DNA from: Apostichopus japonicus | Lineage: Eukaryota > Echinodermata > Holothuroidea > Aspidochirotida > Stichopodidae | Direction: 5' to 3' | Assembly (NCBI RefSeq): GCF_037975245.1 | Contig: NC_092580.1 | Location: forward strand, 30,161,501-30,225,500 | Length of the DNA stretch: 64,000 nucleotides | Shown: positions 1 through 64,000 of the stretch, one piece after another | Numbering within the stretch: the first letter of the stretch is position 1 | Layout of the letters: each line of letters starts with the position of its first letter | Translations under genes and position numbers: made by a program | Notes under the pieces: generated by a model | Database searches by the model: none | The model's input: the letters and a program-made list of their open reading frames with translations, nothing else | Told to the model about the DNA's origin: nothing

Positions 1-1017
1 CAATCTCATTACCAGTAATATAACTACTAAGTTTATATAAATTAGATTGCATATAAGTTTCATGAGAAAAAGCTCTTTCACCGAACAAAGTGACGCAGGT
101 GTTTCTATATTGATATTCGCCGCATTATTCATAAAGTGTATCACTTGCAACTGATGATGTTTAGCTTTAGAGGTCGTCTTTGATTCTGTACACGTGCTAT
201 TTGATAGTACTGTAGTTTCTATAGCACATTCAGTTGACATGTACTGCAAACACTTATTAGAAGTACTTCCCTATTGGTTAATATCTACTAAACTATTGAG
301 TGCAGGCAAGTTACATCACGGTGAGCAGAAATAAATTCAGGATCAAGCACAAATGGATGTAGATGTGGTATAAAAGTTGACAGATTTTTACTTTTAAAAT
401 CCTTTATATTTTCACTGACAAATCACTGTGTAGTTTATTTGGAGAATATTTTCAGTTTTTCTTCCCTTTGTGTTTTTCTCTTAGAAACAACATATGCAGC
501 TTTCAATTTAACCTCCAAATCTTCCTTGATTGGTAACTTGACAGACAGAATGGACCATACCCATTCCAATCATCCATTTCACGAATTTATAATAAATATT
601 TAACTCCACTGATCCCCCCTAACAGTCAGCACCCAACTGTTCGCTGTAAAATAAGTATATATGCAAATAGTACTTGGTATCTAGGCATATTTTAAACTCT
701 TTTTTTTTTCTTCTCTAACATTTATTTGCAAATCCAAATCTCTGTTAAACAAATTCAGATCAGAGACGTATATACAGTAGTACCCTACAGGTTCTAGCCA
801 TACACTCACTATACTTTCACACACACCGCATATGAAGATCATACAGTAGAGAATTCATGACTTTCCATGTCAGGATAGCTTTGCCTTAATTGTTGTAAAT
901 TTTCCAGAAGTTAAATGTTAAACGGCATGAAGCTTTTTTTGGATAGTGACAGAGTTTAATAAGTCTGCAGGCCTACCAATTAAAATCTATCAGGTCTAAG
1001 TGCTCATTTCAACCCAG
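1..1017. other. no gene recognised
   Basis: AT-rich sequence without a convincing exon, RNA gene or bounded repeat. It could be 3' UTR or intergenic sequence downstream of the possible minus-strand terminal exon that ends at 1018. Confidence 0.4.
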
Positions 1018-1125
1018 TTAAGTTGTAAGATTGTCCCAGGAATTGATGACAGCTGCAAGGTGGTTCTTGATGATGAAAATTGGATCAACAAACCCAGATT
1101 CAAAAGCAAGTGGGTGCATGGTGAC
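1018..1125 (-). CDS. possible terminal coding exon, minus strand, unknown protein
   Basis: On the minus strand a sequence ending CTTCCAG, preceded by a CACTAAC branch-point-like string, is followed by 35 open codons and a TAA. The peptide begins VTMHPLAFESGFVDPIFIIK and ends INSWDNLTT. Its amino-acid composition looks like real protein rather than a random frame, and the exon would start in phase 0. I do not recognise the family. It could be the last exon of the minus-strand gene that starts at 20405, but I could not trace the intervening exons, so the link is only a possibility. A chance frame of this length remains possible. Confidence 0.27.
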   Translation of the reverse strand, partial: VTMHPLAFESGFVDPIFIIKNHLAAVINSWDNLTT

Positions 1126-2684
1126 CTGGAAGTGGGTTAGTGCGGACGCAAATGGCTACCTGTTAGAAAGTTTTGCAATGTTTGATAAATGGGGAAAGTA
1201 CTTGTTTTGAGTGGAGAGAGGCAAAGAGAGATATTAGTTAGTACTGTGCTTACACATGACATGACGAATGTCATGTCCATGGAGCTACTCTATCCCATTT
1301 ACAGGTTCAACAAAAGTCAGATTTTGTGAAACTAACATTTTTAAACCATTACTGAATGTTTCCCATATATATTGCTTCCCATTTTTCTTAATTATATCAT
1401 ATTTTCACTACTTTACATCTACACTATCACACATTTGGTGAGGATAATTATGGCCAATTATGGTTGTAAAATTTGCTACGAATTATCTAAAATATAGGTT
1501 GCTTCCACTGTAATCTGATTGACTGTTAAGTGTTGAAACCATATTGAAAAGCCTCGCTAAGAAAAACCACAGATTTAAGTTGAATCAGAATCCAATGCAA
1601 TACTAACTTTACTACAAGCACCAGCAATAAACATGATAATCTCTTCAATCAATAATGTAGCGTTACAGAAATTTAAGGAACGTGCATGAGACACACAATA
1701 AACAGAAAAAAGGAAATAGTTGGTTTTTGCTTTTTAGATGTATATACTGAAAAGGAGGTCACAGAATGATGGAAGATTGTTTTTAGTATCCAGTAAGTTT
1801 TTTTCAGATATCTGAAGAAACTAATCAGTGATCAATATGATATTTCAGATATGTCAAGTTGCAATATTTGCTATCTGATCTGTGATTGCACAAGAGCCAA
1901 CTTTTATCCTCAAACTTTCACCTCCACTTATACTGCTTTGAAGAATTCTGCAATAAAAATAACCAGTATAGTGGTATCAAATTCATGTTATGAGCCTTCA
2001 AGATTGTAATTTAATATCATTTACAAGTATCTATGGTTCCTTGCCAAAACTATATTTGTAACTCTCAGAACTTGAGACAAAACAATTGTGTTCTCAGCTA
2101 TTCTGTAGTGTACTGGACTCTAAATTTAAATTAAAAGAAAATTTCAGAGCTAAATTGATGTTTGGCCTATTAAATGTTGGTGTTGAATATGAAACTATGG
2201 ATGTTATGATCACATTAAAGGTATCAATGTAGCTTTCAGTTGTAGAAGAATCAAGAAAAGTTCACTTATAATTTAAACCATTTTGGGTCAACACTTGTTT
2301 TTGAAATTTATGAGACTACATTAAATTTAATTGATTAAGAGTGGCACTAAAATTTTAAAATAACAAACAGTCATTTGTGTCTAGCAATAAACCAACCATC
2401 TTTGAGCGTATAAACCTAGTAGAGTGTCCTAGATTGGTCGATTGCACTCATGTAAGGAATAGAGTACTACTCACTTCTCAGTTGAGTAAATTCCAAACTA
2501 CTGATCAAACCTAATATGGATGTTCTAAATTTTCTGCCAAAAATCTAAATTTTCTGCCAAAAATCTGCAAAGTTTAACAGTCCACTTATCAGTGATTGAT
2601 ATAGGTGATCAATGTTATCTTGAATTCAGGTCTTTGCTGCCTTGAGAAACTTCATCCAATTTTTTTTATGGCATTCTCTTGTAC
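1126..2684. other. no gene recognised (intron or intergenic)
   Basis: AT-rich sequence with no exon I can support. A short local duplication (attttctgccaaaaatctaa) occurs around 2525-2565. If the 1018-1125 exon is real, this stretch would be intron of that gene. Confidence 0.35.
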
Positions 2685-3032
2685 TTAAAGTGGCCATGAC
2701 ACGAAAATTTCAAAGTCCTATATTTTTGGGATCCATCAAAGAATGTTCTCTAGAACATGTATCAACCAATCTGCCAGTTTAAAACTTGATTTTTCAAGTC
2801 GAAAATTGAGAATGAATTTACCCTTTTCGGCGTTTGAAACTTTGTTTACTCGAAAATTTTCCGATTCGCATGACGTCATGTGACGTCACGTTTTGAACAC
2901 ATTTGTTGTCGCTGCTTTACGATCCTCCGAACATACCATTCACGTACACAGTAGACAAGTACACATACCACTAGTAGTTACTAAACAAAACACCGATCAC
3001 AAGTGCGATATCAAATCAAAATTTCCTGTGAA

Positions 3033-3310
3033 ATGGCGGATTCAGAACCAATTGCGGCAACCGAAGTTCAAAGTGATAATGGTTCTTCACTAGGCAGTGA
3101 AATTGGGCTATAATTAGAGTGCCCTTTCTCATATTCGAAGCAGAGAGTGAAGGCGATGATCATTCCAATATTGAACCGAACGTTGAGGGTGGAGCGGAGG
3201 TGTTAGAACCGTATCAGTTCGAGCCTGTTAAACGAGCCGAAATTGAAGCTCCACAACATATCGAAGAAGACATCCGTTCGAAACCATTGCAAGGAACATA
3301 CAACGTGGTA
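3033..3310 (+). pseudogene. N-terminal remnant of a P2X7-intracellular-like protein
   Basis: A frame begins at ATG 3033 (MADSEPIAATEVQSDNGSS) and stops after about 26 codons. In another frame from about 3122 it continues EAESEGDDHSNIEPN and then LEPYQFEPVKRAE. The acidic N-terminus followed by a PYxFEP motif is typical of proteins carrying the P2X7 intracellular-like domain that are amplified in aquatic invertebrate genomes. The exon may end at the GTAAGA near 3307 after a TYNV codon run. The frameshift before the second part marks it as a relic within the Kolobok-like element. Family recognition is from memory of the motif and has not been searched. Confidence 0.45.
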
Positions 3311-3785
3311 AGAATTTATAAACGAAGCATTTAAAAACAAAATCCAGTCCATTTTGTGCATGTGTTGTTGGAATTCGCGGAACACCCTAAACCGTATTGT
3401 GCGTTGTGTTACGGTAACTTACAACCCATATGTAGAGTGTGTAGTACTACTACTAGTAGGGTTGGTTGCATACTGAAAGTTTGGCTCGGGGATGTAAGTT
3501 GCATTATGCAGCCATGCTAGGTAGGCATATGTGTTATTTCATACTCATTATTACTTGGCTAGTACTTTGGCCTGGAGTTTTGCAAATCAATTTTCTGAAA
3601 CAAAAGAATGTTTCATGATACACGGAAGGTGTAAAATCACAACAAATGTAATCATAACTGTACATTGTATGCCTGCTTGTTATTGTGGACATCATGGCCA
3701 ACATTAATACATTTTGAACTTTCATAAATTTTTTCCCAGGCAGTACAGATACATAGCCTACGGTCAACAGGTTCAATGATACTTG

Positions 3786-3950
3786 GGGTTCCTAGCAAGA
3801 CACGTCAGGGTTGTGCTACCATCATGTGCAGTCCAAAGGATCAGAAGTGATTTTCCAGCCAATGGTCATTACACTGGATTCAAGTTGCCAGGAGAAAACT
3901 CATTGTATAGGAAGCCTTGGTTGAGAAATTCCTCCAGAAACACCTTTTCT
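3786..3950 (+). pseudogene. C-terminal remnant of the P2X7-intracellular-like domain
   Basis: The frame reads HVRVVLPSCAVQRIRSDFPA then NGHYTGFKLPGE. This matches the closing motif of the P2X7 intracellular-like domain, usually an R-R-V-(I/L)-P-S-C-V-V--IR--FP pattern followed by YxGF. It lies downstream of the N-terminal remnant, and the central cysteine/histidine-rich part was not found in a continuous frame. A nearby possible acceptor (ggttcctag, about 3786-3795) is compatible with an exon. It is probably a broken cargo or accessory gene of the transposon. Confidence 0.5.
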
Positions 3951-5304
3951 AAACTACGATTGTGTTGGATTATCAAACCGTCAGGGTTCCCTCAGTGTTG
4001 ATATATTGAAATTCAAGACTTTTAATTCAGGATGAAAAGGTTATTTTCCAGACCCAACATCAACAATGAAAGAAAAGGCATGTTTTGAAGCATTTGGACA
4101 CAAGTATTGGCGTGACCGTGATGTCATATAATATGTGCATAAGGGAACGGACATTGACCTTTTTAGGGGCATTTACCTCCCAGACGTTTGATTCGTACCT
4201 TTAATCTGGAAGCCAAAATATCCATATCACCAATGATATTTGACAGAAAAGTCATAATAAAGACCAATGGAGGCAGCAGAACTCTTGAATGTTTAGACTT
4301 TGTTTCTTCAGCAGCAGTTGGTTTGTTTTGTAGTCTTTCTTCAAAAACTCAGCAGTACACCCTGTTAATGGTCTTCGATTGTTTTAATGCGTGTGATGCT
4401 GTGTTTCACATTGCCCATCAGTGTTGTACGTGTCGTCGTGCTTGTGTAACATTTTTGCATGTGAGTTACTTCGTGCAGTGTTTCTTGGTTTAAATAACCC
4501 TTTATTGTATTTGCTTCTGGATTATTCTAATTAATTTGTCACAACAACGATTGATAGCGATGGACATGCAACTGCTTTGTAGGCTTAAAGCCAAAAAATT
4601 CATGTAAGTTGTTTTCTTTTAACCTCCTTTGATGTCACAAATTACATTAGTGTAATTTAAGAATGATAATGTTTATGGATAGTACAGTTTTACTTTTATG
4701 TCATATAATACAATGATTGTTGTTAATGTTAGTTCAGATTGTCCAGAATGACTGTCTAGAACTGATATTGAATAAATTTTGTTCAATGATTTAACACTTG
4801 AACTATGTTGTGTGAATTTTTGGCTCTGTGACTTTAAAATAAATCGCTTTGAGATTTAATTAAACACCCTTTGGAATAAAATCTTTTTACCTACCTAGTA
4901 TTTTGACCCATCCCCATTACCCCCACTCCCTCCACAACATAAAAAATGGTTTTCCTGGAATAGGAATAAGAAATTATTGCTATAACTAACTGATCCAGCA
5001 TATTCCAGAAATAAATTGGGGCACTGAGATTTGTTCACAAGAAGATGTAACCCATCGCTTCTGAAGCTAACCTCATAGCTTATTAGTATACAATAGAGCA
5101 ATGAAGGGGGTGTTAATTTAGATGATACAGTAAAATCTCTTCGTCTATTGCGACTTCAGTGTAGTAACGCTAATACTATAGTACTACTAGTGCTCAGCGC
5201 GCTACCTCCTAAGGATCGCCACTTGCCCCATTGGAGGTTTCCTGTTCCCCGATCTGGTCTTCAGAGTAGTTTTTTGTGGATTACTTGACAGAAGAATGAC
5301 TCTT

Positions 5305-5550
5305 TTATGTCGAACCGTTAAAGTCCATTTGTTTTATTTCATAACAAAAAGGAGGGATCGTAGTATGCTTCCGTGAAGTGTTCGCTTCATTCGGAGCTGC
5401 ATACTGGCTAGGCCCAGTGAAATCGGCGCTGGTGTTGTGCACTAACTTGGTTATAATCGCCGTGTTTTTTTCGTCCTTCAGCCATGGATGAAGGCTAATT
5501 GCATGGGTAATGATATTTATGCAGCCCCCAACAACACAACGGACCGGCAT
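5305..5550 (-). pseudogene. THAP-domain fragment, frameshifted
   Basis: The minus-strand frame starts MPVRCVVGGC, the canonical THAP start (M-P-x-x-C-x-x-x-x-C). It continues with ISLHPWLKDEK and NTSADFTGPSQYA, matching the usual spacing of a C2CH THAP zinc module. The expected downstream C-S-E-H-F motif is found only in another frame (SEHFTEAYYDPSF, about 5350-5395), so the domain is interrupted by a frameshift. The fragment sits inside the TTAA-flanked element and probably derives from its transposase. It is antisense to the P2X7-like remnants. Confidence 0.6.
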
Positions 5551-5977
5551 TTCTCTCGGATAGTTTACAACAGTTGTAAAAAAAACTTGAAATTACTAAC
5601 GATATAGCGTAATACAGTGGTTGTTCTATCAGTGTAAATGTGCGTGTACTGTATATGGAACGGTATGATCGTCGCGCATCCGATACATGCCTGGGCTTTG
5701 CACGTGTGTTCCTAACATGACGTCATCATTGTCTTGTTGTGAAATCGCATTCTCAGATATCTATTTTCGAATGCGAATATTAAAACGTTAATTACTAATT
5801 AGTCCTTGAGGTTTTCAAGGTGTTGAGGATAGTTTTGAACATAGATTTTCTCATAGATTCAGAGGAAGTTACTCTCGATGAGTTGGATTTTTCGTGTCAT
5901 GGCCTCTTTAATAGGAATTTCTGTTGGCAAACAATGTGAAACTTATATCGAAAGAGAAAAAAAAACATTCCAGATGT

Positions 5978-6727
5978 AAACTAGAGCACCAATGGTGCAG
6001 TGGCTCATAACACATTGATCATTTGGACAAGTGTTTCTTAATAAATGAGCCTATTGGATTTGTGTACTAACTTTCATTAATATCTATTGCTATCTGTAGG
6101 GAAAGAGGCAGTTGAAGGTTTTCATAGACTGATCCCTACTGACCCCTAGATGACCCTTAACTAAAATACAAAATACTAAACAGTCAATATGACACACCTG
6201 TCATGGATCAATATCGCCAACTTTAATTAACAGCCATTGGTATCTTTAGAAGCATTTGGATATTTTCAAAACAATGACCCCTAGATGACCTTTGACCTCA
6301 AATTATCAAACATGCATGATGATCCACCACCCATGAACCATTTTGTCCAAATTTCATTCAAATCCATTGAACCCTGCACAAGAAAAAGCAATTTGAAGCA
6401 TTCATCCTAAGATTGACCCATACTGACCTCTTGATGACCTTTGATCTAAAAATCGTGGACACCCTATAGGTACCACCAGACATAGATGATTATGACTAAC
6501 TTTTATTAATATCCATTGCTATCTGTAGGAGAAGAAGCATTTTGCAGATTTTCACAAATTGACCCCTATTGACCCCTAGATGACCTTTGACCTGAAAATC
6601 GAAAACCATCAACAGCTGTACGAGAAGAAGCAGTTTAACAAGTGTGAACAGATGAATAGATAGATGGAATATATAGATAGAAAGCATGATTATTTAGCTC
6701 AACTAGCACTACATGCTGGTATGAGCT
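5978..6727 (+). repeat. dispersed repeat family A, copy 1 (AACTAGAGCACCAATGGTGCAG type)
   Basis: The copy starts with aactagagcaccaatggtgcag, carries several gaccccTAGATGACCTTTGACC-type sub-repeats, and ends with a hairpin-like agctcaactagcactacatgctggtatgagcta. The same start and end occur at 16873-18092, and a truncated copy lies at about 8750-8830. I cannot assign it to a named superfamily; it may be a non-autonomous element. Two sub-repeats contain a perfect TGACCTTTGACCT (6286-6298 and 6581-6593). Confidence 0.6.
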
Positions 6728-6979
6728 AATCACACTAGAAAAAATAGTGATATGCCTTGAGAATGGTAGATTTGGAAAGAAGTGGAAGTAGGTGTTGACC
6801 CTTAAGTAGATCTGGGGGGGGGGGCACACTGCAAAAATGGTACCAACTGTGCTAAGCTAGGTAGATTAAGTGCATATAAGTAGAATAGAGACAGGTACAG
6901 TAAGCGAGAAATGAAGTAAAATCAACTAATCACCTAAGTTGAAGAATCAGCATCTCAATGTAACAGAAGCCCTTTGAAG

Positions 6980-8632
6980 TAGGGTTGGGCGATATTTGCT
7001 TTTTAATGTCACGATAAATAGTTCAAAAATTATCGCGATATTTCGATAATTACGATAATTTTTTCTTGTTGTTTTTAGTGTGTTCGCGAACACACTAAAA
7101 ACAACTGCCGATTTCCCACCGGTGTTTTCGCGCAGCAAACACACCGAGCATAATGGCGTGGGGTTCAAGGCCCGCCTTAGAGCCCCGTTGGGTTCAAGGG
7201 GTGGAACCCCTTGTGGGGGTCCAGGGGCGAAGGCCCCCGGAAAAGTTAAGTATTTTTGCGTGTCTGGCGATAAAAAAAATTCGCAATTGAGGATTCAAAA
7301 TACTGACTAACTTTATGAATTTAAATTGTCACGAAACTGATGAAAGTTTTAAAATGACAAGTTAGAGTAGCTATATTATGTGATAAAATGAAAAGAGAAT
7401 TAATATGTCTTACAATCTTTATAAAGTTTAACTTACAAAACTGTCGATATTATGAAACAAACTACGTTCGGCAAAGCCCCGTTTCTAGACTGCCTAACAA
7501 TCAGTTTACAACTGCAGTGTTTAACCGTACTTAAATATCACGGTAGGCTACAATGTGCTTCAAATTTTCTCAGGTACCTTGCAAAACAACCCCCCTGTCT
7601 AACACCTGTTTGTTAACATTTTTGGCACGTTTCCAAAAAACTTTTCATGGAGTAAAATTCTTTGGCTCCACTCTAGAATTAATTAGGTCAGTCGGTAAAG
7701 GATCCGTAAAGTTATGCGAAATATTATCTTAGACGTTCAAGGAAAGTAGGTAAATATCCCCGTAACATTAAGGTAAGTAAAACACACCTCAAGCCAACCG
7801 ACTCCTCCGTATGAACAAAACAATCTATTCCCCATGATACACGAGGCACAGTCTATACCATACAGACATAGCACGATATCAAGGCCCCAGTAGCTACAGT
7901 ATGGCCATCTTTATGAAAGTAAACCTTGTAATTCCATGTTTTAGGCCACCAGGCGTGATTAACTTAATGCTAAATATTGTTTCCATGTCCTTGTAGAAAT
8001 CGTCAACTTCGCAAAATACAATTAGTTGTGTTTTTGTTGTTACGTGAGATCCGTAACCGACGAAGTGGTTAGGCTATTTACTATAAACTTAACTATGGTA
8101 GGATATTATTATTATTATTTTTTTTTTGGAAATTCTAGAAAATACTTTCTTTCCCCCGCTTTACACCAGATGTGGTCTTCTGGTTTATTCATAAATGGGT
8201 GTACTAGAGCCTTGTTTACATGACACTTGTTGCATTTAGCACGATATGCCAGTTTCGCGTGAATTTTTCGAAAGTATTTTGCTCGATCTTTCGTAAAATT
8301 AGAAAGGTGTACCAACTTACTTTTCGTACACAATTGGTAATTTCTCTACTGATTTTCAGAGTTTTGTTCTCTATACAGTCAATGTTGTAAAGAACGGGTT
8401 TTTACGAAGTTCAAAAGTCAGTAAATGAAGTTGATAAAATATTTCTTTTCAACTTTCTTAACCATGGAATGCTAGAATAACATTTACACATAAAACGGAG
8501 AATTTTTTTTTCTACATCTATTTCAAATTTTTTTCACAAGAAATTATCGTCATTTGTTCAATCCTCAAAAAATATCGTCTTGAAAAAAAATTATCGCGAT
8601 AATAATAATTTTCGATATATCGCCCAACCCTA
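6980..8632. mobile_element. hAT-like non-autonomous DNA transposon, 1,653 bp
   Basis: The termini are TAGGGTTGGGCGATAT and its near-perfect inverse ATATCGCCCAACCCTA. An exact 8-bp target duplication CTTTGAAG flanks the element (6972-6979 and 8633-8640). An 8-bp duplication with a (T/C)AGGG start is the hAT signature. Subterminal regions repeat tatcgcgataa strings on both sides. No transposase frame is visible. The interior has a GC-rich patch (about 7110-7250) and a perfect palindrome at 7068-7105. Confidence 0.85.
7068..7105. repeat. perfect 38-bp palindrome inside the hAT-like element
   Basis: The left arm GTTGTTTTTAGTGTGTTCG is followed without a spacer by its exact reverse complement; the centre is TCGCGA. 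It lies about 90 bp inside the left end of the element. Confidence 0.9.
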
Positions 8633-8640
8633 CTTTGAAG

Positions 8641-11600
8641 TTATGATTATTGTACCCTTTTAACAGTCTATTCACATTTTCACTCATTACAAGTGCAGCT
8701 ACACACTGTCTGTCAAAGTCGATGTTATCAAAATATCTGGGATAGATGTTAACTAGAGCACCAGAAGGTGTAGTAGCTCACAGATTTATCATTTGGACAA
8801 AAGCATCTCAATGAATCAACTTATTCGGGCTCCTAAATTTAGGCGCCACCAGTTTTTATAACTTGCTCGCCCGCACGCCTCCAGACAGTACCTAGAGTAA
8901 CCCACAAATCTTTAGGGACTATGGAGAGATTTTTGTTTGATTGATCATTAGCTATGTAGTTGCTTGATTCAGTGATCTTTTCACTTTCTCTGAGTTTCAG
9001 CATACATGTGTATATATTAACAAAGTATCTAAGTATCTAACCACACACACAAAATCTTGTTGAGATTGTTCTTGATTCATCATTTGCAAGAACGTTGATG
9101 CGACGATCTTTTTACTCTTACACAGTACATCAACGGGCCTTTTCCATTGAGTTAACAGTACGCGACGGAAATCACACACTAACAGCCCACTGACTTGGCC
9201 GTGTGAAATCAGACTTGATTTAGTCGATTTAAGTTACTGCGCTCAATTCTGAACTTGAGCTTTCATGTCATACGGCACATACCTCGTAAGGAAAAGGGGG
9301 TCTACTAACCATATCACTTTAACTGAGCTTGATAGAAGGGCTGGCAATACACACAATTGATACAGAAATAAACAATAGTGTCGTGTGCAAATACTATAAA
9401 CAATTTGTTCGCAAACCTACTAAATAGTAACAAAATTAGATTGTTTCACCACTTCATGATCTCTCATGAGCAAAAAGTACAAGTTTAATCCCCAAAGACA
9501 AGCTCACAATATTTCATATGGAAAGAGTACTTTAAGAAACAAAGCTTGAAGTCGCTGTAAATTTTTGACAAGTTTAACAACACCTGGAACTCCATAACCT
9601 CACACGCAGCAATGTGTGAGATAAAACCAATTAATTCAAATGAGGTCATGCAATCACTTAACCAAAGTAGCTTTCAAATTTGATTCACATCACAAAGCTG
9701 TCATGTATCCAGATTAAGTTTTTCTTTACTTATGTGGAAAACAAATTAACGATGACTGTTAACAAGGCTCCGCATGACCAACAGTGAGACGAAACTGACA
9801 ACAGGAAAAAGTGAAAGCTTTCAATCAATGAAGTCACGAATAAAACAAGTGAAACATCGCTGGGACTTTTATTTTTGAGACAAATTCAGAGACCAAAAGG
9901 AACAAAGCTCGCAGTGAGCTGTAATTTAACACACACTGGAAACCCAACACGCCTGGAGATCTCATTCCAACCAATTGATTCATTAGACGTAATAAACATT
10001 GTACCCTAAACAAATTTGACATCGCAAGGTCCACATGTGCAGCAACATTAACAGTATTAGTAAAATGAGACGATTTCAATTTCAATGATGAAATCTGGCT
10101 GTGTTGTTAAGGTTAAAGGACAAAGCGCAGTACTGTACTGAGTATATACTTCATATATAACCTAAATTATAACTCGACTTGCTCCAGTCACACTTTTTAC
10201 AATGCAATGCTGACTAAACGTTGTCCTAACGAAATTTGACAGCGACTGTGCGGTGAAATTTATGGTATTCGTACCACTAATGTGCACCATCCAATTGACT
10301 ATGTTGTTAAGCTTGTGGCCCACAGCACAGTATAGCATCCAAAATACTCACCCAAACTGTTGTATACGCTTGACTTCCTTTGAACATTCATGTACATGTA
10401 TTTAGTACCTGGAATGTCTAGATTTGCTGCCAAATTGCTTTCAACGACTCTCTAAGCAAGACTCAACTTATACAATTTGCAAACTTAATTTACTAAAGGA
10501 AGAGCTAAAAATGGCTAGAGAACCCCCAAGATCAAATACTAGCTACTAACTTACAATCAGCACCATCGTGAATCTCCTCCCGTGCTGGAGTAGGAAAGAT
10601 TTATCTGGTATGACAACTTTACAAACCCCGAAAACTTATACACATGTACTATGCTAATTGCTACATTACAGTAAATGATCAACATCCTGAGCAAATACAG
10701 TGTAAAACACTAATCCACGGTAACAGTTTTTGTACATCAAACTTTATCATTTTAAACTATTAGTGATCAGTATTAGTTAACTTCATGTTAATAGTCACTA
10801 CTGAAGGTATTTACCTGACAGAGTTTTGCATTACACTCACTGTAAGATCTTCCATGCAGAGTAGATCAGTCACTCATAGTGAGCTCCAGGCTATAGCTTT
10901 CTATATTAGATTGACAAAGTTTCTTTTAAATCAATTTGCCATCACAGAATGGTAGTGGTTGGCACTCCTTATTGTAACCATGTATCATACGATAATCCTA
11001 GGCATAAATACATGTATGAGTCGCAATGCTGTCTATATGGCTATTTGTTAATCCAGAGTGTCTTTCATTTACTATTGTCCGTTGTTCTCTAGTTTCAATA
11101 ATTCTCAGACGACACCCCTGCTGCTTGCACAATTCAGTTTAAATACATTCTTCTAAGAAAATCATTTTTCTTAACACAGCTTTGCAATGTTGTCACGATA
11201 ATGATTGAAAGGCTCTTCTTCCCCTTTGTCAAGTCACTGTGTGAGATTCTATAATGCAGTCAAGGTCTTCCAATCAAGGCTTATCCACCCTTAATTTATA
11301 CCATGTTTGCCAAAAAGGTGAATGCTTTGGCGAGGCCTTCTATTTGATATAGCTACCACCAACTTTACATTATGAGGCATTTAAATGGTGTCTTTTGTCT
11401 GCAAACCCATGCAATTAGAACAGATGGTAGATTCGTCTGTAGTTTACTTTCTTTGTTCCCATTGATGTTGTTTAGTATAATTTTACATGTACTGTAGAAC
11501 TTGACTGAATTGTTTAGTCTTCATTCTGCCAAAGACACTCTACCAGCTGCTGAATATACTCAAACTCCATCAGATAACCAACAGTTATACATCATCTTGA

Positions 11601-13402
11601 CCTATTCATTCTCTCTACCATTTTTTTTCACACACTGCACATTTAGGAAATGTCAGAAAACAAGTCAAAACATTACTTTCTACACCTCAGTACTTAGATC
11701 CAAATATTTGTAAGTACCTCCAGAGATCACCTTAACGTTTGACACGTTCAACAATCTGAACTTTCGTTGCACTTTCTTCTAAAATACCTCTCCCGTAGTC
11801 AGACTTGGGAAAAAATCATATTAAATAGGTCTTCACAATCCTGTTCTTCCCTGACCAAGATTTAAATTTGACCTCTAATCATAAAATTTTCAAACTACAC
11901 CCTTCTCAGATTCCAATGTAGTGTACAAACAGGAACATTAACAGCATAGGTCTAAAATACTTGGCAGGATGAAGAAAGGCACACTGGATATTAACAAATC
12001 CATAGAAAATGAGGTAATACATATACTCTACATAGAATCATTGTTTTTTTTCCCCGCTTTTTAGCATATTAAAACAGAGTTTAATAGTACCAAAGATTTC
12101 AGGCACAGTATGTGTTTCTTCCAGGTGCATGCCAATTAAACTAGCACAAGTTTGTCAAAATCTGAATGGAAAAAGGACATTGCCTGTTCTTTGCCAGATT
12201 TTCAATTCAAGAGGCTAGTTAATAATTATGAAACTACCATATGGTTTTGCAGTTCAAACTGCAATTTATTACAGCAAATATGCTGTTAATGTTCAGTAAA
12301 TTTTCCACGTTATTCAATACTTAAGTACCAATTACAGTTGAATTCCAAATGAAGGGTAGAAACTTCCTATGTTCAGAGTATCCTAGAAACCCACCAAGGG
12401 TGTCATAGCTCAGGTGCTCGAGCACCGGATTTGTAATCCTGAGGTAACTGCGTAGAACCCTGTTCTGGCTATTAATTTCTTTGCTCTTTTCAAATTTATT
12501 TATTATTTCTCAGTCAATTTTGTAATGATCATAATTTAAGTGACAAATAATGAGACAGATAAACAGGATATTCCTAAATGGTGCATTGGGTCTGGGTTAG
12601 CACACAATAAATCATTTCTTTGTTCTTCTTTCAAATTTATTTACTAATTCTCAGTCAATTGTGGAATGATCATAAATTAAATATATATTTACAATATTCA
12701 AGTGACTTAAAATTAGACAGATAAACACGTTAATCATATTTCTAAATGATGCATTGGGTGAGGTTTTGCACAAAGAAATCTCATACACGTCCACTATATT
12801 GCACTTTGTTAATTTAACACACAGAGAGAATGCATTTTTCAGACTATAACGATTTTGTTAGTATGATAGTTGAACTATGAAAGCATTGATGGTATAGACA
12901 ATACAAGCCATCACCTTGACATGTTTGTTTTGCTTTGTGTGAACAATATATATATGTACTACACTCACAACCGTGACCTTACTTGAACCAATCACTTAAC
13001 GCCTCTCATGGATCCACTGAAAGCAGCAAACCAATCTATCAAAACAATGATCACACACTAACAAATATTGTATGACTCTGTCTCTGAGACCCAGCAAATA
13101 TATGGAAGTCAAACGATGCTTCCACTAATTGATTCAATAAACTGTATGACACAGTTCACAGTTTGAACTTCAGTATTAAAGAAGAGAAACAAGTTTAGAC
13201 TGGTGTACACGGTCCATTAAAGCTGTGCCCACACGTCATGGATATTTAACAGAAAAATTAATTACATTAGAACATGGAAATGTACTTCCATAATAAGAAC
13301 AAGCACAGAGCAATACTAACTAAAGGTAGGTTTATATGGTAAATGCATTTCTTCACTTAACTAGAGAAGTTGATGACTAAAAATTGAAATGTGCATATTG
13401 CA
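8641..13402. other. no gene recognised; scattered repeat fragments
   Basis: AT-rich intron-like or intergenic sequence. It contains a truncated copy of repeat family A (about 8750-8830) and the tRNA-like repeat at 12398. On the minus strand a 30-nt segment at 10555-10584 is bounded by TTTCCTACTCCAG and GTAAGT and reads REEIHDGAD in one frame, so it could be a microexon. It does not join in phase to the exons at 20.2-20.4 kb, so I do not call it. Confidence 0.3.
12398..12775 (+). repeat. tRNA-derived SINE-like unit with duplicated body
   Basis: 12398-12470 resembles a decayed tRNA: a D-arm-like TAGCTCAGGTGCTCGAGCA, an anticodon arm GGATTTGTAATCC that would present TGT (Thr-like), and a degraded T-arm. 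It is followed by two similar body copies of roughly 140-160 bp (about 12475-12611 and 12612-12775), sharing TTTCAAATTTATT, TCTCAGTCAATT, GGAATGATCATAA-type strings, AGACAGATAAACA and TAAATG(G/A)TGCATTGGGT. Best read as a SINE with a partial tandem duplication, not a functional tRNA gene. Confidence 0.45.
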
Positions 13403-13406
13403 TTAA

Positions 13407-14170
13407 AGGAATTTTTTAGTGGCAGTCTATTGGGTATATGATAAAAACTCCATAATTTTTTCATCGCCACAGTTTATTTTGGGGATTTTTCATCCTATGA
13501 TTCAGAAGATGTGAATTTTTGAATCTCGCACCAACTTAAACTTATATATTTTGAACAGTGGAGAACGATGAGCGCTGTGACGTCATCGCGGCCCTTCGTT
13601 TCGGGGGCTGCAGGGACATTATTATTAGCAAGCTACACTGTATTGAGGAAAGTTCAAATTTCTGAAAGTAACATTAAAATAGCGATTTAGATGGAAATTT
13701 CTCGGTGAAGTTGCAAGTTAGCAATCTTTTGAAGAGTTAAAACCTTCAAGAATTCCCTAACTCTATTTTCTTCATAATATGTTGTTCAGAGAGTTGTGAT
13801 TTGAACGATTTGTTTAATCACAGCAGTACGCGAAGTCTGTACACATTCCTGTGTATTGTATGAAGGCCAAGCTTAGAGTGAGATCTTTTGTATTCACAGC
13901 CGTACCTGGGAAGACTGTACACATTCTTGTGTACTGTATCAAGGCCAAGCTTAGAGTGAGATATGATTGATTCTGACCACTGTGCCACACTGACGTCGCG
14001 TCTCGACGTAAGTCAGTGTTATATTCAAATTTTCTGGCAGGACGGGCCAACATTTCAAGCACTCTTTCACGGAAACTAGAATTCATCACAGGGAAAGGCT
14101 TATGGCGATACAAAGACAAAACATGATATGACCAAAAGGACTGGATCCCATATGTCACTAAACAATTCCT
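13407..14170. mobile_element. short TTAA-flanked DNA transposon (Kolobok/piggyBac type)
   Basis: Terminal inverted repeats AGGAATTTTTTAGTGGCA (left) and AGGAATTGTTTAGTGACA (right, reverse complement) are flanked by TTAA at 13403-13406 and 14171-14174. A 114-codon minus-strand frame (13814-14158) lies inside. It contains a duplicated segment (QYTRMCT... and QYTGMCT...) caused by a ~76-bp direct repeat at about 13830-13965. No transposase motif is recognisable, so it is probably non-autonomous. Confidence 0.65.
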
Positions 14171-14174
14171 TTAA

Positions 14175-16872
14175 ATATGCATGATGTGCGTCTTAACCCC
14201 ATACATCTCTCTGTTTGAATCATGTTTACTAGGTCCAAGTTAACTTGAACCCTTTAAAGCTGCAGGTGTCCAGCATGTCACTTAAACCAAGCCATATATT
14301 ACTATACTCATAATCTGAAACCCTTCAACCTTACACGGATCTCCTGTACTATGTGGTTACAACTCCATTTGATTGCTCCTAATTGGCTTGTTATTAACCG
14401 TTCCTACAATGCCAAAAACGTTCTTGTCTCAGACATTTATGTCAAGTTTAATTGTTTCGTGAGCAAACCTTTGACATTTAGGCCTCATTTCATCGTGTCT
14501 GGGTGGAATTTTGGTGTATGACACTAAAATGAGGGATTATGGTTTTCTTTGATTGCATGATTACTTTTCACATGTACAAAAATAGTATCACAAGGCAATG
14601 GGTAAATTCAATGCACAGTGCAGCTTTGATGCCTACATCTTGTGAAGGAATCTTTATAAGTTTTGCTCAGGGTTTAACAATAAAGGGTTTCATTCTAATG
14701 TTAAGTCCTGCATTCATTATAAATCATGAAAGACCTGCTCATGAATTATGTGGAGAACAAAACCGAAAGTCCTTGTGAACATTCCATTTAGCTATACAGC
14801 ATACAATACATACATATGTGTACTATTTCACTTAAATCCCCTTGGATTGCACACTAACAATTGACTGCAAACAGACATTCTATATTCTGACCGTGTTTGC
14901 TAAATACTGTATATAGACTCCAATAAAGCTTGTATTGTAGTCCAATTCTGTTTTAATAGCTTACTGTTTACATATATGCCATAACTAGTCTATTATCCCA
15001 TTGTGAACATGACATTATCCTATACTTATTGTGATTGCTGACTATGCCCAGGTACGCTGCAAGCTTCTGTATGCAGAAGGTACAGTACAGTATTAAATTT
15101 GCTCTCTTACATGTTTGTCAAACTGAACTTCCATGAAACAGACTGGTATAAGTCAAGGGAGATTCACCAACAATCAATACATGACATCATGGAATGTGAT
15201 TTAATTTATATGACCACATCCCATGAGACAGGATGGGTTAGCGATGCCTTTTTTTTAAATTTTGTCTTTTAATGTTCAAATGATAATTCTATAAGGCACC
15301 TAACTGGTGAACAATGCACACAGGAAGGTATGTACGCTTAACGAGATTCCCAGTACTTACAACAGCCCTCTTCCTCCAACAGTCAGATCAACTTCATTTG
15401 ACTGCACGTCAACAAGAATTTAATCAATTCAGCTTTCAGTTCACAATTCAATTTACCACTCAACATGCCATTTTATCCAGGTTCATTGGATTTAAGTGGT
15501 TGTATGGTGTGAACTGTACTCAGGGATATTGTACTACAGCGGTACGGGCAATAGTACTCAGAAACAGAATCCTTCCTATTAATGAATACCGAGATTAATA
15601 CAGAAATGACTTGAGATCAGCCATGACTTAAGGCTAGATACAGTAACTAAACAGTAACTACAGTAACTAAAGTAGGGTACAGAATTTATTCTCCTCTGGG
15701 CACAACCTTTAATTAAGGGGGGAGAAATTGGATGTTCTGATAATGCTCACAACTTTAAAGTCTTTTTATCTATTTATCTCCAATAGCACCACTATCTTGA
15801 TGTCATTAATTATGGATATTTGTGTGCAATAACAATCATTGCATCTTTTATTTCATAACATCTTCAAAAATGTGTCAAGAGTTCCTTGCGAATTTACTGT
15901 AAGCTTAAAAAGTGATTGTAAAATGTATGGTTAAGTTTGAAAGTGAAAAACTTTGAAAACATTTTTATTGCAGAAACTCCATTCTCATTCCACCCCCCCT
16001 CCACCCCCCCCCCCCTTCTAGGCCATGTGCAGTGTCAATCTGCAAGTATCATTGTTTGATGGTTTCTTCGGGATAGGAGCGCACAACAAATTTAAGGGTT
16101 CATAGAATACTTAAACTTTTGGAGGCACACCATCGCAACAGCGTAACATTGTCAAGTTATGCTAACATAGATGACATGTGTGGAGCCCACAGACACTAAA
16201 TTTCCCATGCCTCCATTTCTTTCTTCTCCCATTACATCTCCCTCCAACCCCGTCCGTCCCCCTCAACACACACACAAACACACACTTCTGAAATGATTGA
16301 AAAAAGTAATTCAGAGCTCAAACTTTTTCTTGACTATTTTTCTTTCTTGTCAAAGTTGATTATTTTTTTTAATGGCAATGATTTCTTCGGCTTCGGACAC
16401 AACTTGATAGTGGTGGTAAATACCAGTCACACTGGGTATCTCCTCTAGTGGCAACAAACACCAATAATGTAAACAACATGATCCATTGGGGACTTTCAAC
16501 AGTTTTTTAACCATGTTGCAAAAGTTTGTTATTACTACAGAGCTTGATGTGAATGCCATTTATGCCATGTGCTGCAGTGATCTGACATATATGTTGGTTC
16601 ACATCAACTACTTTGACATGAATTCTAGTAGTATTTACAGTCAGGGAACAACCTAGAGTTCAAACAAAATTTTATGTAGCAAGTTTTGAAAGGTTCTGAA
16701 TTTTGCCTCTTATAAAATAATATGGCATCTGTGTACAAAACTGATATCCATGCATCTTTGCACTATGCATCTTTGCACTTGTACAGCAATATGATGATTT
16801 TGTGTAGCATTTCGCAATGCGATAATGGATACATTATTCGCTGACTTGCTGTATACTAGCAATTAATAACAA
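14175..16872. other. no gene recognised
   Basis: AT-rich sequence with pyrimidine tracts (about 15985-16020 and 16205-16285). Open frames here have low-complexity or random composition. No splice-supported exon was found. Confidence 0.35.
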
Positions 16873-18092
16873 CAACTAGAGCACCAATGGTGCAGAAGCT
16901 CATACCTTTTCGAGCTTAACAATGTAGGGCCCACAAAACTTTATGGCCCACCAAATTTCAGGCCATTTTTCAGATTCCACCAATTTTGGGCCCATGAGGG
17001 ATAACCCCCCCCCCCCCCTCCTTTAGTAGAATCCTGGCCACACCACTGGCTATAATTCCTATTTTCCCCCTTTAAATCCTATTTTACCCACTCTCTCAAA
17101 CAATACCACTGACCTACCCTATTAAACTTTCTCCCCTCTACCTGAGCAGACCTAAAGCACTCCTTGCCAAAACTTTGGCTGGCTGCCTACAATACCTCAG
17201 GCTCAAAGACTTCTAAGAATCGGCAAGTGCTGATTGGCTATAGGGCTCTCATGCTTACAGTTCGACAGTTAATAACAACTCCCAGTCCTGCTTTAATTCC
17301 ACTAACAGCCTCTGCAGAGCTTAACCACAAATTTAAACAAACACTGCAGAGACTGGGAGACAAATTAAAGGAGCTTTGGCAAAAGGTGAAGGCTCAGATT
17401 TTTTTAAACAAGGGGGATTAATTGTAATTAATTAACTTTTGACCAAAAATTATTAGGCATCACCTAATTCATACACAATCCAACAATCATCAGTTCAACT
17501 TTGAATATGATCCATCAAAATCTTGAGGAGATTGAGATATTTGAAAATATTACAAAGAATGACCCCTGATGACCCCCTAAATGACATTTGACCTCAATTT
17601 TCCGAACACCCCTCGTAACTCTCATCCCGAGGAACGTTGTGACCAAGTTTCATTATAACTGGCCATACACTGTACGAACAGGAGCAATTTGAAAATAGAG
17701 AGCCGCGGCCTGGGCCACAAAAGACCCCTAGTTGATCTTTGATCTCAAATTCATGAACACCCTGAAGGTAAAACTTCCATAGTACTATCGTGACAAACCC
17801 TCAACATTGTACCATGGAATCTGTAGGAGAAGAAGCATTTTGCGTATTTCCACAAAATGGCCCATTACGGCCCACATGTGACCTTTGACCCCAAATTTCG
17901 GACCATCTCTGATGGCCCTATACCCAATGGTCCTTGTGTCCAAGTTTCATGAAATTCCATCAAACACTGTGCAAGTGGGAGCCGTTTTACCAATTGTTGA
18001 CGGATAGAGTGATAGAATGATAGAGTGATAGTGATAGAGTGATAGACGCCGCACTGTAACAATAGCTCACACCAGCATGCTGGTATGAGCTA
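16873..18092 (+). repeat. dispersed repeat family A, copy 2
   Basis: It begins aactagagcaccaatggtgcag, as in copy 1. It contains several gacccctgatgacccc / tgacctttgacc sub-repeats (about 17560-17900), a short gatagagtgata array (18003-18043), and ends in a near-perfect 30-bp palindrome tagctcacaccagcatgctg/gtatgagcta (18063-18092). An unrelated AT-richer insert with an 85-codon frame (17164-17421, product not recognised) interrupts it. Confidence 0.6.
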
Positions 18093-20206
18093 AAAATTGA
18101 AAAGTTCATTTACAGATCTACTACAGAATAAATTTGGAGTAAATGGTCAACAGCAGTCCGACTGGAAACAAATTTTAATTAAATGGTGTGTCATTCATTT
18201 GGCTCACTTTGTGTCTGTTTGCAAGTTTAATGTACTGCAATTCACATACCCAAGTGCTGTATCTTCAAACAATGTTTTCATTCATGGATAACAATGGTCC
18301 ACTATTTGAGTTTAATGTTTAATGTTTTTATTTCCAATTTACTTTGATGAAAGAGCTTTGCTTAATCGGCTGATTAATCTGGGATTTTTGCTTGGTCATA
18401 GAAAACTATAGGAGTATAACAATTACATGCATATATTCGCATGTGGCATAAATAGATCCAGCAATATTGACAAGTTTTCAAAGTGCACTGCCATGGTAAC
18501 AAGATGAAATATTTTTTATTAGTTCATACAATGGGGATTGATGTTACTTAAGTGAGTTATGAACTGTTACTCATCGTCCATGGAAATTTGTACCACTAGC
18601 CCACCATGTCCAGTGTTGAATTTATCAGTACAAGTTGGATGGGGCTACAATTGATAGACTGTCCTATTAAAGTTTACCCAGCACATACGATTGATAAGAG
18701 TTCTTTGACTAACAAGGCCTTGTCACGTACAGCGATCTTGTGAGAGCTATATAGTAACACTAGTGTTGCGACACAGCCATCTTCCATTTTTATGAGGATG
18801 TTAAAAGGATGATTTGAGTGACAACATTAATTAGAACTGTGCCAGTATCTTACAAATCATTAAAAACATATTCAATGTTGCTTTCATTTTCTGTACCACT
18901 GTTTGCCACTTCAGATATTAACCTTTAAATGTCAGAGACTCATCAGAAATGCCGGATAACATTAGTCAACAAACAGATCAAATGTTAGATCAACTTTCAT
19001 AGACCAAATTATAACAAATTCACAATAATAACTTATTAAAAGCCTTGTATGGAAAAAAGAGATTTAATTTCATTGGTGGGTCCTTTGTTGCTTATGAATA
19101 CAGTGTGTGAAGTTAAGAGAACATCTGTTTTAAAGCATTTTTCTAATCAATAAATCAAAGGAATAACATTAAAAATGGACTATGGAGCTAAAGCTGTATT
19201 GATCTGGCCTTAAAAGAACATATCGTGTCTATTGAAGGTAAATACCAGGTAACCAAGAGAGAAATGGAAACACAGGAAAATGTTTTTTGTATGGACGGAC
19301 TAAAACTTATCAAGTAAAAACACTGATGTACATTACTTTTCAGTTGGGTATGTTGCTAGATCACTAGAATTATGACAAATTATATAGGAACCAATGAGCC
19401 ATTAATTTATACACTGTTTCTTGTAAAAACATTTTGAATTATTTTTAGCTTCACTAAAATCCAATTTGAGTTTGGATGAGCTAAAAGTCCTAGCCTAGTT
19501 CAGAATGTGCTCTAAGCATCAAGAAACTACGGAAGGTCCAAAGCATCATGCATTCATATGTAAGAAGACAGCACTGTACACATACAACTAATTTAAGATT
19601 GTGTAATTATATGTTTCCATAAACATTGCATGTCAATTGTTTATCTTACTTCAAAGTATTTTGTGAGAAATGCTGGATAGAGCATGGTCTACAATATATG
19701 GATCTGGCAAGAGATCATGCCGGACAGAGGGCATTGCAATGAATTCCCAAACCATCTGGCATTGACATTTGGCAACTCTTGAGTCTATGCTAAAGTAGGC
19801 AAGGTATTAGAACTAGCAGAGCCTTAGATAGGCATAAGAGCCCAACCCTCCCCTCCCAGTTACTCAGTGAGTTGAACTGACAAAAGTTAAGGCTTACTTT
19901 AATTTACATGTACTGTTATACAGTAGCTTTGCTAACCTTGGCTAGGCCTAGGCTAATTTGTAGCTGTAATTAATGTGATACCACCATTACTACAATAGAC
20001 CGCCCCACACTTGGACTATGCTAGATATGAACGTTGATAAGGCTTTCTTCAATTTCTTGTCACTGTCAAACGTATTCTTGGTCATAAGCGTGAAAATATG
20101 AATTTGCGAACGTGTTTGTTTTCACTTCAGATACGCGTTAGGCTGCAAGCCATACAAAAGTCCGTGCAGTATCATGCATCGTGACATTAGGCTAGGCCAC
20201 ACTTAC
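18093..20206. other. no gene recognised; probable intron
   Basis: AT-rich sequence lying just downstream, in minus-strand sense, of the two exons at 20.2-20.4 kb. If those exons are real this is intron. No repeat boundary or exon was supported. Confidence 0.35.
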
Positions 20207-20405
20207 CCATGGCCGGACTTTCTGTGACCGGATTTATCCTCTAATTTCTGTTTGTGTTTGGCTGGCCTTCGTTTCTTCCTAGCCTGAATAGCCAACACTA
20301 TGGAGAAAAAACAACATAACATTCAGATACATCGAATATTTACGAAATACTATTCACATTTTAACCACATTAACAATATTTACCTTTCTTTGCTTGCGAA
20401 TTCAT
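20207..20405 (-). CDS. 5' exons of a minus-strand gene encoding a basic N-terminus
   Basis: Exon 1 (20405-20384) starts at ATG and reads MNSQAKK, ending with donor AAAG|GTAAAT in phase 1. Exon 2 (20297-20207) follows acceptor TTTTCTCCATAG and reads VLAIQARKKRRPAKHKQKLE then DKSGHRKSGHG, ending in donor GG|GTAAGT in phase 2. The two exons join in frame. The peptide is strongly basic, as in nucleolar or RNA-binding N-termini, but I do not recognise a family. The remaining exons should lie to the left, and I could not follow them through the repeats. The start is chosen as the first ATG of an open frame with a good donor. Without transcript data this stays a moderate call. Confidence 0.5.
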
Positions 20406-20957
20406 GGTGTATGAAAAGTATGCATGCCAATGACAGAGGAGCAAGCAGTAAGTATTCGAATCAGTGTTCTATGCAAGCTCCAATTGTGTATAGCGGTAAA
20501 CCGTTACCAACAAAACGTGCCGTTCGTTAGCCAATACACTTACTGGGTTGCTTCACATGGTAATATTGGACGGATGTATGACATGCAAGAGCCAAGTCCA
20601 ACTACAAATGAGTAACATAAAGGGGACATTCCTGACTCGGCGGGTATCATGCAATCACTGACAGAAAGGGTTCTACTCTATCATTAAAAAATATTGAACT
20701 GTGTTTGACAGAAATATGAGGTTGCTTTCTGACCGCCAGCTTCAATGCAACACGTTTGACGATAATAAGTAAAGGAAGCAGGTCATTTTTTTCACAGCTT
20801 ATTCTCAACTGCTTCAGGGGTGGCGGAAAAGGGTTCAACCGACGGGAACGGGGGGGGGGGGTGTCGCAAGGTAAGGGCAAAACCTCTGCACTCATTTGAA
20901 CATGTGACATTATATTATAGAGGAACTTCTGTGGCTTCAAAAAATGATGGGTACATC

Positions 20958-22093
20958 CAGGGGCGGCGATTTGTTTCAAATATTGGGGGGTACATTTGCT
21001 TGGGTGCAGGCGCGTAGCAATCCCCAAAATTGTTCGGGCGCTTCGTGATATTTTGTATATATACCAAATTTCATCAAGGCTGTGGTCCGTCTCATGGGCG
21101 CAGATCAGTCTTGGATAATGATGGGGACGCATATCTGTTCTCTGATACTATCTAAACGGAGCACGACCATTGGTTCGCGCGTAGCGTACAGGAATTTTTT
21201 GGCAAATATACCTCCCAGATCGCCGGAAATAACACTTCCCAGACCCAATAATTCTCCAAAACCTCCTTAAATTTGAGATCTCATGGCTTAGAAATTTAAG
21301 TTGGGGAAAACACATGGGCGTCTGCAGAAAAAAAAAATCAGGGGACAAATAATCCAAGTAGACTTTTGTATACGATGGGTCTGGGTCCTCTCCCAGAAAA
21401 CAATTATCGACTGCCGCAAATGTGATTTCCTTCCAAAATTTAACGACTGTGGATAAATGTAATAAAGTGAGAACTGCTGCATGTCATTTGCAAAATGCTG
21501 GATCAAACTGCGCCAAAGTTCAATACAGGGAAATTTGCAATGCAGCGTTTGGTCAAGACAAATTGGTGGAGACACGGTATATCATGTCCCCACCACTGAA
21601 AAAGTTGGTGGGGACGCGTCCCGTTGTCCCCACCAGGGTATGTGCCATGGTCCGTCTAGCTAGCCTAATTCATTTCGAAAATAAGTAAAAACTACTCTCG
21701 GTGAAAGTCTGTGTCGTTTTATGGTAATATTTAGTAACAAATTATGACACGGTTAGATATGCGCGTAGCGAGAAATTTGCCAAGGAAGGGGCGAAGCTTG
21801 AAGGCAAACTATCTGTTTGGCGCCACCATGGGTTGGCGCGAAGCGTAAAAGAAAATGTTGGCCGAAAATGCCTCCCAGATTGCTAGCTGGAAATGAAACT
21901 TCCCAGGCCTTGTAAATTGCATCTATAAGCATTTTTTTTTTGAAATTATTAGCGATATCATAAAAAAAATATGCTCTTATAGCCACAAAAAAAACTATGC
22001 CACCAAATATTGGGGGGATATTAGATACTATATCCCCCCACCTAAAATATTGGGGGGACATGTCCCCCCCGTTCCCCATGATCGCCGCCCATG
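20958..22093. mobile_element. hAT-like non-autonomous element, 1,136 bp
   Basis: The ends CAGGGGCGGCGAT and ATCGCCGCCCATG are inverted repeats (12 of 13 matching). The exact 8-bp duplication GGTACATC flanks the element at 20950-20957 and 22094-22101. The interior contains the motif ctaaacggagcacgaccatt followed by a ttcgcgcgtagcgtacagg string. This motif is shared, with variation, by the elements at 24689-25760, 25006-25393 and 27330-27593, showing one family. Confidence 0.8.
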
Positions 22094-22101
22094 GGTACAT
22101 C

Positions 22102-23388
22102 CCCTGTGTCCCCCTCCACGGGAACCAAAATATGGGTGTTACATCATTTCATGAGTTAGGATGTGATGCTGACGATCAGCCACACACTGCTTTAAAGGTT
22201 GTCATCCGACTTTTGGAATGTTAAATTTACTAGATGTTTCAATAGTCCCTACCTCATAATTATTTTCACTCCCCTGGCAGAAAACGAGGACTGGTAAAGA
22301 TTGCTAAAAAATTTAATGTGTTCGTGGGAAATAGTCCTTGGCAGATATTAAAAGGAGTGAGAAACGTTCAGGCCTAACCGATTGGGATCCACGTGAGTTA
22401 AGTTGACTGGCAGTAACGGTTAGTGATGGTAGTGGGATGGGAAAGCGAGTGCCACTTGGGAACCAAAATGTGCTACATCCGTTCCAATCAGCCTGTCCGA
22501 ACGATTCGTTTAAGAATTTAACGATGGAATAAATTCCTTTATCATTTATTCATGACCACATATTGGCCAGGGCCTGCGGCCACCATCGATGCACACTGCG
22601 TAGCCCACTGCGTAGCCCAGTTCGGTAATCAACATGATGATTTGGACTTGACCATGCATTTTCTTAAAGGCATTGAAGGCTCGCCCCAAGCCGATGCCGC
22701 TTTGTGAAAAAAATTGCTTGCAAGTGAGGTTTTTTTCTTATCTACAAAATGCAGACAGTAATGAAACGTGATACCTTGTTATCTTTTATCTGGAACTGCG
22801 ATCAGGGAGTTCCATAACAACTCGATCCCTGATGAGATGTCCATAGCTGATATGTACACTGTGTTATGGGTATTGGCCGTAGCTGCATGTATAGTGACTG
22901 TACACTAGTGTCTAATTACCGACGGTAGCAAGCTGTGTGTGTATTTTCTGGGATCGATGGTGGTGTCTAACACTTCTGTTACACCTCAGTCGAAACTAGG
23001 TCAGTTTACCGGCATTAGACGTTTATTTGTGCGCGAGTCTTCATACCCTTTTTAAGTCTGGGTAAACATATTTAGGGGCAATACTGGTGATCTTTAAGTT
23101 TGCATTTCCTCTACGCATCATATACCCGGCAACTCTCAGCCGGCTCACCACTAGGAAAGCCTATATCGTTACAAGGTGGGACCGTACGGATCTTCAAATC
23201 TTACGTGTAAAATATAAATAAAGAAACTGGTTAAACAAATTAAATGCAGACTGATTATTATGGAGTTGTGGATATTTTTCGGATCTAAATGATCATGTTA
23301 CACACCAGAATTTTTGTTTACGAAGCGTGAAAACTAAGTTACTTACAGTTGCAGCCTGAATACAACTTGTGAGAATGTTACTAAAACC
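22102..23388. other. no gene recognised
   Basis: Unique-looking sequence between two mobile elements. There is no convincing exon or bounded repeat. Confidence 0.35.
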
Positions 23389-23490
23389 GCTGCTGTGGCC
23401 GAGTGGATAAAGGCGGTGGCAAATTGAAGCAACGAGGCTTAAGCAATCGAGAGGTTCCTGGTTCGACGATACCCGACCCGGTCGTAGTAA
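23389..23490 (+). repeat. tRNA-derived (Ser/Leu-like) SINE head
   Basis: GCTGCTGTGGCCGAGTGGAT has the start and A-box (TGGCCGAGTGG) of class II tRNAs, and GGTTCCTGGTTCGA carries a B-box-like GGTTCGA. The middle does not fold into a proper anticodon arm, and the 3' end does not pair with the 5' end. It is therefore a tRNA-derived repeat, not a tRNA gene. It abuts a (gattt)n tract that is the 3' tail of a minus-strand LINE fragment. Confidence 0.55.
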
Positions 23491-24060
23491 GATTTGATTT
23501 GATTTGATTTTATTCGCACTCAGATTGTTCAAAATACAAAACTATTACAAAGACAAAATGGACAAAAAGGACGGAAAAGAAAAGAACAAAAAGCGTAACA
23601 GGAGCTAAACCCATTAGGCTGACAGAATGTCGGCCCATTTCGAATGGGGCCCTATAGACGAAAAATTGCACAATGAATGGAAAAAACTAGGGAACCAATA
23701 AATAAGACACAAAAAATAAAGATAATGCACAAAAAACAGAAAAGAGCCTCCCTCCCCCCCCCACCCCCAAATTACAAGAGATGCTTCCTTAACTCAGCTC
23801 TAAAAAGATGAGAAGACTTAATGTATTTGATATTGTTTGGAAGAGCATTCCAATCCTGAGTTGCCGTGAAGTAGAAAGTAGAGAGCTAACACCACCCTTA
23901 GAATCAATAACATAGAAATTGTGATGTCTTGAACGAGTCAACTGGTTATGAATAACAGAGGTTTTGGTGAAATTGGTGGTGAGGTAAGGAGAACTACAGT
24001 TGTTAAGGATTGTAGTTCTCCTTAGTAAGGTGGGTTTTTCATCCAAGAGCAATCTACCGT
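23491..24060 (-). pseudogene. 3' end of a non-LTR retrotransposon (LINE), decayed
   Basis: On the minus strand a frame reads QLTRSRHHNFYVIDSKGG and then, after a frameshift, FTATQDWNALPNNIKYIKSS and HLFRAELRKHLL followed by a stop (TTA at 23772-23774 on the plus strand). The W-N-x-L-P-x-x-I motif followed by F-x-x-x-L-(R/K)-K is the usual closing segment of CR1/L2/RTE-type reverse transcriptase proteins. A ~280-bp 3' UTR ends in a (caaat)n tail at about 23491-23510. The element is 5'-truncated. Confidence 0.65.
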
Positions 24061-24680
24061 TTTCACATCTGAAATGATTTTCTAAATGGAAAAGATTCCA
24101 AATTTAAGTTAAATTGTTGAATTGGAAGCCACCCGATGTGTAAGTTGTAATCCATAAACCCTCGCGGGTTTCTCCCACATTTGTGGTCGTAAAAATAACT
24201 GCTTATTATTATTATTATTATTATATTATTATTACCGTATGCTACCCGCGGGTTGTATCAAGACTTGAGTAAAATTTGCAATATCTCAGTTTTTTTGGGC
24301 GGGGGGGGGGGGGAGGGAGGAGCAATCCGACCCCGAGGTCTTTGTTCGCCATCATGCTGATCTTACCCTATACTCTCCATTTTCTAGCTTATTCCTTATT
24401 GTCATAATTGTTATAAACATAGCCTATATAATAAGTAATTTAATTCATATTTTTAATCACCCACTACTTCACGGTAACTATAAGTGGCCTATTTTGAATC
24501 ATTTCAGAAATCATTACATTTGCTAAATTTCAGGAAAGAGGACGAGGCGCTTTAAATCTGACAAGAATATTATATCCATAAAATTTGATAAAATAGTCAC
24601 CATTTTGTGTAAGCTGGCGAAAGGGTTCATTTCAGGGTACTTCAAGAATTTTTATACAGATCGCTGTGGGCTGAGCATAG
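24061..24680. other. no gene recognised; microsatellite and poly-G tract
   Basis: It contains a (tta)n run at about 24200-24235 and a poly-G stretch at 24299-24320 in a gcggggggg context, like the subterminal G-runs of the hAT-like family. No coding signal was found. Confidence 0.4.
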
Positions 24681-24688
24681 TCGCTGAC

Positions 24689-25760
24689 CAGGCGCGGCGG
24701 AACGGAAAAATTATTGGGGGGGCTAATGTGTGGAGACTATCTAAGCGGAGCGCCACCATCGGTTGGCGCGGAGCTAACAAGAAAATTTTGGGGTTTTTCA
24801 AACCTCCAGATGGCCGGAAACGGCACTTCCCGAGTGTTTTATGCTGCGAATACCTAGCCCTAAAATATGGGTCTCAAGCCTGCAATTTCTGAGATTGCAC
24901 GTAAAAGTCTGTAAAAACATTGTAATTTGTATATTCGATGGTGTTTTAAGAGAGTAGCTATTACTCGTAGTGTACTCGCAAAGACGTTTTTGAGTGTAGT
25001 AAGGGCAGTGGCGGAGCTAGGGGTATTGGTCAGAGGGACAAGAATGGTCTGTAGGGGCGCTTTCGACACTATCTAAGCGGAGCGCCACCACAGGTTGGCG
25101 CGGAGCGTACAGAAAATTTTTGAGTAAAGATACTCCCTAGATTGCAGGAAATGATCCTTTCCGGGCCTTGCTAATTTGCAGATAAACGGAGAATAAATAG
25201 CTGTCGTCGCCATTTGGTCGTAAAATTACACCAACAGAATATGGCAAATGTCAAAAGGTAGATGACAGCGCAATAAAATAGTCAATAATCGCGAATAAGT
25301 AAAAAGTAGTGAAAAGCTGAAAAGGGCGCCTGCAGTCCATTTGAGTCCGTCAGGGGGCATCCGCCCCCTGACTGTATGGACACTCCGCCACTGAGTAAGG
25401 GGATGTTGGAGAACTGGCTGAAATGATGCAAGTCATTGGCCTAAGACGAAGTTGTGTTGCGCTTACCGGTACTCACACTCATTGCTTCCACTTTTCACTG
25501 GGCGTGAAGACGCGGTTGGGGTGACAATGTGGTCTGTAGCCAGGGGACGGGCCGAGGGTCCCCCAGCATTTACTAAAATTATTACACCTATATAGTATAC
25601 GTGTGCATCGGACAGATCGACAAGTATGCATTGAAAAATGGGCAGATGCACGTTTCGGAGCCTTGGTAAATATTGGGGGGGCTTATCATGCATTTGCCCC
25701 CTCAACTTTTTCATTGGGGGGGGGCTGAGCCCCCCAAGCCCCCCGGTTCCGCCGCCACTG
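24689..25760. mobile_element. hAT-like element, 1,072 bp, host of a nested insertion
   Basis: The ends are CAGGCGCGGCGGAACGG and the reverse complement of CAGTGGCGGCGGAACCGG. The exact target duplication TCGCTGAC lies at 24681-24688 and 25761-25768. It holds the family motif tatctaagcggagcgccacc (24739 onward) and a complete smaller element at 25006-25393. Poly-G runs lie just inside both ends. Confidence 0.8.
25006..25393. mobile_element. hAT-like element, 388 bp, nested
   Basis: The ends are CAGTGGCGGAG and the inverse of CAGTGGCGGAGTG. The exact 8-bp duplication AGTAAGGG lies at 24998-25005 and 25394-25401. It carries the family motif ctaagcggagcgccaccaca and inserted inside the 24689-25760 element. 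Confidence 0.8.
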
Positions 25761-26272
25761 TCGCTGACACGTTTGAGCCTCAGGATTTTTGGGGTGCCAT
25801 AGTTTGCTGTAGATTCCGCATGCAAAAATGCCATATTTTCTTCAAGTTTCAGTGTTTGTGGAGTAAATAGAGTGTAATTCAAGGACGGACTTTCATTTTA
25901 TTTATTTTTTTGAGGGCGTGAAAGGGCGAAAAAATAAATATGTTACAAATTGTTTAGGCATATTGTTTTATAAGCCTACTACATATGATCCAGCGGTCGG
26001 GACTGGAATAGAGTGGACGTAATTAAATTAATTTCTAATCACCTGTCTTGAGAAGAACATATGCCTATGACGAGAATAAGTTACTTTCACCAATGGATAT
26101 TTCAAATTTTGCTCCGTTCATAATTATGTCGGTTCCAGTCATCTGAAGAGTTTCAAAATTATATGAGAAAATCTTCCACCATTGTTCACAGTTATTGCAC
26201 AGCTGACCACAAGCCTTTACCCAATTTACGTCTTAACCCAACTCCGTCTCCCCTTGTATATGCACATTTCAG

Positions 26273-26427
26273 TGCAGTATAAGAGCCGGGAATTTCGAAT
26301 TGAGAGAGCTCTTTTACCATCTGGGATGCAGGAGAGGCAGCAAAGGAGGCAGAGACATAGTGGAGATCATGAAGATGTTGGCGAAACTATATTAGATACA
26401 GCATTTTCAGATTTTTCGTGTTCCTAA
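26273..26427 (+). CDS. possible terminal exon, plus strand, unknown protein
   Basis: A pyrimidine-rich tract with CTTAACCC and ending CACATTTCAG is followed by an open frame reading QYKSREFRIERALLPSGMQE, then RQQRRQRHSGDHEDVGETIL and DTAFSDFSCS, then a stop. The composition (charged, few rare residues) looks coding, but no partner exon was identified upstream. It could be an isolated exon, a retrocopy fragment or chance. Confidence 0.25.
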
Positions 26428-26790
26428 GGCTTAGGGATTTTCAAGCACGCAAACACATGCCAGTCAGGAAGAAAAATGTTTCTATATATTTTCTTTGCGG
26501 ATGTCAATCTCCCCCACATCCTCCTTCTTAGTGTATTTCTCAAATCGTGGACGTTAAACCCCCCTCTAAGGCCACCCTCCCTGCCTCCCTATCACGTTCC
26601 TGTACTTCCAGCATATGCAAATATTATACTTTCGTATATATGTTTTAATGAGAAAATTCAATCGATAAAAACCAACACATTTTTTGACATAATGCATTGA
26701 AAGCACCAAAGTACTATCGCTGAAGCAATCAAATGATCGATTCATTAGAACTTCATATGGAGAATCAATCTGCCGTTAATTATTCTTTAT

Positions 26791-27186
26791 TATACAACAC
26801 CTAATTATATTCCGGCCATTTGATTGGTCAATTGCTCGTCGATTGCATGCAAAATCCGCTCTATTGCACGCTATGATGATAGAACCATGCGTTATACTTT
26901 TTTGATAGCACTTTTTTCAATGGTAAGAGAGCAGAGAAACCTGCAGTCTGTTCAAAACAATCTGTTGCATGAGTGCATTTTACATCCAATTATATCCAAA
27001 TTTGAAGGTGTTGTATAAAACAAATAATGAATGGTTTCCATTCGTGCAATAGTGCAAATATTTCATTCATTGAAAGATGTAACTCGTTCCATTCAACTCG
27101 GCTGTGCCTCGTTGAATGGAACATTCCATCTTTCAACTCATGAAATATTTGCACTATTGCACTCATAACCATTCATTATTTGTATA
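26791..27186 (+). mobile_element. MITE-like element with a long internal hairpin (TATACAA ends), copy 1
   Basis: The ends are TATACAACACC and TTTGTATA. The right part (about 27024-27183) folds into a long hairpin: AATAATGAATGG...GTGCAATAGTGCAAATATTTCAT pairs with ATGAAATATTTGCACTATTGCAC...CCATTCATTATT around a tcggctgtgcctc loop. A related copy in inverse orientation lies at 42843-43155. A TA target duplication (Tc1/mariner style) is possible, but the ends are too AT-rich to be sure. Confidence 0.6.
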
Positions 27187-27703
27187 CTATTATCCCGCAG
27201 ACTTTATAAATATGTGTCACCAGTATAGTTTATAGTATATAGCGCTGGTTATGCTACATCTTTGTACAATAAATTTCAGGTTCCCATGCATGCGTCAGTT
27301 CCAGTAATACACACAAATTATGTGATATTCAAGGGCGGCGGACCGGGGGGGGGGGCACGTGCCCCCCCACTTTTCCTCAGGTTAAAAATGTTCCCTTTTT
27401 CTACATAAAAATTGAGGTGTATCAAGTTAGCAAGAGGCCAGGGAACCAGAATGAACACTCGGGAAGGGCCGTTTCCGGCCATCTGAGGGGTTTGTAAAAC
27501 CAAAAATTTTCTTGTACGCTCCGCGCCAACTGATGGTGGCGCTCCGCTCAGATAGTCGTGCATACAACTTTGCAAATCCTGGCTACGCCCCTGACTTTTA
27601 ATGAATTTCTTTGGGTCAAACTCAAAGCTATTTCGAATGGAATTTTTTTTTAAGATATTAACAAGAAATAAACTCTAATTCGGAAGATTCCTACATTAGC
27701 AAC

Positions 27704-29337
27704 CAGGGACGTAGCTAAGGCCTGATGATTGGGGGGGGGGGGGGGTGTAGTGGCTGAAATTCCAACTGGATGGGTTTTGGAGTCAGAAAATTCCGACTGC
27801 TGCCTTGTACCCCCCCCCCCCCCCGCACTCATCGTCAACGATACGGTCAGTGTCAGTCAGACACCCCATCTTTCGCGACTGCACTTTTGTTCCGAACTTT
27901 TTTCAATACATTTTTACCTTATGGGGCAAAGTTTTTGCTTATGTTGATGGCACTTTTAAACTTCCGTAGATTAGCATTGAGTGTTTTAATTGTATACCAT
28001 AGAGACAATGTATATCCCAACGTCGTAGCCAGGAATTTGAAAAGGGAAGCACTTTTTGCGATTGATATGGGGGAGGGGTCTAAGGGGAGGGGGTGTCCCC
28101 CTCCCCTTTGAGATTTTTTTGAACAATTGAAGGTCCTTAGATGCGATCTGGTGCAATTTGTTGCCAGTTTCATCATTATCATATGATATCATATTATCAG
28201 CAGATTTTGTTTCCTGTTTGAATTCTTTTACATGTTCTTTTACATAATATATCAGAAAGACAAACATAGTGCTCTTTTACAATTTTTCCAGAAGGATGAT
28301 TCTTGTTTATTGTCCAATGTCTGGACTTAAATACATTTGACGAACTTAATTGATGGACAATATAAACTTTCATATTTTGTAAGACAGCCAGATTTGCAGT
28401 GGCCTAAAAAAATATCGTTATCTCCGTGTATTAACAGTGTAATAATTATTTATAGGAAGTGCGTATCACGTACGATTACTAGCTTAGCTTCATAACATGC
28501 TGTTCGTGCAACAACTTAGGACGAATCATAGAACGGATGAGAACGAACTTGTCGTCGTCGTTGTGCATACGGTTCGTGACATTCCATCGAGTGAGGTTAG
28601 GTAGGCAATATGTATTTTATTACGCAGTGACCAACTGTAGGTTTGAAATAGGCTATAGGCTAAATTTATCTAATTGCATCTGCCAAACTAAGTAAGTAGT
28701 TGAATCAGTAGGCCTGCATGTTATTACGATTATAATCGAGTTAACGGAGTTGACGAGTATTCAAGATCAAAAGAGCACTGACAAAATACCATGCTAAAAA
28801 ACAAGTTTTTAAACATTTTTTTTCGACACTCAAAGGGGGGGGGGGAGCAGTCGCTCCCCTGCTCCCCCTGGCTACGTCCCTGGTATATCCTGAACTTACT
28901 TTAAGCTAGCGAACAGGGTCGACCCACCCAATAACAAAATTAATACATAAATTTTCCGAAATGAAGCTGGCGAACGTTGTATTTTTTTTTAGAGTATTCA
29001 AAATCATACGAAGTTTTGTATGGTGGAGTATAAGGATCGCGAGATACAATTTCTCAATGTGACGAGGAAAACGTGGTAAATATGACTGATTAAAGGTCAA
29101 TTTTGATCGAAAATTTTATGTCACTCACAAATTACAAGAACATATGAAAATAAGAGTGCGACAGTCAGAAAAATTAGAGCGCGACAGTCGGAAATTCCGA
29201 ATTGAAGCTGGCGACAGTCGGAAATTCCGACAGTCGGAAATTCCGACTGTCGCACTCAAATTTTCCAACTATCGTCATTTTTACCAAGATTGGGGGGTGA
29301 GACCCCCCCCCACACCCCCCCTCTAGCGACGTCCCTG
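27704..29337. mobile_element. hAT-like element, middle of the nest
   Basis: It starts CAGGGACGTAGCTA and ends TAGCGACGTCCCTG, with the exact 8-bp duplication TTAGCAAC at 27696-27703 and 29338-29345. Poly-G/poly-C runs lie just inside both ends (27731-27745 and 29302-29320). It is interrupted by the 28018-28882 element. Confidence 0.8.
28018..28882. mobile_element. hAT-like element, innermost of the nest
   Basis: Left end CAACGTCGTAGCCAGG and right end CCTGGCTACGTCCCTG are inverse with 13 of 16 matches. The exact duplication GTATATCC lies at 28010-28017 and 28883-28890. The breakpoint of the 2.68 kb tandem duplication (28108) falls inside it. Confidence 0.8.
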
Positions 29338-30788
29338 TTAGCAACTAGCATGATTTCACCTCATTTTGTCTCAAAAGAAAACTTGTTCCTTGTTTCCCAA
29401 TTTGCACATTGGATATTGCAGTGCTAGTATGCATATTTTCCTTGGGGGGGGGGGGGGTGTTGATGGAGTGATGTGTATACGCAAATAAGATAATACAATA
29501 AGAGTTATAAAGGGTACTAAATATAAGTCTGCATCAGTCCAATCGAATTTCTGCAAAGTGCCCTTTGATGTCGGTGCCCCCCCCCCCCCCAGATTAAAAG
29601 TGCTTCCGCCGCCCTTGATGATATTCCTATACATGAAGTTATATTATACCGAATAGCTCCATGAATTCTACAAACAATATGTCATTATATCCAACACACA
29701 GTAAAGGTAACGAACATAATAAATTCAGCCCCAACTCTGAGATGAAAATATGAAAAATACCCTATAACATATGCTAAGCTTTTTTTATATATTTTTTTTA
29801 TATTTTTGTTATAGGCCTATAATTATACCCTTCACGCTGAATGTCATGGCCTACATTGTGTATACTTTCACTTATATAGGGGGATTGTAAAGTATATACG
29901 GCTGGCAAAGAACATGGGTCTATTCATACTCCGATGCATGTTCCATTCAAGTAGTAAACTATTTTGAAATTTTGAGGAGGCACATGTTTTGTTTAATTTT
30001 TTGTTTATATTAATTTTATTTATACGCTGTTGTTTTGACCAGTAACGTGTACTTCAACTTTCACCTATATATGGGTTTGCAAAGCATATATATTTACAAT
30101 ATAGCAATTGACAAGGTGTGAGTCTTTTCATATTCCGATGCATGTTCCATTCAAGTAGCAAACATGCATGCACATTTTGAAGAGGCACATTCTTATTTTT
30201 TGCATTGATTACAGTTCCTTTCATTGCTTCAAGGACACTCTCTACAAAACGTAGCCTAGTAAACTTGAAAAGAACATGCATGAAAAATGGCATGTAGTCA
30301 TTTCATGGAAAGTGCTCTATAATGTTATATTGAATGGCCTCTTTTTTATTACATCTATAATTGCAGATTACCGAAGTTATTATAGCCAGCTTATGGAATA
30401 CGTAAGTACTAATTCAATTCTCATTTAAGCGTTCAGAGATATATACTTATTAATAAAAATAAACAACATATGGTGAACCTAAGAGACCAAGGGAGAAGTT
30501 ACAATGTAACTTTCCAAACGTTACTTTATAAACATTTACTGCAGCCCCTGCAGGGTTGCAGCCCCCCAACCCAAAATTTTTGTGAAAATTCGGGCAATAT
30601 GATGAGAAGTTTTCGGACACCTACTGAAACAAAAACAATTTGCAATATGTTTTTTAAAATGGTTTAACTGATATTTAACGGTCTGGGGTCAAAGGTCAAA
30701 TACTCCAAAACTGTTTTGAGCAATTACCCGCTTGTCAGTATGTTGGAAAAAGTAATAAAATAGGTCAAAGTTCAGCGGAAAAAAAACC
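28108..30788. repeat. tandem segmental duplication, unit 1
   Basis: The sequence from ttgagatttttttgaac to aggtcaaagttcagcgg is repeated directly downstream at an offset of about 2,681 bp. The first ~1.5 kb is virtually identical between copies, differing mainly in G/C-run length, while the later part shows small indels and substitutions (offset shrinking to about 2,665). It contains the right parts of the three nested hAT-like elements. Confidence 0.95.
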
Positions 30789-33431
30789 TTGAGATTTTTT
30801 TGAACAATTGAAGGTCCTTAGATGCGATCTGGTGCAATTTGTTGCCAGTTTCATCATTATCATATGATATCATATTATCAGCAGATTTTGTTTCCTGTTT
30901 GAATTCTTTTACATGTTCTTTTACATAATATATCAGAAAGACAAACATAGTGCTCTTTTACAATTTTTCCAGAAGGATGATTCTTGTTTATTGTCCAATG
31001 TCTGGACTTAAATACATTTGACGAACTTAATTGATGGACAATATAAACTTTCATATTTTGTAAGACAGCCAGATTTGCAGTGGCCTAAAAAAATATCGTT
31101 ATCTCCGTGTATTAACAGTGTAATAATTATTTATAGGAAGTGCGTATCACGTACGATTACTAGCTTAGCTTCATAACATGCTGTTCGTGCAACAACTTAG
31201 GACGAATCATAGAACGGATGAGAACGAACTTGTCGTCGTCGTTGTGCATACGGTTCGTGACATTCCATCGAGTGAGGTTAGGTAGGCAATATGTATTTTA
31301 TTACGCAGTGACCAACTGTAGGTTTGAAATAGGCTATAGGCTAAATTTATCTAATTGCATCTGCCAAACTAAGTAAGTAGTTGAATCAGTAGGCCTGCAT
31401 GTTATTACGATTATAATCGAGTTAACGGAGTTGACGAGTATTCAAGATCAAAAGAGCACTGACAAAATACCATGCTAAAAAACAAGTTTTTAAACATTTT
31501 TTTTCGACACTCAAAGGGGGGGGGGAGCAGTCGCTCCCCTGCTCCCCCTGGCTACGTCCCTGGTATATCCTGAACTTACTTTAAGCTAGCGAACAGGGTC
31601 GACCCACCCAATAACAAAATTAATACATAAATTTTCCGAAATGAAGCTGGCGAACGTTGTATTTTTTTTTAGAGTATTCAAAATCATACGAAGTTTTGTA
31701 TGGTGGAGTATAAGGATCGCGAGATACAATTTCTCAATGTGACGAGGAAAACGTGGTAAATATGACTGATTAAAGGTCAATTTTGATCGAAAATTTTATG
31801 TCACTCACAAATTACAAGAACATATGAAAATAAGAGTGCGACAGTCAGAAAAATTAGAGCGCGACAGTCGGAAATTCCGAATTGAAGCTGGCGACAGTCG
31901 GAAATTCCGACAGTCGGAAATTCCGACTGTCGCACTCAAATTTTCCAACTATCGTCATTTTTACCAAGATTGGGGGGTGAGACCCCCCCCACACCCCCCC
32001 CTCTAGCGACGTCCCTGTTAGCAACTAGCATGATTTCACCTCATTTTGTCTCAAAAGAAAACTTGTTCCTTGTTTCCCAATTTGCACATTGGATATTGCA
32101 GTGCTAGTATGCATATTTTCCTTGGGGGGGGGGGGGGGGTGTTGATGGAGTGATGTGTATACGCAAATAAGATAATACAATAAGAGTTATAAAGGGTACT
32201 AAATATAAGTCTGCATCAGTCCAATCGAATTTCTGCAAAGTGCCCTTTGATGTCGGTGCCCCCCCCCCCCCCAGATTGAAAGTGCTTCCGCCGCCCTTGA
32301 TGATATTCCTATACATGAAGTTATATTATACCGAATAGCTCCATGAATTCTACAAACAATATGTCATTATATCCAACACACAGTAAAGGTAACGAACATA
32401 ATAAATTCAGCCCCAACTCTGAGATGAAAATATGAAAAATACCCTATAACATATGCTAAGCTTTTTTTAATTTTTATTTTTGTTATATAATTATACCCTT
32501 CACGCTGAATGTCATGGCCTACATTGTGTATACTTTCACTTATATAGAGGGATTGTAAAGTATATACAGCTGGAAAAGAACATGGGTCTACTCATACTCC
32601 GATGCATGTTCCATTCAAGTAGTAAACTATTTTGAAATTTTGAGGAGCCACATGTTTTGTTTAATTTTTTGTTTATATTAATTTTATTTATACGCTGTTG
32701 TTTTGACCAGTAACGTGTACTTCAACTTCCACCTATATATGGGTTTGCAAAGCATATATATTTACAATATGGCAATTGACAAGGTGTGAGTCTATTCATA
32801 CACCCATGCATGTTCCATTCAAGTAGCAAACATGCATGCACATTTTGAAGAGGCACATTCTTATTTTTTGCATTGATTACAGTTCCTTTCATTGCTTCAA
32901 GGACACTCTCTACAAAACGTAGCCTAGTAAACTTGAAAAGAACATGCATGAAAAATGGCATGTAGTCATTTCATGGAAAGTGCTCTATAATGTTATATTG
33001 AATGGCCTCTTTTTTATTACATCTATAATTGCAGATTACCGAAGTTATTATAGCCAGCTTATGGAATACGTAAGTACTAATTCAATTCTCATTTAAGCGT
33101 TCAGAGATATATTTTATTAATAAAAATAAACAACATGGTGAACCTAAAAGACCAAGGGAGAAGTTACAATGTAACTTTCCAAACGTTACTTTACAAACAT
33201 TTACTGCAGCCCCCAACCCAAAATTTTTGTGAAAATTCGGGCAATATGATGAGAAGTTTTCGGAAACCTACTGAAACAAAAATAATTTGCAATATATTTT
33301 TCAATGCTTTAACTGATATTTAACGGTCTGAGGTCAAAGGTCAAATACTCCAAATCTGTTTTGAGCAATTACCTGCTTGTCAGTATGTTGGAAAAAGTAA
33401 TAAAATAGGTCAAAGGTCATCGGAAAAAACC
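30789..33431. repeat. tandem segmental duplication, unit 2
   Basis: Second copy of 28108-30788. It carries truncated copies of the nested elements: right ends at about 31562, 32017 and 32298, with their one-sided target duplications. Differences from unit 1 include loss of a ~25-bp tatatatttttttt segment near 32470 and of gggttgcagc near 33207. The units meet at ...cggaaaaaaaacc|ttgag. Confidence 0.95.
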
Positions 33432-34000
33432 TAAAAAATCGTTTTTTAGTCATTTTCTGCCTGTCAACATTTACGAAACAGATATTAAACCACACGTAGA
33501 GAACGATAGACAAATTTTAAAGTGGTGCAGATTTTGGTGTTTGGGATCGAGGACAAAGGTCAGCTGAGGTCAAATGTATAGATTTGTAAATTTTGTGTCG
33601 CCAACTCCTCAATACACCGTCAGTCCGAGCAAGTTCAAAAGTGGTGGGTATAGGTACCTGATCATGTAACCTTGTGCCTTCGTGATTGTTGACGTAAAAT
33701 AGGTCCAACGTCAGAGGTAAAACGTCGTAAAACCTAAAAATTGGTGTTTAGCCATTTTCTGCTTGTCACCATATAGGAAAAAGCCATCAAACCACCCAAT
33801 ATGTAGAAAAGGATGAGACAGATATTAGAATATTCCTTTCTGGATGTCGAAGTTATATTGAAAGGACAATTAATGTAGGTCAGGGTTGAAATTGGCTTAA
33901 ATTTGATGCCTTGCATGAAATAACAGTGACAGGTAACATTGTTTTCTACTTAACAATAAGCTAAACTAGGTCTTGACGTAAGAAACTGGATTCCAGCCTA
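33432..34000. other. no gene recognised; repeat-derived
   Basis: It continues the sequence style of the duplicated unit, with ggtcaaaggtca, aaaacctaaaaa and cattttctgc strings recurring (about 33430-33470 and 33730-33775). It is probably the unduplicated flank of an older repeat. Confidence 0.4.
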
Positions 34001-34143
34001 TTAACAAAGATGGCAACCAGATGCGTTCACAACTAACCCACCAACAATCATTCCGGTCATGCCAAAACCCGATGATTTGTCTCGATAGCTTGTCATTGCA
34101 AGCATCCTAAACAATGCAACGCATTGGTGCTGTTTTTCCAATC
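34001..34143 (-). CDS. possible second exon of the minus-strand gene starting at 35119
   Basis: After GCTTGATTAG the minus strand reads LEKQHQCVALFRMLAMTSYR then DKSSGFGMTGMIVGGLVVNA and SGCHLC before TAA. The start phase (two bases completing a codon) matches the phase-1 donor of the exon at 35062-35119, which would give a 66-residue protein with a short hydrophobic stretch. The acceptor lacks a strong pyrimidine tract and I do not recognise the sequence. It could equally be a fragment of an unknown repeat. Confidence 0.28.
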
Positions 34144-35061
34144 CTAATCAAGCTCCGATCGCATTGACCCAGCTGCTCAAATCGACACAAGGATAGCACA
34201 GTTGGGACAAAGCATATGCTTTTTTTCCTTGGAGCGAGGGAGGGAGGGGTGGATGAGTGGGGGGGGGGGGGGTAGAGTGTCCTACGTGGATGCCAACGAG
34301 AAGTCTCCTCAAGACTAATTGAAGCTCGGGAGAATACTAAAGGAGCTACAAGACGAAACGAGAAATACAGTCAGATGTTACTGTATACGATGTTGTTCGA
34401 TAAGTCAAGAACTGCTCAAATTAGTCATGAGACTCGTCATAAATTTGGGTGCATGGGGTTTTAAAAGGTCTGAATCAAAGAATTTGTTAATTCCACAGTT
34501 AATTTTATTTTTGCATTATTTCCTAATTATCGTTTGTATGATAAACTGTTATAACTTGCTATTAAAACGATATCTAGACCACCTATCATAAAACCGTTAG
34601 TGAAAACTAATATCTGGAGTTTTCTGAGGTTTTATTTTTGGAAATTTAGCTTTTTTTGCCAATTGTCGCTATAGTCACATAATCACCACAATATATCTCA
34701 TACAATTAACCAAATGGTTTTGCGTGACGGATCTTCATAACATATCGGCATTCAACCATGCAGAGGTATTATTCTACGTAATCGTGACGTGCAAAACATT
34801 TCTTTGTTTTTTTTATAATGAAAATGAGAAGGGGAAAAAGTCATTTGAATAATAACAGAACTAAAAATCGTAGGTGAGTTGCTGCGTTGGACCAGAGCTC
34901 CCGAATGAATTATGTTTCTGGCAACGTTGATTCCACGGGGTTGCGGAATCCTTCAAAACATAAACACATGGCAATGTGCTTTGGCAGATATCCAGGTGCG
35001 ACTGCACTGCGTACTGACGTTCATAACATGACAGGAGCTTCGAACTTGGTGACGAGCTCAC
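34144..35061. other. probable intron of the minus-strand gene
   Basis: No exon supported here. It contains a purine-rich tract and a poly-G run (about 34228-34272). It would be the first intron if the 35062-35119 exon splices to the one at 34001-34143. Confidence 0.3.
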
Positions 35062-35119
35062 CTAGATCACACCACAGTTGTGAGGAACTTTCAAAAGGGT
35101 CGCTACTTATCTCATCCAT
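35062..35119 (-). CDS. first coding exon of a gene divergent from the Tudor gene
   Basis: ATG at 35119 opens MDEISSDPFESSSQLWCDL and ends in the strong donor CTAG|GTGAGC in phase 1. The acidic, serine-rich peptide looks like a genuine N-terminus. It is head-to-head with the Tudor-domain gene, whose first coding exon begins 633 bp away, so the two may share a promoter region. If unspliced the frame would close after 13 more codons (GELVTKFEAPVML), so a very short single-exon frame is the alternative. Confidence 0.4.
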
Positions 35120-35681
35120 GTAAACTTTCTAGCTCGCCAAAGAGGTTCAGGGCCCTTCCGCGGCTTATTTGGTTAGTGTTAGTCTTGCTATCTTGAGAAT
35201 CGCGTGTCAAATTAGAACGTTACCGAAATAAGTTCTAAGTAGGCCCTAGGCCTACTGTTATTTGTTAGACCACGGCCTACATTAGAAGTTAGAGTAGGCC
35301 TAACTTAGACCTACATGTTATGGCTACGAACGTTACACAAACAATTTACAGTTAGGCTAGTTTTAACGTCAGGCTAGTAATTAGAATGTTGTGTATAATT
35401 TAAGTACAACTGTAACATTCTTGTGGGCATTAGAATGAAGCTTTTGACTATCTTCATATGGCATTAAATGCACACAGGTTTAAACTTTAAAGAGTCAAAT
35501 TTGTGTGTGTTGAATGTTGTTTCCCCCTTTCTCTTGGCAAAGTTTTCCTTTGATTGAATGTATTTTTATCCTATACACTTAACTGGACTATAGGAGGTAT
35601 TTGCAAATTCACTGTAGGCTATGCTTGGTAAATTTTTTGAATCATGACTGATCATGAAGAAACTGCTGTTAATTTTCACAG
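35120..35681. promoter_or_regulatory. putative bidirectional promoter and 5' leader region
   Basis: This region lies between two divergent coding starts. It includes taggcctac-rich text (35240-35320) and no open frame of note. A TTTTCACAG|GC acceptor at 35681/35682 suggests that the Tudor gene has a non-coding first exon upstream, with the 5' UTR resuming at 35682. I see no clear TATA box. The assignment rests on gene orientation only. Confidence 0.4.
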
Positions 35682-35751
35682 GCTTGATCAACTGAAACCG
35701 TCGATGAGTTGTTAGGGCCACTTCATTACCTGGTACTGAAACCAGAACAAA

Positions 35752-38700
35752 ATGGCTTCTCAGAATGAGAGGTATCGTAAAATGCTTCAGGAGAAGGTGG
35801 AGTTGTTGGAAAATCAAAGAACGGAAGTGAGGGGTTACATTACCTCCATGATGGAAACTATAGACAAGGTTTGTGGAAAGAGCCCCTTTGGTGGTAACAA
35901 ATTTAAACGAAATTATTACTCACCAGTTCGTCTAGCACAGCAAAAATAACTCCGGTCCACTGGGTCGGTCCGTTGCGAAATAACTTAATTGAAAATATAG
36001 GATCCATCCATAATAAAAAGTTATGTTTAGATCCTTCACAAAATACGAAAAGTTAATATAAACGCAATGAAGGAATGCGGTTCCAATAAAAATATACCTC
36101 AAGCGGTCGGATATGAACGTTTCCCAAGCTAATAAGAATTATCCGATCGAAAGTAAATATAAGGCGATTAATGTAGGCGATTAAGTAAATATAAGGCGAT
36201 TAATGTAGGCGATTAACGTCGTTGGTAGCTCGTCGTGTTGAGCGGTCGAAGTCGAAAGTCAAAGTGCTGTAAGTTCGAACTAGCGATACCACAAGGGTAT
36301 TTGAGAGCGCTAACAGTTGACGGAAAGAGTAGTGGTGTCAAATTACGCCGCTACACCCCCTCATATGATATGCCTTTTATAGATTTGATTCTAGGCTACA
36401 ATTCTGGAATTGTGTCCAACATATAACTCAGCAGTTGATGGGACTTTAAGAAAGATCTAGTAAGCCTAGGAAACAATTGTCACCAATCAGATAATTGAGT
36501 TGTTTTTCTGAGGTACACTTCATTATCAATGTGTCCCTGTCACTGCCTTTTGAAGATGGAGGGAATCAAACATAATACATGTTCAGTTTATTTCCAGCAT
36601 AAATATTCTATCCCTGTTTTCTTCTTTCAGGCTACAGAGTGCTCTCAGAAGTTCATGAAGATTTCAACAGAATCAAAGAAGTTCAGGAAAAAGTTTCAGG
36701 AAGCAAACTCGGCAGTTGAGTCTGCTCTTGGCAATCTCCTTAAAATATCCAATGCCTTTACATCATCAAATGGTAAGCATTTGTCTGTATAAATTGTGAA
36801 CACTCAGAAAGTGAGTGTTACAATATTTGGTGTTTTTTTTTTTTATAACAAGTCCCTTTGGAGGTAGAATCTTTTATGTTTACAGTGTAAGTCATATGAT
36901 GCAACTGTATGTCTGTTATGAATATAAATGCAGTGGATCCATGATTTATAAAAAACAAAGAAAAAGCCCCTCCAAAAAAAGGAAGAAACTGACCTAATCA
37001 AAAATAGTTTTGGGTAATCAAAGGAGGACAACTAATGTTGTAAGCATGGGTAAAGTAATAGTTACTGTTTGGATAGAAGACAATTTTTGGTTAGTCCGCA
37101 TAAACATGAATAAGTTTCTGTATGGGGGTGAAGGTCAATGTTCAATCATGTGTGAAATTTTGGCCATACAAATCTCACAACATAGTAAACAAGTTGGCGG
37201 CATGTATCAGTCGTGAATATTATAAAACTGGTTTTCTGTGAGCGTCATAAGAGATTACAATCATATAAGTTACCACCAACTGAAAAGAGCACAATTGGTG
37301 TGTAACTATGTGTTGCTATGGTAATATTTATTTTGTTATAATTTTTTACAGGGGAGGGAAGTTTGTCCTCTTCAGAATCAGATTCTGCTACTGAATCCTC
37401 CAAACCATCAACAAAGATCTCACCAAGAAGAGATACAGGAAACTGTCCTGTGTCTGCATCGTCGAAACCCTCCAAGGGCTCCGAATCGTCGAGCCCGTCT
37501 TCAGCGAAAGATAAGGCGGACTCTGCCGAGAATATTGCCAATACCAGCCCAGGAAATCAGTCGCAGAAGGTATCCGTCCATATCGATGTCGCTTCGTTGC
37601 AACGAACAGTCTCCGTTGAGAAACCTGAGAGCAGGATTGTACAAGCCGAACCTGAGAGCAGGATTGTACAAGCCGAACCTGAGAGCAAGATTGTACAAAC
37701 CGAGCCAAACTCAAGACAGGATGCTCTCTCTCCATCCGTCCAGTCATTCTTAGCTTCCTTTCAAGATGTAGGTGTTCTGCATCAGTGTAAGGATGTGTCG
37801 GTGCCCATAACACAGCCACAGCCTTCTCACATGCCGCCTGCTGGTCATAGTCAGTTGAGGAGACCCGACATTGCCCAAATTGCAAAACATTCTCCACCTC
37901 GGGCAAGGACGGTGCACAACATGAACAAGCTCAATGGTGCTCCACCAAATGCACAGTTACATGTGGACACTCGAGGTGGTGCACAAGGTATCCCAGAGGG
38001 TCAAAGAGCTCAGCAGTTTCCACCACACCCGTCTGGTGTCGCTTCTTCTCACGCTACGCACCATCCACCGACGCCTAGTCCCACGTTCTCATCCCATTCC
38101 TCTGCGGGTGGGCTTAACCTGTCTCTTGCCAAGTCCAGAATACCTCTGTTATCACCGAGGTGCGGTGACCAGATCGAAGCAGTGATCAGCCACGTCGTCA
38201 GTCCGTCCCTCTTCTGGATTCAAGATAAGAGATCTTGTGTGATGGATCTTGTACAACAATTGAAGTAAGTCCCTACAGTAAGCATTGATCAATTCAGAGA
38301 TTTTTATGCCCCCTCTCCAGACATAGTGCAAGATAAGCTTGTAAAGAGATGCTGTGATACTACACTGCACTAATTCCTCTACCACAGTCATATACTAGAC
38401 TCATAATAATTTCACATTCTGGCCCACCTAAAAGACCCAACCGTTAAGATACATGTTGCATAGAATTGATTTAGCAACGTTTTCTTTCATCGTTACTAGC
38501 CCATGATAAAAAATAATATAGTGTAAGGTTACACACCCTGGGTAAGTGACGCGCATGAATTAAGGTGGTGTGTATGATTGAATGAATGCAACAAATGGTC
38601 ACCCTTTAATCATTTTGCTTGGTGCATTTTCCCTAGTCTGTTATTTATAATAAGTATACAAAATGGTTCCTTGCAGTAAATTAATATTCCTTGAACAAGT

Positions 38701-41700
38701 TATCAGACTCATCAAGAATCCTAAAGATTTCTCTCTTGATTTCCTAGCAACTTCTACAGCCAAGCTAACATTCCTATCCCCATTCCTGAACGAGGCCTTG
38801 TCTGCTGTGCAAGGTGGTCACTCGATGGAGGGTGGTACAGAGCTCAGATTGTAGGCAAGTGATATTTGCAAAACTTTACCATGACAATTTTTCAATTTGG
38901 TGATAAGTTTGTGAGAATGCCTGAGTTAGCAACAGCAAAGTGAATGATGTCATCGTGGCAATGGAGCTGAAAATGCTTTTTGTATGTTCAGTCATCCATT
39001 CACATAGGAAAGTAGTCTTGCTATAGCATTCTATAACAAAGTTGTATTTTAATGACATTCTGAATTACAGAAAACATTGACCTCTTTAACGTAAGCATTC
39101 CAAATGTATCGCATGAATTAGGACATTGTAATCCTGTCTAGTTATTACTCCTTAAAGTATCTGTATAATTCTGCTCATTCAACTTGTATTATATTTTTCT
39201 TTCTTCTTTTAACCAGGGAGTCTTCTACCCTGTTAAGCCAATTCAGGCTTTATATAAGAATTCCTTTCACATTGTAATTTTTTGTGATAAAACTAATAAA
39301 TAAACAAACAAACAAATTTCAAGGACAATTTAGTGATAAGATAGACAATAGGAGAGTAAAGTAATAGCATCTGCCATGATGACATCACAGACCACTAACT
39401 ACGTCGTTCCACTTCCTGGAGGAAAAAGGAGAGGATAGTCAGTCAAACTATGTTACTGCATCCATTCAACCATATCTCAAGATAAGCGAAAGATATGAAA
39501 TCTGTGTATTTTTCAACCGACATTGTGGAATATTTTTCTTCGTAAGTTAAACATTAAATCATTTCCGCCACCAGGGGTAACCATTTATTGTATCAGAAGT
39601 AGTCAATATTTTGCTTGTGTTGTCATTGTCTAGTTGCCTTTTCTTTTATCGATCAATAGACGTCCAGTACCCGATGCAAACCAACCCTAATTCAACCCAG
39701 CAAGACATCGTCGTTCATGTCTTCTTCATCGACTATGGCAACTCGGAGGCTTTGACTACCCGAAACATTCGCTGCCTCCACAAGAAGTTCTACGAGGTTC
39801 CGCCCTTAGCGTTGCGATGCGCCTTGGCACAGGTATTAGCCGTGTTGGGCGATATGATTAATGAACAATTGCGGTATTCTGCATGTCAGGTGTGGGTAAT
39901 GATGAGAGGCAGGAGAAACATAACATTATTTTTAACCAGACCTGGCTGGACTCTGGCAAACTGCCAGAAGCTAAGCTTTTTGTAAAACACATTTTTGTTG
40001 TAATATTTAAGAAAAACTTTCGCAAGTTATATTTCAGAGGCCACCTTTCCTGAAGTATGCTTTGAAACAGATCTGAAAGTTCCAGTAGAATTGAAAGTAT
40101 GCACACTTAGCCTAGCTTCTTAGTATTACTGGTGTAATATACTCAGTCAAAAATAGGATGGTGGAATTTTGCAGTACAACAAAGAATAAAAAAGATTGCA
40201 AGCCAGTTCAAAGTTTGTACCAGTTTGGGTGCACAAAAACACAGTTCTTTACAAGTCTGTTACAGAAGTGATAACCAAGTAATATTCATTTTGTTCCAAA
40301 ATCTGCCAAGACTGTGCAAGACTCAACTCTGTACGGACATTGCTAAATAACACAGCACTTTTTGTGGTGTACATTTTATTAATCATTTACTGTAATATTA
40401 ACAGAGATAGTTATACAAAACTGCTGTAACACATTTGGATTTGTGTTGCAACTTGTCTGTTGTTTTAATCTATGTTGATATTTTTGCAATAACAGATAAA
40501 TTCCTTTATGGAATAGCATCATAAACCTTTGTCCATATTTGTTTCTAAACCTTTCTTGTTCATAGATCACACCACCGCAGAAAACAGGTCAATGGACGAA
40601 CGAATGTAACATGTTCTTCAATGCGCTGTGCATCGACAAGTGTCTACGAGCTGATGTGGTGGAGTTAAAACTGCAACCAAATGGAGTAACATTTGTTAGA
40701 CTTTCTTTTTGCCAAGAAAGTAAACTCGAAGAAGGCGTAACTAGGGAAGAATTGGTAAGCTGTTTTAGAATATTAATTTTGTGATACTGCACTCATATTC
40801 CACTACACTCATACTCCGCACACTACACTCATATACCACACACTACACTCATATTCCACTAGTACACTCATATACCACACCCGACACTCATATACCACAC
40901 ACTACACTCATATACCACACACTACACTCATATTCTGCACACTACCCTCATATGACACTATACTCTACAAAATCAAAATCTGAACGACAACTTTTCCTAA
41001 GCCTACAGTCCTAGGGCTAGACAGTAGACACCTGAGCATATACATGTATCTAAGCCTACACATTAAAGTACATATCATGTGATTTATGTTCTCTTTCTCT
41101 ATGACGACAAGTGTAACATGTGTAAATTTGCTTTTTTCATGTTCTGTACAACTGCTTCCAAACATGGTATGTGGAAAACTATTTTATCAGTTTTTACTAA
41201 CTTTTCACAACAACAAAAACACAATAGTCACCGGGAATAGTTTCATGTTTGTTATCTTAATGGTTTTGAATTATCTATGTTTCTGTTTGTTTAACTCTTG
41301 TCCATTTTAATAGGGACAATATGTCCAGTAACAAATGCGCACATCCAGTCTACTTCTGTGTGTCCTCTTCGCAGGTAGATGTGGCAGAGCTTCTTGTTGA
41401 AAAAGGGCTTGCCAAGTTTATTGATAGCCGGGTAGTACCACACAGCCACATAGACGTATCACCAGCTACAGTAATTAAACCAGAGGCGCAAACACCGCCC
41501 AGTACCTCTGAACCGACCTCTGAGAGGCCGACATGGCCGGCATCTTCTACATCACAACGTTCCGGACAAACTGTTGAAAGAAGACCAGCAGGTAGCTGTT
41601 GTCTAAGAGAGGATTGCTTAAAATGCAGGATAATTTAAGAGTGTTGTTCCCTTTCTACCAGTGACCTGGTCAAATGATAAGGAATACTGCAATACATTTC

Positions 41701-44700
41701 ATAATTATGTACCTGAAATTGGAATTTCATAAAAAAAAAAAACATTTGGGAAAAGTTGTTGCTTACAGCCAATGGTATTCTGGAAATTCAATGTTATGGC
41801 ATAGGGTATCGAGTTGTATTGAGATCATTATGACTGTAACAGTTCATTCACACTGTGCAATGTTAGTGTATTCATACAGGCACCAGTAACACTGAGGGTC
41901 ACAGGATAATCATGTCCTTTGTGACCTCTTCATATTTCCAGCTCTCACATTTTCAAAGTATTTTGTTTCACTTGCAGCATTGGTGTTGGGATGGTTCATA
42001 GAATTTGCTGCCACAATGTATCTTGATGTATAAAAAGTTCTGTTATGCCAAACGAACACTGTTTTTACAATATTTTACCTTATATATCTGTTTTTCTTGT
42101 TTCTTTTAGTGAAGGAGGCAGAAGGAAAAACAATTTCTGAGCCTGTGAGAAAGGAAAATAAACAAACCACCAAAGCTAAGGGAAAGTCATCAGAGATGCA
42201 GACCAACTCCAATGAGAGCAATAAACTGGGAAAAGCCAAGAAAAGGCAAAAAGAGATAACTCTGAGAAAAGAACTTACCATCATTGAAGACAGGATTCTT
42301 GTGGCCATGTCCTTCATTGCTAACCCCAACGACTTCTACGTACACCTCATCGCGCCCGATGTCTTAGAATTTGACGCCCTCAACGACAAACTTCAAGAGC
42401 ATTACAACGACTCTAAAAACGTTAAAGCTATGGACAGTGCCAGAAGTTTGGGTGTGGGCGATTTTTGCTGTGCTAAGTTTGAGAAGGACTCCGGCTGGTA
42501 TCGAGGAAAGATCTTGGAAGTGAGAAGCGTGGGGCCGAAGGGGAAAAGCAAGTGGGACTTTATGGTGTTTTATGTCGATTATGGGAACTCGGAGTGGGTT
42601 TTGGAAACTAACGTGAAGCCACTGGTAGCTGAATTTTATGATATGCCGGCACAAGTTGTGAAGTGTTCATTGGCTCATGTGTCTCCTTTTGTGCCAGCTG
42701 GGAACAAAGACTGTAAAGGTGAGTAAGCTTTAATACCAAATATTACGGAATATATTAGCTTTAATACGAAATATGAAGAGGGGTGTTGAGACAAAGACTG
42801 TTTAACAAGACGGAAGTTATTAGTATCTTCAGATAGAGATAGTATACAAATAATGAATGGTTATGAGTGCAATAGTGCAAATATTTCATGAGTTGATAGA
42901 TGTAATTTATGGAACAAATTACATCTTTCATTATTTGTTTTATACAACATATTATATGAAGATGGGTAAAATGCACTCATGCAACAGATTGTTTTAAACA
43001 GACAGGTTTCTCTGCTCTCTTACCATTGAAAAAAGTGCTACCAAAAAAGTATAACCCATGGTTCGATTTCATAGAGTGGAATAGAGCGGATTTTGCATGC
43101 AATCAATGAGCAATTGACCAATCAAATGACCAGAATACAATTAAGTGTTTGTATAATAATGGTTAGTCTGTTGGAACTGGAACTTTAAGCAGTGGTTGGT
43201 ATGTTCAAACAGAGGCAGTAATGATTTAATATATTTGTACTAGGATAGCAGCAATTAAAAATGTCAAGCAGGGACAGTGGACAGTAGTGGTTAATATGTT
43301 CAAGTAGGGACAAATGTGGTTAGTATTGTTATTATTTGTAATACCCAGTTATTTTGTTTTCCATCCATTAGCGAAATGGTCAGAACAAGCCACCACAATG
43401 TTTAGAAAACTGACAGGATTCAACACAAAGTTGAATGGATTTTTGGTGACAGTCCCTGAGGACAAAAGGTGAGTTAATAATTAGCTAAGACAAGTCACAT
43501 GATATTTCTCTTCTTCCCATATCTACCCCTCTGACCCCCTCCCACCCTCTTCTTATTCCTTGTCCTTTTTTAAAGTAAAGATTGTCATCATGCAACAAAG
43601 TTTTAATAACTTTGAAAGAGAGTAAGATTGGAAACCAAAGTTTTTGTTACTATTGTTTTGGAACTGTATGAACTAAAATATGTCTGTTATAAATGAATTA
43701 TCACCCTCAAACCCTCATATATGTTTATGAACAAGTTTTCGGATAGAAGAATGGCTGAATTTTAGCAAAGACCAGGGGGCCAAAAAACTGTCCCCCATTT
43801 ATTCATTTTCCATGTAGCTCCCTTTAAATCCCAGAGAATATATCACAGGAGCTGATTCTAAAACGTAGTAGCGCCAAGCCAATCAACCAACTTTTCCTAG
43901 ATAATGGTGGTCCCCTGGTCCTGTGCCCACTTTTCACAAACCAAGACCCTTGGTCCTGGAAACCACAGTTTCACCCCCAGTTAAATGTTAATTATTTTTA
44001 TTTTGCAGTAAAGCTATAGAGCTAAACCTCACCATCAGCACCTCTCACATGGAAGTCTATGTCAACCAAGAACTAGTCAACCTTGGCTTGGCGTCGTCAG
44101 ACATTTTGAAGAAGGAGAGCGTAGAAGGTGAGTTTTTAAAAAGCTGAAATAAGCTATTTGTGCTTCAGCTACAAATCTTACAGGTGTATTCACATAATAA
44201 ATAAATAGAATGTGAAAAAAAGTTTGTTTCAAAGATGTTGTAGAAAAACTGCAAGGTTTTCTAGTAACTCATAGAAGAGCCTTAATACTTTACATTGTGT
44301 CTGTCATGTGAAATTGCTTTATCAGACAACCAACAAACTGTACCCAACACAAGGAACACTGAAACATTTCACAAATGTTTTTTGGTTAAAGTTTCTTTTC
44401 TCTTATGAGTACCCTATACTCAAACATACATTAATGAAGAAAAGTAAAAACATAGATTCACAGAGATTCTGTTTGCTTTTTACCTTCAGTGTAAGTATGC
44501 TACATCTGTCCTATTCTATTTGCTACGTCATGTTTGGCCTATATATAGGCCTACTATCCTTCTTTATATTCCTTTCTTTTTCCAATTTGATTTCGTAATG
44601 AATGAAGCAACAAAATTTCTGCATTTAACTTTTTAAGGAGTAAACTTGTCCTCCATGGCGTTCCAAGGTAGATAGTGATAGTGCATGACCAGTCTCCAGA

Positions 44701-47700
44701 ACACGCACATTGTCCATCTGAGCAATGTTGAGGCAAAATGATCCTTAAATTCCGTTGACAAGATGATAACAGGCAGCGTTTGGATAATGTCTCACATGGC
44801 TGTCTTAGTGCTTAAGGAATAATTCTGTGTCAGAGCGTCATAAATGAAATTATAGAAGCACAATTAATTCTCAACACAAACCAAGTGTAGGCTATAGGGC
44901 GACTACAACTAATGAGTTATGACCATTTCTAAGAAGTACTCGCTAATAGCATACACTAATAATAGTTGCAGAGTATACACACTCTTCCAGATCTTCTGCG
45001 TGATGGTTGTTAACATTTATTGTTTTCGTAAACAGATGATGAGCTAGAGATAGCATCTTCTAATTGGCTGAATCACAGATATCAAGAGGGAGGATATGCT
45101 GACTCAGATACAGGACTACCTGAGAGTCCAGATAGTCTTATGGATGCCTTGGCTAAACTTGACCCCATGGCAGTACATTACCATGCAGAGATCAATACAT
45201 ATGGATATGATGAAGATGACCCAGAGATGGCTACTATGGGCTACAGTAAGATCTGTTGTCATTTATGGTTAGATGAAAGGCCAGAAAACATAATAGGAAC
45301 CTGATCAAAGAAAACAGACAATGTGCAAGTAGTGAAGAATGGTAATTGACAAGAGACAAGGAAAATTAAACAGCCAATGGAGATTCCTTTCAGAAAATAA
45401 AATTGTCTCCTAGCAACAAATGCTTCTAAGAAGTAAAGTTTTGTGCTACAAATAGTGAGAGAAGAAACATGCTCACTTTTTATAGTCTTGATGATACAAA
45501 TTATGTATCAGTGGTGTCAATTGTTAGATCTTGTTCTTCTGAGGTAAATTTAACGTTTTGATAAATTTCTAACACAATAGTTAGCCAGTAGTTTATGCAA
45601 AAGATAAAGGCCTAGTGTTATAGAATATATTGTAGTGATACAAACTGTGAGTTGGATACTTTGTTTTGCATTTAACAGAATTGTACGTACTTTCATGTTA
45701 TTCTCCCTTCAATTACAGAGTCCAACTTGGACAAGAAAGTGTGCTACTTCCATGTATCAGGAAAAGGATGTTACCGTGGTGACAGCTGTCAGTTTGAGCA
45801 CCCTGATCCAGGTAGTATGCATTAAATTAATGCAGTTTCTTAGTTTTGTTATTGTATAACATCATGCTGCTATGAAATAAACAGTATGCTAATGGTTTGT
45901 AGTACTGAATGTGCTGTTGCTATGGTAATGCAGAATGAACATTTGTTATATTAGCTGTGCAGAATATTCTTTTTTAAATTTTTTTATTGCAGAATGCACT
46001 GTTTTTAGGTAAACACACAATGTACTATAGTTGTGATGGTACATATTAGTCCTCTGTTTATCTAACAATTACCACGGTATTACATGTTTAATACTAGAGT
46101 GGAACATTCCACTGAACTAAAAAAACTCAGTTGATATGGTTTTATGTGATCAGTTATCTTTTACAGATACATCAGTTTTGAGCCCTTGTCTGTGTGGGGT
46201 CTCATCCTTATTGCCTGTGAGATAAGCCAACTACAATGGCCAAATACATTCAAAAGTAACTTCTGGATGGTGGGCATGCCCTCTAATTTTCTTGGTGTCA
46301 CAGAAGGGGGTTGAATACCATGTGTTGACAAAAAAAAAACTGTTCAGAGTCTGCTATGATAGTAAAACCTTGAATGTCATAAGCTGACCACTTTTCAGTC
46401 TTTCCAGCATTTTGACAAGCTAGATGGTTTCATTTTAATCTATCACTATAAATAACCATACACTTTAGAGTCAAAGTGCAAAATATGTCATAATGTTATT
46501 ATAAAGTTCTGTTTTACTGTTGGTTTTTGTGTATATGGTTGCAGAGGGTTTGTAGAAGGCAGATGGTTGCAGAGGGCATATGATTGTAATGGGGTTATAA
46601 AGAAAAGGTTACGGCCTGTGAGGGAAAATTTGTCGTTTACAAATTCTAGAAAACAAAAGTGTGGCTTGTGTGCCTTGAATGTGACTCCTTTCTGTTATTA
46701 CCCACAGTCCCAATCAGGAAAAACATTCCTGCTGAGCCTTTGTCGAGAAAAAGACCCCCAAAGAAACTTCCAAAATGCACCAAGGCTCATGCTGTACACC
46801 AGTGGCTCGGGCTTCCCTGTCCAAAGACGAATAGTTGCGTCCAAGATCTGAAATGTTAGTCACACAACTATTAAACCTTGAAAACTGTGACCCTTGTAGG
46901 TCATAGGGAGGGGGGGTATGTTGTTTGCAGGAGTTCTTAATGACAGCTTGTACGTGATGGCATACGGTAAATTAGCTATAGTAAGGGCATTCAATGATAG
47001 CGGGGACGACAATCTTGCTGATTTTCCTTGGTGGGGTTATTTCTATCCCGCAGCTATGTGGTTTCATCAATGGTTTCACCAGATTCCACCAGAAATAGAA
47101 AGTATTACTCTCGTACAAAGTTTGGAAGTCAAACCGCTCGAGGAAGAAAACATTTCTTCAACCTTGCCCATGATTTTAATTTTGCTGTATAATTCCGCTA
47201 AGTAGGTGGAATAATCCAAGATACAAAATTGATGTTTCCTCGTTTCACAGTTTGCAATTTTGTCCATATTATTTAAGGTTTTGTTGATTAAAAATGAGAT
47301 TGAAATAGTGGTTACAGTTTGCTTTATGGACATGGCACCGACAGTGGTCTATCAGTGCAGCTTACAAATGTGTTACACTGTATGCGAAGTAACCCAATAA
47401 CACTGTACCAATTAAGTTTAGTTATGGCCCCAAATCATCTCTTTCAGAACTGAAAATGCCTAGCATTTCTTTCAATGACTTTGTAAACTGTACAAAGATT
47501 CCTATTTTGATGGATGAATGACCTCGTACCAATCCTTGTTTTTTCTTTTAATTTGAATTGCTGGAAAGTTGTGTTTGATATTCATTTTGAAGTCAAGAAA
47601 GAGTCATTTAGAATGGTGCAAAGCACCTACTCAAATGTGAAAGTCACATTCTTTCCAAAGTTGAGCATTGTACAAAATACTGGTAACCATGAAAGTTTGT

Positions 47701-50700
47701 GTGTGTTGGACTAAATTCTGTTTGGATGAAATATGGTACACTGCCTAACTACACATTAAAAGATGTAAATTACTAAAAATTTTCTTTTTCATTTTCTCAA
47801 TAAAATTTGTCATAATTTGACAATTTAATGTATTATTTTTAAAATTGAGACTGAAAATTACTAAAAATTTCTTTTCCATTTTCTCAATAAAATTTGTCAT
47901 AATTTGACAATTTAATGTATTATCTTATAAAATTGAGACTGAAAATTACTAAAAATTTCTTTTTCATTTTCTCAATAAAATTCGTCATAATTTGACAATT
48001 TAATGTATTATAAAATTGAGTCTGAAGAACGTTTCATATTTCTTTTCAGATGAAGTTAAAGATACCACCGATTGCTACTGCATCAACAATGTGGTAGATT
48101 TACTTCCCGAGGAGTCGGTTGTCTGCATCTTGGTCACAGCCGTGATTTCGCCCATCCACTTTTGGGTCCAGTTCGTCTTTGGGCCCACACCCTTGAAGCA
48201 GCTACAAATTCATTGCTCCAAAAGTCTGGACAGACCTTGGGAGGAGGGAGAGACACTGGAATCACTCAATGAGTCCATCAAGTAAGAAATGCTTGTGTGT
48301 TGTTGTTAAAAATTAATAGCTCAAAAAGTAAATGGTTTTTGACCCAAAAAAGAAGAACCTCATGCATCTTGATTGAAAATTACATTCAGTTCGAATATGC
48401 TTTTTTTCAAAGTATTTGCTAACTCAGGATTGTCACGTCTTATGTCAAAGTAAAACTTTAAATGGCTAATGAACTGATGATAAGTGAAACATTGTAATGT
48501 TGGTAGAATTCACAAAGATGGAGGTGACATCATGAGGCTCTTGGGAGGATGTTTCCAATTCAAGTCAACATAACTGGGATTTAAAGGATGACTTTAGGCA
48601 CAAGATTAATTTTAATTAATTATAAGTCCAGGTTGTATTTCTATATCACTTTTAATTTTTGAGAAATAACCCTTTAAAACCATACAAGGCTCATTAGTTA
48701 AAGTGGCTGAACTACTTAGTTTACACACCAGATGACTAGGTCAGTTACTCGGGTGCAACAAAAGGCTCAATGGGAAGCCATAGGACTGTCATCGCCTGAA
48801 CATGTTTATAATGCATTAGGATAAATGGTGTTGCATGTCCCTCAAGGGTGATCTGTTGCACATATGAAATAAAGAGAATCAGGGATGTAAGTCTTCCGTA
48901 TTTTTACGGAAATCCGGTTTTTTTTTTAATTCCAATAAGTCTTCCGTATTTTTACGGAAATCCGTTTTTTTTTTTATAATTCCAATAAAGTTCCACAAAA
49001 TTGTTCGAATATCAAAGACACAACGCGGCAAAAATGCCTGGCCCGTTGCAGCAAGCAAACTTCAATTTTCACTCATCGATCACTCAAAATACCATTTCCA
49101 GTTTCGCATCATCGCATTGCACTGTACAACATTGTGCCATGTGAATATCATTGCGTACGTGCGAACTTCAAATCGCTATAGCTCATTTCTGTCGTTGAAA
49201 AACCTTGCCTAATTCATGTTGATTGGACTGCTAATTAATACCTTCGTAACTGCTGGTGCTCGACATAAGTTTTGGAATTAACGCTTGTGATATTTGTGAG
49301 CGGCGGAAATCTACAGGATACGCATATGAAAGTCGATATTTGTGATCGCATTCGAATGTGAGACTTTTTTATTCCGTAGTTTCGCTGCGACGTATCCGTA
49401 ACTTTGAGCTAGCCTAACATAACGATAGTGTGTAAGTAGTAAGAACTAGGGGTAGGATGTGTTAGCGCTAATACTTCTAAGCTAGCCTAACATACAGTAA
49501 CGATAGTGTGTAAGTAGTCAGAGCTAGGAGTAGGATGTGTTAGGACGGCATTCACCTGGGGTCTCCGAATAATTTTCCGGTTTTTTTTTTGGCTGCACTT
49601 ACATCCCTGGAGAATATGTTGGTTGGGTTATTTGAATGCATTTAAAGGAATAGATTTAATAATTAGGCCTGCACTGAGGAGCTGATGCTATCATCATTGT
49701 ATCATTAAAGGAGCATACCAGAGATTTAGCTTCCTCTACTAGGTGAATATCTTAAAATTTGGAGTAGCTCACAAAGTCATCCTGCTATTTTATCTGCTAT
49801 CTGGCATGTTTCAATTGTTGGATTTTATTATTAATTTTTTTTTCCTTTTTTTAATTTTCCCTTCAGTAATAATTGCAGCAAGGGAAGTACAAAGAGCCAT
49901 GACATGACAATTCTTGCCTTAGGAGAAATTGTCTTGGCAAAGTACAGCAAGGACAAGAAATGGTATCGTTCCAGGGTTATCTTTGTGGATGAAGATAAGA
50001 TTGAGGTATGTGTCCTCACCAAGGTCAATTTAAGGTGGACTGATGAATTTCTTATCGGAAAAAGTTTCATCCGTGCTCCACTTTCCATCAATTCACTCTC
50101 ATAACTTTATAGTGACATTGTTTTGGAGGAATGCCGTGAAGTATTTCTTTTTGCATCAATCAGGTGCAATTTTGCTGCTAGTTCTGCCACACCAGTTATT
50201 GACAAATAACAACTTATCTTTAGGGTTCTTGTGTTTATAGCATTTGTGTGTTTATGTATGTTTATTTTATGTGTTTGAGTGTTTTTGCATTTGTGTGTTT
50301 ATAGCATGTGTTTATAGCAGTTATAAGCATTGGTACAACTTCTTTGAACGTGTTGCAGTTTCATGCTACATGTTGGTGTGTTTGTATTAGAGCATTTTGG
50401 GTGGGGGAAGGTGGGAGGGGGGTTAAGGTGTCAGACCAATTTTGTAGCTAGTACCACCTATGGTACCTGGCCCACATGAACGATATCGAATTGGAATGTT
50501 TTTGGGGGTGACACCTTTCCCCGGTGTTGGGTGCGATTGTATTTTGAAAACCAGCAGACTTTTTCAAGTTTTCGAAATTTCTGAAGTAACGTTTTACAAC
50601 ACCACTAAACACTATATAACTTGTGTGTATGACAAAATGACCATACATTGCCAGTCTTAGAAGCATCTATGTATATATGTATGTATTTTAGATCCTCCTG

Positions 50701-53172
50701 CAAGCAGGAACTCGCGAAGAAGCCATCATTAGCTTATCATAGCCTCAAGCTGACTGAAGTCAGTCCCTTACATTCATATTTAACGTCCATGATTATGAAT
50801 TGTCAATTGTCAACAACTCTGTAACTGGACGACATACATTAATCTTGGAGTGACTCGAACTCGGGACCTTATGATTGAAAGGCACTGGCGTTAACCACTG
50901 AGCTAACACTCCTTAAAGCGAGTCTGAGTAAAGCTACTACAACCGCTTTAGGGTAATAAATGTTGGTGTCTCTGTTTTGTTCAAGAACAAATTTGTTACG
51001 ATCTACACATCTGCAGTGATATTGACACAACACACTTGCACCATAGCCTCCGTCCAAATGTAGTTGGTGGTGAGAGAAGTAGCAAACGTAATGTCAATGC
51101 AGCTGTCAACCAACGTAATCAGCCGCTAGAACTATTTTTTGTTTCATATTTGTAAGGAAGTCTAACTCCTGTTGCAAGAAATTTGATTTCCTGGTAGAGG
51201 AAACTTGATTCTCGATAGAAGAAATTTGATTCTCGATAGAAGAAAGAAATTTGATGCCTGTTAGAAGAAAGTTGATTACTGGAACAAGGAATTTTGATTC
51301 CCGGTACAAGTAAATTTGACTGCAAAAGACCCATTGTTAATCCACAGCAATCGTCATACAATATATAAACCTAAACCTCCATCCAATTTTCTGATTTCTG
51401 TTCTTTCTGTAATCTTCAGGTGTTTCACGTAGATTACGGAACATCAGATTGGGTCACTAGGAAGGATGTTAGGCCAGCCTTACCACAGTTTCTACACCTT
51501 CCATTCCAGGCTGTTCAGTGTAGACTGGATGGCCTGGAGGAGAGTCAGGAATGTAAAGAACAGAGAGACAATTCCAGGTGAATATTCAAGTAATGTCTTT
51601 ATTCTTGCTTGGCCAAGTCAAATGTTGTCACAGAAATTCATTAAAGTTGATATACTATTTTAATGATTTGCGTGGAAGTTGAGAAGCAGCATTTGGTTTA
51701 TACCAGTAATAGCATAAAGTAGGGGTTCTTAATTAAGTTTCTGTGAGGGCAGAAATGAAACATTGGTTGATAAAATGTGCCAGAGACAACAATGTCTCAG
51801 TTTAACCTAGATTAAAGCAAGAAGTAGGATATACTGGGAAGCATGCAGCTAGTGGTGGTCAAGTGGTGGTCAAGCATACAGCTAGTAAGGGTCTGCATAA
51901 CTGATTAATGCGAGATTGTAAAACATTTTTTTCTTGGACTGGATTGAAATATTTCAGAGGCTAGATTAGGCCTGTTTGCCGCCAGTTGAGAACTCGTGGC
52001 TTATGGCATAGTGTATTCAGTACAGTGCAGACCTTACACTAATTTACTGGTTAATGGTTCCCACCGTCATTGCATTGGATATGTACTAGTGCTGCATAGT
52101 ATGGGATTTGCGAAAAGCAACTTATAAGCATTAAATCTGTAAATCATTGACAAATTGTGAAGCTAAACGTAAACTTTCTTTAGTATAACTTATAGATATG
52201 TATGATGATCTACTACATATGATGTATGTATGTATGATGATCTCATATGTATGATGTTACCCGAAGAATGTTGAATCGGCAAAATATAATTGACTTATCT
52301 TACCTGTCTCCAGTCTACTTATGCACTTTTCTCATTTTAGTACTCAGCCCTTAATCCCAAATTTTTATGGAAGACAGCATTAGTTTTGATCAGCCCCCAC
52401 CCCCTCCAATATAAAGAAATAAAAAAAATAAAAAAAATAATTATGGAAGGGCAGTAGATATTAGCTTTTTTAATTTTTTGATTAAACTGTTTCTTTTGTC
52501 CAAAGGAACTACTTTGAAGATGTGGCGACAGGTCACCCATTGGTGGCTTACGTTGTTGAAAGGTGAGCATATTATTTTTTTGTCTCGGTTTAACGAAAGA
52601 AAAGAGTTAAACAGGATGATCCTGTTATTGCTGTCATTTTGCTGTCAATATCCATGATTTCTTTTCTACCTCCGAGATTGACACCTCTCAATTTCCGTGA
52701 ATTTCTAACAATAGCATTGTATCATTTGATCCGTCGTTCGCATGTTTTTCATAACCTATGGATATCCAACCTGTAGGGGGGACAAAAACTTATCCTAGCA
52801 CACTGTAGCATACGCAAACTGGAGCCTATACCGCAATTTTTGCAAAGTTCCATGATTTTTTTTTTACCCCAAGCTCATCCCTGGTGCTTGCACGGATTGA
52901 CTTTTGCAATTAACTTCCCAAAGAAAGTGGAATTTACACATATACCGTAGTATGTATGACTCAGTGTGGAAGGCTAGTAGTAACCCCAGAAAAATAAGAT
53001 TCTTACTAACCTCCTTTCTTCTAAATTCCTCAGAGATATCGACAACCTCCTTTACCTGAAACTTTACAACACTAAAGGTGAAGAGGATATTTGCATCAAC
53101 AAAGCCTTGCTCGATAAAGGTTATTACCTACCAGGAGAAGTTGCTGAGAAAGGAGAGAAAGTTTCAAATTAG
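35752..53172 (+). CDS. multi-Tudor protein with CCCH zinc finger (18 coding exons, 1,285 aa)
   Basis: Exons: 35752-35868, 36631-36772, 37352-38264, 38748-38854, 39660-39832, 40566-40754, 41375-41591, 42110-42718, 43372-43468, 44009-44127, 45036-45245, 45719-45811, 46708-46854, 48050-48281, 49867-50005, 51420-51577, 52506-52562, 53034-53172. All phases agree and the total is 3,858 nt. Domains: helical N-terminus (1-85), Ser/Pro-rich linker (90-350), extended Tudor 1 (about 355-615; GGWYRAQIV, FFIDYGNSE), Lys-rich linker, Tudor 2 (about 680-895; SGWYRGKIL, YVDYGNSE), CCCH finger C-x8-C-x5-C-x3-H (about 972-991), Tudor 3 (about 1050-1270; KKWYRSRVI, HVDYGTSD). Extended Tudor domains bind symmetric dimethylarginine on Piwi-type proteins and scaffold germ granules. 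Tudors 1 and 2 keep the D-Y-G-N motif; Tudor 3 has Thr instead of Asn. There is no helicase, KH, MYND or LOTUS part. TDRD12 also combines Tudor domains with a helicase, which is absent here, so I leave the gene unnamed. A 5' UTR begins at or before 35682. Confidence 0.9.
35869..36630 (+). other. intron 1 of the Tudor gene with a direct repeat
   Basis: It contains a 34-bp direct repeat, aagtaaatataaggcgatta followed by atgtaggcgatt, at about 36150-36215, and a stretch (35880-36360) with unusual composition that may be a transposon fragment. The open frame at 36235-36426 has no recognisable product. Confidence 0.35.
37624..37704 (+). repeat. coding minisatellite, three 27-bp units in exon 3
   Basis: Three near-identical units cctgagagcaggattgtaca + agccgaa encode PESRIVQAE, PESRIVQAE and PESKIVQTE in the disordered linker of the Tudor protein. 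The period is a multiple of three, so copy changes keep the frame. Confidence 0.95.
38855..39659 (+). other. GC-AG intron (intron 4 of the Tudor gene)
   Basis: Exon 4 ends CAGATTGTAG and the intron starts GCAAGT, the consensus of the rare GC-AG class. Only this boundary gives phase 1, which matches exon 5 (AC completing GAC) and restores the conserved Tudor strand ...WYRAQIVD. The nearby GT (GTGATA at 38859) would shift the frame. The intron also holds an aaataaacaaacaaacaaa LINE/SINE-type tail at about 39295-39317. Confidence 0.85.
40781..40965 (+). repeat. ~20-bp minisatellite in intron 6
   Basis: About nine imperfect units of the type cactacactcatataccaca (variants with tattccac or tactccg). 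It lies 27 bp downstream of the exon 6 donor. Confidence 0.85.
42843..43155 (-). mobile_element. MITE-like element (TATACAA ends), copy 2
   Basis: Inverse-orientation relative of 26791-27186, sharing ggttatgagtgcaatagtgc + aaatatttcatgagtt, atgcactcatgcaacagattg, ctctgctctcttaccattga and gcggattttgcatgcaat. It has lost most of one hairpin arm. It sits in intron 8 of the Tudor gene, 125 bp after the exon. Confidence 0.6.
45719..45811 (+). other. CCCH zinc-finger exon of the Tudor gene
   Basis: Exon 12 alone encodes KKVCYFHVSGKGCYRGDSCQ then FEHPDP: cysteines spaced C-x8-C-x5-C and a final x3-H. This is the standard CCCH (C3H1) spacing found in RNA-binding fingers. The exon is bounded by phase-1 introns on both sides, so it is a symmetric module that could be skipped or shuffled without changing frame. 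Confidence 0.9.
47769..48027 (+). repeat. 88-bp tandem repeat, about three units, each with AATAAA
   Basis: Units begin near 47771, 47859 and 47947 with tactaaaaattt and contain ttttctcaataaaatttgtc and ataatttgacaatttaatgt. The last unit ends about 20 bp before the exon 14 acceptor tract. AATAAA occurs on the sense strand at 47799, 47886 and 47974. Confidence 0.95.
48880..49609. mobile_element. hAT-like non-autonomous element in intron 14
   Basis: The ends CAGGGATGTAAGT and ACTTACATCCCTG are inverted repeats, flanked by GAGAAT on both sides (48874-48879 and 49610-49615), shorter than the usual 8 bp. The left part carries a repeated palindromic ttccgtatttttacggaa (about 48892 and 48942). A cgatagtgtgtaagtag + gctaggagtaggatgtgtta type segment is duplicated at about 49415-49545. 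Confidence 0.7.
50691..50912 (-). repeat. tRNA-derived SINE in intron 15
   Basis: The minus strand begins GGAGTGTTAGCTCAGTGGTT and carries the B-box CCGAGTTCGAGTC, with CACTCC pairing back to GGAGTG at 50846-50851, so the tRNA-like head spans 50846-50912. The anticodon stem does not pair, so it is not a functional tRNA. A ~150-bp body ends in tgcttgcaggaggatc and a (tacatacata) tail at about 50670-50690. Confidence 0.65.
51175..51315. repeat. ~21-bp degenerate tandem repeat in intron 15
   Basis: About six to seven imperfect units of gaaatttgattcycgrtaga type (gaaacttgattctcgatag, gaaatttgatgcctgttag, gaattttgattcccggtac). Confidence 0.8.
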
Positions 53173-53317
53173 GACCAGGAGACAACCAGAACGTTGTTGA
53201 AGCTGATTCAACCTGTCAATTAAAATGCCATGTGGACTCGTGATTATTTCATCTCTCTCTCAAAAAAGGACATGTCTGCTGGAATTTAGTCTGTAGTTTG
53301 TTTCATTTCCACTCACA

Positions 53318-53580
53318 TGCAATGGATCATATCCATGCAATGGATCATATCCATGCAATGGATCATGTCCATGCAATGGATCATATCCATGCAATGGATC
53401 ATATCCATGCAATGGATCATGTCCATGCAATGGATCATGTCCATGCAATGGATCATGTCCATGCAATGGATCATATCCATGCAATGGATCATGTCCATGC
53501 AGTGGATCATGTCCATGCAGTGGATCATGTCCATGCAGTGGATCCTGTACGTGGAATGGATCATGTCCAATGGAATGGAT
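53318..53580. repeat. 18-bp minisatellite, about 14 units
   Basis: Units are atgcaatggatcatatcc with variants (gtcc, gcag). Each unit holds ATCCAT-GCA-ATGGAT, a small inverted repeat, so the array can fold into a series of hairpins in single-stranded RNA or DNA. The last units diverge (cctgtacgtgga, aatggatcatgctgatgg). Confidence 0.95.
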
Positions 53581-54025
53581 CATGCTGATGGAAATGATCA
53601 TGGATTTGTACTTGCACTTTGGAAGTCTGGTATAAATACTACTGCAAGAATAAGTCCTCATACTTCCATCCTGTTTGCATGATGTTGTATTCCTACTTCA
53701 TGGTTGTTGTACATGTAACGCTCTAACTACAATGTGTGGTTAACAGGTACAAAGTTTTTGCCTGTGTGGATGTGTAGAAAATGTCTTCTGATTTATTTGT
53801 TCAAAGTTATATTTGAAAAGGGAATATTGGAAAGAGCTTAAAGAACAGTGAAGTTGATCCCTAAAGTTTTCCCACATCTGTTTTGTTGGTTTTGTTATAA
53901 TGGAAGAGGGAATGGGTTGGGAAGTCATGGTACAATGTCTTCTTCTGTCACCGCACAATAGAAGTAATACCAAGTAGGGATAAATTCTGGAATACTTAGG
54001 TCTTTAATGCTGCATATATGTTAAC

Positions 54026-54031
54026 AATAAA
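54026..54031 (+). terminator. putative polyadenylation signal of the Tudor gene
   Basis: First AATAAA after the stop codon, followed by GT-rich sequence (actgtgtccacattcccttt). Other AATAAA hexamers lie further on (about 54775). Confidence 0.5.
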
Positions 54032-54050
54032 CTGACTATGATTTAAGATC

Positions 54051-54909
54051 ACTGTGTCCACATTCCCTTTTGGTCAAGCATTTTCAGGTTTTGTTAGGAT
54101 ATTGTCAACGATGAGTCCATAATGCTGCGGTTATGTGGACACCTAGTAACAACTCATGGGCACAGATATGCTAACCCTTGTACCAACAGAAAACAATGTT
54201 TATTAAGTTGTCATTTTGTCAGAAGTTTTGGTGCTCTTGATTCCATATTAGTACTACGTGTAGTTACAGCTAGTTACAGCAATTCACTCTTCAAGGTATT
54301 AACTATGTCCACTAGCTCTTCATACGCACAGAAGTTAGCCTCATCAAAAAATGTGTTTGATTTTCTGGAAGTTTTGCCATTTATTTATGCAAGTGACATG
54401 TTTATAAACAAATTTTTTATAGTATTATTATGCCAAAGTAGAAGCAGTTTTGTTACTCATAGAATATAAGTTTATTCATAATTTATAGTTATAAGAGGCT
54501 ATATACAAGAAGTGTCATTCTTTCTTTTTTTATTTTATCTGTAAGGAAAAGTAAATACCATGTAAAAGTACTATCAGAAAGTATTCTTCAATTTTTTTTG
54601 TATGACAAGTAATATTGTTACATAAAATTAAAAAAAAAGTTCACCACAAAAGATCAAGGAAGTCTTTGTCTGTTGTTCAATTTTATTCAGCTGTTGTTTA
54701 TTTTGAAGCTATTGTTTCCTGTTCTACAAGACAGGTTCTTGGTTAACATACCCCAATAATGTAATGTGCCATAAAATAAATCAGGCTAACTTTCCCTGAG
54801 TTTTCTATTCTGATAGTGACAACTCACAAATATTTTTATTCTACAACAGGGGTGTAACCACCATTTTTGTCTGAGGAGGGGATGGTGGTGGACTAAGATG
54901 TTGTCAAGG
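54051..54909. other. no gene recognised; intergenic
   Basis: AT-rich sequence. The 115-codon frame at 54122-54469 shows no recognisable protein features and probably reflects chance. Confidence 0.35.
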
Positions 54910-54917
54910 GTTGTACC

Positions 54918-55236
54918 CAGGGATGAGACTGAGCCGGGGAAAAAAAATTTGAAACTTATCGATGGCCGTCCTGGGGGAGGGGTTTAAGAGGAGGGGGTGT
55001 CCCCCTCCCCTTTAGAATTTTTTTGTCAGGTAAGGAGGGCTTAAATGCAAAATGGTGGACTCTAGATGGAATCTATCACATCACGTAATTCGCCAAAAAA
55101 GTGTGGATTTTCTGCTTGTATAATTTATCCATTAGCTTTTTTGAACCAAAAAAAGGCTTTTTTGCTTGCTTTGTGCTACTTGATTCCACCACTGGTCAAA
55201 TTCGGTGTTCCTTCCCTGCACAGTCCAGCATGTTCG

Positions 55237-55282
<46 letters not shown>

Positions 55283-55393
55283 AAATGAAAAAAAAAAAAA
55301 TAATAATAAAAAAAGCGAATTACGAGAAAAAAACGCGAAAATGAAAAAAAAAAAATCGGAAATCCGCGTTTCCGCGGAAGAGTCTCATGCCTG
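54918..55393. mobile_element. hAT-like non-autonomous element, 476 bp
   Basis: The ends CAGGGATGAGACT and AGTCTCATGCCTG are inverse with one mismatch. The flanks GTTGTACC (54910-54917) and GTTGTACT (55394-55401) match in 7 of 8 positions. The interior includes a long A-run at 55240-55280 and a gaggagggggtgtccccctcc palindromic stretch (54989-55010), also seen at about 28084-28105 in the transposon nest. Confidence 0.7.
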
Positions 55394-55401
55394 GTTGTAC
55401 T

Positions 55402-57352
55402 GCACATACATGCTATGTTCTGTTTACTAGGATTATGTTATATTCTGTCTGCCAAAGGGTTTGTGGGGGGGGGGGGGGGTGGGAGGATAAAGCCCCAGTA
55501 GCATACCTACTTGCATCCCTGTGCTACAGCACTGCATTTTAGTCCAAGTATAGGTTGTCATTGTATATTCATTTTCTGTCAAACCTTGAGTCAACTTATT
55601 TAATATTTGTATGGATGCAAATATCACTTTCTGGTGATTTAACTCTAGTCAGAACTATGATCTTGCACCACCAACAATCAATTGTTTTGTACTTGACTTA
55701 GTCAATGAAAGGGGCTCAAGTCTCTGTTTCATAGGATGGACTGGATTTATAGCTTCTTTGTGGGAACAGGAAGGAAGAGGACCAAGAAGGACGGATGTTA
55801 CGAGATAAACTTGAAGCCCATGCAATATTATGAAGACTAAATGAGGAAGCATAAAAACATTATTTTGTACTAGCACACTAACGTGATGTATTTACGTCAC
55901 TTTATCAATTGTTTGTACAAAACTGGAATTGAAGGTGGAAGATCAGGTGAGAGCAGCTACAATCAAAGCATAGAAAACTAAACTAACAATGATGGACAAA
56001 TTAATGGAACATTTTACAGAATGTTTTATTGTATGACAAACAAATAGGAAATCAGCTGGTGTTACCTCAGTCTCATGGTATCAAAGACTTCTTGTAATGA
56101 AATTGAAATACAGTCTCTTATATACTTCTCATTGTAAATACCTTCGACAGTTAGCCCAGACCTATCACACTTTCATAGCAGGATTAACTAGCCTAGCCTA
56201 CTTGGAATGTAAAAATTGCATGAACACTTCTATACAAACCAACAAATGGAACATTTTAGTATTTTGGTGGGAAAGGAAATCGTTCAAAAATCGATCATGT
56301 AGACCAGTTTAATAAATATTTGAGACATGCTGGTATTATAGGAAATGAAATATTATTGAGCACACAAACAGCTTTTGCAAATAAGATGGAATATGTTTTT
56401 ACAAACAAGACTGGCGGGTTGATTCAAGTATCATATTTCGAAATTTGATAAAACTTGGAATTGTGCTCAAGTTATTCCTTCATGCCAATTTTTCAGCCTG
56501 CGCACACACTTCTGTTTGTGAAAGATCATGATGTTAAAATTGGGTAACATGTACTTTGAAATTTGTTCTGTGAACTTCAAAAACTAAAAAATATTAGTAG
56601 ATTGTACATAATCATGTATACATTCAATAGATGTTTATTACAAACCAACATTGAAAAATAAAATAAACAGAATTGTAGGTAAACAGTTCCAAATTGGTAC
56701 ACCATTTTGCTTTTCTGTTACAAAAATATTAGGCTTTTTATGAAATTTTGAAAGACTAGATCTTGTTTTGACTGAACTAATATACTTAACAACAGTCCAA
56801 ATCCCTGCTGCAGTTATTACTATTTGCAATCATATCTACATAAAAGTGGAAGTTTCTTTAAGCATTCACATATTGAAGAATACCAAAATATGCAACATAA
56901 TTTCAAGAAATGAAATCAATTCCATCAAAGCCATATATTTCCTAGATTGACTAGATAAATCTCTTTTGTGTTGCATTTGAATATTTAACAATTTAAAAAG
57001 TACATTTTTAGCACCGTTGCAATGCTGAATAAAATAATGTGTATATAAATGCTCAGTTTGTCATTGAAATAAATGATTCAGCACAACTATAAACCGTAGT
57101 ACAACATTTGTAACCAAAGTAAAGTATAGTAAAGCAAGGTAAGGTTATGTAAAGTAAGTTAAAGTAAAGCAAGGTAAAGTTAGGTATTGTAAAGTAAGTT
57201 AAAGTAAAGTAAGGCAAGGTAAAGGTAAAGTTAGGTAAGGTAAAGTATGCCTAATGGATAGATGTTGCCTTTATACAGCAATTTAAATTGTTCACTTGGG
57301 AATGTATAGAAGTCAGTTGCCATAGTAACGAGTTAAATAACTGTACCTGAAA
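55402..57352. other. no gene recognised; low-complexity segments
   Basis: It includes a poly-G run (55464-55490) and a degenerate gtaaagtaag / gcaaggtaaag array (about 57115-57250). No exon was supported. Confidence 0.4.
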
Positions 57353-58360
57353 GTATGTCATGAAAGACTTGGTTCAATGAAAGACAAATGAAGGGAAATA
57401 ACTCAAATGAAGAAAAGAATGAAAAGGAAACATCCCTCGATTATAAGTTGTGCTGTTCATGAATCACTGTAATATTGAGTCTCTACAAAACATTTATGGA
57501 TGTTTGATTAGACTAACATTTGAGGAAATTGGGAGACCAAAAATGAAACTTGTAATTGAGGAAGAAGAAAATGTTGTTCCGTTTCTTGTATTTTTTAATT
57601 TTAATATGAAATATTCATAGTAGCAACTTCTTAATAGTTTCTCAGAAAGACATAATAAATGTATCACGAAAGACAATGGTTCAATGAAAGACAAAAGCAC
57701 TGGAAATTAAAAGGAAATAAAAAAAAGATAGTCACTAGATTATTGGTTGTGTTGTTCATAAAATTATCATTAAGCCTGAATGTCTCTTTACAATATTATA
57801 GATGCATGATTAGAACAAAGTTAAAATTGTTTTTTATATTGGAAATCAAAAATAGCCAAAAGCAAAATTACTGACCTATATCATCAATTTTCATTCAATT
57901 TCAATTTGAAAAGTACAAAATATTCTTTCCATTTCCTTGTAATCCTTCAAATAAATATGAATATTTATATTGTAAAAAGCGCTTACTATTTTATCAGAAA
58001 GACATGACAAATGTATCACGAAAGACAATGGTTCAATGAAAGACAACTTAACGGTAGTTAGAAAAGAAAAAGAATAAGACGAAAATGCCTGGATTATCAG
58101 TTAATGTTGTACCTAAAATTAATGAAAGACTAAGTGTCTATTTTCAACATTTACGGTAACATGATTAAAAAGGTTCAAAATGCTATTAATTAATCATCAA
58201 AAATGTCAAAAAGCAATATTGCTGACCCACATCTCGATTTTCAAAGAAAATATATTTGAAACTTTTCTAGTAGTCTTCAAACTCAAGGTGACTGGAGGAC
58301 ATTAAAATATGAATATTTATATTAAACATTGCAAAATATTTTCTCTTTGAGTACACAGTA
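57353..58360. repeat. three degenerate ~310-350-bp tandem repeats
   Basis: The phrase gaaagacaatggttcaatga + aagacaa recurs near 57362 (variant gaaagacttggttc), 57667 and 58019. Each is followed by gaaaagaataagacgaaaatg-like sequence, then tcaaaaatg/ccaaaaagcaa and aatatgaatatttatat strings. This is an old tandem triplication with about 352 bp between the last two units. Confidence 0.75.
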
Positions 58361-59200
58361 TGAAGAAAGACATGATATATTTGCAAATGAAACTACGGCA
58401 AAATGTGAAAGCCTCTTGGATATAGAAAACAGAGAAAATGATGTCAAAATTAACATCACCGGCCATGATTTGTTGCATCATGGTAAAACTTTGGGTGGTT
58501 TCAAAAATCTTTTGCATAATTATGATAGAAAAACATGAAATTGATATGTCAGCTTCGCTATACAATCCTGCTACTCATTAAGCAAAGTTAAAGCAAAACA
58601 TATTGATGTTTGTTAAGTTGACGGTTAAATTTCATTAGGAATAAGTGAAAGATCAATAAAACTGCTGTTTTACACAGCTTCCCACACAAAGGGTGTTAAA
58701 AACAAAATGCAACAAAGCACTAATTTGAAAGCACCATTTTCACACATTTAAATATTTGAAGGAAGCTGCTAACACATCAAACCACACTGTTGTGTTTTCT
58801 CTTAACAGTTTTCATTCTTTAAATCAAAATATATACAATATTAAAATCAATGCTAGAGGTACATAGACCTTGCAGCAGCATCTTGTTTAGATTTTATGAC
58901 TTGGTTTGGTACCAGTGCTGCTAACTAGTGATCACCTGCAATTAGCACTCTGATTACCACCAAGTAGGTTTAGGTATCAAAACTTCTGTCTGGTGATCAA
59001 ATGCAACATTCTAGTTATTTTTTAACATTTTTACAAAATCAGTGTTTAAATTCTGCCATATTTGATAAGAAATAAAAAAAATTCAATTGTGTTGTTTACT
59101 CAATTGTTTTTTCAAATTTGAGTCGTGACTTTGATCCATTATTTGAGCATTTCTTGATGAGTTGGGGGTCTCTACAGATTCCTGTAAGAACTTAAGACTC
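58361..59200. other. probable 3' flank or 3' UTR of the minus-strand channel gene
   Basis: It lies immediately downstream, in minus sense, of the stop codon at 59201-59203. No convincing minus-strand AATAAA was seen close to the stop, so the transcript end is unknown. Confidence 0.35.
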
Positions 59201-62200
59201 TTAGTTCTGCTGGCTATGACTCGTTTCTCTTCTTCTGGCCAAACGCTCCTTAGCTGCATCTAACAACTTTCTACGTAGAGTCTGTAACGAAAGGTAAAAG
59301 TAAACAAGTCAGCGATGGCAATTCATGACATATGATGGACCATCTGCCTGGGTATCAAACATTGTTTGAACACAAACCTAACAGCTCCTTTGTTGTATAA
59401 GGAGAACAACAGGACATCAACAAAGCATTTCCGGCACAAATATTTTTCTTCCCTACCCCTTCCCTTAATCCTCTCTTTGTCCCTCCACTGTTTATCTCCT
59501 ACCTCTCCTCTTCCCCTGTTGGTTTCTTTCTTCTCTCCATCCCTTGTCTACTAATCCCCTTACACATATCTCTTTGTGTTCACCATGCTCATTAACCTGT
59601 CTGAATTCTGTGTGTGTTTTTGTCCCTTCTGTTACTGTTACTTGTCATTTAGCCTTTGAAGAAGATCCTGTTAGGATCGAAACGTCAGGCCAACTTACTT
59701 TTACACATACAAATATTTATACATAGCCATGATCCACCCACAATGTCAGGGTTGATGTTTATTCATTAGCCTACTTTGCATATCAATCAGAACAAGGGCT
59801 GACATTGTTATTAGCTGTTGAGTCTAAATACCAGTTTAGCTACGTTTTTGGAATGTGAAGGAACTTCTCAAAAAATGTGCACAGAAGGTAACAGTAGTTA
59901 TATGAAAGAAACCTGAGCAAAGTGAAAATTGATTGTAATCTACACAATCTATTTTCATCATTCTCCCCTTTCCTATTCCTTCACAGTATATATCTTGATC
60001 TACTTTGCCCAAAAAACCCTTCACTTTCACTTCATCAAGACTGACTCTCAACTTTTTAGATTAAAATAGTATCTTTGTATCAATCTACAAAATCTAATAC
60101 CCAAAACTTCAAAATTCAGGTCACTTAAAAAAAAAAAAATGTTTTTGGCACTTTCTCATTTTTTATCTTAAGAAACACAACCGTCTTTGAACTCTTACCC
60201 TCCACTTGAGTTGCACGTCTCTCCTCATTGCGGCCTGGCTTTTAGTCATGACTTTGTGAACCAGAACTGCTTTCACTTCTACATACTCGTTATTCGTCAC
60301 ACGACCTGCATCTACCGTGGTATCTCCTTGAGCCGAGACGTTCACCAACGGTATCTCAGAGCTCTCACTAGCACTCGCCATGGAATCTTCATCCTTCTCT
60401 CTGCTAGGAAACAACATTCCAAGAAAAACAGAAGAAATTTCAGATCAAATATTTGCTCTTGAAAGTAGAGCTACAAGGTGCCATAATGAATGGTTTTGCA
60501 AATGTTGACTCTGAAATGATGAAACCTCTGAAAATTGACTGTATGATGGCATTGATTAGAATTTCGACATTGTTAACATTCTTACCTTGAAAATATGAAA
60601 AGAAAAAACAGAGAGAAAGTAAACGGTTTTAGATCCTACTGGCAATACGGCATCATAGAGGTACGACTATGACATCATAGAGGTGCGACTGTGACATCAT
60701 AGAGGTGCGACTATGACATCATAGAGGTGCGACTATGACATCATAGAGGTGCGACTGTGACATCATAGAGGTGCGACTTTGACATCATAGAGGTATGACT
60801 TTGACATCATAGAGGTGCAACTTTGACATCATAGAGGTGCAACTTTGACATCATAGAGGTGCGACTTTGACATCATAGAGGTGCGACTATGACATCATAG
60901 AGGTGCGACTTTGACATCATAGAGGTGCGACTTTGACATCATAGAGGTGCGACTTTGACATCATAGAGGTGCGACTATGACATCATAGAGGTGCGACTAT
61001 GACATCATAGAGGTGCGACTATGACATCATAGAGGTATGACTTTGACATCATAGAGGTGCGACTTTGACATCATAGAGGTGCAACTTTGACATCATAGAG
61101 GTGCGACTTTGACATCATAGAGGTGCGACTATGACATATTTGAGGTGCGACTTTGACATCACAGAGGTGCGACTTTGACATCATAGAGGTGCGACTTTGA
61201 CATCATAGAGGTATGACTTTGACATCATAGAGGTGCAACTTTGACATCATAGAGGTGTGACTTTGACATCATAGAGGTACGACTTTGACATCATAGAGGT
61301 GCAACTATGACATCATAGAGGTGCGACTATTACGTCATAGAGGTGCGACTATGACATTATAGAGGTGCAACTATGACATCATAGAGGTGCGACTTTGACA
61401 TCATACAGGTGCAACTGTGACATCATAGAGGTGCAACTATGACATCATAGAGGTGTGACTTTTACGTCATAGAGGTGCGACTATGACATTATAGAGGTGC
61501 AACTATGACATCATAGAGGTGCGACCTTGACGTCATAGAGGTGCGACTGTGACATCATAGAGGTGCAACTATGACATCATAGAGGTGCGACTATGACATT
61601 ATAGAGGTGAAACTATGACATCATAGAGGTGCGACTATGACATCATAGAGGTGCAACTATTGCATCATAGAGGTGCGACTGTGACACCATAGAGGTGCAA
61701 CTATGACACCATAGAGGTGCAACTATTACATCATAGAGGTGCGACTGTGACACCATAGAGGTGCAACTATGACATCATAGAGGTGCAACTACGACATCAT
61801 AGAGGTGCGACTGTGACATCATAGAGGTGCAACTTTGGTGTCATAGAGGTGCAACTGTGGCATCATAGAGGTGCGACTGTGACATCATAGAGGTGCGACT
61901 TTGGCATCATAGAGGTGCAACTGTGACATCATAGAGGTGCAACTATGACATTATAGAGGTACAACTATGACATCATAGAGGTGCAACTATGACATCATAG
62001 AGGTGCCACTATGAACAAGAGGTGTGACTGTGACATCATAGAGGTGCAAACTATGACATCATAGAGGTGCAAAATGACATCATAGAGGTACAAAATGACA
62101 GCTCCCAGACAGGGTATTTAAACTAAGATATCTCCCAAACGGAACAAGGTTTTTCTTTGCTGTTTGTGGGAGTGGTTCTTGGCAAAGATCTCTGTCATGG

Positions 62201-63328
62201 GAGTAAAAGAAGATGGTTACACCAATCACTAGAGCAGTGTCGACAAAACCTTACCTCTCAGACTTCGCGGCAAACATTTTTGCGAGGAGCGGCTTTTGGT
62301 GGACACGGCGGGCTTTTTGATCTCTGTGAACTTTTATGTCGGACGAGTAACTCTCACGAAGCTTCACTAAAAATCTCCTTGGAAGAGATCTCTCGATGTT
62401 AAGAATGATCATGACCCACTGTAAAGAGATGACAACAGAAAGAATGAATATTCTCTGATTAACATGACATGTATTTCTGTGTAGTTTATCTTGACCTTTT
62501 CTCTACTTTATGCAGACCATTCTAGAGCCCTGTTTGTTGACAAGAGTATTTTCTGATAAACGTGACATGTATTTTAGTGTAGTTTACCTTGCCCTCTACT
62601 TTATGCAGACTATTCTAGAGCCCTGTTTGTTGGCTGGAATATTCTCTGATCAAACTGACATGTATTTCAGTGTAGTTGACCTTGCCCTTTACCCTACTTT
62701 ATGTAGACCATTCAAGAGCCCTGTTCGTTGGCAGGAATATCCTCTGATCAAACTGACATGTATTTCAGTGTAGTTTACCTTGCCCTTTACCCTACTTCAT
62801 GCAGACCATTCTAGAGTCCTGTTTGTTGGCTGGAATATTCTCTGATTAACATGACATGTATTTTGGTGTAGTTTATCTTAACCTTGCCCTCTACTTTATG
62901 CAGACCATTCTAGTGCCCTGTTTGGTGGCAGGTATATTCTCTGATTAACATGACATGTATTTCAGTGTAGTTTATCTTGCCCTCTACTTCATGCAGACCA
63001 TTCTAGTGCCCTGTTTATTGGCTGGAATATTCTCTGATTAAACTGACAAGTATTTCGGTGTAGTTTACCTTGCCCTCTACCCTACTTTATGCCGACCATT
63101 CTAGAGCCCTGTTCGTTGGCAGGTATATTCTCTGATTAACATGACATGTATTTCGGTGTAGTTTACCTGCCGTTTCCATTCCATCAGCGATCTGTCTTGA
63201 GTATTTTGAAATGTTCGAGTCATCATGGCGATCATCATGTTGAACAGCAAGAGAGGAATCGCGATCAAGAAGATCCCAAATATTAAGAAAGTGAAAGTCC
63301 CGAACCGGGAGAAGATCATGTCGTTAAA
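59201..63328 (-). CDS. TRP-family cation channel, C-terminal part (four exons; continues past the right edge)
   Basis: Minus-strand exons: 63328-63167, 62418-62255, 60400-60199, 59281-59201, all joining in phase and encoding about 202 residues to a TAA. The first exon encodes the late pore/S6 region: FNDMIFSRFGTFTFLIFGIF, then hydrophobic LIAIPLLLFN, NMMIAMMTRTF and MEWKRQ. The next continues WVMIILNIERSLPRRF. The N-x-x-I-A-M-M-x-x-T-(F/Y) motif followed by W-x-x-x-x-x-x-I-L-x-x-E-(R/K)-S is the S6 / post-S6 signature of TRP channels, closest in my judgement to the TRPV group. The tail is Arg/Lys-rich with an acidic Ser-rich stretch (KDEDSMASASESSEIPL) and ends RRRETSHSQQN. The protein would sit in the plasma membrane or an organelle membrane. 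Upstream exons lie beyond 63.3 kb; a 30-nt candidate microexon (about 63652-63681) is too short to trust. Two of the introns hold large tandem arrays. Confidence 0.8.
59641..59730 (+). repeat. dispersed-repeat-like motif with hairpin
   Basis: gatcctgttaggatc forms a 6-bp stem followed by gaaacgtcaggcc. Similar hairpin-plus-GAAACGTC text recurs in retroelement-associated repeats of many invertebrates; that comparison is from memory. It lies in the last intron of the channel gene. Confidence 0.3.
60651..62101. repeat. 22-bp minisatellite, about 65 units
   Basis: The consensus unit is gacatcatagaggtgcgacta + t, with variation mainly at gcgact(a/t/g)t. Nearly every unit contains TGACATCA, and a few contain (T/A)(G/T)ACGTCA, for example cttgacgtcatag at about 61527. 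The array lies between the second and third listed exons of the channel gene. Confidence 0.97.
62449..63166. repeat. ~97-bp tandem array, eight units, abutting the S6 exon donor
   Basis: Units share attctctgattaacatgaca, tgtatttcagtgtagtttac, cttgccctctactttatgca and gaccattctagagccctgtt. The array ends exactly at the GTAAAC donor of the S6 exon (63161-63166, minus strand), so each unit carries a version of that donor region. Confidence 0.92.
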
Positions 63329-64000
63329 CTGCGGTGAGAAAAGATAATATGAATACAACAGTGATATCAATGATAGCAAACAATGTTAATATATCAACTG
63401 AGGCCTTCATACACAAAGTATCAATATTCGTTTTTAAATTTCTTACATAACACAATAGAAAAATATTTAAAGAGAGAAAGGAAAATAGCATGTACACAAT
63501 CATAGATCTTTCCAAACAGGTTTATGGATTTGAGAAGGGGGACTTTAGTGCATTGTTTAAAAAATAAACAAAAACAAACCATAAAGAAAACAAACAAACT
63601 TATGTTAGCCAACACTATGGAGAAGGGGGGAACACTATTCATCTTACCAATACTTCTCCACAACGGAACTCCTTTCCCTGAAATTACAGCATTGCACCAA
63701 TGTTATTTAGCATTACGTAAGGTAAGTTAACCCAAGAAAAAATACTCTGTAACTATTGTCTACCTAATTTGAAGCTTGACACATTGGCACAAGATGCCCA
63801 TTGCTAAGGTATACAAATGTAGAAAGCTCATGGAATTATAGGATGCAAATTGTGGCCTGGATTACATTGGTTGAGATGTACTCCAGCATCTGTAACCTCA
63901 TACATCTCCAATCTAGACCGACAGGTATCCGATTATGTGTGAATGTAATACGGCTTAGTAAAGAAGTCATCCAACAACATGTTACAGCTGTTGGGACATA
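63329..64000. other. upstream intron of the channel gene
   Basis: It begins right after the acceptor CTCACCGCAG of the S6 exon (minus strand) and is AT-rich. A 30-nt minus-strand segment between ATTTCAG and GTAAGA (about 63652-63681) is the only exon-like piece. It could encode GKEFRCGEVL in phase 0, which I do not regard as proven. Confidence 0.4.

Follow-up and report, generated by a model that had tools for sequence, protein, structure and literature searches.

Multi-Tudor proteins of the piRNA pathway collect arginine-methylated PIWI proteins in nuage, and Tudor scaffolds determine which RNA goes to which PIWI protein. TDRD1 and TDRKH-type proteins are known PIWI-binding scaffolds. TDRD12 and Yb are likewise Tudor proteins of the piRNA pathway; a CS domain is a feature of TDRD12, and in some TDRD12/Yb proteins a CCCH finger precedes a Tudor domain. 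Each described system has its own set of partner domains. In the passages cited throughout this work, TDRD1 combines a MYND finger with four Tudors (PMC9002060), TDRKH/Papi (TDRD2) a KH domain with a single Tudor (PMC12147562), and TDRD12/Yb proteins possess a DEAD helicase, a 2025 survey table giving TDRD12 a single Tudor next to it (PMC12147562). The same table lists CCCH and Tudor domains for Drosophila Krimper (PMC12147562). According to the cited part of a study of this protein, its N-terminus is self-interacting and its two extended Tudors bind Ago3 and Aub: Aub is held via the canonical extended Tudor, and unmethylated Ago3 via an altered one, eTud1 (PMC8249470).

Here we describe a gene of the echinoderm Apostichopus japonicus whose closest known design is that of Krimper, a precedent overlooked in the sequence-only reading of this DNA. 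The resemblance is one of parts, and orthology is not claimed. The gene lies on the + strand at positions 35752-53172 of the analysed stretch of 64,000 nucleotides (C20:30161501-30225500, hereafter the window); the genome searched amounts to 671.6 Mb in 35 contigs. An exon model, built by hand from open frames, splice-site scores and phase, contains 17 exons and 3,669 bases, encoding 1,222 residues and a stop. These figures replace the 18 exons and 1,285 residues proposed earlier, while the span and the domain order are retained: a heptad-like N-terminus, a Ser/Pro-rich stretch, extended Tudor 1, extended Tudor 2, the CCCH finger and extended Tudor 3. Exons and domains are distributed as follows (window positions).

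35752-35826 and 36631-36772, + strand: exons 1-2, start codon and heptad-like N-terminus of about 70 residues
37352-38264, + strand: exon 3, Ser/Pro/Gln-rich stretch, after which Tudor 1 begins
38748-38854, 39660-39832, 40566-40754 and 41375-41591, + strand: exons 4-7, Tudor 1 being carried by exons 3-7
42110-42718, 43372-43468 and 44009-44127, + strand: exons 8-10, Tudor 2
45036-45245, + strand: exon 11, acidic linker from Tudor 2 to the finger, placed by phase fit and codon score
45719-45811, + strand: exon 12, CCCH finger
48050-48281, 49867-50005, 51420-51577, 52506-52562 and 53034-53172, + strand: exons 13-17, Tudor 3 and stop
38161 to 41410, + strand: extended Tudor 1, residues 343-545 (Pfam TUDOR at 343-469)
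42274 to 44126, + strand: extended Tudor 2, residues 661-880 (Pfam TUDOR, 82.7 bits in the exon 8 frame)
45742-45801, + strand: CCCH finger with ligands C959, C968, C974 and H978, within a single short exon (exon 12)
48121 to 53172 including the stop, + strand: extended Tudor 3, residues 1006-1222 (from PDB matches)

Pfam TUDOR covers three stretches of the joined protein (240.1 bits, E 4.9e-72), which bears out the three extended Tudor domains of the sequence-only reading. Among solved structures, Tudor 1 best matches TDRD1 (4b9w, E 1.7e-16, over residues 4-192 of its 203). For Tudor 2 the best match is 5vqg, described as a Tudor and KH domain-containing protein homolog (E 2.5e-16, residues 9-163 of 220); it also matches TDRD1, with an alignment reaching residue 195. 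Tudor 3 is closest to TDRKH (6pi7, E 4.2e-14, residues 64-208 of 217) and matches another PDB chain from residue 4 onward. The domains are thus predicted to hold a Tudor core with flanking nuclease-like halves, the make-up of an extended-Tudor (T3) scaffold. NCBIfam returned nothing relevant for exon 8, nor for the finger together with Tudor 3.

To place the aromatic cages we used the pocket spacing of Krimper eTud1 (positions 373, 380, 397 and 400), as given in the cited passages of PMC8249470. Tudor 1 (W400, Y407, F435 and Y438, with N440) and Tudor 2 (F729, Y736, Y760 and Y763, with N765) each have the full aromatic set and, judged by residue position, both possess a dimethylarginine cage. 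In Tudor 3 the cage is altered (Y1085, Y1092, H1108, Y1111 and T1113): three of the four aromatics are present, a His occupies the fourth place and Thr replaces Asn. The Asn found at this site in the other two domains (N440 and N765) presumably has a role in the cage.

The finger, placed between Tudor 2 and Tudor 3 as had been read earlier, shows there the motif C-x8-C-x5-C-x3-H (C959-x8-C968-x5-C974-x3-H978). This motif exceeds chance: when the protein is shuffled, the loose spacing pattern C-x7-9-C-x4-6-C-x3-H turns up in 64 of 20,000 cases. With the isolated exon, Pfam zf-CCCH_4 reaches 22.2-22.6 bits at E ~1e-4 (8.5e-5 for 22.6 bits), slightly missing its cut-off of 24.6; in the whole protein the score is 15.6 bits (E 0.014). 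Among the solved structures of the PDB, the nearest fingers come from other CCCH proteins and score no better than E 0.05. At the other end of the protein, the N-terminal 66 residues display a heptad-like hydrophobic spacing, whose a/d score, a simple heptad measure, is matched by 48 of 5000 shuffles. Exon 3 further includes an in-frame tandem repeat (37622-37703), three copies of a 27-base unit that translate into three 9-residue units.

Thirty TUDOR matches with E up to 0.001 were found in the genome. Three of them are exons of the studied gene and 11 sit in one frame of contig C9 (C9:6662500-6671800), which is open over 2,482 codons, holds 11 Tudor domains and, we take it, has a layout like Drosophila Tudor/TDRD6. 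Another Tudor cluster, on C5, adjoins a MYND match (C5:6408172, 27 bits, E 0.0044, above the cut-off) and is on this ground a candidate TDRD1 gene, separate from the one studied here; a strict motif scan of the C5 flank (L017) did not find the MYND again. With the finger and Tudor 3 as a query, the best match outside C20 was a C9 Tudor at 31% identity. As there is no close second copy, the gene looks single-copy and distinct. Piwi-domain exons, which count in favour of a piRNA-type role, occur at three loci of this genome, with 11 matches when PIWI and AGO are pooled.

We also built a tree of 29 Tudor cores, all from this genome, joined roughly by eye; neither the Tudor pieces of C8 and the additional ones of C21, nor the piece L016, nor the weak matches on C2 and C17 are part of it. 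The support for pairing Tudor 1 with a C13 core is 0.24; Tudor 2 branches with the cores labelled TDRKH and AKAP1 (0.74), and Tudor 3 next to a core of C21 (0.63). The labels TDRKH (C4), AKAP1 (C15) and SND1 (C1) were given by eye from motifs typical of these proteins, and are presumed. The three Tudors cluster neither together nor firmly with any gene; standing apart in the tree, they are not recent repeats.

We propose that a single intact gene at this locus encodes a piRNA/nuage-type scaffold with several Tudors, which holds PIWI proteins and RNA in a Krimper-like manner, and we give this reading a probability of roughly 0.62. The N-terminus may self-associate via a helix that we posit from the simple heptad score. 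With the cage residues seen in Tudors 1 and 2, these domains would recognise N-terminal PIWI motifs that carry symmetrically dimethylated arginine. Because His and Thr sit in its cage, Tudor 3 may favour arginine peptides of another kind or without methylation; Krimper eTud1 and TDRD2 serve as the analogy. The finger might contact RNA in single-stranded form, for instance slicer products or the precursors of piRNAs; CCCH fingers may alternatively be structural or protein-binding. In this way the protein could bring two PIWI proteins and RNA together in a single granule, as Krimper brings together Aub and Ago3. Having Krimper-type parts and a third Tudor, the gene product plausibly works like Krimper. 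The germ-granule adaptor suggested by the sequence-only reading, with an RNA-binding finger between dimethylarginine readers, agrees with the domains and with the intact cages of Tudors 1 and 2; the function itself we infer.

A fuller version of the scaffold would be a deuterostome adaptor of Krimper design, with a self-associating N-terminus, two methyl-arginine readers and an altered-cage Tudor, and with an RNA finger set between Tudors 2 and 3, which couples methylated and unmethylated PIWI proteins and hands over RNA. In all its details this version is tentative and, on balance, doubtful. If it is true, the Krimper-type ping-pong adaptor is not an insect invention, and is either ancient or evolved twice.

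The likeness to Krimper concerns the parts present, a CCCH finger and extended Tudors; the place of the finger among the Krimper Tudors is not given in the cited passages. The N-terminus, self-interacting in the cited description of Krimper (PMC8249470), has here the heptad-like spacing noted above. On the other hand, there are three Tudors here and two in Krimper, and the altered cage is that of eTud1 in Krimper but of Tudor 3 here, the first Tudor having a full cage. Against the PDB chain 7cfd_B ('FI20010p1' in the PDB list), which we take to be Krimper eTud2, Tudor 3 scores E 0.0023 and Tudor 2 E 0.58, and Tudor 1 does not appear among matches listed up to E 1. The length of this chain, 186 residues, fits Krimper eTud2 at 562-746, a span given in the passages of PMC8249470.

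A stronger claim would make the gene a true orthologue of insect Krimper, in which an extra Tudor was gained or kept. The types of parts are the same (heptad-like N-terminus, CCCH finger and extended Tudors), and Tudor 3 alone of the three matches 7cfd_B below E 0.01. A review, as far as cited here, terms a mosquito Tudor protein a putative Krimper orthologue (PMC9962485), so the design would not be limited to flies of one genus. However, TDRKH and TDRD1 fit Tudor 3 far better (E ~1e-13), the Tudor-core tree gives no resolution, and the passages cited do not confirm how Krimper's finger is placed relative to its Tudors. A mosquito study moreover suggests, in the part cited, that Krimper originated from a duplication within Drosophilidae, or else that its counterparts disappeared or became too divergent to be recognised (PMC6411831). 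Orthology is unlikely in our estimate; we do not claim the gene as a Krimper, given that it departs in Tudor number and cage order and has a weak sequence link.

The joined frame runs from the ATG at 35752 to the stop ending at 53172, with no internal stop, and is open across all 16 junctions. The start ATG has a favourable context (AACAAAATGG) and an in-frame TGA immediately 5' of it, the frame opening at 35740. The intron after exon 4 (38854) is of the GC-AG type; donors are weak at exons 5 (39832), 11 (45245) and 12 (45811), as is the acceptor of exon 5 (39660). A codon-use score, trained on 3,226 codons of the Tudor loci on C9 and C5 versus the introns of the studied gene, is positive in the model frame for 17 of 17 exons. 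Stop-free intron segments of equal length reach the score of the exon in 0-6.5% of cases for the 15 exons that allow such controls, exons 3 and 8 being too long; the highest rates are 6.5% for exon 9 and 4.8% for exon 4. Another sense frame outscores that of the model in exon 1 (7.4, with two stops) and exon 4 (9.9, with one stop), and an antisense frame does so in exons 2, 4, 5, 13 and 16, with one to three stops each. Exon 12, which carries the finger, has a second open frame with no stop, at 4.5 vs 2.9 for the model frame.

Overall, the locus is apparently a real and intact gene, and its exons probably form a single transcript. The point at which they could be divided lies around the finger, yielding two adjacent genes, one for a two-Tudor protein (exons 1-11) and one for a CCCH-Tudor protein (exons 12-17). 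An intron of 2.2 kb follows exon 12, the weak donors of exons 11 and 12 are found here, and the frame of exon 11, if read on, meets a stop at 45302-45304. Yet exons 11, 12 and 13 fit in phase, and no Met precedes the finger in the open frame to which exon 12 belongs, so that this exon is unlike a first coding exon. Such a division is improbable, and we keep the single gene for a Krimper-like scaffold.

Partner domains of other Tudor proteins were sought around this gene. None of the 50 DEAD matches listed genome-wide (from 49 of 135 candidates scored) falls in the window, nor does any of the seven CS or 49 MYND matches listed in the genome, and of the five families that Pfam lists for the joined protein none is KH. 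Motif scans of the open frames at window positions 20000-64000 gave no DEAD-box motif, MYND or RING, and six Walker A-like strings. Within this scope, the absence of a helicase, KH or MYND partner noted by the sequence-only reading is upheld. With TDRD1 the gene shares the scaffold logic, and it is a solved TDRD1 domain that Tudor 1 matches best; the MYND finger of TDRD1 has no listed match in the window. TDRKH-type proteins are the best solved relatives of Tudors 2 and 3, whereas a separate TDRKH-like locus, labelled by eye, is present on C4.

We searched the genome for a helicase-Tudor pair as co-located DEAD, CS and weak Tudor matches, and saw none in the fetched stretches of C13, C8, C22, C6, C3 and C5; because 49 of 135 DEAD candidates were scored, the absence of such a pair from the genome stays open to doubt. 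A helicase-less relative of TDRD12, for which the sequence-only reading argued from domain order, is very improbable and finds no support here: DEAD and CS matches are lacking among those listed for the window, three Tudors stand against the one that accompanies DEAD in the cited 2025 table (PMC12147562), and the Tudors find their best relatives of solved structure in TDRD1 and TDRKH. TDRD12 itself was not located in this genome as a standard of comparison, which weakens the rejection.

The Krimper-like scaffold has an unusual architecture built of known parts, the combination of CCCH and extended Tudor having its precedent in Krimper. Within the passages of an open-access subset of the literature we found no Tudor-Tudor-CCCH-Tudor protein in print, which is weak evidence of absence. 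A sea urchin study puts the number of Tudor proteins at 15, of which eight bear TDRD annotations (1, 3, 4, 5, 6, 7, 9 and 12), and its cited passages mention no CCCH-bearing Tudor form (PMC12925329); a counterpart of our gene may figure among the other seven. For other fly nuage proteins the cited table of PMC12014135 names a Tdrd-type counterpart; its entry for Krimper is a dash. With a CCCH and Tudor scaffold in an echinoderm, the age of the Krimper-type adaptor design becomes testable, and sea urchin embryos have, according to the same passages, already been used to image tagged TDRD proteins (PMC12925329).

Some further features of the genome and of the window may be recorded. Judged by eye against known COX1 sequence, the mitochondrial COX1 of C35 gives a normal protein with AAA translated as Asn and ATA as Ile, as in the echinoderm code (table 9), and a poorer one under table 5, which marks the genome as that of an echinoderm. 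COX1 is matched a second time at C29:14745-31219, in five pieces, perhaps a rearranged or misassembled mitochondrial copy. Just 3' of the stop codon, an array of about 15 copies of an 18-base unit (window 53316-53584) leaves several frames open on both strands. Two other tandem arrays follow, at 60651-62089 (22-base unit, about 65 copies) and at 62446-63175 (98-base unit, about 7.6 copies). Finally, an exon at window 63104-63382, on the - strand, resembles an ion channel at its pore end (Pfam Ion_trans scores 23.4 bits for a cut-off of 25); TRP-like by eye, it likely belongs to a neighbouring gene on the opposite strand.
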